Assembly: GCF_000195915.1 (NCBI RefSeq)
Contig: NC_002578.1
Coordinates: 1-64,000 of the forward strand
Source of the DNA: Thermoplasma acidophilum DSM 1728
GTDB lineage: Archaea > Thermoplasmatota > Thermoplasmata > Thermoplasmatales > Thermoplasmataceae
Direction of reading: 5' to 3'
Length of the DNA stretch: 64,000 nt
The notes under the pieces: generated by a model
What the model was told of the DNA's origin: nothing
What the model saw: the letters and a program-made list of their open reading frames with translations, nothing else
Databases searched by the model: none
Translations under genes and position numbers: made by a program
Shown: positions 1 through 64,000 of the stretch, piece by piece
Layout: each line of letters starts with the position of its first letter
Position numbering within the stretch: position 1 is the first letter of the stretch

Positions 1-1
1 A

Positions 2-223
2 ACTACAGTAGATGCTCTTTTAGCTATTGCGGCTTCGATCTCAATCGCCGGCGGCCTTATAGGTACCGGTATGGCACAGCAGGGAATAGGAGCCGCTGGT
101 ATGGGTATAATCGCGGAGAAACCTGAGAAGTTCGGCCAGGTTCTGTTCTTCTTTGTTATACCTGAGACGCTCTGGGTCATAGGTCTTGCTCTGGGTATCA
201 TACTGCTGCTCCATATAATCTGA
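2..223 (+). CDS. atpK: A-type ATP synthase proteolipid subunit K (c subunit), 3' part
   Basis: The window opens inside this gene; 73 codons to the TGA are visible and the start lies upstream. The product is a membrane rotor-ring subunit that carries protons through the archaeal ATP synthase. What shows it: two hydrophobic helices, a Gly-rich hairpin (GGLIGTGMAQQGIGAAG), a polar turn with EKPEKFG, and a second helix with the motif VIPETLW. The Glu in that motif matches the ion-binding carboxylate of the family. Subunit E follows after 5 bases, so this is the upstream part of the same operon. The number of hairpins in the full protein cannot be told from this end. Confidence 0.9.
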   Translation, partial: TTVDALLAIAASISIAGGLIGTGMAQQGIGAAGMGIIAEKPEKFGQVLFFFVIPETLWVIGLALGIILLLHII

Positions 224-228
224 TCTCT

Positions 229-786
229 ATGTCCCTCGAAGAAGTGCTGAAGGATATCGAACGCGACAAGGAAGAAAAGAAGAAAGAGATAGCAGATGCT
301 GCGTCCAGGGAGACGGCAAAGATAGAGAAGGAGAGGGAAGAAAAGATCCAGATTCTGCAGAGGGAATACGAGAACAGGATGAGGGAAGAGGGCAGCAGGC
401 TGTACAATTCCATAATCGACAAGGCGAATGTGGAGGCCAGGAACATCGTGAGGATGAGGGTTCAGGAGATCCTGGACCAGTATGGCGCAAAGGCCGATGA
501 ACTGATAAAGAATCTGGCCAAAACAAAGGAATACGATGATGTCCTGAAGAAGATGATCGAGGTATCCAGAAAGGCCCTCGGGCCAGACTGCATTGTGAAG
601 GTGAACACAGCCGATAAGGGCCGCATCTCTGATGGAAACATAAAGTTCGAGGATATAGATCCGTATGGGGGCGTACTGGCAACCTCCAGAGACGGAAAGA
701 TAGAACTCGATCTGAGAATATCAAGCATAAGGCGCGATATTCTTGAACGGTTCAAGGTGCGGCTTTATTCAATGATAGAGGATTGA
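229..786 (+). CDS. atpE: A-type ATP synthase subunit E
   Basis: 185-residue peripheral-stalk subunit that, with subunit H, forms the stator linking the A3B3 head to membrane subunit I. The first 110 residues or so are a highly charged Lys/Glu/Arg coiled coil with a heptad look (EEVLKDIERDKEEKKKE), followed by a globular C-terminal part with GGVLATSRDGKIELDLR, typical of the V/A-type E family. Length is close to the usual 185-205. It starts 5 bases after the K stop, and subunit C starts at 788, one base after its TGA, so translation is probably coupled. Confidence 0.95.
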   Translation: MSLEEVLKDIERDKEEKKKEIADAASRETAKIEKEREEKIQILQREYENRMREEGSRLYNSIIDKANVEARNIVRMRVQEILDQYGAKADELIKNLAKTKEYDDVLKKMIEVSRKALGPDCIVKVNTADKGRISDGNIKFEDIDPYGGVLATSRDGKIELDLRISSIRRDILERFKVRLYSMIED

Positions 787-787
787 G

Positions 788-1858
788 ATGGATTCAACTT
801 ACATAGGGTCCTATGGCAGGCTCCGTGTTTATCAGACAGAGTTTTTCAGCAGGCAGCAAATAGATCAGATGCTGTCAATGACTGATCCAAAGGATGTGTC
901 TGCCTTTCTCTACAACGGTCCTTACAGGGAAGATTATGACAGCCTGTCCGCGGTCTTCAAGGATCCTGATCTGACCGAGATGGCAATAAACAGGCACATG
1001 GTCAGGAACAATCGCCTGGTGCTTTTTGCCATCCCGCCTCTGGCGAAGAATGCCGTGGTGGCTTATCTCAGCAAATGGGATATAGAGAATATCAAGACCG
1101 TCATATCCGCAAAATTCCTGGGGCACGGGATAAGGGAAGCTGAGCCTTTCCTTGTGAGCTTTCGCGACATACCGCTTGGTATAATGAGCGGAACACTCAC
1201 CAACGAGGATTACAGGAACATGATAAATCTGCCCAACATAGAGGCTATACTCAATTACCTTGCAAGGTTCGGATACGGTACGTACATGATGCAGTTCCTG
1301 GAAGATTACAGGAAGACCGGTGATATATCACCGATGCTCTATTCGCTGGATCGCTATTACTACATGAATCTGCTGTCGGCCCTGAAGTATTACAGGGGCG
1401 ACGAGGCGCCTGTTCTCAATTATGTGCGATCGGACATAGATCGCCAGAACATAGTGACTATGCTGAAGGGAAAGGTGCTTAAGATACCGTTTGAAAGGAT
1501 GTCCTCAGGCATAATCGATGGGGGTAACATAGGCGTTAACCGGTTGCGGGAGATCTACTCATCCCAGGACGCCGTTTCCGTTGCGGATGCTCTGAAGCAG
1601 TACTACGATCTCGAAGAGCCAAAGAAGAAATACATGGAAACAGGCGATCTCTACCATTTTGATATAGCGATCCGCAACATAATTGCCAGAAGGTTCCTTG
1701 ACACCATGTCCATGCTGCCTCTGTCGCTGGACAGCCTGTTCTACTTCATACTGAGGAGCGAGATTGAAAGGCACAACCTAAGGACAATATATTTGTCCAA
1801 GGTGAACGGCATGCCAAGGGAGATCACGGAAAGCCTGCTGATAACGGAGATGATGTGA
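788..1858 (+). CDS. atpC: A-type ATP synthase subunit C
   Basis: 356-residue homologue of V-ATPase subunit d/AtpC, the funnel-shaped socket that joins the central stalk to the proteolipid ring. Assignment rests on length, position between E and F as in other archaeal ATPase operons, and family-like segments such as IGSYGRLRVYQTEFFS near the N terminus and a largely helical body with many Tyr/Arg residues. The start ATG is one base after the atpE stop. It ends in TGA directly followed by the TTG start of subunit F. Confidence 0.92.
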   Translation: MDSTYIGSYGRLRVYQTEFFSRQQIDQMLSMTDPKDVSAFLYNGPYREDYDSLSAVFKDPDLTEMAINRHMVRNNRLVLFAIPPLAKNAVVAYLSKWDIENIKTVISAKFLGHGIREAEPFLVSFRDIPLGIMSGTLTNEDYRNMINLPNIEAILNYLARFGYGTYMMQFLEDYRKTGDISPMLYSLDRYYYMNLLSALKYYRGDEAPVLNYVRSDIDRQNIVTMLKGKVLKIPFERMSSGIIDGGNIGVNRLREIYSSQDAVSVADALKQYYDLEEPKKKYMETGDLYHFDIAIRNIIARRFLDTMSMLPLSLDSLFYFILRSEIERHNLRTIYLSKVNGMPREITESLLITEMM

Positions 1859-2173
1859 TTGGAGAGCTGCATAACTGTCATAGGCGAAAGGGACGTTGTC
1901 CTCGGATTCAGGCTCCTCGGTATTCAGCACACCATAATAGCTGAGGGCAAGGATCTTCTGAAGAAGTTTCTGGAGGTCTTTCAGAACCCTCAGTGCAATA
2001 TAATAATCGTTTCCGAAAATGTGAAGAACATGATGGATAAAAGGACGCTGAGAAGCGTGGAGATCTCGTCAAAGCCGCTGGTAGTCTTCATACCCCTTCC
2101 AGGCGTAAGGGAGGAGGAGACCATAGAGGAGATGGCGAAGAGGATCCTCGGTATTGATATTGGAAATGTTTGA
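1859..2173 (+). CDS. atpF: A-type ATP synthase subunit F (TTG start)
   Basis: 104-residue central-stalk regulatory subunit. The N-terminal half has the alternating beta/alpha pattern of the family (CITVIGERDVVLGFRLLGI) and the C-terminal part is helical (REEETIEEMAKRILGIDIG). The only plausible start is TTG at 1859, directly abutting the atpC TGA in the same frame, with GGAGATGATG just upstream as a likely ribosome binding site. The first residues MESCITVIGERD align with the usual F N terminus, so little if anything is missing. Confidence 0.9.
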   Translation: MESCITVIGERDVVLGFRLLGIQHTIIAEGKDLLKKFLEVFQNPQCNIIIVSENVKNMMDKRTLRSVEISSKPLVVFIPLPGVREEETIEEMAKRILGIDIGNV

Positions 2174-2182
2174 GGTGAATCA

Positions 2183-4477
2183 ATGGGAAAGATAATCAGA
2201 ATTTCAGGTCCAGTAGTCGTGGCTGAAGATGTTGAAGACGCCAAGATGTACGATGTTGTCAAGGTCGGAGAGATGGGCCTCATCGGTGAGATAATAAAGA
2301 TTGAGGGGAACAGATCGACCATACAGGTCTATGAGGATACTGCAGGCATAAGGCCTGACGAAAAGGTTGAGAACACCAGGAGGCCGCTGTCGGTGGAGCT
2401 CGGCCCAGGCATACTCAAATCGATATACGATGGAATACAGAGGCCACTGGATGTGATCAAGATCACTTCTGGAGATTTCATAGCTCGCGGTCTGAACCCA
2501 CCCGCACTTGACAGGCAGAAGAAGTGGGAGTTTGTTCCCGCTGTAAAAAAAGGAGAGACGGTCTTTCCTGGCCAGATACTCGGTACCGTGCAGGAAACCT
2601 CGCTGATAACCCACAGGATAATGGTTCCCGAGGGTATTTCAGGAAAGGTGACGATGATCGCCGATGGGGAGCACAGGGTTGAGGATGTGATAGCGACGGT
2701 ATCAGGAAATGGCAAGAGCTACGATATTCAGATGATGACAACGTGGCCCGTCAGGAAGGCGAGGAGGGTGCAGAGGAAACTGCCTCCAGAGATCCCGCTG
2801 GTAACGGGACAGAGGGTAATAGATGCGCTTTTCCCCGTGGCGAAGGGCGGAACTGCCGCCGTACCCGGGCCATTCGGAAGTGGAAAATGTGTGTCTGGCG
2901 ATACACCGGTACTTCTGGATGCCGGCGAGAGGAGGATAGGCGACCTGTTCATGGAGGCCATTCAGGACCAAAAGAACGCGGTCGAAATAGGCCAGAACGA
3001 AGAGATAGTCCGGCTCCATGATCCGCTGCGCATATATTCCATGGTCGGTTCTGAAATAGTCGAAAGCGTCTCTCACGCCATATATCACGGAAAGAGCAAT
3101 GCCATTGTAACCGTTAGGACGGAGAATGGAAGAGAGGTCAGGGTGACACCTGTCCACAAACTCTTTGTTAAAATTGGAAACTCTGTAATCGAGAGGCCAG
3201 CCTCAGAGGTGAATGAGGGCGATGAAATAGCATGCGCAAGCGTAAGTGAGAACGGTGATTCCCAAACCGTCACCACAACGCTGGTATTGACATTCGATAG
3301 AGTGGTATCAAAGGAAATGCATAGCGGCGTATTCGATGTCTACGATCTGATGGTTCCGGATTATGGATACAACTTCATAGGCGGAAATGGCCTCATAGTC
3401 CTTCACAACACCGTGATACAACACCAGCTGGCAAAATGGAGCGATGCAAACATAGTTGTTTACATAGGCTGTGGCGAGCGCGGAAATGAGATGACTGAAA
3501 TACTCACCACCTTCCCGGAGCTGAAAGATCCTAACACGGGCCAGCCGCTGATGGACAGGACTGTCCTTATAGCCAACACTTCTAATATGCCCGTGGCAGC
3601 AAGAGAGGCGAGCATATACACAGGTATAACGATAGCGGAGTACTACAGGGACATGGGATACGACGTTGCCCTGATGGCAGACAGCACATCACGCTGGGCG
3701 GAGGCACTCAGGGAGATCTCAGGCAGGCTGGAGGAGATGCCGGGAGAAGAGGGATATCCTGCCTATCTGGGTAGAAGGGTTTCAGAATTCTACGAGAGAT
3801 CCGGAAGGGCGAGGCTCGTATCGCCGGATGAGAGGTACGGATCAATAACGGTTATCGGTGCTGTATCACCGCCGGGAGGAGACATATCCGAGCCGGTATC
3901 GCAGAACACCCTGCGTGTAACAAGGGTATTCTGGGCTCTGGATGCCGCCCTGGCCAACAGGAGGCATTTTCCATCGATAAACTGGCTCAACAGCTATTCG
4001 CTTTACACCGAGGATCTGAGATCCTGGTACGATAAGAACGTATCATCCGAATGGTCTGCTCTAAGGGAAAGAGCGATGGAAATACTGCAGCGGGAGAGCG
4101 AGCTCCAGGAGGTCGCACAGCTCGTTGGATACGATGCCATGCCTGAAAAAGAGAAATCAATACTGGACGTTGCCAGGATAATAAGGGAGGACTTCCTGCA
4201 GCAGAGCGCGTTCGACGAGATCGATGCTTACTGCTCCCTGAAAAAGCAGTACCTCATGCTGAAGGCAATAATGGAGATCGATACCTATCAGAACAAGGCG
4301 CTCGACTCCGGCGCAACAATGGATAACCTGGCTTCTCTTGCAGTTAGGGAGAAACTCTCGAGGATGAAGATAGTGCCAGAGGCGCAGGTAGAATCCTATT
4401 ACAATGATCTTGTTGAGGAGATCCACAAGGAGTATGGAAATTTCATTGGTGAGAAAAATGCCGAAGCTAGCCTATAA
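2183..4477 (+). CDS. atpA: A-type ATP synthase catalytic subunit A with a VMA-type mini-intein
   Basis: 764-residue precursor. Removing the intein (residues 236-409) leaves about 590 residues, normal for catalytic subunit A, which binds and hydrolyses or makes ATP in the A3B3 head. The N-terminal beta barrel ([15 protein letters not shown]), the Walker A loop GPFGSGK/T split by the intein, the segment [11 protein letters not shown] and the Walker B-like [12 protein letters not shown] are all visible. GAGGTGA at 2172-2178 is a good ribosome binding site for the ATG at 2183. The 3' end overlaps atpB by 20 bases. ATPase function requires protein splicing. Confidence 0.97.
2888..3409 (+). other. 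Mini-intein inserted in the AtpA P-loop
   Basis: 174 in-frame codons interrupt the Walker A motif between Lys235 and the following Thr. Splicing residues are in place: Cys1 ([10 protein letters not shown], block A), a block-B TxxH (RVTPVH), block F ([14 protein letters not shown]), block G ending in His-Asn (GLIVLHN), then Thr as the +1 extein nucleophile. The stretch between blocks B and F is too short to hold a LAGLIDADG homing endonuclease. This is the VMA-a insertion site known from Thermoplasma and Pyrococcus ATPases. It probably splices but can no longer home by its own nuclease. Confidence 0.96.
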
Positions 4478-5840
4478 ATCTGTTTCACAAATAAGTGGCC
4501 CACTGCTCTTCGTTGAGAACGTGCCAAATGCCGCTTACAACGAGATGGTTGACATCGAACTTGAGAACGGGGAAACCAGGCAGGGGCAGGTTCTGGACAC
4601 CAGGAAGGGCCTCGCCATAGTGCAGATATTCGGTGCAACAACCGGTATAGGCACTCAGGGAACCACTGTTAAATTCAGGGGAGAGACCGCCAGGCTTCCT
4701 ATATCTGAGGACATGCTGGGCAGGGTATTCAATGGCATTGGCGAGCCCATAGACGGTGGCCCTGAGATAATAGCAAAGGAGAGAATGGAGATCACCAGCA
4801 ACGCCATAAACCCTTATTCAAGGGAGGAACCTTCCGAATTCATAGAAACCGGAATTTCGGCAATAGACGGAATGAATACGCTTGTTAGGGGCCAGAAGCT
4901 GCCCATATTCTCCGGTTCCGGGCTGCCGCACAACCAGCTTGCCGCTCAGATAGCAAGGCAGGCAAAGGTTCTGGATTCCTCAGAGAATTTCGCGGTTGTC
5001 TTCGGTGCAATGGGCATAACGAGCGAGGAGGCTAATTATTTCACGAACCAGTTCAGGGAAACTGGTGCGCTATCAAGATCGGTCATGTTCCTTAACCTCT
5101 CTTCGGATCCGTCCATGGAGAGGATCATCCTGCCCAGGATAGCACTCACAACTGCAGAGTACCTGGCATTCCAGAAGGGCATGCACATACTCGTAATATT
5201 GACGGATATGACGAACTACTGTGAGGCCCTTCGTGAGATATCTGCCGCCAGGGAGGAGGTTCCGGGAAGAAGGGGCTACCCAGGATACATGTACACGGAT
5301 CTGAGCACCATATACGAGAGGGCAGGAAAGCTGAAGGGAAACAATGGATCCATAACGCAGATCCCCATACTCACCATGCCAGGCGACGATATAACGCATC
5401 CCGTGCCGGATCTCACAGGCTACATAACCGAGGGCCAGATAGTGATTTCAAGAGATCTCAACAGAAAGGACATGTATCCAGGCATAGACGTGCTCCTCTC
5501 CCTCTCAAGGCTGATGAACCAGGGCATAGGGAAGGGAAGGACAAGGGAGGATCATAGGGGCCTGGCGGATCAGCTTTACGCTGCATACGCTTCAGGAAAG
5601 GATCTGAGATCACTGACTGCAATCGTTGGTGAGGAGGCCCTCAGCCAGAACGACAGAAAGTATCTTCACTTTGCAGACACCTTTGAGTCAAGGTACATCA
5701 AGCAGGGGTTCTTCGAGGATCGCTCAATAGAGGATACGCTTGGCCTGGGATGGGATCTTCTTGCTGATCTTCCTGTTCAGGACATGAAGAGGGTTAAGCC
5801 TGATCACATCCAGAAGTATGGCAGATGGAAGAAGGAGTGA
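4458..5840 (+). CDS. atpB: A-type ATP synthase subunit B
   Basis: 460-residue non-catalytic nucleotide-binding subunit that alternates with A in the head. Typical segments are [11 protein letters not shown] at the N terminus, [20 protein letters not shown] where the P-loop of subunit A would be (degenerate here, as in the family), and [17 protein letters not shown]. The frame is open upstream to 4404, but the start at 4458 is chosen because GGTGAG lies 4 bases before it and homology begins there ([15 protein letters not shown]). The start lies within the last 20 bases of atpA. Confidence 0.96.
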
Positions 5841-5842
5841 AC

Positions 5843-6466
5843 ATGGACATACGACCGACAAGGATAGAACTGATACGCACCAGGAGGAGAATAAGGCTTG
5901 CAAAGAAGGGCCTTGACCTTCTGAAGATGAAGAGGTCCGCCCTTATATACGAATTCCTGCAGATAAGCAGAACCATAAGGGGCATGAAGGAGAACCTCAG
6001 AAAGGAGGTTGTTGAAGCCCTGAACATCATAAAGGTGGCCAGCGTCCTGGAGGGGTCCCTTGCACTGGAGCGCATAGCGAACATGTCAAGCGATTCCAGG
6101 ATAAATGTCAACTCCAGAAATGTCATGGGCGTAAATATACCCACCCTTGAGGTCTCATACAACCTGTCCATATTATCGGACGTTTACCGTACAGTGTCTG
6201 TCCCGGTTGCCATAGATGATTCCATACGCAGGTTTCAGAAGCTGTTCTACGATCTCATTCTGATAGTGGAAAAGGAGAACTCTCTGCGCAACCTGCTGAT
6301 GGAGATAGACAGAACAAAGAGAAGGAGCAACGCTATAGAGAATATACTGATACCCAGGCTTGAGTATCAGGCGAAGATGATAAAGATGACCCTGGATGAG
6401 AGGGAGAGGGATACCTTCACCACGCTTAAAACCATAAAGAAGAAGATAGAGGCTGAGAATGATTAG
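5843..6466 (+). CDS. atpD: A-type ATP synthase subunit D
   Basis: 207-residue central rotor-shaft subunit. It begins with the conserved basic helix MDIRPTRIELIRTRRRI and is predicted to be mostly a long antiparallel coiled coil, ending in a charged Lys/Glu helix. An upstream in-frame ATG at 5825 overlaps atpB; 5843 is preferred because GGAGTGA precedes it and the family N terminus fits. The last 8 bases overlap a small membrane ORF. Confidence 0.93.
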   Translation: MDIRPTRIELIRTRRRIRLAKKGLDLLKMKRSALIYEFLQISRTIRGMKENLRKEVVEALNIIKVASVLEGSLALERIANMSSDSRINVNSRNVMGVNIPTLEVSYNLSILSDVYRTVSVPVAIDDSIRRFQKLFYDLILIVEKENSLRNLLMEIDRTKRRSNAIENILIPRLEYQAKMIKMTLDERERDTFTTLKTIKKKIEAEND

Positions 6467-6629
6467 AAACCCGTGGTTTGATATCGGAACGAGGAAGTAC
6501 GTGAAGAATGTCGATATAACCAGGGCGAAGGATCCGAAGCTGATCAGGAAGTTCATAATCATAAGGAACCTGATCATGCTGTTCAATGTGGCTGTTGCAG
6601 CGCTAATACTGGTGCTGGTTTGGAGCTGA
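6459..6629 (+). CDS. 56-residue single-span membrane protein in the ATP synthase operon
   Basis: ATG at 6459 overlaps the last 8 bases of atpD and the TGA at 6627-6629 shares its final A with the ATG of subunit H. The tight overlaps on both sides argue that it is translated. The product starts MIRNPWFDIGTRKY, has a basic stretch (KDPKLIRKFIIIRN), and ends in one hydrophobic segment (LFNVAVAALILVLVW) followed by Ser. This suggests a positively charged cytoplasmic N-terminal domain and a C-terminal membrane anchor. I do not recognise a family. By position it could be an accessory or assembly factor of the ATP synthase; that is inference. Confidence 0.6.
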   Translation: MIRNPWFDIGTRKYVKNVDITRAKDPKLIRKFIIIRNLIMLFNVAVAALILVLVWS

Positions 6630-6955
6630 TGCGTATGGATGATGTTGAGACTATCAGGATTATCAAGGAAAAGGAAACAAGTGCAGATGAGGAGATCAAT
6701 CAGTTCAAGGAGGAACAGGAAAAGATCATAAAAGAAGCCAGGGAGAAGGAAGCGCTTGATTTGGAAAAGACCGAGGATGAACTGAAATCCAGATATCAGG
6801 AGTATCTGGAATCGAGAAGAAAGGAGGCTGAGGAGAAAGCATCGGAAATAATAGATAATGCAAAGCAAAGGGCATCTGCGATAAATCTTGACATAAAGGA
6901 GAAGGATCTGCAGAAGATGGTCCTGGAAATAATAATGAAGTATCTAGAGGAGTAA
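6629..6955 (+). CDS. atpH: A-type ATP synthase subunit H (peripheral stalk)
   Basis: About 108 residues, nearly all charged coiled coil ([20 protein letters not shown]), as expected for the partner of subunit E in the stator stalk. The start is uncertain: ATG 6629 overlaps the previous stop by one base (TGATG), ATG 6635 sits 9 bases after GGAG, and a TTG at 6620 is also in frame. It ends one base before the ATG of subunit I. Placing H and I after D rather than at the front of the operon differs from the H-I-K-E-C-F-A-B order of methanogens. Confidence 0.85.
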
Positions 6956-6956
6956 T

Positions 6957-8888
6957 ATGCTGAGACCAGTTAAGATGGAGAAGATCAGGATCATAGCCCC
7001 GTATTCCTACAGGGATCCTGTCATATCCGCCCTTCATGACCTGGGCGTCATGCAGATAGAGGAGATGAGGGAAGATGTTGACAGGCTTCTGTCTCCTGCC
7101 AAAGCTTCGGAACAGGCAAAAACCGTTATGGATTACCTGCAGAAGTTCCGAGGATACGAGAACATACTTCCGAAGAGGCCAGTGAGAACAAGAGCCAAAT
7201 TCACCTCTCTTGCAGATATCCTCAACGAGGCATCCAAGATAAACATAGACGATGATATACGCATAGCTGTGAACAGGGAAAACGACATTGCAGCAGCCAT
7301 GAAGGATATCGATAGCAGGCTTTCTGCGCTTGAATACATGAAGGGATATGATTTCGACGTATCCATATTCAACGGGAAGCACTTCGAGTCTTACATAATA
7401 CCTGATAAGAATGTGGATATCAAGGCGTTCTCCAGCCTGAACGCAGAAATTGTGCCGCTGAAGAATGCATTCATAATAACCGTGGCTGAGGACAGAACAC
7501 AGGATCTCAGCAGGATCGCCAATTCGATTGGAGCAAGGCTCATTCACATTCCAGATCTCAAGGGAAAGCCTGATGATGTAATAGCTATGCTCAATGACGA
7601 AAGGGCAAAGCTGGATCAGGCAATGCAGGAGATAAGAAAGCACCTTGGCGATCTTTCCGATAAATATTATGAGAAGATAGCCCAGATCAGGGAAGCCCTG
7701 GAGATCGAGGCAAAGAAGATAGATGTGGAGGATAAATTAAAAGGAACTGAGTACACATTTGCCGTGGAGGGGTGGATACCATCAGATTCGTTCGGCAGAG
7801 TGAGCGATGCCATCAACAGAGTTACTGGGAACAGCTGCATAATAAGCACAGTGAAGACCAACGAGATGCCGCCAACCCTGCTCAGAAATCCCAGGAGGAT
7901 CTCGCTTTTCGAATTCTTCATCAAATTCTATTCGCTTCCAGAGGGTACGGAGTATGATCCTACGCTCATATTCGCACTGGTCTTTCCCGTATTCTTCGGG
8001 TTGATGGTCGGTGATTGGGGCTACGGGCTGGCCATCCTGCTGATCTCTCTTTTCATAATACACCGCGTTGATCATCCACCGGCAAAGAGTCACATACCCA
8101 GAGTCATAAGCAGATTTGTTCTGATGATAATGTCGCCGCAATCCCTGAAGACGCTGGCAAAGGCCCTGATTCCGTCATCCATAGTAGCAATCATAGCTGG
8201 CTTACTTTTCAATGAATTCTTCGGATTCGCTATCCTGCCATTCACCGTTTTCCATGTGTACGCGGTTCTTCCGAAGCTGATGCTGATCGCCGGATACATA
8301 GGCCTTGGCATGGTGGTATTCGGCTTCATACTCGGATTCATTGAGGATTTGTGGATGAAGGATGTCAAGGGAGCCATGGATAGACTCGGATGGCTTTTCT
8401 TTGCGGTTGGAATCGCAACCATAGGGCTTAACCTGATACACCACGATCTGACGTTCAGCGTAAGTACCGGGATATCGAATCTGATTGCAGTTGCACTGAT
8501 AGTTATCGGCATACCTCTGATAGCCATCAAGGAGAAGTCGCAGGGATTCATAGAGATGCCTTCCATAATAAGCCACATACTCTCATATCTCAGGCTTGTG
8601 GGAATACTGATAGCCAGCGTCGTCATCGCTGAGATAATAGACCTGGTATTCATGAAGAGCATAGTTTCGCATTCCATCGGGCTTGCCATCGCCGGTGTTG
8701 TCATACTGATATTCGGGCAGATGTTCAACTTAATACTTGCAGTATTCGAGCCAGGAATACAGGGAGCAAGGCTGATATACGTGGAGTTCTTCTCAAAGTT
8801 CTACCACGGAAACGGAAGAATGTTCAGGCCATTCAGGAGCCAGAGAAAATACACCGAGGATGGCCTCGATTTTGATAAGGCTAGATAA
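6957..8888 (+). CDS. atpI: A-type ATP synthase membrane subunit I (a subunit)
   Basis: 643-residue V-type 116-kDa family protein. The N-terminal half (to about residue 315) is soluble and partly coiled coil and binds the peripheral stalks. The C-terminal half has about seven to eight membrane helices, with the family segments [19 protein letters not shown] and [16 protein letters not shown]. The Arg of SYLRLVG is the expected half-channel residue that faces the ring carboxylate of subunit K. The end has [18 protein letters not shown] and [13 protein letters not shown]. It is the last gene of the operon; a pyrimidine-rich tract follows at 8928-8940. Confidence 0.95.
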
Positions 8889-8956
8889 ACGTTTAAGCAT
8901 GGAAACGATACAAAGATGATGATACCTTCTTTTTCCCCTTGTGAAGGCGATGTGAA

Positions 8957-9568
8957 ATGAACATTGGAGTTCTTGGCTTTCAGGGAGATGTGCAGGAACA
9001 CATGGATATGCTGAAAAAATTATCCAGAAAGAACAGAGACCTTACATTAACCCACGTAAAAAGGGTTATCGATCTGGAACACGTAGATGCGCTCATAATA
9101 CCTGGAGGAGAAAGTACGACTATATACAAGCTTACTCTGGAATACGGCCTTTACGACGCCATAGTGAAGAGATCTGCCGAAGGTATGCCGATTATGGCCA
9201 CATGCGCCGGCCTGATACTCGTATCGAAGAATACAAATGATGAAAGGGTCAGAGGTATGGGCCTACTGGATGTGACCATAAGAAGGAATGCCTATGGAAG
9301 ACAGGTCATGTCCTTCGAAACGGACATAGAAATAAATGGAATCGGCATGTTTCCGGCCGTATTCATAAGGGCTCCGGTAATAGAGGATTCTGGAAAAACC
9401 GAGGTTCTTGGTACGCTGGATGGAAAGCCCGTTATCGTCAAACAGGGGAATGTGATAGGGATGACATTTCATCCAGAGCTCACCGGCGATACAAGGCTGC
9501 ATGAATACTTCATAAACATGGTGAGGGGGAGAGGGGGGTACATTTCCACTGCAGATGTGAAAAGGTGA
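8957..9568 (+). CDS. pdxT: PdxT, glutaminase subunit of pyridoxal 5'-phosphate synthase
   Basis: 203-residue class I glutamine amidotransferase that releases ammonia from glutamine for the PLP synthase PdxS (not in this window). Visible motifs are MNIGVLGFQGDVQEH at the N terminus, PGGEST, the nucleophile elbow ATCAGL (Cys about residue 79) and FHPEL carrying the His-Glu of the triad. Start ATG 8957 follows a GATGTGA stretch. The 68-base gap after atpI holds a TTTAAG-like box (8891-8897), so a separate promoter is plausible. gcvT follows after 4 bases. Confidence 0.94.
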   Translation: MNIGVLGFQGDVQEHMDMLKKLSRKNRDLTLTHVKRVIDLEHVDALIIPGGESTTIYKLTLEYGLYDAIVKRSAEGMPIMATCAGLILVSKNTNDERVRGMGLLDVTIRRNAYGRQVMSFETDIEINGIGMFPAVFIRAPVIEDSGKTEVLGTLDGKPVIVKQGNVIGMTFHPELTGDTRLHEYFINMVRGRGGYISTADVKR

Positions 9569-9572
9569 TGGT

Positions 9573-10652
9573 ATGAGGACTGTACTATATGATGAGCATG
9601 CAAAACTGAACGCAAAGTTCACCGAATTCAATGGATGGGATATGCCCCTTTACTACAGGAGCATAATCGAAGAGCATATGGCCGTCAGGAAGCATGTTGG
9701 CATATTTGATGTATCCCATATGGGCGACGTGACGGTAAGCGGAAAGGATGCTTCGGCCTTCCTTGACCACATGTTTCCAACGAAGGTAAGCAATCTGAAG
9801 AATGGAGAATGCGTTTACACAGCCTTCCTGAACGACAGCGGGCTGATGATAGATGACACGATAGTTTATAGGATGGGCGAAGATTCGTACTTCTTCGTTC
9901 CAAATGCGGGGACAACGGAAAAGATATACAGATGGGTGTCTGATCACTCCGCAGGATACAGCGTAAAGATAGAGAACGTATCTAACAGGATATCAAGCAT
10001 AGCCCTTCAGGGCCCTGAATCTGAAGAAGTGCTGAATGAACTTGGATTTTCATATCCTGGATACTTCAAGTTTCAATACGTTTCAGGAAAGTACATGAAT
10101 GCAATAACAGGTAAAGATCAAATTATTATATCAGGAACAGGTTACACCGGTGAGAAAGGAGTAGAATTCATAATACCGAACGAACACGCTGTTGAACTCT
10201 GGAAGAAACTGCTGGAAGCGATAAACAAAAGAAATGGGCTTCCGGCTGGCCTCGGTGCCAGAGATACCCTTCGAATGGAAAAGGGTATGCTGCTCTCAGG
10301 CCATGATTTCAATGAAGACAGAGATCCATATGAAGCTTCAGTATCATTCATCGTCAACAACGATGAAGATTTTGTAGGAAAGAAAAATCTTGAGATCAGA
10401 AGAAGATCTGATCATGAGATATTCAGGGGATTCGTGCTTTCTGACGGGATTCCAAGAAATGGCAATCCAATAAAAGCAGGCGGGAAGAGGGTTGGAACCG
10501 TCACCAGCGGAACAATTTCTCCAGTACTCAATAAGGGCATAGCTCTTGGATACATAGATAAAGCGTATTCAAAAGAAAATACGGAAGTTATGATAGAGAT
10601 AAGATCCGTAGATCACAAGGCTGTCGTTACAAAGCCTAGGATTGTGAAATGA
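9573..10652 (+). CDS. gcvT: Aminomethyltransferase (glycine cleavage T protein)
   Basis: 359-residue folate-dependent T protein that takes the aminomethyl group from H protein and yields methylene-tetrahydrofolate and ammonia. Family marks are FNGWDMPLYY near the N terminus, DVSHMGDV, GTGYTGEKGVEF and GLGARDTLRMEKGM, with a C-terminal barrel domain (GTVTSGTISPVL). Length is usual. GGTGATGGT directly before the ATG at 9573 and the 4-base gap from pdxT point to one transcript. No other glycine cleavage genes are in the window. Confidence 0.94.
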   Translation: MRTVLYDEHAKLNAKFTEFNGWDMPLYYRSIIEEHMAVRKHVGIFDVSHMGDVTVSGKDASAFLDHMFPTKVSNLKNGECVYTAFLNDSGLMIDDTIVYRMGEDSYFFVPNAGTTEKIYRWVSDHSAGYSVKIENVSNRISSIALQGPESEEVLNELGFSYPGYFKFQYVSGKYMNAITGKDQIIISGTGYTGEKGVEFIIPNEHAVELWKKLLEAINKRNGLPAGLGARDTLRMEKGMLLSGHDFNEDRDPYEASVSFIVNNDEDFVGKKNLEIRRRSDHEIFRGFVLSDGIPRNGNPIKAGGKRVGTVTSGTISPVLNKGIALGYIDKAYSKENTEVMIEIRSVDHKAVVTKPRIVK

Positions 10653-10712
10653 TGTTGCAGTGGAAATACACCCCTCCCCCTCTATATTAATTTTTTATTT
10701 AATATAATTAAT
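10653..10712. terminator. AT-rich gap between convergent genes
   Basis: The 60 bases between gcvT (+) and the epimerase gene (-) hold a C-rich then T-rich run (CCCCTCCCCCTCTATATTAA, then TTTTTTATTT). T-runs like this act as intrinsic terminators in archaea, here possibly for the plus-strand transcript. No stable hairpin is evident. Confidence 0.45.
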
Positions 10713-11651
10713 TCATATAATCTGCTTCATTATCTCGCCTATGGCCACCTTAACGGCCTGATCGCTGTTATATCTGTTCTTCCACCCCGTTGCCTTGAGC
10801 TTCTTTATATCCATTCTTGCGTATTTCACATCGCCTGGCCAGCCTCTGCCCATGTACCCTCCTTTGCGCACTATCCTTGTATCCCTGAGCCCCATGGCCT
10901 CTATGACGTACTTTGCTATCGTATCCACGTTTGTTACATCGTCATTTCCAAGGTTGAACACTTCCGTTCCGCTGATCCTGTCATAGATGTAGAACATGCT
11001 TCCAACGCAGTCCGTGACGTGCATGTACGATTTCGCCTGCGTTCCATCCCCGAGTACTTCCAGTTCTTTGCTGTTCTTTTTTAGCTTGTTTATAAAATCG
11101 AATATAACGCCATGCGTGGAATTCTTTCCCACTATGTTTGCGAACCTGAAGATCTTGGCGTTGATTCCATAATAGTGCGAGTATGATGATATGAAAGCCT
11201 CAGCCGAGAGTTTGGAGGCGCCGTATGAGGATATTGGGAGGAGGGGCCCGTAGTCTTCAGGCGTGGGCATAACCTTTGCCTCTCCGTATATCGTTGAACT
11301 GGAGGCGAACAGTATGTCTTTGACATCTTTCTTCCTCATCATCTCAAGCACGTTGACAGTCCCTATGACGTTTGATCTCAGATCTATCGTCGGATCCACG
11401 GATCCGTTCCTCACATCGGAATCAGCAGCGAGATGGACGACAAGATCGTAATCTCCAGGCGTAACGGATTCCGTTATGTCTTCCTTTATGAACCTGAAGT
11501 TCTTTTTTCCCATGAACGGTTTTATGTATCTGTCATCCATTATGCTCAGGTTATCTATAACCGTGACATCGTTGTCCTCAAGAAGCATTTCCACCATATT
11601 CGATCCTATGAAACCTGCGCCCCCAGTTATCATCACATGTTTTCCATTCAT
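10713..11651 (-). CDS. NAD-dependent sugar-nucleotide epimerase/dehydratase (extended SDR)
   Basis: 312-residue extended short-chain dehydrogenase. Rossmann motif GGAGFIGSN starts at residue 10, LVVHLAADSDV follows, and the active-site SSS...YGASK pattern gives the Ser/Tyr/Lys triad (SYGASKLSAEAF). The overall pattern resembles UDP-glucose 4-epimerase or dTDP-glucose 4,6-dehydratase relatives. The C-terminal half has RFANIVG and YMHVTDCVGSM as in sugar-nucleotide enzymes. It likely makes precursors for glycolipids or glycoproteins of the wall-less cell surface; the exact substrate cannot be told. Confidence 0.85.
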   Translation of the reverse strand: MNGKHVMITGGAGFIGSNMVEMLLEDNDVTVIDNLSIMDDRYIKPFMGKKNFRFIKEDITESVTPGDYDLVVHLAADSDVRNGSVDPTIDLRSNVIGTVNVLEMMRKKDVKDILFASSSTIYGEAKVMPTPEDYGPLLPISSYGASKLSAEAFISSYSHYYGINAKIFRFANIVGKNSTHGVIFDFINKLKKNSKELEVLGDGTQAKSYMHVTDCVGSMFYIYDRISGTEVFNLGNDDVTNVDTIAKYVIEAMGLRDTRIVRKGGYMGRGWPGDVKYARMDIKKLKATGWKNRYNSDQAVKVAIGEIMKQII

Positions 11652-11811
11652 ATACTGGTAATATTTGATGTAATAATAGTTGTTCTCATGGCCGATCTGG
11701 GTTTTTATCCTTCAGTCATTGTTAAATGAAGCATGAAAAATATCTATGTAAAAAGTATTAAAAAACTACGTAATTTCAGGTAGATGCGCAAATAATTTTT
11801 ACGGCCACGCC

Positions 11812-12021
11812 ATGCTTACCTTCATGTCACAGAAGATCCATTGCATAATATGCGGATCTATAATTTATTCTGGATTATACTGTTCCGATTGCCTTTCAGA
11901 GATCCAGAGATCCCGCACCATTGATGACGAATCATTCGAAGATTGGCTCGCCCGAACAAGGGAATCTTCAAATGTCAAACCAGACGATAAGGAATGCATG
12001 ACGCTCGATAGCTTCTTCTAA
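11812..12021 (+). CDS. Small zinc-ribbon-like protein, hypothetical
   Basis: 69 residues (65 if ATG 11824 is used) with two Cys pairs, CIIC and CSDC, 13 residues apart, followed by an acidic tail. The spacing suits a small zinc ribbon. AATAATTTTTA at 11791-11801 lies about 27 bases before 11824, favouring a leaderless mRNA starting at the second ATG. I recognise no named family. It stands alone between the divergent epimerase gene and superoxide dismutase. Confidence 0.6.
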   Translation: MLTFMSQKIHCIICGSIIYSGLYCSDCLSEIQRSRTIDDESFEDWLARTRESSNVKPDDKECMTLDSFF

Positions 12022-12060
12022 ATAATATCTTTTATTAACAAATAATTAAATTTAAAAAAA

Positions 12061-12072
12061 TTTTTAAATAAA
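12061..12072 (+). promoter_or_regulatory. TATA-like box before superoxide dismutase
   Basis: TTTTTAAATAAAG lies about 32 bases before the sod ATG in a strongly AT-rich gap (12022-12097). The expected start of transcription is near 12090, giving a very short leader that includes GGTG. Confidence 0.5.
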
Positions 12073-12097
12073 GAATACATAGAGTATTGGTGTAAAA

Positions 12098-12715
12098 ATG
12101 GCAGAGACATGGGAAATAAAGGAAAAACTGAAACCAAGGGGTCTAGAAGGAATATCAGACGTGCAGATAGATAACCACTTCGATGTACACTACAAGGGGT
12201 ATGTCAACAAACTCAATGAGATATGGAGCAGGCTGCCCGATGTTGACAGGAGCAAGGCAAATCAGAATTACAGCGAATTTCGTGCTCTGAAGCTTGAGGA
12301 AACATTCAACTATGGAGGTTCTCTGCTACATGAACTATACTTTGAGGGCCTGACCCCGAAACATTCCGAGGTTCCGAAGGAATTCAAGGATGCAGTTGCA
12401 AAGGATTTCGGTTCATATGAGAAGTGGCTCGAGGATTTTAAGGCAACCGGAACCGCATTCAGGGGATGGGCAATACTTGTCTTCGATCTAAACTATGGGA
12501 AGCTTAGAAACATAGGGTCCGATGCGCACAACGTTGGACTGATATGGAACTCGATAGCCATACTGACCATGGACGTCTACGAACATGCGTACTACGTTGA
12601 TTATGGAGCAAAGAGAGCACCTTACCTTGACGCATTCCTCAAGAATGTAAACTGGCCGGTTGTTCTCGACAGGCTCAACAGGGCAAAGAAGGCATACGAA
12701 GCTTTCAAATCCTGA
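12098..12715 (+). CDS. sod: Superoxide dismutase, Fe/Mn family
   Basis: 205-residue enzyme that converts superoxide to hydrogen peroxide and oxygen in the cytoplasm. The four metal ligands of the family can be placed: His in NHFDVHYKGYVN, His in SLLHELYFEG, and Asp and His in MDVYEHAYYVDYG. The segments RGWAILVFD and WNSIAILTMDVYEHAY are also typical. Metal choice (Fe or Mn) cannot be read with confidence. Ogg2 follows after 7 bases, so the two oxidative-stress genes may share a transcript. Confidence 0.96.
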   Translation: MAETWEIKEKLKPRGLEGISDVQIDNHFDVHYKGYVNKLNEIWSRLPDVDRSKANQNYSEFRALKLEETFNYGGSLLHELYFEGLTPKHSEVPKEFKDAVAKDFGSYEKWLEDFKATGTAFRGWAILVFDLNYGKLRNIGSDAHNVGLIWNSIAILTMDVYEHAYYVDYGAKRAPYLDAFLKNVNWPVVLDRLNRAKKAYEAFKS

Positions 12716-12722
12716 ATTTTTT

Positions 12723-13337
12723 ATGGATTCACTCATATCCATACCTTTTTTAAATGATGAAAGCGTAAGATCAACTATTTACAGGAAGGTTGAAGAATTT
12801 AGATCCATTGGAAAATCCTCAAAGGAAGTTCTGTTCAAGGAACTGGTATTTTGCATCCTGGCTGCCAATACCTCCGCATCCATGAGCCTGAGGATGCAGG
12901 AAAGCATAGGTGACGGTTTCCTCTACCTGTCAAGAGATGATCTGCGGAAGGCACTCAAGGAAAACAAGTACAGGTTCTACAACGTAAGATCTGACTTTAT
13001 AGTAAAATCCAGGAACATCATAGATGACCTTCCAGCACTCGTGGCATCACCGGACCACGAGGGTTCTAGGGATTATCTGGTTGAAAATGTTTACGGCATA
13101 GGATACAAGGAAGCCTCACATTTCCTGAGGAACGTTGGAATATTCGATTTTGCCATACTGGACAAGCACATTATGAAATGGATGGCCCAGTACTACCCCG
13201 TCAAGAAGAATACAAGCAGAAAGAACTATCTTTACAATGAGGAGATATTCAGGAATATATCGGCAGGCTTTGGAATAGAGCCAGGTATACTGGACCTGTT
13301 CATATGGTATGAGGAAACAGGTACAGTTATCAAATAG
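12723..13337 (+). CDS. ogg: 8-oxoguanine DNA glycosylase/AP lyase, archaeal Ogg2 type
   Basis: 204-residue HhH-GPD glycosylase that removes 8-oxoguanine from DNA. Key residues are Lys129 in the hairpin GIGYKEASHFLRNVG and Asp147 in AILDKHIMKWM, the same numbers as in the Methanocaldococcus Ogg2 enzyme, and the protein ends in Lys as that family does. The frame is open upstream to 12660 inside sod, but 12723 is chosen since the family N terminus and length fit there. The 3' end overlaps the convergent permease gene by 8 bases. Confidence 0.88.
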   Translation: MDSLISIPFLNDESVRSTIYRKVEEFRSIGKSSKEVLFKELVFCILAANTSASMSLRMQESIGDGFLYLSRDDLRKALKENKYRFYNVRSDFIVKSRNIIDDLPALVASPDHEGSRDYLVENVYGIGYKEASHFLRNVGIFDFAILDKHIMKWMAQYYPVKKNTSRKNYLYNEEIFRNISAGFGIEPGILDLFIWYEETGTVIK

Positions 13338-14115
13338 CCCTGTCCTCCCGCATTTTTCTCAATTCGCGTATCCTGCTGAAAGATACCGCAAAGCCTGATG
13401 CGAGTATCATCGATATCGATACGATCGCTATATCTCCAGGTTTTTGCCCGAGTATCAGGAAGGCGAAAACTACAGCAAAAACTGGATCCAGATAGCTCAG
13501 GACTGAAACGGTCTGAATGCCTATCCTCCTCTGGGAATCGTACCAGAGTATCAGGGCAAGGCCAGTCTGCATGATGCCGGCAAACAGCAGAAGCAGCATA
13601 CTCTCGTAGTTTAAACTGAACTTCATGAAGAATAGAAATGGAGCAGTCATGATAAGGACGATGATCGTCTGGTACAGCACAAGATCCGATGAACTCACAT
13701 GATCCACGGCTTTTCTAGATGCTATGGCAATCATGGCATAGCTTATACCCGATATAAGCGCCACAAGAAAACCAACAAGATTGACATGAAGAGACTGCAG
13801 GAACATAAGAACTATTGCGGCGAATGAAAACGAACCGCCGGCAACGGCCATGCGATTTGGCTTCTCTCCAACCAGAAAACTGAGGTATATCGCTATGGCA
13901 GGGCCAGAATAATAGATGACCACAACATCAGAAACCGGCATCATCGTCAGCGCATAGAAGAACGATATCCAATTTATTCCAACCAGTATGCCTGAAACGA
14001 GAACAGGCCATCTGCCCATATTCCGGATATTCAGCTTTCTTCCGTACAGGGAATAGAGGAACAGAAATGATACAAGCACGCGGAAAAAAACAAAAATCGG
14101 GGATGGCAAACCCAC
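13330..14115 (-). CDS. DMT/EamA-family permease, N terminus unresolved
   Basis: At least 261 residues with about nine predicted membrane helices and the two-repeat layout of EamA drug/metabolite transporters (one repeat starts near VLVSFLFLYSLYG, the other near GFLVALISGISYAMIA). GTG at 14115 is the first conventional start, yet the same frame stays open upstream to an in-frame TGA near 14220 and encodes a good first helix, GYFEILGSTVFWGLVPVVS. No ATG, GTG or TTG lies in that upstream part. An ATG at 14213 exists in another frame. The true start may be non-standard or a frameshift may exist. Substrate unknown. Confidence 0.8.
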   Translation of the reverse strand: MGLPSPIFVFFRVLVSFLFLYSLYGRKLNIRNMGRWPVLVSGILVGINWISFFYALTMMPVSDVVVIYYSGPAIAIYLSFLVGEKPNRMAVAGGSFSFAAIVLMFLQSLHVNLVGFLVALISGISYAMIAIASRKAVDHVSSSDLVLYQTIIVLIMTAPFLFFMKFSLNYESMLLLLFAGIMQTGLALILWYDSQRRIGIQTVSVLSYLDPVFAVVFAFLILGQKPGDIAIVSISMILASGFAVSFSRIRELRKMREDRAI

Positions 14116-14251
14116 TAACAGCGATACGACAGGTACGAGGCCCCAGAAAACAGTTGAACCGAGTATCTCAAAATATCCAAACGCGTCAGAATCGATCCGA
14201 TCACCCTGCGCATTAATTCATAATGATATTAAACATTTATCCATCATCTCC

Positions 14252-14827
14252 TCAGCTGCCTTCAATGTATCTCAATCTGTAACGCATGCCGTCGGAATAG
14301 AGATCCGAAAATTCGCTCTTCAATACCTTCATTCCAGCCTTTTCGTACATTCCCACAACTTCATCCTCGGTGTAGAATCTTGCGAAGGCGTAGAAGCCCT
14401 TTTTTTCTCGCTGAAGTTTCATGCTGTACTCAGTGCCCGCCTCGATCAGTACCGAAATGACAGTTCTCGAAACCCTTCTGGCCTCTCTGAGTGATGACAC
14501 AGGATCATCTAGAAAACATATTGTGACGATGAAAATTGAAAAATCAAAATAACCTGATATAAATGGTAGATGATCGGCGCTTGCCATTATGGGAAAAATT
14601 CCCCTCTTGGACGCTATGGAAAGCATCTTCTCTGAAACATCAACTCCAACCTTTATTCCAAGCTTTGAGGCAAAACGCCCGGTTCCAACACCTATCTCGA
14701 CTCCCATTCCAGAAGGTAATCTGCCTCCAATGAATTCCACCTGATCACCGTATTCTTTCCTGTGGGATTCATACCAGTTATCGTATTTAATTGAATTTTC
14801 ATCAAAGTATTTTATCATATCATCCAT
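14252..14827 (-). CDS. Class I SAM-dependent methyltransferase
   Basis: 191 residues with a Rossmann-type AdoMet domain: motif I VEIGVGTGRF (about residues 43-52), acidic strand-2 end VGVDVS, motif II-like ASADHLPF and FDFSIFIVTICFLDD. The C-terminal part (FARFYTEDEVVGMYEKAGM) resembles small-molecule methyltransferases of the Methyltransf_11 group. Substrate unknown. It stands alone on the minus strand; the 200 bases upstream to the tRNA hold no gene I can support. Confidence 0.85.
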   Translation of the reverse strand: MDDMIKYFDENSIKYDNWYESHRKEYGDQVEFIGGRLPSGMGVEIGVGTGRFASKLGIKVGVDVSEKMLSIASKRGIFPIMASADHLPFISGYFDFSIFIVTICFLDDPVSSLREARRVSRTVISVLIEAGTEYSMKLQREKKGFYAFARFYTEDEVVGMYEKAGMKVLKSEFSDLYSDGMRYRLRYIEGS

Positions 14828-15028
14828 GATTCATGAAGATGCCGGAGCATCTTAACATTATCTGTAATTCGTTTTGTGGTCCAAAATACCATAGAAGCCA
14901 GATTCGATAAAAACCCGTGGCATATAAGATGATGTTATTCTACACAGAAAGATTGTACGCAAGGAAAATTATTTATTATATACAAAGGCCTTTAACAGGA
15001 ACATAGCACATCAATTAGAAGGAAGTAT

Positions 15029-15112
15029 GCGGAGGGAGGGATTTGAACCCTCGCATCCCTACGGAACCAGACCCTCAATCTGGCGCCTTTGACCAGTCTC
15101 GACAACCTCCGC
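15029..15112 (-). tRNA. trnL-GAG: tRNA-Leu, anticodon GAG
   Basis: Read on the minus strand, the 84-base RNA has a 7-bp acceptor (GCGGAGG/CCTCCGC), an anticodon stem CCAGA/TCTGG around the loop TTGAGGG (anticodon GAG at 15076-15074), a long variable arm as in class II tRNAs, and a T arm GAGGG-TTCAAAT-CCCTC. The CCA end is not encoded. No intron is visible at the usual position 3' of the anticodon. Confidence 0.95.
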
Positions 15113-15263
15113 TTGCCCATATTCGCACCCAGATCAGGATTCAGACCCAACCATTAAGGTATGTTACTATTCGTCAGTGCACGGGCGGAATCACTGGCTG
15201 AGGCTTATTGTTTATCCGTTTATCAATTTTTCCCATTCCGGTTATGCATATCCATTTCCTACT

Positions 15264-16157
15264 TCAGGCCAGAGCGTAAGTGAATGCCATTCCTATCAGC
15301 GGTGAAAGGATCCACATGATCACTATGTAGAGAAACGGCTTCAAATATATGGCCTTCGCCCTGTATGACAGCCCGGCCCCAAGCACCGCTGAGGTGAGCG
15401 TCTGTGTGTTGGACATGGGGATTGAAAAAAGCGTGGAAACTTCGACGACAAGTGCTGAAATGAGCTGGGAGCTGAACGCATTGGTGTACTTCATCATGTA
15501 CATGTTCTGGGAAACGCTCTTCATTATACCGGAGCTGAAGAAGAACGTACCTATGACAGATCCTATGGATATGAGGATCTCATTGAAAACAGCCGTGCCA
15601 GATATGTCACCCAAGAAGCCAATGGTGTTTGCTCCTAAGGTAAAGGCCGTGAAAATTGCGGTAACTATGGGCATCACCTTTATTGCTGAAGCGTACCGCC
15701 ATATGTCACCGTGCCGCATCTTTGACAGCCTGTCGTTGAATACGTAAGATGATCCCACGGATATCAGGGGCGCAGCTATCCATGCAATTATTACCTCAGT
15801 CAGAAACCTCGCGTCAGAACTGTATCCGAGCTTCAGCGAAAGGCCTATCGCTGAACCAACAAGGGCCATGGTGAGAGATATGGGAACCTTTACGAAAAAC
15901 GCGATCGTGAATATCACAAATGATGCTATTATGGCGTAAAGCACGTATTCTGGTTCAAATGGCAGCAGTTCGTTTACGGCATGTTGCAGGAACCTGCCCT
16001 CCAGAAGATAGCCGGCTATGTATCCCACTGCGGTTATGGCAAGTGCAAGGCTCTTGTTCATCATCTTCGATCCGATTATGGTGCCGGATACCGCGGATGA
16101 GTTGTTGCCTGCCACGAGTATTACGAGCAGAAATGAGAAAATTAATATTGCCAACAT
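15264..16157 (-). CDS. Inorganic phosphate transporter, Pit family
   Basis: 297-residue membrane protein with about eight helices. Pit-family signatures occur in both repeats: VAGNNSSAVSGTIIGSK near the N terminus and PMSNTQTLTSAVLGAGLSY near the C terminus, plus FTLGANTIGFLG in the middle. It should bring phosphate into the cell with protons or cations. Its ATG shares one base with the TGA of the upstream DUF47 gene, so the two are co-translated; this pairing is standard for Pit/DUF47 operons. It is somewhat shorter than typical Pit proteins. Confidence 0.9.
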   Translation of the reverse strand: MLAILIFSFLLVILVAGNNSSAVSGTIIGSKMMNKSLALAITAVGYIAGYLLEGRFLQHAVNELLPFEPEYVLYAIIASFVIFTIAFFVKVPISLTMALVGSAIGLSLKLGYSSDARFLTEVIIAWIAAPLISVGSSYVFNDRLSKMRHGDIWRYASAIKVMPIVTAIFTAFTLGANTIGFLGDISGTAVFNEILISIGSVIGTFFFSSGIMKSVSQNMYMMKYTNAFSSQLISALVVEVSTLFSIPMSNTQTLTSAVLGAGLSYRAKAIYLKPFLYIVIMWILSPLIGMAFTYALA

Positions 16158-16837
16158 CAGCTGGTTATCGACCTTGTTATTGTTATTATCAGATCTGCAG
16201 CATCCTCGCAGTCATCAAGCATGTCGTCTATCTTGTGCGTCAGATCTGTAAGATGCGAGAACACAAGATAAGGCAAACCGTCGGCATTTCTGTATATGTA
16301 ATCGAAGGTGTCGTCCTTCAGTTCGTCCACCTTCTCCTCCAGTTTCTCTATTGCGATCCTCTCGTCCCTGATCTTGTCATCTTCAGACGCAGTCAGCATC
16401 TGGTTGAGGTGCTTCAATGCGGCTTTGTTATACTCCAGCATGGATATGAACGTTGAATAGCTCTTTGCCACAAGGTTTATGCATTTCTCCATCCCTCCAG
16501 CGTAGTCAAGGAACATCCTCTTTATCTCCCTGCTTATGAAGTATCCCGTATCAACCATGTCATCGCACTTCTCCACCAGCTGAAGGAGGTTATTCATCAG
16601 GGTTGGGCTTATCGCGCCCTTTGTTATGTCCTGCCTTATGGAGATGTCAAGCTCATCGCCAACCTTTTCTATCTCCTTTATCTCCTCGTTCTTCTCAACA
16701 AGCGAGTTCCTGTTGGAGAGCATATCTATGAGTATGTCGCTCTCTTTGTAAGCTAGCTCGGTATAATCCGTTAATCGGGACAGTATATCCTTCTCACCTA
16801 CGGATATTATCCTTTTTAAAAAGTGAGAATTGACCAT
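16157..16837 (-). CDS. DUF47/PhoU-like regulator of the phosphate transporter
   Basis: 226-residue all-helical protein with the DUF47 (PhoU-related) pattern: repeated Glu/Asp-rich helices such as EEIKEIEKVGDELD and LLQLVEKCDDMVDTGYFIS, which carry the metal-binding E/DxxxD-type residues of PhoU folds. It is presumed to govern the adjacent Pit transporter. The gene leads the operon. Minus-strand AT-rich sequence about 16877-16901 (TTTTTAAAAATATATATTG) supplies a promoter candidate. Confidence 0.85.
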   Translation of the reverse strand: MVNSHFLKRIISVGEKDILSRLTDYTELAYKESDILIDMLSNRNSLVEKNEEIKEIEKVGDELDISIRQDITKGAISPTLMNNLLQLVEKCDDMVDTGYFISREIKRMFLDYAGGMEKCINLVAKSYSTFISMLEYNKAALKHLNQMLTASEDDKIRDERIAIEKLEEKVDELKDDTFDYIYRNADGLPYLVFSHLTDLTHKIDDMLDDCEDAADLIITITRSITS

Positions 16838-16972
16838 TCTTCCCCTATTGCCAACGGATATTTAACACTATTTCAATATATATTTTTAAAAATCTTTCAT
16901 ACATCATAGTGTACAGAGATACGGTATGATCAACATAATTTTATCCGCGCTAAAAATATACTCTCTGCAAGA

Positions 16973-17614
16973 ATGAATCTAATACTCTACCTGGTCACGG
17001 TATTCGTCGCGCTATTCGCGATGGTAAATCCCATCGGCGCACTGCCGGTTCTGGTATCCGTGACAGAGGGATATTCAAAGGATGATTTCGAAAGGGTAGT
17101 GCGCTATGCTGCCATGTCAGAGGCACTGATGCTGTTCAGTTTCATGCTCATCGGAATCTACATATTCGAGGTTCTTGGAATAAACATAAACGATTTCAAG
17201 GTCGCAGGCGGTGTGCTGCTGTTCAAGGTTGCGTTCGACATGCTGCAGGGCAGAACGTCTACCACGAAGCTCACGCCCGCTGAGACGGAGGAGAGCATAG
17301 AGAGAACGTCAATAGGCATAGCACCTATAGGCACGCCTCTGCTCGCAGGCCCAGGATCCATAACTGCAGCGATCATATACTTCAATTCATACAGCGTTAA
17401 CATACCTGAGAAGATAGCGGTTGTGATATCTGTATCTCTTGTTGTTGTAATCTCATATTTCATACTGCACTACAGCTCTGTTCTGTTCAAGTATCTGGGC
17501 AAGACAGGATCGCTCATAATTTCGAGGATAATGGGTCTGCTTCTGGCAGCCATAGCGGTAGACTTCATGGTTACTGGCCTTGCATTCATAGTGAAGAGCA
17601 TAACGGGTGTTTAA
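16973..17614 (+). CDS. MarC family (UPF0056) membrane protein
   Basis: 213-residue protein with six predicted helices and family marks FAMVNPIGALPVLVS near the N terminus, and GIAPIGTPLLAGPGSITAAI in the centre. The biochemical role of the family is not established; an antibiotic-resistance role first proposed for E. coli MarC was not confirmed. The start ATG follows an AT-rich region (16937-16960) with TATA-like boxes. thpR begins 2 bases after the stop. Confidence 0.9.
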   Translation: MNLILYLVTVFVALFAMVNPIGALPVLVSVTEGYSKDDFERVVRYAAMSEALMLFSFMLIGIYIFEVLGININDFKVAGGVLLFKVAFDMLQGRTSTTKLTPAETEESIERTSIGIAPIGTPLLAGPGSITAAIIYFNSYSVNIPEKIAVVISVSLVVVISYFILHYSSVLFKYLGKTGSLIISRIMGLLLAAIAVDFMVTGLAFIVKSITGV

Positions 17615-17616
17615 CC

Positions 17617-18135
17617 ATGCGTGCTTTCATAGCGGTTCAGATAAAGCCAAGCGATTATCTTGCAAACGTATTCAGAATATTCGGCAGCATAAAGGGCATA
17701 AAGGTAACTGAGTATGGCAATGTCCACCTCACAATCAAGTTTCTCGGTGATATCGATGATGGAAAGGCATCGGAAATATGCCGAGGCATCAGCGGTATAG
17801 AAGCCAGCAGTTTCTATCTGGAAACAGAAGGCATAGGTGCCTTCCCTTCCTTAGCCAGGCCAAGGGTTATATATGTAGAATGCAGATCAGATGGCCTCTA
17901 CAGGCTTTTAGCAGAGGTTGGAAAATTCGTGCCGATAGAGAAGGATTTCATCCCGCACATAACGATCGGAAGGGTCAAGCACAAGATCGCCATGCCTGAC
18001 ATAGAGTTCAAGAAGGAAAAATACAGTGTGGATGAGGTATGCCTGTTCAAAAGCGAACTTAAACCATCAGGGCCCATATACACCAGAATATGCTGCAAAC
18101 ATCTAGAAAATATAGATAAAAATGAAGGTGTCTGA
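17617..18135 (+). CDS. thpR: RNA 2',3'-cyclic phosphodiesterase (2H family, ThpR/LigT)
   Basis: 172-residue 2H phosphoesterase. The two HxTx motifs are visible, HLTI (about residue 37) and HITI (about residue 114), each in the usual strand context (NVHLTIKFLGD and FIPHITIGRVK). Such enzymes hydrolyse 2',3'-cyclic phosphate RNA ends to 2'-phosphates and can ligate tRNA halves in vitro. Length is typical. The start MRAFIAVQI matches the family N terminus. It probably shares a transcript with marC. Confidence 0.92.
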   Translation: MRAFIAVQIKPSDYLANVFRIFGSIKGIKVTEYGNVHLTIKFLGDIDDGKASEICRGISGIEASSFYLETEGIGAFPSLARPRVIYVECRSDGLYRLLAEVGKFVPIEKDFIPHITIGRVKHKIAMPDIEFKKEKYSVDEVCLFKSELKPSGPIYTRICCKHLENIDKNEGV

Positions 18136-18172
18136 ACACCTCAATGACAGAAGATCTTCGTACTCAGATTCC

Positions 18173-18448
18173 TCAGCTTATGTACGTCGTCTTATCCCGT
18201 TCGTTGTTCTCTGCCTTCTTTGTCGTGACAAGTTCATCTTCTGAGAACTCTATGGATATGAGATTTGATACCGGTATCAGCCTCAGTATTGGTTTTCCAT
18301 CCTCACCAGTGGTTCTGAAGCATACGGCTCCCTCCTCCCCAATGATCGTGTATCCAACAAATTCACCCTTCGTTATCATTGGCTTATCGTTTCCACTGTT
18401 CGATACAACAGTGTACTTTCCACCCTTTTTAATCTCTATCATTTCCAT
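18173..18448 (-). CDS. Hypothetical 91-residue protein
   Basis: A small, mostly beta-strand protein (GGKYTVVSNSGN, GEFVGYTIIGEEGAVCFRTT, IPVSNLISIEFSE) ending in a charged tail. The composition and even codon use suggest a real gene; the pattern could suit a small SH3- or OB-like barrel, but no named family is recognised. It is convergent with thpR, 37 bases away. The second Met (residue 3) is an equally good start. A TTCATTAAT-type AT-rich stretch lies upstream. Confidence 0.6.
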   Translation of the reverse strand: MEMIEIKKGGKYTVVSNSGNDKPMITKGEFVGYTIIGEEGAVCFRTTGEDGKPILRLIPVSNLISIEFSEDELVTTKKAENNERDKTTYIS

Positions 18449-18612
18449 GATATCTGAGGGTCTAATTTTAATTCATTAATAAAGCTTGGGAACGGCAATG
18501 GAATACAATTCCTCTTTTGCGCACGCAATGGGATCCATGCCGGAATGATGCAAACAGCAAAGATTGAAGATCAGCGCTGGTATAACTGAAAAACGAACAG
18601 AGGCATCAGGGC

Positions 18613-19611
18613 ATGAGGAAACACGGTGGAGATGTATATGCATACAGTGGTCAGTACGAAAATATTCTGGATTTCAGCGCAAATACAAATGCGTTCATAG
18701 ATACCGGGGTGCTTTCGAGATATCCTGAGGTATCTCCAGGCGATATTGAAAAGATGATACTGCAGTACACCGGTGCAAAATCTCTTCGAGTCATTATCGG
18801 GCCGGGACTTACACACTTCATTTACAGAATACCTGCATGGATGGGGTTGAGGCGATCGCTTATCATAGAACCAAACTTCAACGAATACGAAGCATCGCTG
18901 CTTGCCTATGGCTCAAGAACATCATCACTCGGCCTTGGAGTCCTGAAGAGGAATCCAGAGATCGTGAGGTCCTACAGGCCAGATTCAATTTTCATATGCT
19001 CTCCGGTCAACCCGACGGGAGATCTCGTTGACGCCGGGCTCCTCCGTAAGTTATCCATGGAGATGAGCAGGATGGGCGGAATACTGTTTGTGGATCAGGC
19101 ATTCGGTGACTTCGTTCCAGAACATGCAGAGGAGACAGTAAGGATAGCTGAAGAAATGGGAAACGTGATAATAGGCCGATCTCTGACGAAAATACTGTCA
19201 ATTCCGTCTTTAAGGCTTGGATACATACTGGTCAGCGATCAGGTGTTCGGCATGATAAGGGACAGAGAGGAACCGTGGGCTGTCTGCGAACCTGCACTTG
19301 AATTCGTGAGGAAGGCCGATCTCAAGGCTTTGAGGGATACCAGTTTAAAGAGGATCGGCGAAGAGCGATCTTACCTGATGGAAGCTTTAGAGAACATGGG
19401 TTTCGAGATACTTGGAGATCCGCATGCCAATTTCATAGCCTTCAGATCCCCATTTGAGATCGATCTGAAGAAGCAGCTGCTGAAATCTGGAATACTGATA
19501 AGGGATCTTTCAGACTATGCGGATTTCGGCAAGAACTGCTACAGGGTTGCCGTCAGGGGGCGATCTGAAAATGCCCTCCTGATTCAGGCTCTGAGAAACG
19601 CCATCCTGTGA
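18613..19611 (+). CDS. Class I/II PLP aminotransferase, CobD/HisC-like
   Basis: 332-residue fold-type I PLP enzyme. The start HGGDVYAYSG and ILDFSANTN resemble the N terminus of L-threonine-O-3-phosphate decarboxylase (CobD) of cobalamin synthesis, a branch of the histidinol-phosphate aminotransferase family. Visible are the substrate/PLP segment SPVNPTGDL, the Asp/Tyr region LFVDQAFGDF, the Schiff-base Lys in GRSLTKILSIPSLRLGY, and the terminal Arg in YRVAVRG. CobD-like decarboxylase and HisC-like aminotransferase activities cannot be separated from sequence alone. No other cobalamin or histidine genes are nearby. Confidence 0.75.
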   Translation: MRKHGGDVYAYSGQYENILDFSANTNAFIDTGVLSRYPEVSPGDIEKMILQYTGAKSLRVIIGPGLTHFIYRIPAWMGLRRSLIIEPNFNEYEASLLAYGSRTSSLGLGVLKRNPEIVRSYRPDSIFICSPVNPTGDLVDAGLLRKLSMEMSRMGGILFVDQAFGDFVPEHAEETVRIAEEMGNVIIGRSLTKILSIPSLRLGYILVSDQVFGMIRDREEPWAVCEPALEFVRKADLKALRDTSLKRIGEERSYLMEALENMGFEILGDPHANFIAFRSPFEIDLKKQLLKSGILIRDLSDYADFGKNCYRVAVRGRSENALLIQALRNAIL

Positions 19612-19685
19612 TGAGGATCCAAGCACATAGATGGCGCATATACCGGTTATCAATGTATTTATAAGATGTAAAAATATGCATTCCG

Positions 19686-20456
19686 ATGCATCTTATAGTC
19701 GCTTCCAGATCGGATCCAGCAAGCGTCAGGATGCTGGATTATCTCACCGAAAAGTACACATTCTCTGAGAAAGGCGGGGTTCTAAACCATGGGGACTTCG
19801 ATCTCGTGATCATAGAGGACAGGCACATTTTCCATGATATGTCGCTTTCAGGAAAATACGACTATTTGGTTGTTCTCTCAAGGCATTCATCCGCAGCAGA
19901 TGTGAAATCTCTCACCGCACACCCGACTGGCAACTTCGGGCCTTCAGCAGATCTTGGTGGCAAACCGAGGACCATAAACATCTCATGCCCCAGGGTCATG
20001 TCCGGGACGCTGCGGAGGATGATGGAATCCTATTCCGGCAGCAGATTTGAGGTCACATTTGAGGCCACGCACCATGGCCCGATCTTCGATATACCGAACT
20101 ACTATGTTGAAATAGGTACAACAGAAAACGAGTGGAACGATCCTGAAGCGCTGAGTACCACGGTTGACTCCGTCATGAACCCTGACGTTCGCGATTACGA
20201 TGCCTTTGTGGGTGTAGGCGGCGGCCACTACGCACCGAAGATAAAGGAGTATTTCAGGGAGAACAGTGTGAATATAGGCCATATAATATCCAAGCATGAC
20301 CATGACGCCCTTGAGCCATGGGAGATAGACATGGCCGTCAAGAGGACCCCTGGATGCAAAGGTTTCATTATGGACAGAAAGGGTACGCGCGGAAACGTGA
20401 GGGAGATGGTCAAGAAATATGCTGACGAAAATTCTCTGGAATTGATCACCATATGA
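19686..20456 (+). CDS. dtdA: D-aminoacyl-tRNA deacylase DtdA
   Basis: 256-residue archaeal/plant-type (GEK1) deacylase that frees tRNA mischarged with D-amino acids. Family segments are clear: VVLSRHSSAADVKSLTAHPT, FEATHHGPIFD and GVGGGHYAPK, rich in metal-binding His. TATA-like TTATAAGATG at 19658-19667 lies 24 bases before the ATG. The last four bases overlap the next gene (ATGA). Confidence 0.94.
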   Translation: MHLIVASRSDPASVRMLDYLTEKYTFSEKGGVLNHGDFDLVIIEDRHIFHDMSLSGKYDYLVVLSRHSSAADVKSLTAHPTGNFGPSADLGGKPRTINISCPRVMSGTLRRMMESYSGSRFEVTFEATHHGPIFDIPNYYVEIGTTENEWNDPEALSTTVDSVMNPDVRDYDAFVGVGGGHYAPKIKEYFRENSVNIGHIISKHDHDALEPWEIDMAVKRTPGCKGFIMDRKGTRGNVREMVKKYADENSLELITI

Positions 20457-20944
20457 TCTACATTTATTTCATATACCTGAAGCAGGACGATCCAAAAAAA
20501 TCCACCATGAGGAAGCTTGAGCGTTTTGGAATCGCCAGGAGAATAAGCCCTGGCGGTGCCAGGGATAAGCTGATGCTCACCAGATCTGCTGATACGGTGC
20601 TGTCAAAGAATGACAGGTTCATTGCGGAAAGAAGCGGCATCTGCGTCATTGAGGGCTCATGGAACAGGGAGGATACATTCGCAGGCCTTCGCTTTCCGTA
20701 TGGCCGCAGGCTTCCAAAGCTTCTGGCGGCCAATCCGGTCAACTACGGAAAGCTGGAAAAACTCTCCTCAATAGAGGCCGTTGCGGCGGCCCTGTATATA
20801 ATGGGCTTTCAGGACGATGCATCAGCGATACTGTCTAAGTACACATGGGGCCAGAATTTCCTTCAACTTAACAAAAATCCACTGGATGAATACCGCGAGG
20901 CGGATCCTGAAAAAATTCCGGAGATCGAGAACGCCTATTTCTGA
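20453..20944 (+). CDS. tsr3: rRNA aminocarboxypropyltransferase Tsr3 (DUF367)
   Basis: 163-residue Tsr3-type enzyme that transfers the 3-amino-3-carboxypropyl group of AdoMet to small-subunit rRNA. The family signatures are VIEGSWN, RRLPKLLAANPVNYGK, LSSIEAVAAALYIMG and KYTWGQNFLQLN. The start ATG overlaps the dtdA stop by four bases, so the pair is translationally coupled. The convergent PP-loop gene ends two bases beyond its stop. Confidence 0.92.
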   Translation: MIYIYFIYLKQDDPKKSTMRKLERFGIARRISPGGARDKLMLTRSADTVLSKNDRFIAERSGICVIEGSWNREDTFAGLRFPYGRRLPKLLAANPVNYGKLEKLSSIEAVAAALYIMGFQDDASAILSKYTWGQNFLQLNKNPLDEYREADPEKIPEIENAYF

Positions 20945-20945
20945 A

Positions 20946-22379
20946 TCATGGGGTTCCCATCCGTACCCATCTCCCGCCGTCTATTCTGTATGCACCGTTT
21001 GCGTATTCTGATATTATGCGCAGAACACCGTCGCGGAACTCGTCCGGAACCTTTGAAAGCAGTCTATCCTCTCCGGGCAGTATGTGAATGCCTTCCACAT
21101 GGCTCTCATCTCTCTGGCCAAGGAAAACTGATCTTGTAAGGTAATCCAGTTCAACAGGATCGAGACGCATGTTTGCCGTTTCAAGGTTCTTCTTCAGGTT
21201 CTTGACCGCTTCCGGTTTGTAGCCTGCGGTGGTGGGATCGCCTCCGGCATTGATCATGAAGAGAAGTACGCCAAGGCACTTTGTGCATCTGCCGCACGGA
21301 ACGACCTCTTCCCCCTCATAATGGCAGAGGTGGCATGATCTCTGTATCCTGAGCAGTTCCGGGTATCTCTTCACGAGTATCTTCTCAACAAGAGTACCGA
21401 ATATTGGGTAAACCGCTGAAAATACGCGGACAGGCATCCCGATCCTGGCAAGCAGATCGGAGACGGTGTCATTGAACTCATTCGTCTGGTCGTACACCCC
21501 GTAGAAATGCTTTATTCCCCTGTATTTCTCCTGATAGATCGGATCATCGAACTCGTCACCAAGGGCTATATTCCCTATGCCGTATTTTATAACATAGGGC
21601 AGCATAGAGAAAACGTAGACTGGAAAGATGAACATCTGCACTGGATAGCTGTCAGCTGTTTTCCTTATCTCCTTCTGGTCAAGCATCGGCATGTGCCCGT
21701 TCATAAAGGAATAGAAACGGTCTACGTTAGACCATACCTTGTGTACATTGCTGTAATTTTTCTTCATGTAATCGTAGGCAATCTTGGCCGTCTTCCAGTG
21801 TCCACCGGACTCGTTGAAGAACACAGGAAAAACGTCAGCGCCGATCTCCCGCAGCATTCCAAACGTGGTAAGGCTCTCCTTCCCGCCAGATGACATCACG
21901 GCAACCCTGTTTCTTTCTGTGGCCAGATGGAATGGTTCATTGCTGTAAACGGACTCAGCGCTTATAATCGTATGACCCTCCGCGTTTTCCTGCGTTATTT
22001 CGCTTTCATCCGGAAGGTAATCTCTCCTGAAGAACTCGTACCTTCTCCTCACTATGCTGTTTATGAACGTCTCGATGTTGTTTATCCTGACAAACTCGCG
22101 CAGCTGATCTAGAAAACTCTTTGGCACCGGAAAATTCAGCCTGATCTCCCTTGTGAAGTACGCATAGTTAACCACTGGAAGAGAGGCGATCATCCCAGCG
22201 ACGCGATCATCCAGCGGTACATCCTCGTCGTAGTCGAAGTAGAGGTTAAATGAAAGATCATCCGCTAATATCCTGGCTTTTATCCTTCTGCCTGAAACTG
22301 AATCGATGCTGACCTGGATGAGATCGAACTGGCGGACCCTGTCGTAGTAATTTCTTGAATCCTCAACGCTAGTGTTCAA
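20946..22379 (-). CDS. PP-loop ATPase with Cys-rich C-terminal cluster, function unknown
   Basis: 477 residues. An N-terminal domain of about 155 residues has no recognised match. A PP-loop ATP pyrophosphatase domain follows, with SGGKES at 164-169. A Cys cluster lies near 349-368 (CHLC, then CGRCTKC), fit for zinc or an iron-sulfur cluster. PP-loop enzymes adenylate a carboxyl, carbonyl or tRNA base; the layout recalls MurL-type glutamate epimerases and QueC/ExsB relatives, but no assignment is secure. It is the last gene of a three-gene operon, 29 bases after the DUF1611 gene, whose partners suggest amino-acid or amino-acid-conjugate chemistry. Confidence 0.7.
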   Translation of the reverse strand: MNTSVEDSRNYYDRVRQFDLIQVSIDSVSGRRIKARILADDLSFNLYFDYDEDVPLDDRVAGMIASLPVVNYAYFTREIRLNFPVPKSFLDQLREFVRINNIETFINSIVRRRYEFFRRDYLPDESEITQENAEGHTIISAESVYSNEPFHLATERNRVAVMSSGGKESLTTFGMLREIGADVFPVFFNESGGHWKTAKIAYDYMKKNYSNVHKVWSNVDRFYSFMNGHMPMLDQKEIRKTADSYPVQMFIFPVYVFSMLPYVIKYGIGNIALGDEFDDPIYQEKYRGIKHFYGVYDQTNEFNDTVSDLLARIGMPVRVFSAVYPIFGTLVEKILVKRYPELLRIQRSCHLCHYEGEEVVPCGRCTKCLGVLLFMINAGGDPTTAGYKPEAVKNLKKNLETANMRLDPVELDYLTRSVFLGQRDESHVEGIHILPGEDRLLSKVPDEFRDGVLRIISEYANGAYRIDGGRWVRMGTP

Positions 22380-22408
22380 AATGTATCACCAAAATTAAAA
22401 AAATTATT

Positions 22409-23443
22409 TCAGATCTTGTAGCTGTCGATCTCTCTTGTAACGGAGGAAAGCCTCTGCAGCGGGTCAAAAACAGGTATTCCAAACTTTGCCTGCAGCTTTG
22501 ATTTTTCCTCCTTGATCATGGATTCGTCCATGTTCTCGGTATTGAGCGCGATGGCTATGACACGTTTGTTTGACAGGAGCTCAAGTATGTTTATGAACTT
22601 CTCCAGAGGCGGGATCTCGTATCCAGGGAAGCCGTCGAAGTACTTTCTCATCGGAGCATGCTGGAGTATGATGGCATCCGGCCTGGTTGCGCCTATGATC
22701 TCAAAGCTGCCAGGGTACGCCGGATGCAGAACGGATCCCTGCCCTTCTATGAACATGTAGTCAGGTCTCTCCACATCCCATGCCTCATATGTTATGGATT
22801 CAAGGGCTCCGGCGACGAAGTCATTCACTATGGCATCTATGACCACCGTGTACTTGAATCCCTGCATCCATGAGGTCTGACCGGTACCTATCATTACACT
22901 CTTCTTTCCTATGGCCTTCATGGCGCGGTTCAGGTAGATGGCCGTGGTGCGCTTTCCTATGGCACTGTCAGTTCCAAGCACCGCTATCTTCTTCGCCTTG
23001 ACCTTCTCAATGTTTCCGGTAAAGAAGTACTTCCTGTCCTTGAACATCTTTCTTACATCCGTTATCTTCGATCCAGTGCGCTTTGCAAGCTTGGAGAATT
23101 CAGGATCATCGCTTATGAAATCGTGAAGGCCGCTCACTATGTTCATACCGTGGTTTATGGCGGTTTTTATGTATGGCCTGTAGCTGTCAGGAAGCACACC
23201 CCCATCTGAGGCAATACCGACTATCAGCGTTTCAGCCCCGCCGCGGAGGCCCTCTTCCACGCTTGAGATTATTGGTATTCCTGCATACCTGTGCATCAGC
23301 ACGCTGCCGGCATCCTGGCCAGCCAGCCTTGAGTCTATCACTGAGAGTATCTTGTAGCGCTTGCTGTACCTTACCAGACCGTTTGCAGTCTTACCGTACG
23401 TTGTACCAAAAACGCCCTCCGACAAAATAGTTGCATTTTCCAT
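22409..23443 (-). CDS. DUF1611 family protein (COG3367), P-loop containing
   Basis: 344 residues. The N-terminal part looks Rossmann-like (ILSVIDSRLAGQDAG), and the C-terminal part has a P-loop GTDSAIGKRTTAIY (about 195-208), then GTGQTSWMQGF and FIEGQGSVLHPAYPG. The family includes DgcN, reported as a D-glutamate N-acetyltransferase in marine bacteria, and proteins found beside dipeptide/glutamate epimerases. The role in this archaeon is unknown. Its ATG shares a base with the stop of the upstream PLP enzyme gene, so they are surely co-translated. Confidence 0.8.
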   Translation of the reverse strand: MENATILSEGVFGTTYGKTANGLVRYSKRYKILSVIDSRLAGQDAGSVLMHRYAGIPIISSVEEGLRGGAETLIVGIASDGGVLPDSYRPYIKTAINHGMNIVSGLHDFISDDPEFSKLAKRTGSKITDVRKMFKDRKYFFTGNIEKVKAKKIAVLGTDSAIGKRTTAIYLNRAMKAIGKKSVMIGTGQTSWMQGFKYTVVIDAIVNDFVAGALESITYEAWDVERPDYMFIEGQGSVLHPAYPGSFEIIGATRPDAIILQHAPMRKYFDGFPGYEIPPLEKFINILELLSNKRVIAIALNTENMDESMIKEEKSKLQAKFGIPVFDPLQRLSSVTREIDSYKI

Positions 23444-24393
23444 TATATCTGCCTCCCGGTTATTACAGAGACAACAGTTTCATCCTGTTTTACCTTAAGA
23501 TGGCCTATAGCAGCCACGGCAGAAGCCGAGGCTGGCAGGGGGTTGAGACCCTCCGCACTGTATATGAGGTTGGAGTAATACACCATCTCCTCATCGCTGA
23601 CGTACATTGCCCTTCCGTGGGTTTCCCTTATTGCGCTCAGGGCATCCTGTCCGTCGAATGATCTGTACGAGACCAGAGGTTCATTGATGCTGGTCTCCCT
23701 GATCTCTTCAGGATTGAGATCCACCACTCTGCTGTATCCATGCCTCCAGGAATCAACTATGGGATTTCCTCCCGACGTGCTGACGCCGACCATCCTTGGA
23801 AGGTGATCGATCACGCCCTCATCGTACATTCTCCTGAAACCATGGTATATCCCAGCCAGTGTGGTACCGTTTCCCACAGGAACTATAACGTAGGAAGGAA
23901 CGGTTAGCAGCGCTTCGTATATTTCGAACGCTATGGTGGCGTACATCATCTTGTCGATGGATGAGTTGGCGGATCCAGGGCTTGCATCATAGAGGCCGTT
24001 GTCCTTGGAAAAATCTCTTATGAATTCCACAGTTTCTTCATATTTTCCGTCGTAGTACAGGATCTCTGCCTGTTCAGACTGCATGAAATCTGTCCTGTCG
24101 TGTGAATAGGATCTTGGAATGCCAATATAGGACTTCACGCCGTACTGATGGGCAAAATACGCTATGGAAGCACCGTAGTTGCCGCAGGTACCCACGGCGA
24201 TCCCGTTGTATCCACCACGCATGGCATTTATAACGTGCGCCTCAGAGATGCGATCCTTCTGAGTTCCTGTTGCGTTAGCCCCTTCGAACTTCAAAAAAAG
24301 GTTGTTCAGATGGAGCTTGTTCCCAAGTGCATACGCTTTTATTGTGGGCGTACGCCCCGGGGGTTTTGCCTCAACGTTTAGCAGTTCTTCCAT
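23443..24393 (-). CDS. Fold-type II PLP enzyme, threonine-synthase-like
   Basis: 316 residues. Hallmarks of the tryptophan synthase beta/threonine synthase superfamily are the PLP lysine in FEGANATGTQKDRI (Lys about 46), the Asn-containing GTCGNYGASIAYFAHQYG, the phosphate-binding GNGTTLAGI and a C-terminal SAEGLNPLPASASA. It is shorter than true threonine synthases (about 350-400), so a lyase, dehydratase or beta-replacement reaction on another hydroxy amino acid is also possible. First gene of the operon with DUF1611 and the PP-loop ATPase. The gap upstream (24394-24533) has AT-rich TATA-like sequence near 24440-24460 for the minus strand. Confidence 0.8.
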   Translation of the reverse strand: MEELLNVEAKPPGRTPTIKAYALGNKLHLNNLFLKFEGANATGTQKDRISEAHVINAMRGGYNGIAVGTCGNYGASIAYFAHQYGVKSYIGIPRSYSHDRTDFMQSEQAEILYYDGKYEETVEFIRDFSKDNGLYDASPGSANSSIDKMMYATIAFEIYEALLTVPSYVIVPVGNGTTLAGIYHGFRRMYDEGVIDHLPRMVGVSTSGGNPIVDSWRHGYSRVVDLNPEEIRETSINEPLVSYRSFDGQDALSAIRETHGRAMYVSDEEMVYYSNLIYSAEGLNPLPASASAVAAIGHLKVKQDETVVSVITGRQI

Positions 24394-24533
24394 TCTTATC
24401 TACCAGTCTTGAAACTGGTACGACAAGTTAATGCAATACAGTATTAAAATTTTTATTTTCGAAGTTCGAAATTTCGCTTGTTTCCAGATTCGGCGATTTC
24501 ATTCGCATGATCCAGGCATGGCCATGAAATACT

Positions 24534-25403
24534 TCAGTGACCCTTGTACCTGCTGGCTATGGACCTGATAGGATGCCTTTGGTACAGCGAATCCAGGGTC
24601 TTCATATCCTCATCAGAGAGTGTGAAATCCGTCGATTCTATATTCTCTGCCATGTGGATCGGCTTGCTTGCCTTTGGAATGGGAAACGCACCCTTCCTTA
24701 TGATCCAGTTAAGTGCAACCTGGGCGGGTCTCTTTCCGTATTTCTTGCCTATATCCGTTAGCGTTTCCAGTATCATTTCGTTTCCGAAGATCTTTCCATG
24801 GGAGAGCGGGCTGTAAGCTATTATCGCCATGCCGTTCTTCCTGCAGAAATCGTAAATGCCCTCATCCTCTATCTCTCTTGTGGCAACATTGTATTCCAAC
24901 TGATTTGAAACTATCCTGTACTTTGCCAGAGCGCTCATGGCCTCCTTCATCTCCTTGACGGAGAAATTGCTTATGCCTATGTACCTTATCCTGCCTTCAT
25001 CAACGAGTTTCTCCATCGCGCTCATGGTCTCCTTTATGCTTACGGAAGGGTTGGGCCAGTGCAGCTGGTACAGGTCAACGTAATCGGTACCGAGCTTTTT
25101 GAGGCTCTCTTCGCAGGACTTCAGCACGTCATGGTAGGCGAAGTGTGTCGGCCATACCTTTGTCGCTATGAATAGATCCTCCCTGCGATAGCCCTTTATG
25201 GCCTCGCCGACTATATCCTCAGTGCCGTACATTTCCGCAGTGTCTATGAAGTTGACACCGTGGTCGAGAGCGTATCTTATCGATCTTACGTTCTCGGATC
25301 TTGATCCTTCAAGTGACCATGTTCCTACACCGATGACCGATACCTTTCTTCCCGTACCATCGAATTCCGCTGTCTGCATCCCATTCATATTGATGAGCGG
25401 CAT
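24534..25403 (-). CDS. Aldo/keto reductase
   Basis: 289-residue TIM-barrel NADPH oxidoreductase. The catalytic tetrad is visible: Asp in FIDTAEMYG, Tyr of the same segment, Lys in FIATKVWP, and His in LYQLHWPNPS. Cofactor-site segments near the C terminus (PIPKASKPIHMAENI) fit NADPH binding. Substrate unknown. Alternative Met residues at positions 6 and 9 are possible starts. A decayed insertion element lies directly upstream, starting within about 100 bases. Confidence 0.9.
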   Translation of the reverse strand: MPLINMNGMQTAEFDGTGRKVSVIGVGTWSLEGSRSENVRSIRYALDHGVNFIDTAEMYGTEDIVGEAIKGYRREDLFIATKVWPTHFAYHDVLKSCEESLKKLGTDYVDLYQLHWPNPSVSIKETMSAMEKLVDEGRIRYIGISNFSVKEMKEAMSALAKYRIVSNQLEYNVATREIEDEGIYDFCRKNGMAIIAYSPLSHGKIFGNEMILETLTDIGKKYGKRPAQVALNWIIRKGAFPIPKASKPIHMAENIESTDFTLSDEDMKTLDSLYQRHPIRSIASRYKGH

Positions 25404-25511
25404 TTAAGCATTGCGGGCTGCAGTATGAATTCATCAAGAATACGTTCTGCCGTTGATATAACTAATAATCCCAATAACGATTTATATAAGTTATATAGTA
25501 TGATAATAACC

Positions 25512-25754
25512 ATGAAAGCAAATGAGGTATTGAACCTGTTGCGTATTTCCAGAAAGGCACTCCATGTATATGCCTCAACAGGTAAAATAAGGTTTACGGT
25601 TATGCCCAATGGTTATTATAATTATAATGATTAGGATGATTCGGAGGAGTTTTTCGAGGACATCATGGGCATGATCCACCACCATTCTGTGAGGATGCAT
25701 TCAAGAAGAAAAGAGGATTCAATAGAGGTCGGCTATGAAGGTAATGAGAACTGA
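25512..25754 (+). pseudogene. tnpA: tnpA remnant (IS607 serine recombinase), internally deleted
   Basis: ATG at 25512 opens the typical MerR-like DNA-binding start (MKANEVLNLLRISRKALHVY ... PNGYYNYND) and hits TAG at 25632-25634. The same frame resumes after the stop with EEFFEDIMGMIHHHSVRMHS and runs to TGA at 25754, which looks like the usual C-terminal helix of IS607 recombinases. The serine-nucleophile catalytic core that should lie between is missing, so the stop sits near a deletion joint. TATA-like ATTTATATAAG at 25478-25488 precedes the gene. Confidence 0.8.
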
Positions 25755-26896
25755 ACAGGTATTTATCCGTGGTAATGGTGTAATATCCAAAATGTGCCAT
25801 ATGTCAAAGAACCTGTTCAACCAGGCAAATTACATTCTAAGAAATCAGTTCTTCAATAAAGAGAAGATGTCATCATATAAAGATCTTGCAAAACAGTTCT
25901 CAATACCATCAGATATTGAGGAAAACAACAACTTCCAGAAACTGCCTGCACAGACAGCACAGTGGACAATTAAAAAGGTAAAACAATCATGGAATTCATT
26001 CTTCAGGGCATTGAAAGCATATAAGAAGCATCCGGAATTATTTAATGGTGTTCCAAAACCACAAAATAATGGATTTGGAGGTGAGAACTAGATTAGATGA
26101 TAATAGAAATCTAAGAGAGGTTAGAATTATACCATTAGGTTCTGGTTATAATGTAGGGATTGTATATTCTAAAGAGATATCAGATATATCAGATTTAAAT
26201 CCCAAAAGAATACTAGGCATCGATATGGGTGTAAGGAATATCGTAACCATTGGAAACAACATGTCCGAAGAGGGTATTGCTGTTAAGGGCGGTGTCCTTA
26301 GATCCATAAACCAGTACTTTAACAAGGAGTTATCGAAGCTGAAATCGGTAAGCGACAGGCAGAATGATGGTAAGGGGAATACAAGAAGAATAAAGAATCT
26401 CTACGCGGTTAGAAACGGTAAGATTAAGGACATCATGCACAAGCTGAGCAGAGCCATAATCAGATATGCCTTAAGCATGAATGTAGATACGATCGTCATC
26501 GGTCACAGTCAAGGATGGAAGCATACTCCGGACATGGGAAAGAAGAACAACCAGAACTTCGTACAGATACCCTTCAACATTCTGATCGAACAGATACGCT
26601 ACAAGGGGCAGGAAGCAGGCATAAACGTCATCGTACTTGATGAAAGCTACACAAGCGTATGCTCCTTCATCGACAATGAAAGCATAGAAAAGCATGAAAC
26701 GTACATGGGAAAGCGCATAAAGAGAGGCATATTCCGATCCCATAAAGGAATATTGATACATGCGGATCTGAACGCATTATACAACACCATAAAAAAGGCA
26801 ATCTCTGAAGCTTTTGCGGACGGGATAGAGGGTATTGGGTTGTATCCGAGAAGTTTAAGCATCAGAGAGATGATAACTTCTAAAGGTCTCCGTTGA
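25735..26896 (+). pseudogene. tnpB: tnpB remnant (RuvC-like RNA-guided nuclease family), deleted and frameshifted
   Basis: The N-terminal fragment (25735-26091) reads MKVMRTEQVFIRGN... up to GVPKPQ, then drifts to a stop. A second frame (from about 26045) carries NLREVRIIPLGSGYN, the RuvC strand GIDMGVRNIVTIG, the block IVIGHSQGWKHT, DESYTSVCSF and HADLNALYN. These supply candidate Asp, Glu and Asp metal ligands. Roughly the middle third of a normal TnpB is absent at the join and the frames differ (25735 and 26045 frames). The tnpA C terminus overlaps the start as in intact IS607. Nuclease activity is unlikely without the missing recognition part. Confidence 0.8.
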
Positions 26897-26913
26897 CATG
26901 GTTAACGGAAACC
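26885..26913 (+). repeat. Hairpin at the 3' end of the tnpB remnant
   Basis: GGTCTCCGTTGAC - ATG - GTTAACGGAAACC forms a 13-bp stem with one mismatch and one G-T pair and a 3-base loop. It overlaps the tnpB stop codon and lies at the presumed right end of the element. In IS607/IS605 systems the TnpB guide RNA scaffold ends at the element's 3' border, so this may be the remains of that structure; a transcription terminator is the alternative. Confidence 0.6.
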
Positions 26914-26944
26914 ATAACCTAAATATGGAGACGGAATACTATAG

Positions 26945-28120
26945 ATGATGAACAGAGTAGCAATCATCGGGTACGGCATCAGCAAATTTGGCAAACGCAC
27001 GGATGCATCGATGTACGACCTCATATGGGAAGCCGGGTCAGAAGCCATAAGATCAAGCGGTGTTGATAAAAAGGACATTGACTACATGGTTGTATCGAAC
27101 ATGGGCATGTGGAGCTCCGAGGAGTTGCCTGCGGTCGTTGCTGGCGAAGTTCTTGGAATAAGAAATGCAGGGCTTCACAGGGTGGAGGCTGCATGCGCAA
27201 GTGGCAGCTCTGCCATAGCCTCCGCATACGATGCCATAAGGTCCGGCAGATCCAAGATAGCCATTGCACTTGGCATAGAGAAGATGAACGAGGTGGAGAG
27301 CGAAACCGCGATAGAGCTCATAGGAAGGGCTGGAAACTTTCTCTGGGAGTATGAGTTCTTCGGACTGACATTTCCAGGATACTATGCTCTGTACGCGACG
27401 GCATACCTGAACAGATATTCGGGCAAGGAAGAAGACCTGGCGCTTGTATCGGTAAAGAATCATCACTACGCCCACCTGAATCCAATAGCACACTTCAGCA
27501 ACGAGATAACGGTGGATGACGTTATGAAGAGCAGATACATAGCGTCTCCGCTGAAACTGTACGATTCATCGCCCATAACCGACGGATCAGCAGCGGTCAT
27601 ACTGGCATCAGAGGATGTGGCGAAGCAGTACACGGATACTCCCGTTTGGATTGATGCCATAGGTTCAAACCTTGGAACTGCAAATCTCAGCAAGAGGGAC
27701 GATTTTGTTCACATAGAAGCTGCACGGGAAGCTGCTGCCAAGGCATACCGGATGGCGAAAATAGACGCAGCTAAACCTTACAGATACCTTGACGGTGCAG
27801 ATGTGCATGACTGCTTTTCGATAGCCGAGGTTCTGGCATATGAGGATCTGGGCTTCGCCGAGAGGGGAAAGGGCCTTGACATGCTGAGGGACGGTGAAAC
27901 ATACATAGGCGGAAAGATACCTGTAAACGTTGACGGCGGCCTGATATCCAAGGGCCATCCAATAGGGGCAACTGGAGTTGCCATGGCCGTGGAGGCCTCG
28001 AAGCAGCTCCTGAGAAAGGCCGAACCAGGCCGGCAGATAGACGTTAAAAATGGAAAATTCCTGACCCATAACGTGGGCGGTACAGGGCACTATGCCTATG
28101 TTACCATTTACTCTGTGTGA
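26945..28120 (+). CDS. Thiolase family protein (acetyl-CoA acetyltransferase-like, archaeal)
   Basis: 391 residues with thiolase fold motifs: nucleophile Cys in VEAACASGSSAIA (about residue 84), the second-half segment GLISKGHPIGATG with the catalytic His, and a C-terminal NVGGTGHYAYV. Archaeal members of this branch make acetoacetyl-CoA for the mevalonate pathway together with a DUF35 protein and HMG-CoA synthase; the DUF35 gene follows at once, but no HMG-CoA synthase gene is in view. ATGs at 26945 and 26948 are both possible; AAATATGG at 26921-26928 is 20-25 bases upstream, suggesting a leaderless mRNA. Confidence 0.9.
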   Translation: MMNRVAIIGYGISKFGKRTDASMYDLIWEAGSEAIRSSGVDKKDIDYMVVSNMGMWSSEELPAVVAGEVLGIRNAGLHRVEAACASGSSAIASAYDAIRSGRSKIAIALGIEKMNEVESETAIELIGRAGNFLWEYEFFGLTFPGYYALYATAYLNRYSGKEEDLALVSVKNHHYAHLNPIAHFSNEITVDDVMKSRYIASPLKLYDSSPITDGSAAVILASEDVAKQYTDTPVWIDAIGSNLGTANLSKRDDFVHIEAAREAAAKAYRMAKIDAAKPYRYLDGADVHDCFSIAEVLAYEDLGFAERGKGLDMLRDGETYIGGKIPVNVDGGLISKGHPIGATGVAMAVEASKQLLRKAEPGRQIDVKNGKFLTHNVGGTGHYAYVTIYSV

Positions 28121-28130
28121 GGTGAAAGCA

Positions 28131-28595
28131 ATGCCAGAATATATTGCCAGGGATGAAAAGACAAATAACGCACTGCTCGTGGATATGCGCAATCTAAGCA
28201 TAAAGTACAGAATACCGGTTTCCAGGATAGAGAAATTCTACGATGGTCTGGATCATGGCGTCATAATGGGCACCAGGTGCCCTGTGTGCGGCGCCAGGTT
28301 TTTCCCGCCCCAGGCCTGGTGCTCTGAATGTGGCTATTCCGGAGATATGGAATTCTACCAGCTTGATACGCACGGGCATCTGCTGACATTCACAAGGATA
28401 TTCGCAAAGCCGAAGTCTTTCTCGGGGTTTGGCGATTACACGGTCGGCATAGCCCATCTTGACAGGGAAAACCTCAATGTGCTTGCCTGGATCGATGCCA
28501 GCATAGATAAGCCGCAGGTTGGAATGGATGTGGTCATAAAGGTGGAGAAGAGAAAAGAGGATGGTGCCACGATATATCTCATATCGCGGCCATGA
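28131..28595 (+). CDS. DUF35 OB-fold zinc-ribbon protein, thiolase partner
   Basis: 154 residues. A rubredoxin-like zinc ribbon (CPVC, then CSEC 15 residues later) is followed by an OB fold (LLTFTRIFAKPKSF, YTVGIAHLDRENL), the order of archaeal DUF35 proteins. In methanogens the DUF35 subunit holds acetoacetyl-CoA thiolase and HMG-CoA synthase together. GGTGA at 28121-28125, five bases before ATG 28131, sets the start; the frame is open further upstream inside the thiolase gene but is not needed. Confidence 0.88.
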   Translation: MPEYIARDEKTNNALLVDMRNLSIKYRIPVSRIEKFYDGLDHGVIMGTRCPVCGARFFPPQAWCSECGYSGDMEFYQLDTHGHLLTFTRIFAKPKSFSGFGDYTVGIAHLDRENLNVLAWIDASIDKPQVGMDVVIKVEKRKEDGATIYLISRP

Positions 28596-29093
28596 TCAGA
28601 CTTTCCTCCTGGTATTTTTAAATTTCTCTATTCTATTTTTCACCGGGTTGAATATCAGGATAACTATCCCTATGGGAAGAAGCGTGAAGGCTGCCAGTAC
28701 CGTGAACATTGTTGATTCCGGCACCACCGTTAATTCAACGGTCAGCTGGATCGTACGATTTCCCGTGTTCAGTATGTACAGCGACCACAATCCGCTTTCA
28801 TCCGCAACCACGTTTCCGGTCGTGTTGAGGGGGCTGCTGTGATATGGGCTTCGTATTCCTGTGGGCGATATGAGGTATGATGAAAGCGGCCCTGTCACGT
28901 TGTTGAAGGTTATCCGGTAGGATATAAGATCATCAAGGCCGGCATACCTGGATATGTTCTCTGAGGCCTGTGGAGATAAATTGACAGTGTACACACCGGT
29001 ATCTCTGGATATCGACAAAATAGCCACTGAGAACACAACTAGGGAGATCACGATGATGATCGAACCAATGGCAGACATCTTTTTTATGTTCAT
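28596..29093 (-). CDS. Hypothetical membrane-anchored protein with extracytoplasmic domain
   Basis: 165 residues. A short basic N terminus and one hydrophobic helix (IGSIIIVISLVVFSVAIL) act as signal anchor, followed by about 95 polar residues rich in Ser, Thr and Asn, including several N-x-S/T sites (NVT, NTT, NRT) expected in an exposed glycosylated domain. A second helix (MFTVLAAFTLLPIGIVILIF) lies near the C terminus with a basic cytoplasmic tail. I recognise no family. It is convergent with the DUF35 gene and ends directly against its stop. Confidence 0.7.
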   Translation of the reverse strand: MNIKKMSAIGSIIIVISLVVFSVAILSISRDTGVYTVNLSPQASENISRYAGLDDLISYRITFNNVTGPLSSYLISPTGIRSPYHSSPLNTTGNVVADESGLWSLYILNTGNRTIQLTVELTVVPESTMFTVLAAFTLLPIGIVILIFNPVKNRIEKFKNTRRKV

Positions 29094-29356
29094 CTTTTAT
29101 GCCCCTTGATCATACAGCACATTCTCAATTTCATGGATATACCAGACATTCGCCATCCAGGTTTTAGGATTCACATGTAAAATCTCTATTCTATTATAAA
29201 TGCTTTCTTAAATCCGTTCATTCCGGCCATCATCCGGCGGCATTCCATCCACCACCGACCTTTGGGTCAGCACCTCTTGCGGACATCGGTGTTTCAAATA
29301 TTTTTATCGCTGGTCAAATTTGGATACCTATTTATACATATTAAAAATGTGGACAT
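29094..29356. other. Intergenic region without a supported gene
   Basis: 263 bases between divergent genes. AT-rich boxes CTATTTATACATATT (29328-29342) on the plus strand sit about 15-29 bases before the next ATG and are the likely promoter. I see no RNA gene or repeat in the rest. Confidence 0.5.
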
Positions 29357-29956
29357 ATGCTGCTGATCCTCGACGAGTACTTCAAGGAACATCCAATCAA
29401 GCTGAGGATAGTGGATGGGCTTTACACATCTGGCATATCAATAAGGAATGGCAGATTTTTCACCAATGATGTTGAGATATCGGTCAGCGAGATAGCGAGC
29501 GCATTCAATGTCAACAGGAAGACCGTTTATGAAACGATAAAGCTCGTTGAGTCAAACGATTCTCTGAGGCGGGTAATGTCATCGATAAAGCCGATGGCAG
29601 ATATTGCCGATGTTGCTCTGCTGACCGGAAACCAGATAATAACTGCATACACAACCCTAGGGCATTTCCCCTATGTTTTCAAGGAGATATTCAACACCAT
29701 ATCGAAGTACGGATGCTATATCAGGGAGGTATTTTCGAGGAACATGAGCCAGGAGGAGAGCTTCATCCGCATAATATTCTACAGGCCGATCCCTGACAGG
29801 ATAATAGGCCAGATAAGGAAGATCGACGGTGTGAAGTCGCTCGAGGTCAGGGTCAACATGGACACGGATCAGATACTGTGTAACAACTGCGATATCAAAA
29901 TATGCCCCACAAAATACATATCAGACGTTGAAAAAGAAGAACTCGGGGATCTGTGA
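29357..29956 (+). CDS. Predicted ACT-domain regulator of amino-acid metabolism (COG2150-like)
   Basis: 199 residues. The N terminus LLILDEYFKEHP and SGISIRNGRFFTNDVEI, then a helix-turn-helix (VSEIASAFNVNRKTVYETIKLV, about 43-64), fit the archaeal COG2150 family of putative regulators with an ACT-like C-terminal domain (IRIIFYRPIPDRIIGQIRKI ... VRVNMD). A terminal Cys cluster (CNNCDIKIC) may bind metal. The start is 15 bases after a TATA-like tract, so a leaderless or very short-leader mRNA is likely. The ligand is unknown. Confidence 0.7.
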   Translation: MLLILDEYFKEHPIKLRIVDGLYTSGISIRNGRFFTNDVEISVSEIASAFNVNRKTVYETIKLVESNDSLRRVMSSIKPMADIADVALLTGNQIITAYTTLGHFPYVFKEIFNTISKYGCYIREVFSRNMSQEESFIRIIFYRPIPDRIIGQIRKIDGVKSLEVRVNMDTDQILCNNCDIKICPTKYISDVEKEELGDL

Positions 29957-29985
29957 AAAAACTCACCGATCCAAAAATACTATTT

Positions 29986-30270
29986 TCAATCTCCCAGTTC
30001 CTTTATGGGCTTTTCTGAATAGAGTATCTCGTGCAGTTCCCTGTCAAGGGCAGGATCATGCCTTCTTATCCATTCCAGCAGCAGAACGGCGTGCTCCTTC
30101 TCATCATCCCTGTTGTGCTCCATTATGTGCTTCAGATCAGCATCCTTTGTTGCGTCAGCGCGCTCATCGTAGAACATCATGGCTTCGATCTCCTCTATCA
30201 GAGACTGCCTGGCCCTGCTCAGATCCTTTATTCTTTCCGAAAGGTCTTCCGAGACCTCGTATCTTGGCAT
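29986..30270 (-). CDS. EncFtn-like (encapsulin-associated) ferritin family protein
   Basis: 94 residues with the two-helix pattern of encapsulated ferritin: EEIEAMMFYDERADATKDAD, then HIMEHNRDDEKEHAVLLLEW and IRRHDP. Glu27, Glu57 and His60 match the three iron ligands of the Rhodospirillum EncFtn ferroxidase site, which forms between two subunits. The C-terminal tail (ILYSEKPIKELGD) is short, and I see no clear encapsulin-targeting peptide. No encapsulin shell gene is in the window; the next gene on the same strand is a hemerythrin-like protein. It probably oxidises ferrous iron. Confidence 0.82.
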   Translation of the reverse strand: MPRYEVSEDLSERIKDLSRARQSLIEEIEAMMFYDERADATKDADLKHIMEHNRDDEKEHAVLLLEWIRRHDPALDRELHEILYSEKPIKELGD

Positions 30271-30355
30271 GATATGTTATTCCGTTATCTTATAAATATA
30301 TACTTTGAATTCTCCGATTACTCAATATTCATAAAATAAATCGATAATTATGAAA

Positions 30356-30871
30356 TCACCTGATAACGTCTGGTTCTATGTATGCCAGAAATTCCCTGGA
30401 AATACCGGTGTTTCTCGAATACCTGTCCAGACCGGTGTCAAGTATTATATCCATGGCCTCCTTCAGTGCATTTTCCCTTGTCTCGGCTTCCAGTTTCTTC
30501 CATCTTGGAAAGATCTGATCCTCTTCGGAGAGGTTATGGTCTGTGAGCGTCTTGTAAAAAAGCGGCATCCTGAGATTGTACAGATCATCGTTGCCGGATC
30601 TCTTCCACTTCAGCATATTTTCCGCAAGGGTCTCTATGAGCTTGTGATCGGCCTTGATCCTGTTAACGGTCTGCTCGAAACCCTTGCGATCCTCCCAGTC
30701 AAAATCAACGATTACGGGAAATAGTATCTTCTCTTCAACCTCTACGTGGTCCTTCACAAGGTATTCGTTGAAGTCCTCGAACGCCTCCAGCGATTCTTTT
30801 CCGTATACAACCCTTGAAAGTATCCTTATTGCGGAATGCTCAACCATCAAAAGCTCCGAAAGATCTGTCAT
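30356..30871 (-). CDS. Hemerythrin-like HHE domain protein
   Basis: 171-residue four-helix bundle with His/Glu patterns of the HHE family: MVEHSAIRILS near the N terminus, DHVEVEEKILFPVI (H-x3-E), IKADHKLIETLAE and DHNLSEEDQIFPRW (H-x3-E). These can hold a di-iron centre that binds oxygen, nitric oxide or senses iron. The C-terminal 30 residues are extra. It lies 86 bases upstream of the ferritin-like gene on the same strand. Confidence 0.88.
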   Translation of the reverse strand: MTDLSELLMVEHSAIRILSRVVYGKESLEAFEDFNEYLVKDHVEVEEKILFPVIVDFDWEDRKGFEQTVNRIKADHKLIETLAENMLKWKRSGNDDLYNLRMPLFYKTLTDHNLSEEDQIFPRWKKLEAETRENALKEAMDIILDTGLDRYSRNTGISREFLAYIEPDVIR

Positions 30872-30965
30872 GCCTGATCATCCATCCGCGTCTAATAGCT
30901 ATTCCCATCTCACGATGATGAATGCCATCGCTTAGATAAAAGGCATTGACGAAGATCCGCATCAC

Positions 30966-30973
30966 TTTTATTA
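30966..30973 (+). promoter_or_regulatory. TATA-like box for PolD large subunit
   Basis: TTTTATTA is centred about 24 bases before the ATG at 30993, the spacing expected for a leaderless transcript that starts at or next to the start codon. Confidence 0.5.
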
Positions 30974-30992
30974 ATGCCCATTTGCTTTACCG

Positions 30993-33900
30993 ATGTTGAT
31001 AATGTCCCAGAAGCCTTTTGATCTTGAGGGATACAGGAAATACATAACCGAGAAGGTCAGAGAGGCCTTCAATGTGGCCCAAGAGGCCAGGGCCAAGGGC
31101 CTGGATGTCTCCGATCATGTGGAGATCCCGCTAGCTTCGGATATGGCGGAGAGAATAGAGGCGCTGATCGGAATAAAGGGGATAGCGCAGGAAATAAGGG
31201 ATCTCAGCAGCAGGATGTCCAGGGAGGAGGTATCTCTGGAAATGTCCAGAAGGATAGCCGCCATGTTCAAGGATAACAGGAAAGAGGCTCTGGACAAGGC
31301 CATCAGGGTGGGACTCGCCATACTGACGGAGGGTATACTCGTCGCGCCCCTTGAGGGTATAGCCGATGTGTACATCGGCAAGAACCAGGATGGGAGCGAG
31401 TATGTTGGCATCTCATATGCCGGGCCAATCCGCGGTGCAGGCGGTACTGCACAGGCGCTGAGCGTTCTCATAGGGGATGTGGTCAGGAGAGAGCTCGGCA
31501 TATCACGCTTTCAGCCAACGGAGGATGAGATAGAGAGATACATAGAGGAGATTGAAAGTTACGATCGCATCAAGCACCTTCAGTATATGCCGACACCGGA
31601 CGAGATCAAGCTGGTTGTGAGGAACTCGCCCATATGCATAGATGGCGAGGGCAGCGAAGAGGAGGAGGTGTCCGGGCACAGGGATATGGAGAGGATAAAG
31701 ACCAACAGGATAAGGGGCGGGATGTGCCTGGTTCTGTGCGAAGGCCTCGTGCAGAAGGCCAGGAAGATACTCAAGTATACAAGCTCAATGCACCTTGATG
31801 ACTGGAACTTCCTGGCGAACCTCGGTGGGAAGGCCGAGGGAAAGTCCTCGAAGAAATCGGACAAATTCCTGAAGGATATAGTTGCAGGCAGGCCAGTTTT
31901 CTCACACCCATCCAGGCCAGGCGGTTTCAGGCTCAGGTACGGAAGGAGCAGGGTATCTGGGCTTGCCGCCGCATCGCTAAATCCCGCGACAATGTACATA
32001 ATGGGCAAGTTCATAGCCATCGGATCTCAGATAAAGGTTGAGCTTCCCGGAAAGGCGGCTGCCGTTACACCATGCGATACGATCGATGGCCCAACCGTTT
32101 TGCTGAAAAACGGGGATCATGTGAAGATAAACGATATCGAGAAGGCGCGTGAAGTGTACGATGATGTTGTGGAGATAACCGATGCCGGAGAGATACTGAT
32201 AGCCTACGGCGATTTTCTGGAGAACAATTATCCGCTTCCCACGCCCTCGTTCACGGTTGAATGGTGGGAGCAGTACCTGCCGGATGGCGTGAACGCAAAG
32301 GATATCGATCAGTTTTCAGCGGTGGAGATATCCAGGAAGTACGGTATACCGCTGCATCCATACTACGATTATTACTGGCACGATATATCATTTGAAGATC
32401 TGGAATTCCTTGTTAAGAATGCGGAACAGTGGAGTATAACCGAGGACGGCATGCGGGTACCTTATCCGGCCTTTGACGTTTTCATAAGACTCGGCATCGA
32501 ATTCAGAAGATCTGGCGATTACCTCATCATCAGGGATTACTACCCGCTTCTTATCTCCCTGGGCTACGATGTTAGGAATGGGAAGATAGTGAACGTGAAA
32601 AAATACGAAAGGAAGGGCAGCGTGATGGAAACGGTCAACTATCTTTCCGGCCTCATAATAAAGCCGAGGGCACCTACCAGGGTTGGCTCTAGGCTGGGCA
32701 GGCCAGAGAAGGCCGGGGACCGGAAGATGAAACCCATGGTGCACTCGCTGTTTCCTGTGGAAAGCTACGGCGAGGCCAGAAGATCCATCATAGGAGCCAA
32801 CAAAAACAGCGAGGGAAGCTACAAAGCTGAGGTATTCTTCTATAGATGCAATTCATGCGGCTTCGAGACGCCTACACCAGTGTGCCCGAGGTGTGGAGGG
32901 CACTGTTCACCTCTGGGTGAGAAAACCGGCAGCATAGATCTCGAATCAATACTGAACAGGGCAGAATCGATCCTTGGCATCTCCCTGGATAGCCTGAAGG
33001 AGTTCAAGGGCGTTAAGAAGCTGATGTCAAAGGAGAAAGTTGCGGAGCCTATAGAGAAAGGCATACTCAGGGCTGTGCATGATATTTCAGTGAACAAGGA
33101 CGGAACATGCCGTTTCGATATGTCAGATATACCGATAACGCATTTCAGGTACCGTGAGATAGGCATTGATGAAAGGACACTTGCAGATCTAGGTTATGAG
33201 GTCAGGGATGTCAATGAGCTGTTTCCGCAGGACGTTATAATTCCCAGAAAGGCGGCAAAGTATCTTTTCAACGTCTCCAGATTCATCGACGATCTTCTGG
33301 TGAAATACTACAACATGCCACCGTTCTACTCGCTTGAAAGCGAAGAGGACCTCATCGGCCACCTCATAATAGGGCTGGCCCCGCATACATCCGGCGGTGT
33401 CGTGGGCAGGATAATAGGCTTCAGCGACGTCAACGCCTTCTATGCACATCCGTTCTTCCATGCCGCAAAGAGGAGGAACTGCGACGGTGATGAAGACAGC
33501 GTCATGCTCCTGATGGATGGCTTTCTCAACTTCTCTGCCAGGTACCTGCCATCGACCAGAGGGGGGCTCATGGATGCGCCGCTTGTCCTGTCCGTCCTGA
33601 TCAACCCGGATGAGATAGACAAGGAAGCGCTTAACGTTGATACGCTTTCCAGGTATCCTGTGCTTTTCTACGAGGCGGCCGAACGCCATGCGTCTCCGGC
33701 CGAGATAGAGGACACGATGATGACCATGAAGGTCAGGATCAAGAAGACAGGAACCTATATGGGATCATCGTATACGATGGATACCTCGGACATAAACAGC
33801 GGGGTACTCGTATCCTCGTACAAGACGCTTGGAACCATGGATGAAAAGATAAACGAGCAGCTTGGCCTTGCGAAGAAGCTCCGTGCCGTGGACGCTGATG

Positions 33901-34259
33901 ACGTTGCTGCCAGGGTTATATCCACGCACTTTCTGCCTGACATGTACGGAAACTTCAGGAAGTTCTTCTCGCAGGAATTCAGATGCACCAAGTGCAATGC
34001 AAAGTACAGGCGTATACCGTTGTCCGGGCGGTGCCAGAAATGCGGATCAACAAGCCTGACGCTTACGATACACAAGGGAAGTGTGGTGAAGTACCTCAAC
34101 GAAACGCTCAAGATAGCCGAGAACTACAGGCTTCCAGATTATCTGAAGGCCAGGATCGACAACCTTGCAAGGACCATAAAGGAGACCTTCCCGGATACCG
34201 AGGAGGAGGAAAAGCCAGAACCCAGGGAAGTTAAAATAACCGGCCTCGATATGTACTGA
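30993..34259 (+). CDS. polC: DNA polymerase D large (catalytic) subunit DP2
   Basis: 1088-residue catalytic subunit of the archaeal replicative polymerase PolD. Typical segments are YVGISYAGPIRGAGGTAQALSV, GMCLVLCEGLVQKARKI, and in the core ARRNCDGDEDSVMLLMDG with the acidic metal-binding residues, then GLAPHTSGGVVGR. Zinc-binding pairs appear at CNSCGFETPTPVCPRCGG and, near the C terminus, CTKCNAKYRRIPLSGRCQKCG. Unlike several archaeal homologues, no intein interrupts the gene. The leaderless start at 30993 fits; ATG 31002 is an alternative. The small subunit is not here. A GPN-GTPase gene follows one base later. Confidence 0.96.
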   Translation: MLIMSQKPFDLEGYRKYITEKVREAFNVAQEARAKGLDVSDHVEIPLASDMAERIEALIGIKGIAQEIRDLSSRMSREEVSLEMSRRIAAMFKDNRKEALDKAIRVGLAILTEGILVAPLEGIADVYIGKNQDGSEYVGISYAGPIRGAGGTAQALSVLIGDVVRRELGISRFQPTEDEIERYIEEIESYDRIKHLQYMPTPDEIKLVVRNSPICIDGEGSEEEEVSGHRDMERIKTNRIRGGMCLVLCEGLVQKARKILKYTSSMHLDDWNFLANLGGKAEGKSSKKSDKFLKDIVAGRPVFSHPSRPGGFRLRYGRSRVSGLAAASLNPATMYIMGKFIAIGSQIKVELPGKAAAVTPCDTIDGPTVLLKNGDHVKINDIEKAREVYDDVVEITDAGEILIAYGDFLENNYPLPTPSFTVEWWEQYLPDGVNAKDIDQFSAVEISRKYGIPLHPYYDYYWHDISFEDLEFLVKNAEQWSITEDGMRVPYPAFDVFIRLGIEFRRSGDYLIIRDYYPLLISLGYDVRNGKIVNVKKYERKGSVMETVNYLSGLIIKPRAPTRVGSRLGRPEKAGDRKMKPMVHSLFPVESYGEARRSIIGANKNSEGSYKAEVFFYRCNSCGFETPTPVCPRCGGHCSPLGEKTGSIDLESILNRAESILGISLDSLKEFKGVKKLMSKEKVAEPIEKGILRAVHDISVNKDGTCRFDMSDIPITHFRYREIGIDERTLADLGYEVRDVNELFPQDVIIPRKAAKYLFNVSRFIDDLLVKYYNMPPFYSLESEEDLIGHLIIGLAPHTSGGVVGRIIGFSDVNAFYAHPFFHAAKRRNCDGDEDSVMLLMDGFLNFSARYLPSTRGGLMDAPLVLSVLINPDEIDKEALNVDTLSRYPVLFYEAAERHASPAEIEDTMMTMKVRIKKTGTYMGSSYTMDTSDINSGVLVSSYKTLGTMDEKINEQLGLAKKLRAVDADDVAARVISTHFLPDMYGNFRKFFSQEFRCTKCNAKYRRIPLSGRCQKCGSTSLTLTIHKGSVVKYLNETLKIAENYRLPDYLKARIDNLARTIKETFPDTEEEEKPEPREVKITGLDMY

Positions 34260-34260
34260 T

Positions 34261-35040
34261 ATGATAGGTGCACTTTACGTTGTCGGACCAGCAGGTACCG
34301 GAAAATCAACGTTTTCAGGATCACTGAATGAATGGCTGAAGCGCATGGAGTTCGACTCCGCAATAATCAACCTGGACCCAGGCGCGGATTACCTTCCGTA
34401 CGAACCTGACTTCGACATAAGGGAATACATATCCCTGGATTCGATCATGTCCGATTACAACCTCGGGCCGAATGGGTCGCAGATAGTTGCGGCAGACATG
34501 ATCGTCAGCTATACGGACAAGATCACCGAGTTCTTAGAGGATCTGGATGACTATTATGTGGTGGTGGATACCCCGGGCCAGATAGAGCTCTTCACATTCA
34601 GGACATCATCCACGGAGATAGTGGAGAAGGTATCCGGCCAGAGATCCATGATGGCGTACATAGCCGATGCGCCGCTGGCCACGTACCCATCGGGGTTCAT
34701 CGCCCAGAAGATGCTCTACGCGTCTGTTTTCTCGAGGTTCTTCAGGCCAATGATGTTCGTTCTAAACAAGATAGACCTCGTCTCAGACGAAGACATACAG
34801 GAGGTCAAGAAGTGGGAATCTTCGCCGGATCTTCTCAACGATGCATTCATGGAGGAAAAGGGCCAGATGGAGAAGGACTATTTTGTTGGCATACTCCAGG
34901 CCTTCAAGGAGAGCAACATAATGACGAAGATTTACCCGGTATCGTCCAGGGATTCGTTTGGCTTCGAGGATATCTACTCGCAGATGGCCCTCTATTTTAC
35001 CGGTGGCGAAGACAACGACACATACAGGGAGGAGGGATGA
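34261..35040 (+). CDS. GPN-loop GTPase
   Basis: 259-residue P-loop GTPase of the GPN/XAB1 family. The P-loop GPAGTGKST is at residues 9-17, the family-defining Gly-Pro-Asn in NLGPNGSQ, the G3 motif DTPGQIELF, and the base-specificity motif NKID in FVLNKIDLVSDE. Archaeal GPN proteins form dimers; eukaryotic relatives assist RNA polymerase assembly and nuclear import, while the archaeal role is open. ATG starts one base after the polC stop, so the two are co-transcribed. Confidence 0.93.
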   Translation: MIGALYVVGPAGTGKSTFSGSLNEWLKRMEFDSAIINLDPGADYLPYEPDFDIREYISLDSIMSDYNLGPNGSQIVAADMIVSYTDKITEFLEDLDDYYVVVDTPGQIELFTFRTSSTEIVEKVSGQRSMMAYIADAPLATYPSGFIAQKMLYASVFSRFFRPMMFVLNKIDLVSDEDIQEVKKWESSPDLLNDAFMEEKGQMEKDYFVGILQAFKESNIMTKIYPVSSRDSFGFEDIYSQMALYFTGGEDNDTYREEG

Positions 35041-35111
35041 TACTCCGCGATCTGCACCCAAGCTCAGGCTTAGGCCTCGGCCGTAAAATATGATCCTCCT
35101 CCTATGCAGGC

Positions 35112-35129
35112 ACGGCCTGGAAAGGCCGT
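35112..35129. terminator. GGAA tetraloop hairpin between convergent genes
   Basis: ACGGCCT-GGAA-AGGCCGT is a perfect 7-bp GC-rich stem with a GNRA-type loop, followed by ATCATTTTG on the plus strand. It lies 72 bases after the GPN-GTPase stop and 46 bases before the end of the TPR gene. A nearby GGCCTCGGCCGT (35073-35084) could pair with it instead. Terminator or small structured RNA element. Confidence 0.45.
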
Positions 35130-35174
35130 ATCATTTTGAAAATATACAGAAAGTTCAATTTTTGCATTCCGATC

Positions 35175-35879
35175 TCAGCGCACCGGATCTCCCTGCATTA
35201 TCATCTTTCTCAGCCTTTCAGCCTCCTGATTTCCTGGGTCCAGCTTTTCCACCTCTTCGATCACTTCCGAGGCCTCTTCTTTCCTTCCCATCCTTATGAG
35301 CACGTCAGCTTTCATCAGCAGGTAGTTGTAGTTTGCTGGAACTATCTTTATGGCCTTCTCTATCGTGGCCAGGGCCTCATTCAGCCTGCCGAGGTTCATG
35401 AGGGCCTCATACTTCTTGTACACGAATATCTGGTCCGTGGAGTCAAGATCTGCAGCTTTGGAGTAGTCTTCCAGGGCCTTATCCACATCGCCTTTCTTCC
35501 AGTAGGCATTTCCCCTGTTGTAGTAGTAATCAGGTATGTCGTTCTCTATCTTTATTGCAGCTGTGAACTCCTGTATTGCCTTGTCCACGAGGCCCATATC
35601 CTCATACACTGAACCGAGGACGTTGTGGTAATCCGGTTGCGAAGCGTCGAGGCTGATGCTCTTCTTCAGATCCTTTATGGCCTCCTCGTACTTCTTCATG
35701 GAATAATAGGCCATACCTCTGTTATGGTAAAGATCGGGATCATCCGGAATTATCTCAATGGCCTTGGTGAACTCCTCCACGGCTTTATCATACTTGTTGA
35801 TGTTGAAATACGAAATACCCCTCTCGTTGTACTCATCCGCGCGCTGTTCCTTATTATTGAGCTTGAATTCGTCAGACAT
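35175..35879 (-). CDS. Tetratricopeptide repeat protein
   Basis: 234 residues built of about six TPR units; clear examples are AVEEFTKAIEIIPDDPDLYH, NRGMAYYSMKKYEEAIKDL and NRGNAYWKKGDVDKALEDY. Such proteins are scaffolds for protein-protein contacts; there is no catalytic domain, signal peptide or membrane helix. Partner unknown. It is followed on the same strand downstream by nothing; upstream lies mobB after 93 bases. Confidence 0.93.
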   Translation of the reverse strand: MSDEFKLNNKEQRADEYNERGISYFNINKYDKAVEEFTKAIEIIPDDPDLYHNRGMAYYSMKKYEEAIKDLKKSISLDASQPDYHNVLGSVYEDMGLVDKAIQEFTAAIKIENDIPDYYYNRGNAYWKKGDVDKALEDYSKAADLDSTDQIFVYKKYEALMNLGRLNEALATIEKAIKIVPANYNYLLMKADVLIRMGRKEEASEVIEEVEKLDPGNQEAERLRKMIMQGDPVR

Positions 35880-35972
35880 GCCTTATCCGTGTCCTATAAC
35901 GGAGCTATTATACAATGTTTTTGTTTCCATGAGAAAACTAATATTGAAAATCAGCAATTGATACACGCTACT

Positions 35973-36437
35973 TTACGTTGAATTGCTGCTTTCTATTATG
36001 CCCACTATGCGCGAAGCTTCCTCTGGAAAGATTATTGCTTCCCCTGCATACGTGGAATTGTTGGCCCTTATCACAAAATCATGCGGAAACCTGAGAAATG
36101 ATTCATCGCCTATGACCAGAAATTTTATAGAAGTGGGAAAGCTTTTGAAACCTTCTATCAGAACTATATCCGCATCAAGTGAAGCGATCACCTCCCCGAT
36201 CTCCGTCCTTTTCCTTGTCAGCCTGTAGGTCATAGTTGGGGAAAGGCCTATTGTGTCGTAGGATCCTGCCTTCTCAGCCCTCCATGTGTCCTTTCCCTGG
36301 GTGTCAAGATCGAGATTGTCGTGCGGTATGTTCTTTATGTACGCTATCCTGTACTTTTCATGGAGGCGGCGTATGATCTCTTCGATCACCGTTGTCTTTC
36401 CGGATGATGAGGATCCGAAGAAAGAAAAGACCTTCAT
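35973..36437 (-). CDS. mobB: Molybdopterin-guanine dinucleotide biosynthesis protein MobB
   Basis: 154-residue P-loop protein with FFGSSSSGKTTVIEEI at the N terminus and IVLIEGFKSFPTSIKF, both typical of MobB. It is thought to help MobA attach GMP to molybdopterin, feeding enzymes such as the formate dehydrogenase-like protein encoded at 42.8 kb. The Walker A loop is slightly atypical (GSSSSGKTT) but usable. valS ends six bases upstream on the same strand, suggesting an operon. Confidence 0.9.
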   Translation of the reverse strand: MKVFSFFGSSSSGKTTVIEEIIRRLHEKYRIAYIKNIPHDNLDLDTQGKDTWRAEKAGSYDTIGLSPTMTYRLTRKRTEIGEVIASLDADIVLIEGFKSFPTSIKFLVIGDESFLRFPHDFVIRANNSTYAGEAIIFPEEASRIVGIIESSNST

Positions 36438-36443
36438 GGAACC

Positions 36444-38819
36444 TCACGGAAACACTGTAGCGTCAACAGCGTCTCCGTCAGCTATCTCCATGCTGTCTAT
36501 CCTGAGCATCCCGGAGAGCAGATCTCTGTATTTCTCTATCAGATCTTTTCTTCCTTTTACCGATGCTACCTTCACCCTGGTTCCAACGGACACCTTTGCT
36601 GCTGATTTTGCAGATCTTATCGCATCGATCACGCTGACAATGTATGAGACCTCCTCATTGGCATCGCTGTATCTGCGCTTCTCATCCGGCCAGGAATCCA
36701 CATGGATGCTGATCTTTCTTCCTGGAAAATCAATGGTCTGGTAGATCTCCTCGGCTATGAATGGCATTATTGGCGCATACGCCTTTGCCACATCCAGCAT
36801 GACCTTTGAAGCCGTATAAACAGTTTCATCCACCGTGTCATAGTCACCGGCTGCAGAAGCCTTCTGTATTATGGGCTTTATCATCTCCAGGTAATTGTCG
36901 CAGAACACGTTCCAGAAGAAGGTGTCCAGCGCGGTCCTTGCCTTTGAGACCTCATAGTTATCCATATGCGTGGTGATCGTTTCCATTATCCTGGAATCCT
37001 CCGTAAGTATCCATCTGTTCACTGGATGCTTCACATCTTCAAACAGGCGGATCTTACGATCGCCTTTCAGTATGTCGATGAGTTTCTTTGCGTTGTACAT
37101 CTTTATCACTGTTCTGCGGCCCCTGGTGAAGTCCTGATCCTTGATCCTTATGTCATCCCCCTGCGACACCGTAGAGGCCCAGAACCTGAGGGCATCAGCC
37201 CCGTATTTATCGATCATGCTGTATATGTCCACGATGTTCCCCTTGCTCTTGCTCATCTTCTCTCCGTACATATCGTAGACGTTTCCGCTGATCATTATCC
37301 TGAACCATGGTATCCTGTCGTCGTGGATCTTCGACCTGGCTATGGTTGTGAAGGCCCAGAATGATATGATGTCATGGCCCTGCCCCCTGAGATCCTCTGG
37401 ATAGTATTTATCGAAGAGGCCGAAGTGGGTCAGGGCAATCCTCGGCGTGAGGGATGATGTGGCCCATGTATCCATAACGTCCCTTTCAGGCACAAGGTTA
37501 GTTGAACCGCATCTGTCGCATTTCTTGGAAGGCTTCTGTATCCTTGGGTCAACTGGCAGTTCGCTCTCATCCGCATATACCGTATTGCCGCAATCAGCGC
37601 AGTACCATACTGGAAATGGAACACCGTAATAGCGCTGCCTGGAGATCAGCCAGTCCCATTTCAGGCCGTTTACCCAGTTCTCATATCTGACGCGCATGTA
37701 TTCCGGCGTCCACTCTATCTTTCTGCCGTTTTCAATGAAGGCGTCCTTCAAGTCAAGGTACTTTATGAACCACTGCTTCTCGATGAATATCTCTATGGGT
37801 GTTCCGCACCTCTCATGGGTGTTCACGGAGTGCTTTATGCTCTCCTCCTTGACCACATGGCCCCCTTCCCTGAGAATCTCTACTATCTTCTTCCTCGCAT
37901 CCGATATGCTCAGGCCTTTGAGCGGCCCAGCTTCCTCAGTCATCCTTCCGTCCTTGTCTATGCTGATCTTCAGTGGCAGGTTGTATTTCTTCCAGAGATC
38001 AAGGTCATTCTGGTCGCCGAATGTGCAGACCATCTCCGCTCCAGTTCCGAAGTTCATGTCAACGGAAGCATCGGCCATTATCCTTACGTGATTTCCGAAG
38101 ATCGGTACGGTAGCCTCCTTTCCGATCAGATCCCTGTATCTGGCGTCGTCAGGATTGACGAAAACAGCAACGCATGATCCGAGCATCTCAGGCCTGGTCG
38201 TTGCAATGGTAAGGGGCCTATCGCCAACGCTGAAGTTTATGTATACAAGCTTCGTGTGCATCTCCTGATCCTTCATCTCAATCTGCGAGATGGAGGTCTT
38301 GCAGGTTGGGCACCTTATGGATGGTGCGAGATCCCTGTAAACCCTGCCCTTCCTTACCAGATCCAGGAACATCGATTGCGAGATCCTTATGGATTCCGGA
38401 GAGCTGGTTACATAGTAGTCCTTGAAGTAACAGCTCATGCCTATGCGCTTCCAGCCCTCAAGGAGGCTTTTCTCGCTGGATTCGCTAATCTCCTTGCACA
38501 GCCTTATGAATTCCTCCACATTGCTGTCGCTTGGCTTTATTCCGGTTTCCTTCTCCACGTATCTTTCCGTTGGAAGGCCGTTGTCATCGAAGCCCCATGG
38601 AAAGAATACATGGTATCCGCGCATTCGTTTGTATCTAGCTATGAAATCTATATGAGGATATGAAAACGAGTGACCCATGTGCATTTTGCCGGATACCGTC
38701 GGTGGTGGGGTATCTATGGCAAAGACCTTATCGCGATCTGCTGGTTCGAACCTGTAAACATCCTTCTCGTCCCAGTACCTGATCCACTTTTCTTCCATCT
38801 GATTTACGTCTATATCCAT
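36444..38819 (-). CDS. valS: Valyl-tRNA synthetase
   Basis: 791-residue class I synthetase. The HIGH-type motif appears as MGHS in PPTVSGKMHMGHSF, followed by FPWGFDDNGLPTERYVEKE. The editing domain is in the middle (TIATTRPEMLGSCVAVFV), KMSKS is exact in GEKMSKSKGNIVD, and a zinc-type Cys set lies at CADCGN...CDRCGS. It is shorter than bacterial ValS (about 870-950) because the C-terminal coiled-coil arm is lacking, as in several archaea. Promoter region: AT-rich minus-strand sequence near 38840-38850. Confidence 0.96.
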   Translation of the reverse strand: MDIDVNQMEEKWIRYWDEKDVYRFEPADRDKVFAIDTPPPTVSGKMHMGHSFSYPHIDFIARYKRMRGYHVFFPWGFDDNGLPTERYVEKETGIKPSDSNVEEFIRLCKEISESSEKSLLEGWKRIGMSCYFKDYYVTSSPESIRISQSMFLDLVRKGRVYRDLAPSIRCPTCKTSISQIEMKDQEMHTKLVYINFSVGDRPLTIATTRPEMLGSCVAVFVNPDDARYRDLIGKEATVPIFGNHVRIMADASVDMNFGTGAEMVCTFGDQNDLDLWKKYNLPLKISIDKDGRMTEEAGPLKGLSISDARKKIVEILREGGHVVKEESIKHSVNTHERCGTPIEIFIEKQWFIKYLDLKDAFIENGRKIEWTPEYMRVRYENWVNGLKWDWLISRQRYYGVPFPVWYCADCGNTVYADESELPVDPRIQKPSKKCDRCGSTNLVPERDVMDTWATSSLTPRIALTHFGLFDKYYPEDLRGQGHDIISFWAFTTIARSKIHDDRIPWFRIMISGNVYDMYGEKMSKSKGNIVDIYSMIDKYGADALRFWASTVSQGDDIRIKDQDFTRGRRTVIKMYNAKKLIDILKGDRKIRLFEDVKHPVNRWILTEDSRIMETITTHMDNYEVSKARTALDTFFWNVFCDNYLEMIKPIIQKASAAGDYDTVDETVYTASKVMLDVAKAYAPIMPFIAEEIYQTIDFPGRKISIHVDSWPDEKRRYSDANEEVSYIVSVIDAIRSAKSAAKVSVGTRVKVASVKGRKDLIEKYRDLLSGMLRIDSMEIADGDAVDATVFP

Positions 38820-38920
38820 TCTGATTTGTAATTGAGAGACGCTTAATTAATTTACTTTGCCTTGGGTCGGTTCTCAATTTCATAAAGGCGATGCCCAGAC
38901 AATAATGGCATTGTCAAATG

Positions 38921-38930
38921 TTTTATATCA
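38921..38930 (+). promoter_or_regulatory. TATA-like box for nob1
   Basis: TTTTATATCA is centred 25 bases before ATG 38950 and decides that start: the frame is open upstream to 38857 but a leaderless mRNA would begin at 38950. Confidence 0.55.
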
Positions 38931-38949
38931 AGTATTGATAGCTTTAGGA

Positions 38950-39441
38950 ATGATATACGTCATAGACACCTCCGCCATAATCTCCAGGAATCTGAACCTT
39001 CTGGAGGGCGATCTGATGTTTCCGTCATCGGTGATAGGCGAGATAAAGAAGGGAAAGCTACGATACATGATAGACGTGCTGCTGCCGATGATAAGGGTGG
39101 CCAGCCCGGATCATGAATACCTGAAGATCGTGGAGGAGACAGCGGCGAAGACGGGGGATCTCATGAACCTGAGCCAGACGGACAAGGATGTTCTGGCGCT
39201 GGCGCTGCAGTATGACGCCACCATCGTAACAGATGACTATTCCATCCAAAACGTTGCATCGTACCTTAACCTTGGCTTCCTGAACGCAAATATAAAGCGC
39301 ATAGACAAGCAGATAGCCTGGATATACCGCTGCACTGGCTGCAAGAAGGTTTTTCCAGGGCCGGTGAAGGTGTGCGACATATGCGGGCATGAGGTGAAGA
39401 GGCATTACGACAAGAGAAAATCCATGATCAGAAAGGTCTAA
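38950..39441 (+). CDS. nob1: Nob1-type ribosome-maturation endonuclease (PIN + zinc ribbon)
   Basis: 163 residues. A PIN nuclease domain starts at once ([14 protein letters not shown]) with acidic residues in the conserved places (Asp in VIDTSA, Glu in IGEIKKGK, Asp in [12 protein letters not shown] and VTDDYS). A zinc ribbon ([19 protein letters not shown]) and a basic tail follow. Nob1 cuts the 3' end of 16S rRNA in pre-30S particles. The last four bases overlap the convergent DUF99 gene. Confidence 0.9.
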
Positions 39442-40055
39442 CGGCCAAGGATCTTTCCAACGAGATCCGCCAGCCTGATTGCTTCTGGAAATTTTCCCCG
39501 GATGGTATTTCTTGTTATTATTTCCTGGGCGCTCTGAGCATCGATTCCGGACAGATTCGCCATTATTATATAACCATTGTTTCTGATCTCAACCGGCTTC
39601 AGAGACCTCAGTATCCTGACCTTTTCCGGATCATCAAGGTGCTTTTCTATTGCGGCGATCATCCTCTCTACGCTTCCCCCCTGTTCAAATACAGAGATAA
39701 CCGGTACGCGGATCCGCTGATACAGTGCATCTATATCGCATATGTTGAAGCCGGCAAATGATATGCCGCTCATCATTATGATGCGTGCCACGCGACCTGT
39801 ATAGAGAAACAGGTTTTCTATTGCTCTGTTCACGTCATCTCCGTCTACCTGGATCTTTTCTTTTTCCATCATCTCTACGTATCCATCCATGCGCATCAGC
39901 ACGCCTACGAGATTGCTTTCGCGGTCTCCCCTTGAAAATGGAGAATCGTCTATGCCCAGTATCCTTATGCCACGCTTTATCTGCATTCTCCGCGGTCCAG
40001 GCTCGAATGGAAGGGAGAAGCCACTCTCCGGATAATCATCCCGGCCACCAATCAT
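39438..40055 (-). CDS. DUF99 family protein
   Basis: 205-residue member of the archaeal DUF99 family; the marks are [17 protein letters not shown] (about 27-43) and [14 protein letters not shown], with a central VPVISVF. DUF99 is thought related to endonuclease V (RNase H-like fold) from the position of the acidic residues, but no activity is established. Start 40055 overlaps the preceding gene by four bases (ATGA), which supports it over the internal Met at residue 24. Being convergent to nob1 by four bases, it is packed into an RNA-processing neighbourhood. Confidence 0.82.
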
Positions 40056-40342
40056 CTTGTCCTCCTGACTGAGTATCTTATCTCATGGCTTCTTGGAAAC
40101 TCCCTCTGATAGATCTCCTTGAATAATCTTTCGAAGTCATCCGTGGATGTATGATATTCGGCGCTCCTGAAGCCAAACTCCTTGATATTCAGTGAACCGT
40201 CCTCCGCCTTCATTATCTCTATTCCGCGATCCTTCTTGAAGGTCTTCATTTCTATTTCGTATCCGGGCTTGAGCTTCCTGATCATCGCTGATAGATCCCT
40301 TATGGCACCGGATGAAGATATCATCGGCATTGCAGCGATCAC
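40052..40342 (-). CDS. Hypothetical 96-residue protein coupled to DUF99
   Basis: Small mixed alpha/beta protein ([41 protein letters not shown]). The ATGA overlap with the DUF99 gene shows translational coupling. I recognise no family. It is basic overall, with a C terminus of SVRRTR, which would suit nucleic-acid binding; that is inference. Met residues at 5 and 7 are alternative starts. Confidence 0.6.
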
Positions 40343-40384
40343 CTGACGTTGCAGATAGGTATTGGAAAATAATAGCTGTTTTGA

Positions 40385-40516
40385 TCAGGCCATACTTTTT
40401 GTGTGTTCCGCGATCACATGATCCCTGCACTCATCCTCTGATCGGAAGGTGAGGCCGCAGAATGGGCACCTGTATTCTATGCGGCCGGATACCGCTATTC
40501 TGATGCACCCAGGCAT
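40385..40516 (-). CDS. 43-residue C2H2 zinc-finger mini-protein
   Basis: Minus-strand ATG at 40516 to TGA at 40385 encodes 43 residues that form one C2H2 finger: Cys17, Cys20, His33 and His38 (C-x2-C-x12-H-x4-H), in YRCPFCGLTFRSEDECRDHV and AEHTK. The hydrophobic core residues Phe24 and the Val/Ile before the second His fit the classic fold. The gene lies between the hypothetical partner of DUF99 and the SCP2-like gene. Small single-finger proteins of this kind are known in archaea but mostly uncharacterised. A DNA- or RNA-binding role is likely. Confidence 0.72.
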   Translation of the reverse strand: MPGCIRIAVSGRIEYRCPFCGLTFRSEDECRDHVIAEHTKSMA

Positions 40517-40636
40517 GTATGATAAAGCGCTTGCTCCAACAATACCCTATCGGATCTCCAAATCATTCCAAAAAAATGGTTTATATCTGAACTGCCAGTC
40601 GCTGAATCGGACACTGAAAGCGCCTGCTGAAGCGAA

Positions 40637-42587
<1,951 letters not shown>

Positions 42588-42752
42588 TTAAATTTTTCAA
42601 TTCTTACGAGAACCGTATTTGAGGCTATCCCGCACCATCACAATGCGCCTGTTGTTTATTAATTGCTGTGTTCTTTTTCAGCGTACAGAAATTCTGAGGG
42701 CAACTCGCGATCCGGTACGAATTAAATATATATTTATATGGATGAAGATAGG

Positions 42753-42766
42753 TTATCAGTTGATAA
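42753..42766. promoter_or_regulatory. Small palindrome upstream of the formate dehydrogenase operon
   Basis: TTATCAGTTGATAA has 6-base inverted arms around GT and lies 41 bases before the TATA-like box of the operon. Possible operator; the AT-rich context makes chance occurrence likely. Confidence 0.3.
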
Positions 42767-42806
42767 TCAATACGTATTACGCAGCATCTTCTGTCTGTTT
42801 CAGGAG

Positions 42807-42820
42807 AAATATATTTAAAT
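42807..42820 (+). promoter_or_regulatory. TATA-like box for the formate dehydrogenase operon
   Basis: AAATATATTTAAAT is centred about 27 bases before ATG 42841 and supports that start over the long upstream open frame (from 42619). A leaderless mRNA is expected. Confidence 0.55.
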
Positions 42821-42840
42821 CAAGACAGAATAGTAAGATC

Positions 42841-44850
42841 ATGACGCTAACTGTCTGCCCCTACTGCGGGACAGGCTGCCAGATTGAAGTAGATTATTCC
42901 GGCGATCATTACACGGTGCATGGTTATACAAGATCTGCAGTGAACGAGGGAAAGCTCTGCATAAAGGGATACCAGGGGCTTTCCTATGCGAGCTCGCATG
43001 ACAGGATAACCTCGCCCATGCTGAGAAGCGGTGACACATGGGTGAAGGTGAGCTGGGATGAGGCGATAGATTACGTTGTGAAAAGGCTGAAGGAGATAAG
43101 GGACAGGTACGGTCCGGACGCAATAGCATTCCAGGCGTCAGCCAAGTGCACGAACGAGGAAAACTACCTCCTTCAGAAGATAGCACGAATGATCGGAACG
43201 AACAATGTGGATCACTGTGCCAGAAGCTGCCACAGCTCCACGGTTGCCGGCCTGATAAGGACACTGGGAACTGCGGCTGCAACCGGATCCATTAAAAGCC
43301 TGAAGTCAACCCAGACCTTTTTTGTCATAGGATCGAACACAACGGAACAGCACCCAATAATAGGCACAACGATAATAAAGCAGAAAAAGGCGGGCAAAAA
43401 GCTCATAGTTGCTGATCCAAGGAGAACAAAGCTAGCATCCATAGCTGACGTCTTTCTCCAGTTCAAACCTGGTTCTGATGTCGCTCTCCTGAACTCCATG
43501 ATGTTCGTTATCCTGAAAAGGGGCCTGATAGATTCAGAGTTCATAAAGAGTAGGACAGAGGGATTTGAAGCATTTGCAGAGGAAATAGAAAAATACCCGC
43601 CTGAACTGACAGAACAGATCACCGGTGTGCCGCCGGATCTGGTTGAAAAGGCAGCGGAGATCTACGCTTCAAACAGGCCTTCAGCCATACTCTACGGCAT
43701 GGGCATAACGCAGCACATCCATGGAACGGAGAACGTTATGAGCGTTTCCAACCTTGCGCTGATGACCGGCAACCTTGGCAGATACGGTTCGGGCATATTT
43801 CCTCTCAGGGGCCAGAACAACGTCCAGGGTTCCAGCGATATGGGTGCGCTCTCCGAATTCTATCCAGGTTATGTCCCGCCAGATTCACCAGGCGTGGAGA
43901 AATTCGAGCGGATCTGGGAGGCGAAGCTCCCGAGGAAGGTTGGCCTCATGCTCTCAGAGATGTTCGATGCAGCCATAGATGGGCGCGTCAAGGCAATATA
44001 CCTGATGGGTGAGAATCCGGTGATAACGGAGGCAAACCTTTCAGATGTGGAAAGGGGCCTGAAGAATCTTGAGCTGTTCGTTGTACAGGATATTTTCATG
44101 ACGGACACGGCCAGATACGCACACGTTATACTTCCAGCCACATCAGCTCTGGAGAAGGAGGGCACATTCACCAACACCGAACGCCGGATACAGCGCGTCG
44201 TTCCTGTCAAAGATCCGCCCGGGGATGCCAGGCCGGACTGGTGGATACTCAGCCAGATCTATTCAAAGATCTTCGACAGGGAAGCGTACAGATCGCCTGA
44301 GGATATATTCAATGAGATACGCCTGGCAATCCCGAACTATTCTGGGGTCAGATACAGCGATCTGTATCCGGATGGGAAACAGTGGCCCATCAACGATCAG
44401 CATCCTGAAGGGGCAGAGATACTCCATGTCGATAAATTCGCCAGGGGGCTCGGTAGGTTCATGGCCATACCGTACAAATCGCCATCCGAATCGCCGGATG
44501 AAGAGTACCCCTTCATACTGACCACGGGCAGGAACTATTACCACTGGCATTCAGGCACCATGACGCGCCGCAGCGAAATACTGGAGAGGGAATCCCCCAA
44601 TCCGTATGTTGAAATAAGTGTCAACGACGCAAAGAAACTCTCGATAAGAAATGGCCAGACGATAACCATCGAATCAAGGCACGGATCCATAAAACTCCCG
44701 GCCATGGTGACATCGAAGATTCCGGATGGCATAGTGTTCGTGCCATTCCATTTCAAGGAAGCCAGGGTGAACCTGCTTGTGGGCGAAAACCTTGATCCGT
44801 ACTCAAAGATACCTGAATTCAAGGTGGTGGCCGTGAAGGTGAAAGCATGA
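42841..44850 (+). CDS. fdhA: Formate dehydrogenase-like molybdopterin oxidoreductase, catalytic subunit
   Basis: 669-residue bis-MGD enzyme of the DMSO reductase family. An N-terminal 4Fe-4S site is built by Cys6, Cys9, Cys13 and Cys40 (CPYCGTGC ... GKLCIKG). The metal ligand region DHCARSCHSSTVAGL has Cys130-His131 where E. coli FdhF has selenocysteine-His, so this is a Cys-type formate dehydrogenase homologue. Later segments GQNNVQGSSDMGAL and the C-terminal cofactor domain (FILTTGRNYYHWHSGTMT, RHGSIKLPAMVT) agree. No twin-arginine signal is present, so it is cytoplasmic. Translationally coupled to the next gene by a four-base overlap (ATGA). Substrate formate is likely but not certain. Confidence 0.88.
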   Translation: MTLTVCPYCGTGCQIEVDYSGDHYTVHGYTRSAVNEGKLCIKGYQGLSYASSHDRITSPMLRSGDTWVKVSWDEAIDYVVKRLKEIRDRYGPDAIAFQASAKCTNEENYLLQKIARMIGTNNVDHCARSCHSSTVAGLIRTLGTAAATGSIKSLKSTQTFFVIGSNTTEQHPIIGTTIIKQKKAGKKLIVADPRRTKLASIADVFLQFKPGSDVALLNSMMFVILKRGLIDSEFIKSRTEGFEAFAEEIEKYPPELTEQITGVPPDLVEKAAEIYASNRPSAILYGMGITQHIHGTENVMSVSNLALMTGNLGRYGSGIFPLRGQNNVQGSSDMGALSEFYPGYVPPDSPGVEKFERIWEAKLPRKVGLMLSEMFDAAIDGRVKAIYLMGENPVITEANLSDVERGLKNLELFVVQDIFMTDTARYAHVILPATSALEKEGTFTNTERRIQRVVPVKDPPGDARPDWWILSQIYSKIFDREAYRSPEDIFNEIRLAIPNYSGVRYSDLYPDGKQWPINDQHPEGAEILHVDKFARGLGRFMAIPYKSPSESPDEEYPFILTTGRNYYHWHSGTMTRRSEILERESPNPYVEISVNDAKKLSIRNGQTITIESRHGSIKLPAMVTSKIPDGIVFVPFHFKEARVNLLVGENLDPYSKIPEFKVVAVKVKA

Positions 44851-45767
44851 TATACGAACTCACCGGCGAAGATATGGAAGAGCTCTTCCGGAGGATATCA
44901 GAAGAGTACGAAACCTTCGGGGCAAAGGAAGATCTTGGAGAAGTGGTTTTCTCAAAAATATCATCTTTCAGCCAGGTATCGGAAAAGAAGAGCAGCTATT
45001 CACCGAAGGATTTTCTCATAAAGAGGTCGGAAAATGTTCTAGAAGTACCACGCGCCGAAAAGAAGGCGGTTTTTGGCGTTAAGAGCTGTGATCTTCGCGG
45101 CTTCCAGCTTATGGATCTGCAGATACTCAATAAAGATCCATTCTACACCGTCAGAAGGGAAAACACCATCTTTGTGAACTTTGTGTGCAACGAGATGTGC
45201 CCGGGGGGATTCTGCACCTCATTTGGCGGCCCGGTTCTTGATAAATTCGACATTCAGGTTATTCATATGGATGGGAGGTATTTTGTGCAGGCTGATGAGA
45301 AATATGCGAAGTTTCTGGAAGGATTCAAAGTATCAGAAGACCAGAACGTATTCTCAAAGCACTCTGAGGCTTTTCTGCAGCACTATGGAAGGCTAGAACT
45401 CAACAATATAGAGAAGAGGATGAAGTGGTCTTCGAAACTGTGGAATGAGTTTGCAAATTACTGCATATCATGCGGCGCCTGCAATTATTCCTGCCCAACA
45501 TGCTACTGCATAGACGTTTATGATGATGAGACTGGGCGAAAGAAGGAGTGGGATTCATGCATACTCGAAGGATTCACAAGGACGGCAGCCGGAAATGTGA
45601 GGCCAGATCTTTCAGACAGGCTCAGGCAGAGGTTCTACCACAAGTTCAAATACTACAGGCTCTCAAAGGGCGAATACCTGTGCACCGGGTGCAACAGATG
45701 CGTGGACGATTGCCCCGTTGATATTGATATAAAGGAGGTGATAACGCACGATTACGATAAAGAATGA
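44847..45767 (+). CDS. 4Fe-4S electron-transfer subunit (HydB/AsrA-like)
   Basis: 306 residues. The N-terminal two thirds resemble the beta subunits of Pyrococcus sulfhydrogenase and AsrA of anaerobic sulfite reductase, with AVFGVKSCDLRGFQLMD and FVNFVCNEMCPGGFCTSFG. The C-terminal third holds two ferredoxin-type clusters, CISCGACNYSCPTC and CTGCNRCVDDCP. Its role would be to pass electrons between the catalytic subunit and the flavin subunit encoded next. The start overlaps fdhA by four bases. Confidence 0.85.
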   Translation: MIYELTGEDMEELFRRISEEYETFGAKEDLGEVVFSKISSFSQVSEKKSSYSPKDFLIKRSENVLEVPRAEKKAVFGVKSCDLRGFQLMDLQILNKDPFYTVRRENTIFVNFVCNEMCPGGFCTSFGGPVLDKFDIQVIHMDGRYFVQADEKYAKFLEGFKVSEDQNVFSKHSEAFLQHYGRLELNNIEKRMKWSSKLWNEFANYCISCGACNYSCPTCYCIDVYDDETGRKKEWDSCILEGFTRTAAGNVRPDLSDRLRQRFYHKFKYYRLSKGEYLCTGCNRCVDDCPVDIDIKEVITHDYDKE

Positions 45768-45783
45768 GTATCGTCCTGAAAAA

Positions 45784-46539
45784 ATGAAGCCCATAAAGTT
45801 CAGGATGGAGACTGAAGACACCTACACAATGGTTTTTCAGAAGAAAACAGACTCGCATGCCGGCCAGTTCTACATGGTTTCCGTTGACGGTGTTGGCGAA
45901 TCGCCGATATCCGTAGCATCAGGCTACGGCAATCCGCTGACATTCTCCATAAAGGCCGTGGGATCGGTCACAAGATACATAATGGATCACAGAGACATCG
46001 AAATAGGACTTAGAGGGCCTTACGGAAATGAATGGCCGTGGAAAGGCGCGGACCACATAGTGGCCATAGCTGGAGGCATAGGCATACCTCCAATAAAGGC
46101 GCTGATAGAGGATATGGAATCCGAAGGAAACCTCGACGATCTGACCGTTCTCTATGGTGCGAGATCCCCAGGGGACATAGTTTACAAAAATGAGATCGAG
46201 GCATGGAAGAAGAAGCTGGATCTTCAAATAACTGTAGACAGCGGTGACGCCTCATGGAATGGACATGTGGGTGTTGTCACCACTCTGATACCGGGTGTGA
46301 AGAAATTCAATGGTGGCCGTGCATTTGTCATTGGACCACCCATAATGATGAAGTTCTCGGTTCAGGAACTCATAAAGCAGGGATTCAGGCCTGAGAACAT
46401 ATACCTGTCCCTTGAACGGAGGATGGAATGCGGCATAGGCGTTTGCGGGCACTGCAACCTTGGGCAATGGTATGTGTGCGAGGCCGGCCCAATATTCAGG
46501 TACTCGGATGTGATGAACGAACCTGAACTGTTTCTTTGA
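45784..46539 (+). CDS. FAD/NAD(P)-binding oxidoreductase subunit (HydG/AsrB-like)
   Basis: 251 residues of the ferredoxin-NADP reductase superfamily. An N-terminal FAD barrel (AGQFYMVSV, SPISVAS) is followed by the NAD(P) site GGIGIPPIKALIEDM and the segment TVLYGARSPGDIVYK. A C-terminal 2Fe-2S Cys set is in MECGIGVCGHCNLG plus a Cys at YVCEAGP. This is the gamma subunit pattern of sulfhydrogenase and AsrB. It lies 16 bases after the Fe-S subunit. The three together should form a soluble NAD(P)-linked formate dehydrogenase. Confidence 0.87.
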   Translation: MKPIKFRMETEDTYTMVFQKKTDSHAGQFYMVSVDGVGESPISVASGYGNPLTFSIKAVGSVTRYIMDHRDIEIGLRGPYGNEWPWKGADHIVAIAGGIGIPPIKALIEDMESEGNLDDLTVLYGARSPGDIVYKNEIEAWKKKLDLQITVDSGDASWNGHVGVVTTLIPGVKKFNGGRAFVIGPPIMMKFSVQELIKQGFRPENIYLSLERRMECGIGVCGHCNLGQWYVCEAGPIFRYSDVMNEPELFL

Positions 46540-46586
46540 AACTGAAGAGTGCGCCTCGTATTCATAGTGCGTAAAGGATCGTATAG

Positions 46587-46600
46587 CGATGACGTCATCG
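46587..46600. promoter_or_regulatory. 14-bp perfect palindrome upstream of the MFS permease
   Basis: CGATGACGTCATCG is a perfect palindrome centred on TGACGTCA, about 40 bases upstream of the TATA-like tract (46631-46651) of the next gene and 47 bases after the stop of the preceding one. Candidate operator for a dimeric regulator. Confidence 0.45.
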
Positions 46601-46630
46601 GCGGCTGCAGATAAATAGTCAAAATATGAG

Positions 46631-46651
46631 AATATATATCTATATATTATA
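46631..46651 (+). promoter_or_regulatory. TATA tract for the MFS permease
   Basis: A run of alternating A and T (AATATATATCTATATATTAT) ends six bases before ATG 46657. Its 5' half is about 22-26 bases before that ATG, so the mRNA probably starts close to the small leader ORF and not at the permease start. Confidence 0.5.
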
Positions 46652-46656
46652 TTGAG

Positions 46657-46689
46657 ATGAACCTTAACTATGCACTCCGAATATCCTAA
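46657..46689 (+). CDS. Possible 10-codon leader ORF
   Basis: ATG AAC CTT AAC TAT GCA CTC CGA ATA TCC TAA encodes MNLNYALRIS. The ATG is at the predicted 5' end of the permease mRNA, where archaeal ribosomes readily start. The stop is 19 bases before the permease ATG, which has its own GGAAGGA site. It may be an upstream regulatory ORF, or chance. Confidence 0.3.
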   Translation: MNLNYALRIS

Positions 46690-46708
46690 CTGATCTGAGG
46701 AAGGATAA

Positions 46709-48139
46709 ATGGCACAAGGACTGCTCCAGCAGCTTGATAATGCAAAGGTTGGAAAGTTCCATCTGAGGGCATGGGTCATATCTGGAATGGGCTTTTTCAC
46801 GGATGCATATGATCTTTTCATAATAGGCACAGTAGTATCACTGCTACCGCTTGCTGGCTGGAACTCCCTAACAACAGCGGATATTTCGCTGATATCTTCA
46901 GTCGCCCTTCTTGCATCGGTCATAGGGGCATTTACCTTTGGCAGGTTGCTGGATCTGCTCGGAAGGAGCAGAGTTTACGGTTTCGAACTCATGCTTCTCA
47001 TAATAGGTGCTGTTGGCAGTGCATTTCTTGTTCCTGTCAACGGTGTCCTGTATCTGCTCATTTGGAGGTTCATACTTGGTCTCGGCATAGGCGGAGATTA
47101 CGCAGGCAGCTCCACCATAATGGCTGAGTTTTCAAATGCAAAGAACAGGGGCCAGCTCATCGGCATGGTCTTCTCCATGCAGGGCTTCGGCCTCGTCTTC
47201 GGGCCGGTGATAGCGCTTGTGATGCTTAGATACATACCCAGCATAGACCTTGTATGGAGGCTGTTGCTGTTTCTGGGTGCAATACCTGCCGCGATCGTTC
47301 TCTATGGAAGGAGGACGATAGGTGAGACGCCGAGGTATTCAATAAATGTGTCAGGAGACATCTCTTCAGCAAAAAAAGCGATCCAGGAGATATCCGGAAA
47401 ATCCACAGTGCAGGCAAATCCGGATGAGCTGATTGGTGAGCACATAAGCTGGAAGAAGATGTTCACGGACAGGTACTTCCTTATGACGCTCATAGGCACG
47501 GCCGGCGCATGGTTTGCCCTTGACTGGGCATTTTATGGCAACTCGATAATGAGCCACCAGATGCTATCTGCCATAGTTCCTGCGTCTCTCGGAGGGGTGG
47601 CGAAGGTAAAGATGACCACTTTCTATGCCCTCATAATATTTGCCGTATCCGCCCTTCCTGGATACTGGATTGCGACGTTTACTGTGGACAGAATAGGAAG
47701 AAAGCCCCTTCAGATACTCGGGTTCTTCATGATGGCGTTATCCTACATCATACTGGGCGTATTCAGATTCATATCTGCGCCTTCTTACATAATCTGGTTC
47801 ATGATCATATACGGCCTTAGCTACTTCTTCACGGAATTCGGGCCAAACGTTACCACTTTCATATACGGGCCAGAAATGTTCCCGACGTCTCTGAGGGGCA
47901 TGGGCTCAGGTCTGTCATCTGCAGGTGGCAAACTGGGAGCGTTCATAGGGACTGCACTTAACGTTGTGATATACGCGATCTTCGGTGAAAGTGTGTTGTT
48001 CATCATTCTCGCATTCATATCCATTGCCGGCGCACTTCTGACCATGTTCTTCCTCCCGGAGACGTCCGGCAGGAGTCTTGAGGATATCTCCGGCGAGAGA
48101 AACTACAAAAGGGCACTGAGCAGTGGATCCAAGAAGTGA
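46709..48139 (+). CDS. MFS permease, phosphate:H+ symporter (PHS)-like
   Basis: 476-residue major facilitator protein with 12 predicted helices. The first helix region SGMGFFTDAYDLFIIGTV is the PHS-family mark (yeast Pho84 type). The loop FGRLLDLLGRSRVYGFELM and the GGDYAGSSTIMAEF segment fit as well, and the second half holds DRIGRKPLQILGF. Substrate is likely phosphate or a related anion, but sugar and aromatic-acid transporters share this layout. GGAAGGA (46696-46702) is its ribosome binding site. Confidence 0.87.
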   Translation: MAQGLLQQLDNAKVGKFHLRAWVISGMGFFTDAYDLFIIGTVVSLLPLAGWNSLTTADISLISSVALLASVIGAFTFGRLLDLLGRSRVYGFELMLLIIGAVGSAFLVPVNGVLYLLIWRFILGLGIGGDYAGSSTIMAEFSNAKNRGQLIGMVFSMQGFGLVFGPVIALVMLRYIPSIDLVWRLLLFLGAIPAAIVLYGRRTIGETPRYSINVSGDISSAKKAIQEISGKSTVQANPDELIGEHISWKKMFTDRYFLMTLIGTAGAWFALDWAFYGNSIMSHQMLSAIVPASLGGVAKVKMTTFYALIIFAVSALPGYWIATFTVDRIGRKPLQILGFFMMALSYIILGVFRFISAPSYIIWFMIIYGLSYFFTEFGPNVTTFIYGPEMFPTSLRGMGSGLSSAGGKLGAFIGTALNVVIYAIFGESVLFIILAFISIAGALLTMFFLPETSGRSLEDISGERNYKRALSSGSKK

Positions 48140-48714
48140 ATCAGCAGTCTTCAAAAGGTATTCTATCTCTTCTATATTTTATATTTGATCAAAAGCACTT
48201 GGTTTATGGTTGCATTTCATCTTTAACTGAATCAGTTACGAAGGCGGTACCGCGTGCGCTTAATGATCGAAGATACATAGATATGCCGACATCTAATAAT
48301 GGTATCTGTAATACAGAAGTGCCTCTTGAGATCATAGTAAATAACATTTCGATAGTGCCGCATATAAATGGGGAAGGATGGGAATCGTTAATATCGTATG
48401 TTTTTCAAACATGAATCATTTTTATAGGGAATGTTTGAGGATGGAAGCAGCGGTGAGATTGAGATATTTAGGAAATACACTGGATTCCAAAATAGAGTTT
48501 CATTTATCATTCTGCTTCGTATACTTGTAAACGCGTTTGCTAAAATAACTCCTTCTGAATTCTATGGTATATGCGTGTACGGACAGAAATCAATTTCTAA
48601 ATCAGAAGATAATGCCTTGGCTGGAAAATAATTAACAATGGGTAAATAATGTTTCCCCCACGTAAAAAGCCTAGTTTAGATCACGTTGATCGAACGTCTC
48701 TGCTGATTTTCTTG
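48140..48714. other. 575-base region with only weak ORFs
   Basis: Two short plus-strand frames (48136-48414, 92 residues; 48431-48631, 66 residues) show no recognised domain, an ordinary-looking ribosome site is lacking, and base composition is more AT-rich than the neighbours. The second (MFEDGSSGEIEIFRKYTGF ...) reads more like a protein than the first. They could be fragments of a decayed gene or foreign remnant. I see no RNA gene or repeat. Confidence 0.35.
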
Positions 48715-49239
48715 CTATTTAGCACTTGGGCTTTCAGTATTTCCGAATCCAACCATGTTATTGAATTTCTTCTTGTTAAGCGAATATATTATTATACCTG
48801 CATGTGAGAGGACTATAAACATCGCCACTGAGGCGTATTGAATTTGGCTTGAATAGTAGTACGCACTTAACGATAGGCTGTACCCCTCAATAGCGAGCGA
48901 AAGGAAAGTCCCTGTGATGATAGTAACTACAGCGATGCCAAGAAGTACAAGGCCAAATTTCCTGTTCATGGTGTATCCTGCATAATCAGGCATATATTTC
49001 TCTGCTTGAAAATTAGAAGGACCTGAGAGCGCATTTCCACCTGTTAGTGTCCTGTAAATAAGAATAAGTGAAATTATAGACCATGTGAGAAAGATGAAAT
49101 AAATGAACCACATGGCAATGCTGTAATTTCTGTTTGTGTTGTCCGCATAGGCCGAATAGAGAAAAATCAGCATAAGCCAACCGACAATTATGCCTATTAT
49201 GCGAGAGACACTAATATGCCCGGGTGAAGATAAGTTCAT
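48715..49239 (-). CDS. Small polytopic membrane protein, unknown
   Basis: 174 residues from the preferred start with about four helices (IIGIIVGWLMLIFLY, SIAMWFIYFIFLTWSIISL, FGLVLLGIAVVTIITG, YASVAMFIVLSHAGIIIYSL). No family recognised. The frame is open upstream to 49413, but ATG 49239 is chosen because TTTATATT lies about 24 bases before it on the minus strand, and the upstream 58 residues lack membrane character. Codon use seems poorer than in neighbours, which with the weak DNA downstream suggests an accessory region. Confidence 0.55.
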   Translation of the reverse strand: MNLSSPGHISVSRIIGIIVGWLMLIFLYSAYADNTNRNYSIAMWFIYFIFLTWSIISLILIYRTLTGGNALSGPSNFQAEKYMPDYAGYTMNRKFGLVLLGIAVVTIITGTFLSLAIEGYSLSLSAYYYSSQIQYASVAMFIVLSHAGIIIYSLNKKKFNNMVGFGNTESPSAK

Positions 49240-49625
49240 AAATAAAAATATAACTTCTGAATATAAACTTTTTTTACTTAATGCATTAAGAATACCATTT
49301 GGATGAGTTTTAATGCTCAGATAACAATCGTTTGATTTTACAGGATTCGCCAATATTTCATTTATCCATGCGATAGTATCGAATGCCGCGTTGGGATTAG
49401 GACTGAGAGGCATCTTCGCTCCCTGAAATACCGAATTATTTGCTATACTGGAAGATAAACTGTTTGTACAAATTCATCAGTATGGATACTAGATTCTGCA
49501 GTCATCCCCGTTCCCAGTGTTATCTCTATGATTAAAGAAGTGTTTTGTTCTGACCATACGCCACAAGAAATTCCGACGAAAACATTATTAATCAAGTTTA
49601 AATATGCCCCACATCCTGTGATAAT

Positions 49626-50078
49626 ATGGTTAGTGTCAAATACGTTCCAAGTGATCTGTTGATCAATTACGTCTCCGAGAAGCTCAAGAGCGAGAAGAAG
49701 ATAGCTGAGCCTGACTGGTCAAAATACGTTAAGACCGGCATAAGCCGTGAGAAATCTCCGGTGAACAGGGACTGGATTTATGTACGCGCTGCGGCAATGC
49801 TCAGAAAGCTCTACATAAACGGTTACCTCGGTATATCCAGGATGAGCAGCGAATACGGCGGAAAGGTTGACAGGGGATCAAAAAGATACCATGCTGCCCA
49901 GGGAAGCAGGTCTATTATAAGGTATCTGTTCCACGAGCTGGAAAAGGCAGGATACGTGCAGAAGACACCGAAGGGAAGATCTCTTTCACCTCAGGGAATG
50001 TCTCTGCTTGACAACGCTAGCAAGGATATAATAAAGCAGCTTGCAGAAAAGGACCCTGCGTTCCAGAAATTCATCTGA
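49626..50078 (+). CDS. rps19e: Ribosomal protein S19e
   Basis: 150-residue small-subunit protein. Family segments: PSDLLINYVSEKLK, PDWSKYVKTGISREKSP, WIYVRAAAMLRKLYINGYLG, YGGKVDRGSKRYHAAQGSRS and the C-terminal GYVQKTPKGRSLSPQG. Length matches archaeal S19e. It opens the translation cluster running to eIF6. 177 bases separate it from the next gene. Confidence 0.96.
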   Translation: MVSVKYVPSDLLINYVSEKLKSEKKIAEPDWSKYVKTGISREKSPVNRDWIYVRAAAMLRKLYINGYLGISRMSSEYGGKVDRGSKRYHAAQGSRSIIRYLFHELEKAGYVQKTPKGRSLSPQGMSLLDNASKDIIKQLAEKDPAFQKFI

Positions 50079-50255
50079 TAACGTATCTGCATCAGGATAT
50101 GCAGGTTCGATCGGTCTTGCGTGGGAATAAAAATCCTTATAAATTAAGTTGAAATCGGTAATATACTGGATCTGATTGCTTGATGGATGTACCCCAGCAG
50201 GGTGTGTCCATAATCCCGCTGATGATACATGGCATCTCATCCGAAAGTGATGCAT

Positions 50256-50603
50256 ATGGATGATGACGAGGAACTTGAAAGAATAAGAAGGCAGCAGCTT
50301 GAAAGCATGCAAAGGCAGGCCATGCAGGAGCAGATGCGTGAGGAGCAGGAGAAGCAGAGAGAGGCAGAGAGGGCCAGGCGTCAGCAGATACTGAGGCAGA
50401 TACTGGATCCGTCCGCAAGAGAGCGCCTCAACAATGTCAGGCTTGTCAGGCCAGATCTTGCCGATAACGTCGAAAACCAGCTGATTCAGCTTGCCAGCAT
50501 GGGAAGGATAAACCGCATGCTTTCAGAAAGGGATATAATTGATATATTAAGTAAGCTTACCGAGAATAAAAGAGAACCAAAGATAGAGAGGAGAAGCAAA
50601 TGA
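50256..50603 (+). CDS. PDCD5/TFAR19 family DNA-binding protein
   Basis: 115 residues. A charged N-terminal helix ([20 protein letters not shown]) is followed by the compact helical domain [21 protein letters not shown] and [10 protein letters not shown], typical of archaeal PDCD5. The molecular role is unclear; it binds DNA in vitro in some archaea. ATGs at 50229, 50250 and 50256 are in frame; 50256 gives the family N terminus. The stop overlaps L39e by four bases. Confidence 0.93.
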
Positions 50604-50755
50604 GCCGGAACAAGGAGCTTGGTAGAAAGATACGCTTGATGAAGAAGATAAAGCAGAACAGAAGGGTGCCTGGCTGGGTTATGATGAGGACAGCCAGGAA
50701 GGTGACGCAGAACCCACTCAGGAGAAACTGGAGACGCGGAAGTCTGAAGATATGA
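50600..50755 (+). CDS. rpl39e: Ribosomal protein L39e
   Basis: 51-residue very basic protein ([20 protein letters not shown] ... [14 protein letters not shown], ending [10 protein letters not shown]). It lines the polypeptide exit tunnel. The ATG overlaps the PDCD5 stop (ATGA) and L31e starts 10 bases after its stop. It is too short for ordinary length-filtered gene finding. Confidence 0.96.
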
Positions 50756-50765
50756 GGTGAAGCTG

Positions 50766-51035
50766 ATGGCAGATGAAACAGTGGCTCAGGAAGTCATAAT
50801 AAATGTACCGCTCAGAGATGCAAAGGCATCCTCAAGAAAGAGGAGAGCTGACACTGCCGTATCGATCCTGAGGAATTTTGTTTCAAAGAAGATGAAAATA
50901 GATAAGGGCAAGATATGGATCGATCCAAAAGTAAGTGAAAAGATATGGGAGCGTGGAAGGGAACATATTCCATCGAAAATGTCCGTGAAGGTAATAAAAT
51001 TAGAAGAAGGGACAACGGAAATCATAATGCCGTGA
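50766..51035 (+). CDS. rpl31e: Ribosomal protein L31e
   Basis: 89 residues: [37 protein letters not shown] and [16 protein letters not shown] match archaeal L31e. ATG 50766 is preferred to the in-frame GTG at 50757, because GAGGTGA sits just upstream at the right distance. Confidence 0.96.
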
Positions 51036-51081
51036 TTCCGGCTCAACTTTTTTCAATCTGCTCATCAACCGGTGATGTATT

Positions 51082-51732
51082 GTGATAAGGAAAACGTCAG
51101 TTCTCAGAAGTAACTTTATCGGCATTTACGCGAAGGCCTGGGATGACGTTGCCTTCATCACCATGATGGCCGATGAAAAGACGGTTGCCGATTTTCAGGA
51201 AGTACTGCAGGTTGATGTCAGGAGGATAAGCATAGACAATTCCAGCCTCATAGGAACAATGATGGTCATGAACTCTAATGGCCTCATAGTTCCCTACGGT
51301 TCGGAGATAACCGGCCTTGGCGATCTGGACGGAAGAAACGTTCTTCAGCTGAAGGACAAGATCAATGCCATAGGCAATGACATAATAGCAAACGATCACG
51401 GCGCCATAATACACAAGAACTTCAGCAACAGATCGCGCAAGGAGATAGAGGACACGCTCGGCGTGGAGACCATAAGAACCACCATAGGAAACATACTGAC
51501 CGTAGGCTCAGCTGGTATACTGACATCAAAGGGAATGCTGGTAAATCCGGAAACCGATGACGATGAGCTCGAATTTCTGAGAGACTTCTTCAAGGTTTCG
51601 GTAAAGTCCGGAACAGCCAACTTTGGAAGCATCTATGTTGGAGCATCCATAGTGGCAAATTCAAAGGGCGTTCTTGTTGGCAAGGACACCACGCCAATCG
51701 AGATGGACAGGATAGATGACGTCCTGTCCTGA
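51082..51732 (+). CDS. eif6: Translation initiation factor 6 (aIF6), GTG start
   Basis: 216-residue anti-association factor that binds the large ribosomal subunit at L23/L24 and blocks joining. Built of five repeats; visible are [31 protein letters not shown] and [15 protein letters not shown]. The start codon is GTG (51082), with GGTGAT 6 bases upstream. Linked with L31e as in other archaea. Confidence 0.95.
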
Positions 51733-51757
51733 TCGGTGAAAGAAGCCATAAAAACTT

Positions 51758-52273
51758 CTATTTTCTGAAGCCTTTAACCTGTGAAATCCTTATTATCGGG
51801 TGAAGATCTATGCCATTCTCCTTGAGGAGATCCGATCCGCCCTCCTCCCTGTCAACAACGCAGTAAGCGCGTTTCACCACCGCCCCATTCTCTCTGAGCG
51901 TATTTACCGCCTTCAGAACAGAGTTGCCAGTCGTTACCACATCCTCTATCACATCGATCTCCTCTCCTTTTTCGAACTTCCCCACAAGAAGGCTCATAGT
52001 TCCATGGGATCTCTCCTTTCTCACTATTATGTACGGTATGGACATCTGCAGTGCGGTTGCCACAATGAGTGGCACAGCGCCCAGCTCCATGCCGGCTATC
52101 TTGCTGGATCTTATCATTCCTGAGAATTCCGAGGCTATTTTTCTCAAAACAGAAGGATCTGTTGCAGCTTCCTTGATGTCCACATAGTATGTGGATCTCT
52201 TGCCGGATGTGAGAACAAAATCACCGAACTTTATTGCTCCAACTCTAAGAAGATCCTCTTCCAGACCACCCAT
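51758..52273 (-). CDS. pyrE: Orotate phosphoribosyltransferase
   Basis: 171 residues catalysing orotate + PRPP to OMP. The PRPP motif VIEDVVTTGNSVLKAV is exact; FGDFVLTSGKRSTYYVDIKEA and IIVRKERSHG (with the catalytic Lys) also match. Length is normal for archaea. Convergent with eif6 (25-base gap). Confidence 0.95.
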   Translation of the reverse strand: MGGLEEDLLRVGAIKFGDFVLTSGKRSTYYVDIKEAATDPSVLRKIASEFSGMIRSSKIAGMELGAVPLIVATALQMSIPYIIVRKERSHGTMSLLVGKFEKGEEIDVIEDVVTTGNSVLKAVNTLRENGAVVKRAYCVVDREEGGSDLLKENGIDLHPIIRISQVKGFRK

Positions 52274-52359
52274 CTGTATCCTCAGGCGATCTGTTGGACA
52301 GAAAAAAAGGTTTCCATCCGCTTCTAAGTGGAACTATGAGGATTGCTAATATTCATTAA

Positions 52360-54246
<1,887 letters not shown>

Positions 54247-54289
54247 ACCCTGCGTGGAAAACGTTTTATGCCTGTTTTGATTTGTAAAA

Positions 54290-54754
54290 ATGGTTTATAT
54301 GGCTATAAATGCTGTGGCCGGCTCCATCAGGGAGTTCTCGCCTAAGGACATAGATCAGGTATACAGGATAGCTCAGGAATCTCTGACAGAGTTCTACACG
54401 CAGTCCCTGATCATGGATCTGCACAGGGAATGGCCGGAGTCATTTATGGTGTACACCATAACGGATACCGTAGTCGGCTTCATAGTCGGATCCAAATATT
54501 CAAGGACGGAAGCAAGAATACTCCTCTTCGCCGTGGACGAAAGATTCAGAAAGATGGGGGTCGGATCTGCGCTCATGGATCGCTTCCTGCAGCTTTGCAG
54601 GGAGGAGAACATGCTGAGTGTGCGCCTGGAGGTACGGACAGACAACGACGAGGCAATAAGGTTTTACAAGAAATACGGTTTCGTCATAACTGCACTCCTT
54701 CCAGGATATTACAGCGATTCTTCAAACGCCTACACTATGTGGCGCATAGTTTAG
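54290..54754 (+). CDS. GNAT N-acetyltransferase (RimI/Ard1-like)
   Basis: 154 residues; the acetyl-CoA site is FRKMGVGSALMDRFLQ (Q/RxxGxG/A pattern), followed by SVRLEVRTDNDEAIRFYKKYGF and VITALLPGYYSD, a pattern of protein alpha-amino acetyltransferases such as RimI/Ard1. It probably acetylates protein N termini. Starts 43 bases after xpd; ATG 54302 (residue 5) is an alternative. Confidence 0.88.
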   Translation: MVYMAINAVAGSIREFSPKDIDQVYRIAQESLTEFYTQSLIMDLHREWPESFMVYTITDTVVGFIVGSKYSRTEARILLFAVDERFRKMGVGSALMDRFLQLCREENMLSVRLEVRTDNDEAIRFYKKYGFVITALLPGYYSDSSNAYTMWRIV

Positions 54755-54761
54755 CAAAATG

Positions 54762-54781
54762 GCGTCATAGTCCTATGACGC
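54762..54781. terminator. 9-bp palindrome after the acetyltransferase gene
   Basis: GCGTCATAG-TC-CTATGACGC is a perfect 9-base inverted repeat beginning 8 bases after the TAG of the acetyltransferase gene. It may be a protein-binding dyad or a terminator hairpin; there is no following T-run. Confidence 0.4.
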
Positions 54782-54909
54782 GCGCATTGCATTATGAGAA
54801 CAGCGAATATGTTCACAGATTCAAAGGAGATTCTATCTTCCAGAAGATCATCGGATATGCGGTGGCGGTTAATTTCATCGTGGGATTGAGGCGCAATTCA
54901 GCTGGATAA
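54775..54909 (+). pseudogene. Short ORF, possible transposase C-terminal remnant
   Basis: 44 residues, MTRALHYENSEYVHRFKGDS then IFQKIIGYAVAVNFIVGLRR. The order of basic turn, then a long hydrophobic helix and basic end recalls C termini of DDE transposases, but the match is weak. It lies between a palindrome and the mat gene; no start signal is seen. Confidence 0.25.
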
Positions 54910-54975
54910 GGTCGGCATTTATATCAAAGACCATGATCATTAAAAAATGTTCCACCATTAAGGTGGAATCAGGCA

Positions 54976-56178
54976 TCAGAATACCGGGATCTTGCCCTCT
55001 ACAAACTCCATTGTCAGGTCGGATATGTGGGCAAGGCGGTCGTCAACAAGGTTTCTGATGTTGTTCTTGTGCTTGGAGTGGTCGACGTTTCCCTCATATA
55101 TAACCTGCACGCTCGCCACATGCGGATCGTCGATGGGCCTTCCGATCTGCGATACTATTCTAACAAGAACCTCCGCTATGTCGTTTCCTTCCTCCTTGAC
55201 GATGTCATTCGCTATTTTGTTTGAAAGCACATTGTACAGCTTACCCACATGCGTTACGGGGTTCTTTCCTGCAGCGGCCTCCATGCTCATGGCCCTGTAT
55301 GGAGTTATCAGGCCGTTAACCCTGTTGCCCCTGCCAACTGAACCGTCGTCGCCGTTCTCCATGGACATGCCAGTGACGGTCAGATAGCCCACAGCCTTTC
55401 CATCCTCCTTTATGTCAGCGGTGTTGATGTAGACCTTTACCTCCTTATCCGTGTACTCCACAGCGTTGTCAAGAACTAGCTGCTTCAGCTCATCCTTAAT
55501 GTTGAAGTACTCGTCGGCATCGTGTATGTACTTATCCACCATTGCGGCTGCGACGGTCAGGTTGATGGTGTCCTTCTGCCTGAAACCCATGACCTTTATG
55601 TCGTATCCAACCATGGGCATCTTCTTCTTGAGCTCTCCGTTCAGGTACTTCTCGGTGTTCAGAACCATTGTTTCTGTCTCTGAGAGCGGCGCGAAGCCAA
55701 CTCCGAATGACGTGTCATTTGCTTCGAGTTTCTTTGTATCGTAAACTTCAACGAGATCAACCGATCCCTGGCCTATCCTTGAATCGATCATCACGTCTGC
55801 ATCAACATCAAGATGCCTGAAGTGTTCCCTGAGATAGTCCCTTGCAGCCTTTATGGTTATTGACTTGAACGGTACGCGGTCGTTTCCAACCTTCGTCGTT
55901 GCCCTTCCACTGAGAAGTATGTATGTTGGCTCAAGGACAAGACCGCCTCCGTATTTCGGCGCAGACTGCCCTCCGACAACCTCGACCTGGTCTGTATTGT
56001 GGTGGAGAATCCTGCCGTAATGCTCGATGTAGTATTTTGACAGGGATCTGCTGACTGCCTCTGCAATTCCATCTGCGACACTGTCTGGATGTCCGATACC
56101 CTTTCTCTCTACTATTTCCACTTCCTTCTTTGGAGTCGGTATCTGGTGCAGCTCTTCGACTGAGATGTTTCTCTCCAT
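54976..56178 (-). CDS. mat: S-adenosylmethionine synthetase, archaeal type
   Basis: 400-residue enzyme making AdoMet from methionine and ATP. The start region IVERKGIGHPDSVADGIAEA and HHNTDQVEVVGGQSAP are archaeal MAT marks; GVGFAPLSETETMVL and VTGMSMENGDDGSVGRGNRV follow. The archaeal family (COG1812) is only distantly related to bacterial MetK. Promoter is likely in the AT-rich gap before purH. Confidence 0.96.
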   Translation of the reverse strand: MERNISVEELHQIPTPKKEVEIVERKGIGHPDSVADGIAEAVSRSLSKYYIEHYGRILHHNTDQVEVVGGQSAPKYGGGLVLEPTYILLSGRATTKVGNDRVPFKSITIKAARDYLREHFRHLDVDADVMIDSRIGQGSVDLVEVYDTKKLEANDTSFGVGFAPLSETETMVLNTEKYLNGELKKKMPMVGYDIKVMGFRQKDTINLTVAAAMVDKYIHDADEYFNIKDELKQLVLDNAVEYTDKEVKVYINTADIKEDGKAVGYLTVTGMSMENGDDGSVGRGNRVNGLITPYRAMSMEAAAGKNPVTHVGKLYNVLSNKIANDIVKEEGNDIAEVLVRIVSQIGRPIDDPHVASVQVIYEGNVDHSKHKNNIRNLVDDRLAHISDLTMEFVEGKIPVF

Positions 56179-56282
56179 AATTTACCTCTGGGTAGTCCAT
56201 ATTTATGGTTTATTAAATGTTTTGTAAGCAAATTCCAAATATTACGGCATCGGAAAATAATATTACTGGGGGTAATTAGAAC

Positions 56283-56293
56283 AATATTTATGC
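56283..56293 (+). promoter_or_regulatory. TATA-like box for purH
   Basis: AATATTTATGC is centred about 26 bases before ATG 56313, predicting a leaderless mRNA that starts at or beside the start codon. Confidence 0.5.
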
Positions 56294-56312
56294 TTTCCGT
56301 TTAATAACACCC

Positions 56313-57788
56313 ATGAACTTCCTCATAAGTGTTTATGACAAGACTGGCCTCGCTGAATTTCTGAAAAAGGTCAGGGGACATATCGATGTAGTTTACGCCA
56401 CATCCGGCACCTACAGATCGCTCAAGGATCTTGGCCTGAATCTGCATGAGACCTCCGAGATAACCGGCTTCGATGATCTGCTCGGAGGGAGGGTAAAAAC
56501 GCTGCATCCGGTGCTTTACGCAGGCCTTCTGTACAGGGATAGAAATGAAGGCAACCAGGTGAAATTCGATGTCGTAATATCCAATCTGTATCCGTTCAGC
56601 GTTGACATGAAGACCGAGGACGAGATGATCGAGAACATTGACATTGGGGGCGTCTCCCTGACAAGGGCTGCTGCGAAGAACTACCGCAACATACTGGTCC
56701 TGACCTCCCCGGAGGACTATGCCACCGCTGCTGATGTCATAAACTCAGGAAATATACCGGAAGACTACAGAAAGAGGATGGCCATGAAGGCCTTCATAAG
56801 GATGGCCGAGTACGATGCCAGAATAAACGAAGGCCTGTCAAGGATATCCGGACTGGCCAGTGATTCGTACGTGGCCATAGGCTACAACGGGGAAAAGCTG
56901 AGGTACGGTGAAAATCCAGATCAGGCGGGATACCTCTTCACGAGCGATCCTTCTGTGGGCGTGGCTGCATCAGAAAAGCTCAATGGCAAGGAACTGTCGT
57001 ACAACAACATCCTCGATGCGGACTCCGCTTTTGAGACGGCGCTCGAGTTCGATGATCCGGCCGTCATAGTCATGAAGCACAACACACCATCAGGCGTGGC
57101 CCAGGATAACGATATCGTGGCCGCTTTCAGAAAAGCATGGGATGCAGACCCGGAGAGTGCCTACGGTTCTGTCATAGCTGTAAACAGGAAGGTAACCGAG
57201 GATCTTGCCGCTGCCATGAAACCCTACTTCATAGAGGTTTTGCTCGCTCCGGATTATGATGAAAAGGCTCTGGATCTGCTCCGGAAGAAGAAGAACCTCA
57301 GGGTGCTGAAGGTCAGGTGGCAGAGGGACGATCGCCTGCGCATAAGATCCGTATCTGGTGGCTTCCTTGCGCAGACGCCAATGCGTGCATCCATCGATGC
57401 ATCTTCCCTCAGGCTTGTTACCGAAAAAGGTGCGGATGAAAAGACCGTCCAGGATCTCCTATTTGCCTGGAAAGTCGTGGCAAGATCGAGGAGCAATTCC
57501 ATAGTCTTTGCAAAGGATCTAGTAACCACAGGTATAGGTGCAGGGCAGACCTCAAGGGTTGAGGCCGCAAGAATAGCAGCACAGCGTGCAGGAGATAGAT
57601 CCAGAGGATCTGTAATGGCGTCAGATGCCTTCTTCCCGTTTCCTGACAGCATCGATGTAGCGGCATCAGCTGGCATAAAGGCCATAATCCAGCCAGGGGG
57701 ATCAATAAGGGATGATGAGGTAATAAAGCGCTGCAACGAACTCGGCATTCCTATGTATTTCACTGGAAAAAGGGTCTTTCTGCACTAA
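56313..57788 (+). CDS. purH: Bifunctional AICAR transformylase/IMP cyclohydrolase
   Basis: 491 residues catalysing the last two steps of IMP synthesis. The N-terminal MGS-like cyclohydrolase part has SVYDKTGL, ATSGTYRSL, GRVKTLHPVLYAGLL. The transformylase part has LRYGENPDQ, the Lys-His pair in VMKHNTPSG and SDAFFPFPDSIDVAASAG. Length is slightly below the bacterial 510-530. Many archaea use PurP/PurO instead, so the bacterial-type PurH marks this lineage. Convergent with the enoyl-CoA hydratase gene. Confidence 0.96.
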   Translation: MNFLISVYDKTGLAEFLKKVRGHIDVVYATSGTYRSLKDLGLNLHETSEITGFDDLLGGRVKTLHPVLYAGLLYRDRNEGNQVKFDVVISNLYPFSVDMKTEDEMIENIDIGGVSLTRAAAKNYRNILVLTSPEDYATAADVINSGNIPEDYRKRMAMKAFIRMAEYDARINEGLSRISGLASDSYVAIGYNGEKLRYGENPDQAGYLFTSDPSVGVAASEKLNGKELSYNNILDADSAFETALEFDDPAVIVMKHNTPSGVAQDNDIVAAFRKAWDADPESAYGSVIAVNRKVTEDLAAAMKPYFIEVLLAPDYDEKALDLLRKKKNLRVLKVRWQRDDRLRIRSVSGGFLAQTPMRASIDASSLRLVTEKGADEKTVQDLLFAWKVVARSRSNSIVFAKDLVTTGIGAGQTSRVEAARIAAQRAGDRSRGSVMASDAFFPFPDSIDVAASAGIKAIIQPGGSIRDDEVIKRCNELGIPMYFTGKRVFLH

Positions 57789-57808
57789 AAAATGTGACGA
57801 TCCGAAAT

Positions 57809-58564
57809 TCACTCTCCGGTGAATTTCGGTTTTCTCTTCTCCTTGAAGGCCGTTAGTCCCTCCTTTGCATCCTTTGTTCTGAATGTCAGCGCAAACTTTT
57901 CCTTTTCGAGTTCATAGCCTTCTCTACCGATGCTGGTCATGACTTCTTTTATGTATCTGATTGATACCGCAGGCTTCTCGGCGAGTTCCCTTGCAAGCTT
58001 CATCGCCTCATCGATGTAATTCTCAGAAACCATGTTAACTATGCCATGGGCAAGGGCCTCCTTCTCATCTATGATCTTCCCAGTCATGGCGAGGTACTTT
58101 CCGTAAGACGGGCCGGCAAGTTCCATTATTCTCTGCGTACCGCCGAATCCAGGCATTATGCCAAGCCCCACCTCTGGGAATCCGTACTTTGTGTTGACAT
58201 CTGATATCCTGAAATCACAAGCTAATGCAAGCTCGAAGCCACCACCCAGTGCATACCCATGGATAGCGGCTATCACGGGTTTTTCATAGGTTGCAATACT
58301 GTTCATGACATTCTGGCCAAGATCTGAGAAACGAAAGGCTGCACGGTCATCCATTGTCAGGAAATTGTTTATGTCTGCACCTGCAGAGAAAGCTCGATCG
58401 CTTCCCCTGAGGACTATTACCTTTCCAGATCCCCTCACTGCATGATCGATCTCTTGAAGCAAATCGATTGTCAACGGGTTTAGTGGGTTTTCTCTCCTTA
58501 TCTCTATCACCCTAACACCATCCTCGTCCTTCACAACTATCTCCCTATATTTCTCTTCTGTCAA
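57809..58564 (-). CDS. Enoyl-CoA hydratase/isomerase family
   Basis: 251-residue crotonase-fold enzyme. CoA/oxyanion-hole segments are FSAGADINNF and HGYALGGGFELALACDF; the catalytic Glu candidates are in PEVGLGIMPGFGGTQR. The residues match true enoyl-CoA hydratases. It may serve fatty acid or amino-acid breakdown; the substrate is not defined. No partner dehydrogenase lies beside it. Confidence 0.92.
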   Translation of the reverse strand: MTEEKYREIVVKDEDGVRVIEIRRENPLNPLTIDLLQEIDHAVRGSGKVIVLRGSDRAFSAGADINNFLTMDDRAAFRFSDLGQNVMNSIATYEKPVIAAIHGYALGGGFELALACDFRISDVNTKYGFPEVGLGIMPGFGGTQRIMELAGPSYGKYLAMTGKIIDEKEALAHGIVNMVSENYIDEAMKLARELAEKPAVSIRYIKEVMTSIGREGYELEKEKFALTFRTKDAKEGLTAFKEKRKPKFTGE

Positions 58565-58602
58565 TGGGGCACCTCATTACGATGATCCTTTGAAATCTCT
58601 TT

Positions 58603-58866
58603 ATGCTTTCTGCAAGTTCGGGCAGGAGAAGACCGAAATGCTGTACTTGCAAGTTTTTCGAAATATATGAAAATTCCGAGCTAGGCTGGAATATCCATTA
58701 TTGCACATATCTACGATGCATATATTGCAAATGCTTACACCGAAAGATGATGCATCGATACTCTGCTCAATGCATGATTCTGAACGAAGCTGTCAAGGAT
58801 CGTGGAATATCAAAAGAGAAAAATAAAGACCATCGCCATCCTTTCTCCACAAAAGTTTCCCTGTAA
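58603..58866 (+). CDS. Cys-rich small protein, hypothetical
   Basis: 87 residues with eight Cys in the first 60: CCTC, then CTYLRCIYCKC and a lone Cys at QCMIL, mixed with His (LHRKMMHRY). This could bind zinc or an iron-sulfur cluster. No family recognised. The start is uncertain and the C-terminal third is low in structure, so it may be spurious, but the Cys pattern is unlikely by chance. Confidence 0.42.
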   Translation: MLSASSGRRRPKCCTCKFFEIYENSELGWNIHYCTYLRCIYCKCLHRKMMHRYSAQCMILNEAVKDRGISKEKNKDHRHPFSTKVSL

Positions 58867-58882
58867 ATATTCGCATTACATC

Positions 58883-59749
58883 TCAGAATACGCGGAATGC
58901 GAGGAATGCTATCAGAAATCCGGCTATCGTACCAGTGTTTATGTATGGAAGGCCAGGTGCAGGCCTATCTCGGTTCCAGAAATAAAGCACGGCCATGCCA
59001 ATCAGCCCGCCTGCAAGCGGGAGTACCGTGAAGAACAGAATGTGTGATATTCCATATATTGCGGATGAAACCACCATTATGCTTGGCAGTGCAATGTCTC
59101 CAAAGCCTATCATCAGAACGTTTCCATCTCCACGGTTATCGAAGCTCAGACCGCGCATTGTGAATCCGCTGTTCTCAGGAAGGACGAAGAGCATGGGAAG
59201 ATCCGAATCTACCGCATACCTTGCGAGGCTTATCATGTGCCTCGTCTTGTATACTGCTATGTAGTCATAGATTTCAAATGCTATAAGGAACGCGACTGCA
59301 GCCCATACACCGAACGTTATACCCCAGATGGAGGATATTCCAACGGAGAGGAAGAATCCTGCAAGGTCTGTGACGTACCACTCATTCCTGAAGAGTATCA
59401 TGTAAAAGAATACTATTGCTACTACAATCGATACCGTGAATATTGCATAAACATTGTACAGGAATATGGATAGCAATATGAGGAATACGTAGAAGATCAC
59501 ATAGGCAACAACTATAGAATAGATCACTTTGAAAATCCTGAGCTTCTTTTTCCTCCCGAGGTATATGATGACGAAGGAGAAGAGAAATGCGGCGATTATG
59601 TATACGAATACATAGCCTATCCCATATGTGGGCGATCTGTGGGCATATGAAGATGGCTCCGAATTGTAAATTGCCACGGCCAACAGTATGGCCAGAAGCG
59701 AAGAAAGAACGAATATCGTCATCGAGACTATTTCAGCTTTTGCTCGCAT
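58883..59749 (-). CDS. Presenilin-type intramembrane aspartyl protease (family A22)
   Basis: 288 residues, about nine membrane helices. The two catalytic aspartates are Asp162 in EIYDYIAVYKT and Asp218 in the GFGD motif (IGFGDIALP). The PAL-like motif near the C terminus reads PAPGLPYIN. The pattern is that of archaeal presenilin/signal peptide peptidase homologues, which cut substrates inside the membrane. The start overlaps the end of topA by 17 bases on the same strand. Confidence 0.88.
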   Translation of the reverse strand: MRAKAEIVSMTIFVLSSLLAILLAVAIYNSEPSSYAHRSPTYGIGYVFVYIIAAFLFSFVIIYLGRKKKLRIFKVIYSIVVAYVIFYVFLILLSIFLYNVYAIFTVSIVVAIVFFYMILFRNEWYVTDLAGFFLSVGISSIWGITFGVWAAVAFLIAFEIYDYIAVYKTRHMISLARYAVDSDLPMLFVLPENSGFTMRGLSFDNRGDGNVLMIGFGDIALPSIMVVSSAIYGISHILFFTVLPLAGGLIGMAVLYFWNRDRPAPGLPYINTGTIAGFLIAFLAFRVF

Positions 59750-62045
59750 TTCTCCCCTTTTTCCTTACACTCTTCTCCACCGCAGCCTCCGGCTTCCTTT
59801 TCTTGTTGTACTCGCACTGCATGTTGGGGCAGAACTTCCACTTCCTTCCATTTCTTGATAAAGCCAGTATGGGAGCACCGCAGTATGGGCACACTTCGCC
59901 TGTTTTTGTTATCCTCCCCATTTGAGGTAGAGGATATGTGACCGTGCACTTGGGGTAATTGCTGCATCCAAGGAAGCGCTTTCCGTATTTTGACTGCCTG
60001 AGGACCAGCCTCCCGTGATCCGCAGGGCATTCTCCATAATCTTCGTTTTCTCGGTTATAGCTGCAGTCTGGATCTATGCATTTGATCTCCGGAGACTGTC
60101 CTTTCCTTATTATCTTTATCATTGGAAGGCCACACACAGGGCATTTCTGGTCAGACAGTGTTATAGATCCATTCCTTTTTATCCTGAAGTTTATCTTGCA
60201 AGATGGATCTTCGCATCTTACAGTGTATGTAAAGCGATCCCTGATGACCATTATCTTCTTTCCCTCATGGAACGGGCAATCGCCTATCTCCTGGCCTGCA
60301 TTTATGCCCTTTGTTATTATGTCTTTCACATCCGCTGTCTTGGTCAGGAAGTGGCTCAGGACCTCATGGAGCATTTTCTTGGATTCTTCCACGACATCAT
60401 TCTTGCTCATTTCATTCTTCTCGATCCTGTCCATGTCCTCTTCAAGTTTGGCCGTCATCTCAGGATCTGCTATGTGCGAGTTCACGGATCTCACAGCATC
60501 TATAAATGCCATGCCAAGGGGGGTAGGCTTCACTGGGTTTCCTTCGATGAAGCCCCTCTCTATCAACTTTCCTATTATGTCGTGCCTCGTGCTCTTTGTT
60601 CCAAGGTTGAGTTCCTCCATCTTCTTAAGCAGGGATGACATATCGTACCTTGGCGGTGGCTTCGTCTCTTCTCTCTGGATGTTCCAGTCTATGGCCTTTA
60701 GATCCTCTCCTTCTGTGAGTTCTGGGAGATAGACGTCCTTTGGGTCATATCCGTATATCTCCGTCCAGCCACGGTCGGTTGTGTGCTGTCCTGCGGCCTT
60801 AAAGGTGTAGCCATTGACATAAATTTCAGCTTCGGCAACGGTTTTCTTACCGTCTCTGTAAAGTGTGGACAGAAAATGCCTGAGTATCAGATCATAAACG
60901 CGGCCGTAATCACCTTTGAGCTGTTCTTTTGGCGAATCAACAGGATATATTGGCGGATGATCGGTTGTCTCAATCCTCCCCCTGGAGGGTAATATTCTAT
61001 CGAAGGTTTCGATCTCCTTAACGTATTTGGAGTAAGCAGTATTTTCAAGTTTTTTCAGAACTGATTTCAGGTTTATGGATCTTGGGTAAACGGTGTTATC
61101 TGTTCTCGGATAACTTATCAGCCCCCTCATGTAAAGATTTTCAGCTATGCTCATGGCCTTGGTGGGCATGATTCCTATTCTGGAAGCTTCCCTGAGGAAT
61201 TCCGTCGTGCTGAATGGGGCTGGTCTTCTTATGTGATCTTCCTTCGATGTATATGAGGAAACCCTTCCATTCTTTCCCTTTATGGCTTCATATATCTTTT
61301 CTGCGGTATCCTGATCTTTTATATTCTCAGGATACCGTGCCTTGAACTGCCCATCCTTGTCGAACGTGATGGATATCGTCCAGTAACGCTCCGGCCGGAA
61401 ACTTTGTATTTCCCTTTCTCTGTCTACGACTATTGCCAGGGTTGGGGTCTGCACTCTTCCAGCAGAGAGAAATGATTTGCCAAGGCGTCCCGTGGTGACC
61501 GAGAAGAACCTGGTGAGCACCGATCCCCATATCAGGTCTATGGATTCCCTGGCATCTGCAGCATCGGCAAGGCTGTAGTTTACGCCTATCAGATTTTTGA
61601 AAGAATCCAGTATCTCATTCTTTGTGAGTGCGCTGAATTTAGCGCGCCTGATCTCCTCTTTGCCCTCCTTTATTATATCCAGCGCCTCGACGCCTATGAG
61701 TTCGCCTTCCCTGTCGTAGTCTGTTGCGATGACTATCTCCTCAACCTTCCCGCGAAAGGCTTGCAGCGTCTGGTACGCAACCTTGTTCTTTATATTCTTT
61801 ACTATCCTTGCATCTATTAGGTCCGATAGGTCTATCTTATTCCAGTCGCTGTACCCGCTTTCGAAGTCAGCTTCGACTATGTGTCCTGACAGTGGAATTA
61901 GATAGGTCTTGGAACCATTGTATTCAAACTCAAGATACGACGTACCCTTTGCCCTATGTGATTTGACCTGCCCACCGGAAAGAAAATACGCTATCCTCCT
62001 TCCCGCATCAGCTTTCTCAGCGATTATTATCCTGAAACCATCCAA
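59733..62045 (-). CDS. topA: DNA topoisomerase I (type IA)
   Basis: 770 residues. TOPRIM parts: IIAEKADAGRRIAYFL (Glu10) and the acidic DYDREGE (109-115). The active-site Tyr312 is in GLISYPRTDNTVYP. Helical motifs such as SAGRVQTPTLAIV match archaeal TopA/Top3. Four C-terminal zinc ribbons are seen, among them CPVCGLPMIKII...C and CPYCGAPILAL...C. It relaxes negative supercoils; no reverse gyrase helicase domain is fused to it. Overlaps the presenilin-type gene downstream. Confidence 0.95.
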   Translation of the reverse strand: MDGFRIIIAEKADAGRRIAYFLSGGQVKSHRAKGTSYLEFEYNGSKTYLIPLSGHIVEADFESGYSDWNKIDLSDLIDARIVKNIKNKVAYQTLQAFRGKVEEIVIATDYDREGELIGVEALDIIKEGKEEIRRAKFSALTKNEILDSFKNLIGVNYSLADAADARESIDLIWGSVLTRFFSVTTGRLGKSFLSAGRVQTPTLAIVVDREREIQSFRPERYWTISITFDKDGQFKARYPENIKDQDTAEKIYEAIKGKNGRVSSYTSKEDHIRRPAPFSTTEFLREASRIGIMPTKAMSIAENLYMRGLISYPRTDNTVYPRSINLKSVLKKLENTAYSKYVKEIETFDRILPSRGRIETTDHPPIYPVDSPKEQLKGDYGRVYDLILRHFLSTLYRDGKKTVAEAEIYVNGYTFKAAGQHTTDRGWTEIYGYDPKDVYLPELTEGEDLKAIDWNIQREETKPPPRYDMSSLLKKMEELNLGTKSTRHDIIGKLIERGFIEGNPVKPTPLGMAFIDAVRSVNSHIADPEMTAKLEEDMDRIEKNEMSKNDVVEESKKMLHEVLSHFLTKTADVKDIITKGINAGQEIGDCPFHEGKKIMVIRDRFTYTVRCEDPSCKINFRIKRNGSITLSDQKCPVCGLPMIKIIRKGQSPEIKCIDPDCSYNRENEDYGECPADHGRLVLRQSKYGKRFLGCSNYPKCTVTYPLPQMGRITKTGEVCPYCGAPILALSRNGRKWKFCPNMQCEYNKKRKPEAAVEKSVRKKGRNASKS

Positions 62046-62051
62046 AACTGA

Positions 62052-62324
62052 CTACCTCTTTATCCTGAAATCGGGGAACTCCATATACGGTATGTCATAC
62101 ACATCATACCTTTTCACAACCGCATACGGCATATCGGAAACACAGTAATTTATCAGGCTCATCACATCGCATAGTTCGCCCGAAAAGTAAGCCTCAACCG
62201 ATCCGTCGATCCTGTTCATTACCCAGCCTTTCACGTTTAGTTCCAAAGCCTTTGATAGCGTATTTGATCTGAAGTTTATGCCCTGAACCCTGCCATAGAA
62301 GAGAACTCTCTTTGTCACCAGCAT
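62052..62324 (-). CDS. acyP: Acylphosphatase
   Basis: 90 residues: VTKRVLFYGRVQGINFRSNT with the phosphate-binding loop Arg, and GWVMNRIDGSVEAYFSGE with the catalytic Asn. The frame is open upstream to 62411 but homology starts at ATG 62324. It hydrolyses carboxyl-phosphate bonds. The gap to topA is 6 bases, so they probably share a transcript. Confidence 0.9.
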   Translation of the reverse strand: MLVTKRVLFYGRVQGINFRSNTLSKALELNVKGWVMNRIDGSVEAYFSGELCDVMSLINYCVSDMPYAVVKRYDVYDIPYMEFPDFRIKR

Positions 62325-62456
62325 TATAGGACATAATAGATCACCATGACTAATAGTTTTATGGTCTGCGTTATGGAGAGCAAGGAATGCATCCCCGATA
62401 TCAATCCACAAGAACAGCCATTCGCTTCTGTGCCTGCTAATGAAAAAATTATTTTG

Positions 62457-64000
62457 TCACTGATGCACTGACTGCCCACTCTCACGGTCAGCATTAAGAA
62501 GCACAATATTGTATCGAAAGACCATGAAAAGGAGGACGATTATACCAATTACCGTGTTGATCAGGAAGAAAAAGTATGCGTTGAGTCGCAGCAGATCCTG
62601 CAAAAACAGAGAAAATATATCGGCAGATCCCACGATCAGGCCGGTGAAGGCGAACGTGGTTATGAAGGCGATCTGTCCACCGAATGAATAGAAGTTGACC
62701 GTATCAGCGGTATCAGGGATTTTCCGATAGAGCCTGTTCATATTGTAAACCGTCGAGGAGACGAAGTAAAGCATCATGTCCACTATTATGATTATATAGA
62801 ACGCAGCGCCCATTAGTGCCTTTACGCTTATGGCCGCAAGCGTCGATATGCTTATCACGGCAAATATGAATGTTGGTGCAGAGATCTTCCACCTTATTAT
62901 GCTGTTTCCATCCAGCGGCAGGGCCTTTATGAAGGATATGCCATTCCCTTCTATAACCAGGAACAGTATGGAATAGAAGGACGACGTCACGATAACGAAT
63001 GCCACCATGGCATTGTAGAGTATGATGGGATCTGCCTTAGACGTGGGAGCATACAAAACCTCGGACATTATGGTTGGGAATACAAAGAAAAGGGGCATTA
63101 TCAGCAGTACCAGATTCTGCGACTTTCTGGAAGAGATCTTCAGATCCTTGGAAAAGAATGAAAACGGCCTGCTTCTCACCTCTGCTTTCATCTGGGTTTT
63201 TACCCTTGACTGGTTTCTTGCGGTAGGTTCAAGGAGCCTGTAGAAAGCCTTCCTGTTGACATAAATAAACGCGAAGCTGGCTAAGGCGGTGTATACCATC
63301 GATATTATGAATCCAGTGGCCTGCATGTAAATGCCATGGAAGAAGAATACTGTAGACTGTATGTTGAAAATCGGAATGAAGTAAGAATATGGATAGGGAA
63401 GCCTAGGTATTATACCATTCACAATGTTGGCATTGTACAGTATTATCTCGAATATTGCAAACACAAAGACCAAAAAGACGATTCTGCCAACATTTCTCAG
63501 TATGTTGGTTGATCTTGTCCTCTTCCCGCTTATCCTGCTCCCGAAGGCAACGAATATTGAAGAACCTATTATATAGCCAAGGAGAACGGAAAATATGCTC
63601 CATATAAGGCCTATTACAAGTATGTACGGATCGCCGAGAAGGAAGGCTGCGAGAAATATCGCTGGGAGAACCGCAAACAAAGAGGAACTTCCTGTATATA
63701 TGAACCAGGAAACGGCTATGACATGATCCGGAAAATCCACAGGAAGAATGCGCAGTGGGTCCAGAATGTGGTTTATGTTCACCGATACAAAGAACAAAAG
63801 CGAATTTGATATGTTTATGAAAAGGGAATATACGAAAAGCAGGAGTACCACGCTGGACAGTGTGTATATTCTATGCTCCATGAGGCTAGGTGCAACGAGT
63901 ATCAGCGAGAAAACTATGAAGGAAAACGAAGTTGCGCCATATGAGATGTTCACATACCTCATTATGTAGTTGCCCTTGTTCCTTACCCTGGAGGATCTGG
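62457..64000 (-). CDS. ABC-2-like multi-span membrane protein, N terminus beyond the window
   Basis: More than 510 residues in view, with about twelve hydrophobic segments in two halves separated by a basic central loop (near RNQSRVKTQMKAEVRSRP, about residues 255-275). The layout suggests a permease of the ABC-2 class made of two fused halves, but no ATPase is in view. The frame runs past base 64000 with no certain start; Met at 63962 is only the last one in view. Function unassigned. Confidence 0.55.
   Translation of the reverse strand, partial: RSSRVRNKGNYIMRYVNISYGATSFSFIVFSLILVAPSLMEHRIYTLSSVVLLLFVYSLFINISNSLLFFVSVNINHILDPLRILPVDFPDHVIAVSWFIYTGSSSLFAVLPAIFLAAFLLGDPYILVIGLIWSIFSVLLGYIIGSSIFVAFGSRISGKRTRSTNILRNVGRIVFLVFVFAIFEIILYNANIVNGIIPRLPYPYSYFIPIFNIQSTVFFFHGIYMQATGFIISMVYTALASFAFIYVNRKAFYRLLEPTARNQSRVKTQMKAEVRSRPFSFFSKDLKISSRKSQNLVLLIMPLFFVFPTIMSEVLYAPTSKADPIILYNAMVAFVIVTSSFYSILFLVIEGNGISFIKALPLDGNSIIRWKISAPTFIFAVISISTLAAISVKALMGAAFYIIIIVDMMLYFVSSTVYNMNRLYRKIPDTADTVNFYSFGGQIAFITTFAFTGLIVGSADIFSLFLQDLLRLNAYFFFLINTVIGIIVLLFMVFRYNIVLLNADRESGQSVHQ

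Follow-up and report, generated by a model that had tools for sequence, protein, structure and literature searches.

MurL is the bacterial ATP-dependent peptidyl-glutamate epimerase of Xanthomonas, Stenotrophomonas and some actinobacteria, and its reported direction is L to D only, a direction that fits the synthesis of a D-amino acid better than its salvage. The enzyme uses ATP, forms AMP and acts on an N-acylated glutamate whose alpha-carboxylate is free (PMC8788868, PMC5808125), and its discoverers described it as a protein without known conserved domains (PMC5808125). QueC carries the zinc motif C(x)8CxxCxxC together with SGGxDS (PMC13329287). D-glutamate catabolism in marine proteobacteria and haloarchaea relies on a third system, the DgcN-DgcA pair, in which DgcA is an enolase-superfamily epimerase. 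Archaea, Thermoplasma acidophilum among them, are reported to contain D-amino acids, for which neither a function nor a complete pathway is known (PMC6047364). For T. acidophilum itself the reports cover D-amino acids together with an aspartate racemase activity that depends on PLP (Long 2001, as cited in PMC6047364).

The window analysed here is the whole 64,000-nucleotide stretch at positions 1 to 64,000 of T. acidophilum DSM 1728 contig NC_002578.1. The sequence-only reading had described three tightly packed minus-strand genes with a D-aminoacyl-tRNA deacylase gene next door on the opposite strand, and the open reading frames, overlap, gap and neighbor were all confirmed. The features are as follows:

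19686 to 20456, plus strand: D-aminoacyl-tRNA deacylase (PF04414, 216 bits)
20453 to 20944, plus strand: TSR3-like 16S rRNA aminocarboxypropyltransferase, convergent with the PP-loop gene
20946 to 22379, minus strand: PP-loop ATPase, 477 aa, with a QueC/MurL-type core after an N-terminal domain of about 150 aa
21276 to 21335, minus strand: Cys cluster SCxxC-x9-CGxCxKC of the PP-loop protein (C349 to C368), which probably binds zinc
21873 to 21890, minus strand: PP-loop motif SGGKES (residues 164-169), conserved in the family alignments
22409 to 23443, minus strand: DUF1611 protein of the DgcN superfamily, 344 aa
22943 to 22975, minus strand: P-loop GTDSAIGKRTT of the DUF1611 protein (residues 157-167), with G157, T158, D159, G163, K164 and T167 invariant in the DUF1611 alignment
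23443 to 24393, minus strand: fold-type II PLP enzyme of the PRK06381 family, 316 aa

Base 23443 is common to the TAA stop of the PLP gene and the ATG of the DUF1611 gene, and 29 bases separate the DUF1611 stop from the start of the PP-loop gene, a TTG at 22379 preceded by GGTGAT.

The proposal that these genes form a conserved operon is borne out by their distribution. Of the 89 Thermoplasmatales genomes that have both genes, 86 carry the PP-loop gene no more than 500 nt from DUF1611 and on the same strand, an adjacency beyond chance, and the PLP gene adjoins DUF1611 in 74 of 84 genomes of the same order. The PLP-DUF1611-PP-loop order was found again in other classes of the phylum, so that the module is a phylum-level pathway and no peculiarity of Thermoplasma. 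Family f2 keeps the DUF1611-PP-loop pair without a PLP orthologue nearby. A strong PP-loop match was present in 66 genomes of the phylum sample, 65 of which also have DUF1611, while 36 of the 101 genomes with DUF1611 lack the PP-loop protein; the PP-loop protein thus seems to need DUF1611, and not vice versa. The link to the D-aminoacyl-tRNA deacylase, for its part, is real and stronger than had been recognized: this gene comes first in the cluster, in the order deacylase-PLP-DUF1611-PP-loop, in 22 of the 25 sampled loci of T. acidophilum's family, so most sister genera have it at the head of the cluster, and in Thermoplasma it has been relocated. TSR3 is a conserved neighbor, convergent with the cluster in almost all loci of families f1 and f5, which we do not think is part of the pathway.

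The PP-loop protein represents a new family. As a lone query against PDB and Pfam it returned nothing usable, a 26-row profile of the family likewise gave no usable match, and a tblastn search against plasmids found no match. A match between the family and a viral contig proved to be a phage integrase with a short peptide in common by chance. The AlphaFold2 model (pLDDT 91.5, pTM 0.90) has QatC and QueC as its best Foldseek matches, and in the family alignments SGGKES and the cysteines C349, C352, C362, C365 and C368 are almost fully conserved.

When the PP-loop core was compared by hhalign to nine MurL homologues, 197 columns aligned colinearly with a probability of 94% (E=1.5e-7, score 64.8). 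A profile of eight MurL sequences scored 49.9, compared to a maximum of 25.9 in 60 column-shuffles and 18.7 for the reversed profile. MurL was located via its neighbor MurD2, which the Stenotrophomonas gene adjoins, and was identified by being 81% identical to an entry annotated as murL; PF26298 is probably the corresponding Pfam family. Both proteins have an extra N-terminal domain ahead of the PP-loop and are of similar length (450 aa for MurL), and SGGKES aligns with GGGKDS in MurL, giving a GGK(D/E)S loop, with C-x-CGxCxKC also found in both. Invariants common to the family and MurL are G166, S169, E276, S321, S348, C349, C362, C365, K367 and C368; outside the P-loop and Cys cluster, only one Glu (E276/E238) and one Ser (S321/S283) are common. 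The MurL invariants NERS, NHQW-K and KP-ECVG are missing from the PP-loop family, so the two active sites differ, and the family HMM recovered no MurL in Stenotrophomonas or Xanthomonas genomes. The resemblance to MurL or QueC that had been suggested from the letters was upheld for the core, by profile matches to both, but does not extend to the N-terminal domain of MurL: the two N-domain profiles have no detectable relation (E=0.7, score 9.5, below the shuffled maximum of 19.6). The structure model of MurL was too poor for use (pLDDT 42). The context differs too, since MurL is partnered by MurD2 whereas the PP-loop gene lies in hosts such as the murein-less Thermoplasma, with DUF1611 as its neighbor in those 86 genomes and no MurD2 or murein context.

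The DUF1611 protein was correctly placed in the DgcN superfamily from the sequence alone. It matches DUF1611_N and DUF1611_C (219 and 107 bits, far over cut-off), combines a Rossmann-like N-domain with a P-loop C-domain, and has solved relatives in 2g0t, 2obn and 7xrj. Its score to the NCBIfam DgcN model (NF041892) is 193 bits, under the cut-off of 480, and the DUF1611 copy that adjoins DgcA in a sister family (f3) is also under that cut-off at 243 bits. In this sister family DUF1611 is paired with a DgcA-like or dipeptide-epimerase gene, as it is in 9 of the 24 PP-loop-free loci of the phylum that were examined and on haloarchaeal plasmids, one of which has a D-aminoacylase upstream. The operon therefore resembles the DgcN-DgcA system in joining a DgcN-superfamily protein to a candidate epimerase, but differs in that this candidate is a PP-loop ATPase and not an enolase-superfamily protein. 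T. acidophilum has no close DgcA, its nearest enolase-superfamily protein being 26% identical to the DgcA-like protein of the sister family. Simple mutual exclusion between the PP-loop protein and DgcA fails outside the sister family, and replacement of DgcA by the PP-loop protein is not clean because many genomes of families f1, f2, f5 and f35 hold both.

Around the observed gene order, co-occurrence, homologies of the parts and switching of partners, we infer a D-amino-acid module, to which we would give a probability of roughly 45%. The DUF1611 protein would serve as an N-acyltransferase whose substrate is most likely an acidic amino acid, by analogy with DgcN and D-glutamate. Using ATP and releasing AMP and PPi, the PP-loop protein would next adenylate the acylated product at its free alpha-carboxylate and invert the alpha-carbon in the way that MurL acts on peptidyl glutamate, thus filling the place of the enolase-type DgcA of haloarchaea and the sister family. 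The PLP enzyme may work on the free amino acid, as a racemase or lyase of fold-type II, and the D-aminoacyl-tRNA deacylase may guard translation against the D form. As to direction, we slightly favor D-to-L salvage of scavenged bacterial material over D-amino-acid synthesis. No N-acyl amino acid deacylase gene was seen neighboring the operon in T. acidophilum.

Nevertheless, the same core could belong to a ligase that, like QueC, QatC and Cap9, adenylates a carboxylate and joins it to an amine, perhaps taking an N-acyl-D-amino acid made by DUF1611 to an N-acyl-D-aminoacyl amide, or perhaps modifying a protein or tRNA. Ligation is common among PP-loop enzymes, and QueC-type enzymes ligate rather than epimerize; the top Foldseek matches are to this PF06508 superfamily, with which the protein shares its core fold and a zinc motif of nearly QueC's spacing (a variant, C352-x9-C362-x2-C365-x2-C368), SGGKES is likewise a variant of QueC's SGGxDS, and QatC too has an N-terminal extension. 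At E=1.7e-5, the QueC profile match comes close to the eight-sequence MurL match, but the nine-sequence MurL match is stronger. Furthermore, the QueC substrate motifs YxQxHxxE, VPxRN and YPDC are not among the conserved columns of two family alignments, and neither 7-deazaguanine partners nor QatB-like or CD-NTase partners were seen. We consider a ligase unlikely on balance, if a serious contender. As for membership in named families, PF06508 did not match the PP-loop protein at E<=1 within its own genome, and a separate true QueC (238 aa, at C1:1020295, PF06508 266 bits) rules it out as the genome's QueC. QatC of the qatABCD defence system was rejected as well, as PADLOC gave no match and the genes that regularly accompany the family are those for DUF1611 and the PLP enzyme instead of qat genes.

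The PLP enzyme raises the question of a route that builds or breaks down another small molecule with no D-amino-acid step (e.g. threonine- or homoserine-derived), in which it would serve as threonine synthase and DUF1611 as an ATP-dependent ligase. It scores 501 bits against the PRK06381 'threonine synthase' equivalog (cut-off 266), and DUF1611_C resembles DTBS/CobQ P-loop enzymes through weak AAA_26 and CbiA matches. The enzyme shares the fold-type II sequence and Schiff-base Lys (probably Lys46, in TQKDR) of threonine synthase and serine racemase. In solved threonine synthase, the Arg of the NPYRxEG motif (2zsj) binds the phosphate of O-phosphohomoserine; this motif is replaced in all operon orthologues examined, whereas a second, separate threonine synthase of T. 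acidophilum (PRK06450, 568 bits) keeps the Arg, as FRDG. Serine racemase has its re-face Ser, Ser84, where the PLP enzyme has the invariant Cys70 (TCGNYG). Given the second synthase, the lost phosphate Arg and the replacement of the re-face Ser by Cys, this enzyme is unlikely to act as the threonine synthase of the cell, in line with its initial description as threonine-synthase-like, and the second synthase speaks against its being the only one. The deacylase adjacency and the DUF1611-DgcA pairing also point elsewhere, and we regard this route as improbable. Less probable still, to the point of being a long shot, is a translation-linked cluster in which a modified-nucleoside enzyme sits beside the deacylase, TSR3 and, in family f2, a KsgA-like gene. 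QueC is indeed an RNA-modification enzyme, TSR3 is nearly constant in f1 and f5, and ribosomal and KsgA-like genes lie near the f2 copies (judged by eye from translations), but TSR3 lies on the other strand and, outside the order, gives way to a GNAT gene, the true QueC is encoded elsewhere, and no known relative of DUF1611 or the PLP enzyme has an RNA role.

Under the D-amino-acid module, the operon supplies named candidate genes for archaeal D-amino-acid metabolism, and the archaeal family is an intermediate linking MurL to the QueC-type PP-loop superfamily. This link suggests PP-loop adenylation of the alpha-carboxylate as a mechanism that MurL and the archaeal enzyme may have in common; if the latter epimerizes its substrate, stereochemical inversion powered by ATP extends beyond cell-wall synthesis. 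A more elaborate version, which we hold only tentatively and think somewhat doubtful, is that murein-less archaea have a second MurL-type branch: a one-way ATP-driven N-acyl-amino-acid epimerase with a DUF1611 acyltransferase, a Lys/Cys PLP racemase (possibly the gene behind the reported aspartate racemase activity) and a deacylase guard. If true, a complete D-amino-acid pathway would extend across the phylum, one for which no counterpart is known.

The arrangement in family f35 recalls E. coli ycjG-mpaA, which encodes an L-Ala-D/L-Glu epimerase and an M14 murein tripeptide amidase. No such genes lie beside the Thermoplasma operon, but six f35 loci have DgcA/YcjG-like and M14 carboxypeptidase genes beside the PP-loop gene, with the M14 match barely over cut-off (22.3 vs 21.6 bits).

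The sequence-only reading described three tightly packed minus-strand genes, and this layout was confirmed: the PLP and DUF1611 genes overlap by one base, and the PP-loop gene starts 29 bases further downstream. The host genome is 1,564,906 bp long, and the operon is composed of:

24393-23443, minus strand, PLP enzyme gene, first in the operon
23443-22409, minus strand, DUF1611 gene, second in the operon
22379-20946, minus strand, PP-loop protein gene, third in the operon

The PP-loop start codon is a TTG preceded by GGTGAT, and the N-terminus matches that of a close relative (82% identical) in genome G099.

When 117 Thermoplasmatales genomes were searched with each operon protein and the coordinates joined, DUF1611 and PP-loop genes were same-strand neighbours in 86 of the 89 genomes holding both, PLP and DUF1611 genes were neighbours in 74/84, and the complete PLP-DUF1611-PP-loop order was found in 69/82. 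Family f2 and genus g29 retain the DUF1611-PP-loop pair, with the PLP gene absent from the locus or found elsewhere. The DUF1611 of family f3 has diverged (36-40% identity), and the protein search of the order found no PP-loop orthologue in that family. A phylum-wide profile search with the PP-loop family retrieved strong homologues in 26 more genomes from other families and classes, 25 of which also encode DUF1611, with the two genes within about 60 nt of each other in 24. Co-occurrence and adjacency, which the earlier reading had proposed to check, hold in the order and beyond it. Most loci of family f35, outside the order, likewise place the PLP gene upstream of DUF1611 (genes in the fetched loci were called mechanically as ORFs and named from BLAST matches to the window's proteins). 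DUF1611 is present in 65/66 sampled genomes of the phylum with the PP-loop protein, whereas the PP-loop protein is absent from 36/101 DUF1611 genomes, and because of this asymmetry we read the PP-loop protein as dependent on DUF1611.

The T. acidophilum DUF1611 protein carries both DUF1611 domains and has solved relatives (2g0t, 2obn, and 7xrj). Its best named family is NCBIfam DgcN, at 193 bits, far below the cut-off of 480. DgcN and DgcA form a route from D-Glu to L-Glu (PMC10845958, PMC12363236). DUF1611 genes lie near a DgcA-like gene in sister family f3, abut or overlap one on haloarchaeal plasmids, and are paired with one in 9 of the 24 loci examined in the phylum that have no PP-loop gene. 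Since the closest enolase-superfamily relative in T. acidophilum is distant (26% identity), the PP-loop protein is the sole candidate epimerase partner of DUF1611 in this species; other f1, f2, f5, and f35 genomes hold both a PP-loop and a DgcA-like protein.

The PP-loop protein has no Pfam match over cut-off. Its AlphaFold2 model, built from 26 sequences, is confident (pLDDT 91.5, pTM 0.90), and Foldseek matched QatC to the full length of the predicted structure and QueC to its core, also returning phage QueC-like proteins. The main rival explanation, that the protein carries out a ligase reaction like QueC relatives, would fit this core fold, but the published QueC substrate motifs (PMC13329287) are absent among the conserved columns of the PP-loop family alignments. 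As the genome's own QueC the protein was rejected, a separate true QueC being encoded (266 bits).

For MurL, compared by profiles, sequences were located in Stenotrophomonas and Xanthomonas genomes via the neighbouring MurD2, the sole over-cut-off MurD there and apart from the other Mur ligases. The adjoining 450-aa gene was taken as MurL, and is 81% identical to a record annotated murL by tblastn. With this query, tblastn retrieved three Pseudonocardia homologues (about 35% identity), which lie on plasmids (L180-L182) beside WD40-repeat genes, with no MurD2 within the stretches shown. A further sequence, a 465-aa homologue (33% identity), came from L189 (MT836755.1), a faecal contig deposited as bacteriophage. 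Against the PP-loop family, the MurL profile gave E=1.2e-4 with two sequences, 1.5e-5 with eight, and 1.5e-7 with nine; 60 column-shuffled eight-sequence profiles scored at most 25.9, versus 49.9 observed. The aligned core spans the P-loop to the Cys cluster and shares invariant residues. Single MurL sequences still aligned over 190 columns, while alignments of single QueC and other T. acidophilum PP-loop proteins were confined to the P-loop. The N-domains gave no match in profile comparison, and several MurL signatures are missing from the PP-loop family alignment; by sequence, therefore, the protein is related to MurL only distantly and does not count as MurL by definition. Of the suggested MurL- or QueC-like identity, distant homology of the core to both stands.

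MurL requires one ATP, produces AMP, and acts on N-acylated glutamate with a free alpha-carboxylate (PMC8788868, PMC5808125). As the product of a DUF1611 acyltransferase would be this type of substrate, we propose that DUF1611 would N-acylate an amino acid, which the PP-loop protein would adenylate and then invert at the alpha-carbon. MurL reportedly works only from L to D, whereas DgcN-DgcA works from D to L. In six f35 loci (L116, L117, L118, L121, L123, and L124), a DgcA/L-Ala-D/L-Glu-epimerase-like (YcjG-like) gene and an M14 carboxypeptidase gene adjoin the PP-loop gene, a tandem that suggests murein-peptide use by those archaea. These archaea live by scavenging, and for both reasons we tilt slightly toward D-to-L salvage.

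NCBIfam names the PLP enzyme threonine synthase (501 bits, cut-off 266). A racemase is plausible from its sequence: the genome encodes another threonine synthase (568 bits) that keeps the Arg found in the ThrS motif NPYRxEG, all examined PLP-enzyme orthologues have lost this Arg, and the Ser84 position of serine racemase is taken by an invariant Cys (TCGNYG). Going by its title as cited in PMC6047364, a 2001 paper by Long and colleagues reports that T. acidophilum contains D-amino acids as well as an aspartate racemase that depends on PLP; the operon PLP gene is a candidate for this enzyme.

The neighbouring D-aminoacyl-tRNA deacylase noticed earlier is borne out by PF04414 matches in T. acidophilum and in locus L077. 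Its gene lies directly upstream of the operon on the same strand in 22/25 sampled loci of the same family, and in Thermoplasma is relocated to the operon's far side. Outside the order, most loci (L116-L135) have a GNAT acetyltransferase gene that converges on the PP-loop gene, a position taken by TSR3 within the order.

Elsewhere in the window, an IS605 OrfB/TnpB-like transposase (25735-26896, plus strand) is split over two overlapping ORFs of 118 and 283 aa in different frames, the second with PF01385 and PF07282, and is therefore probably broken or frameshifted. At 15264-16837 (minus strand), a DUF47/PhoU-like gene is directly followed downstream by a PHO4-type phosphate transporter gene, and at 26945-28595 (plus strand) a thiolase gene overlaps the following OB-fold/zinc-ribbon (ChsH2-type) gene by 29 bases.
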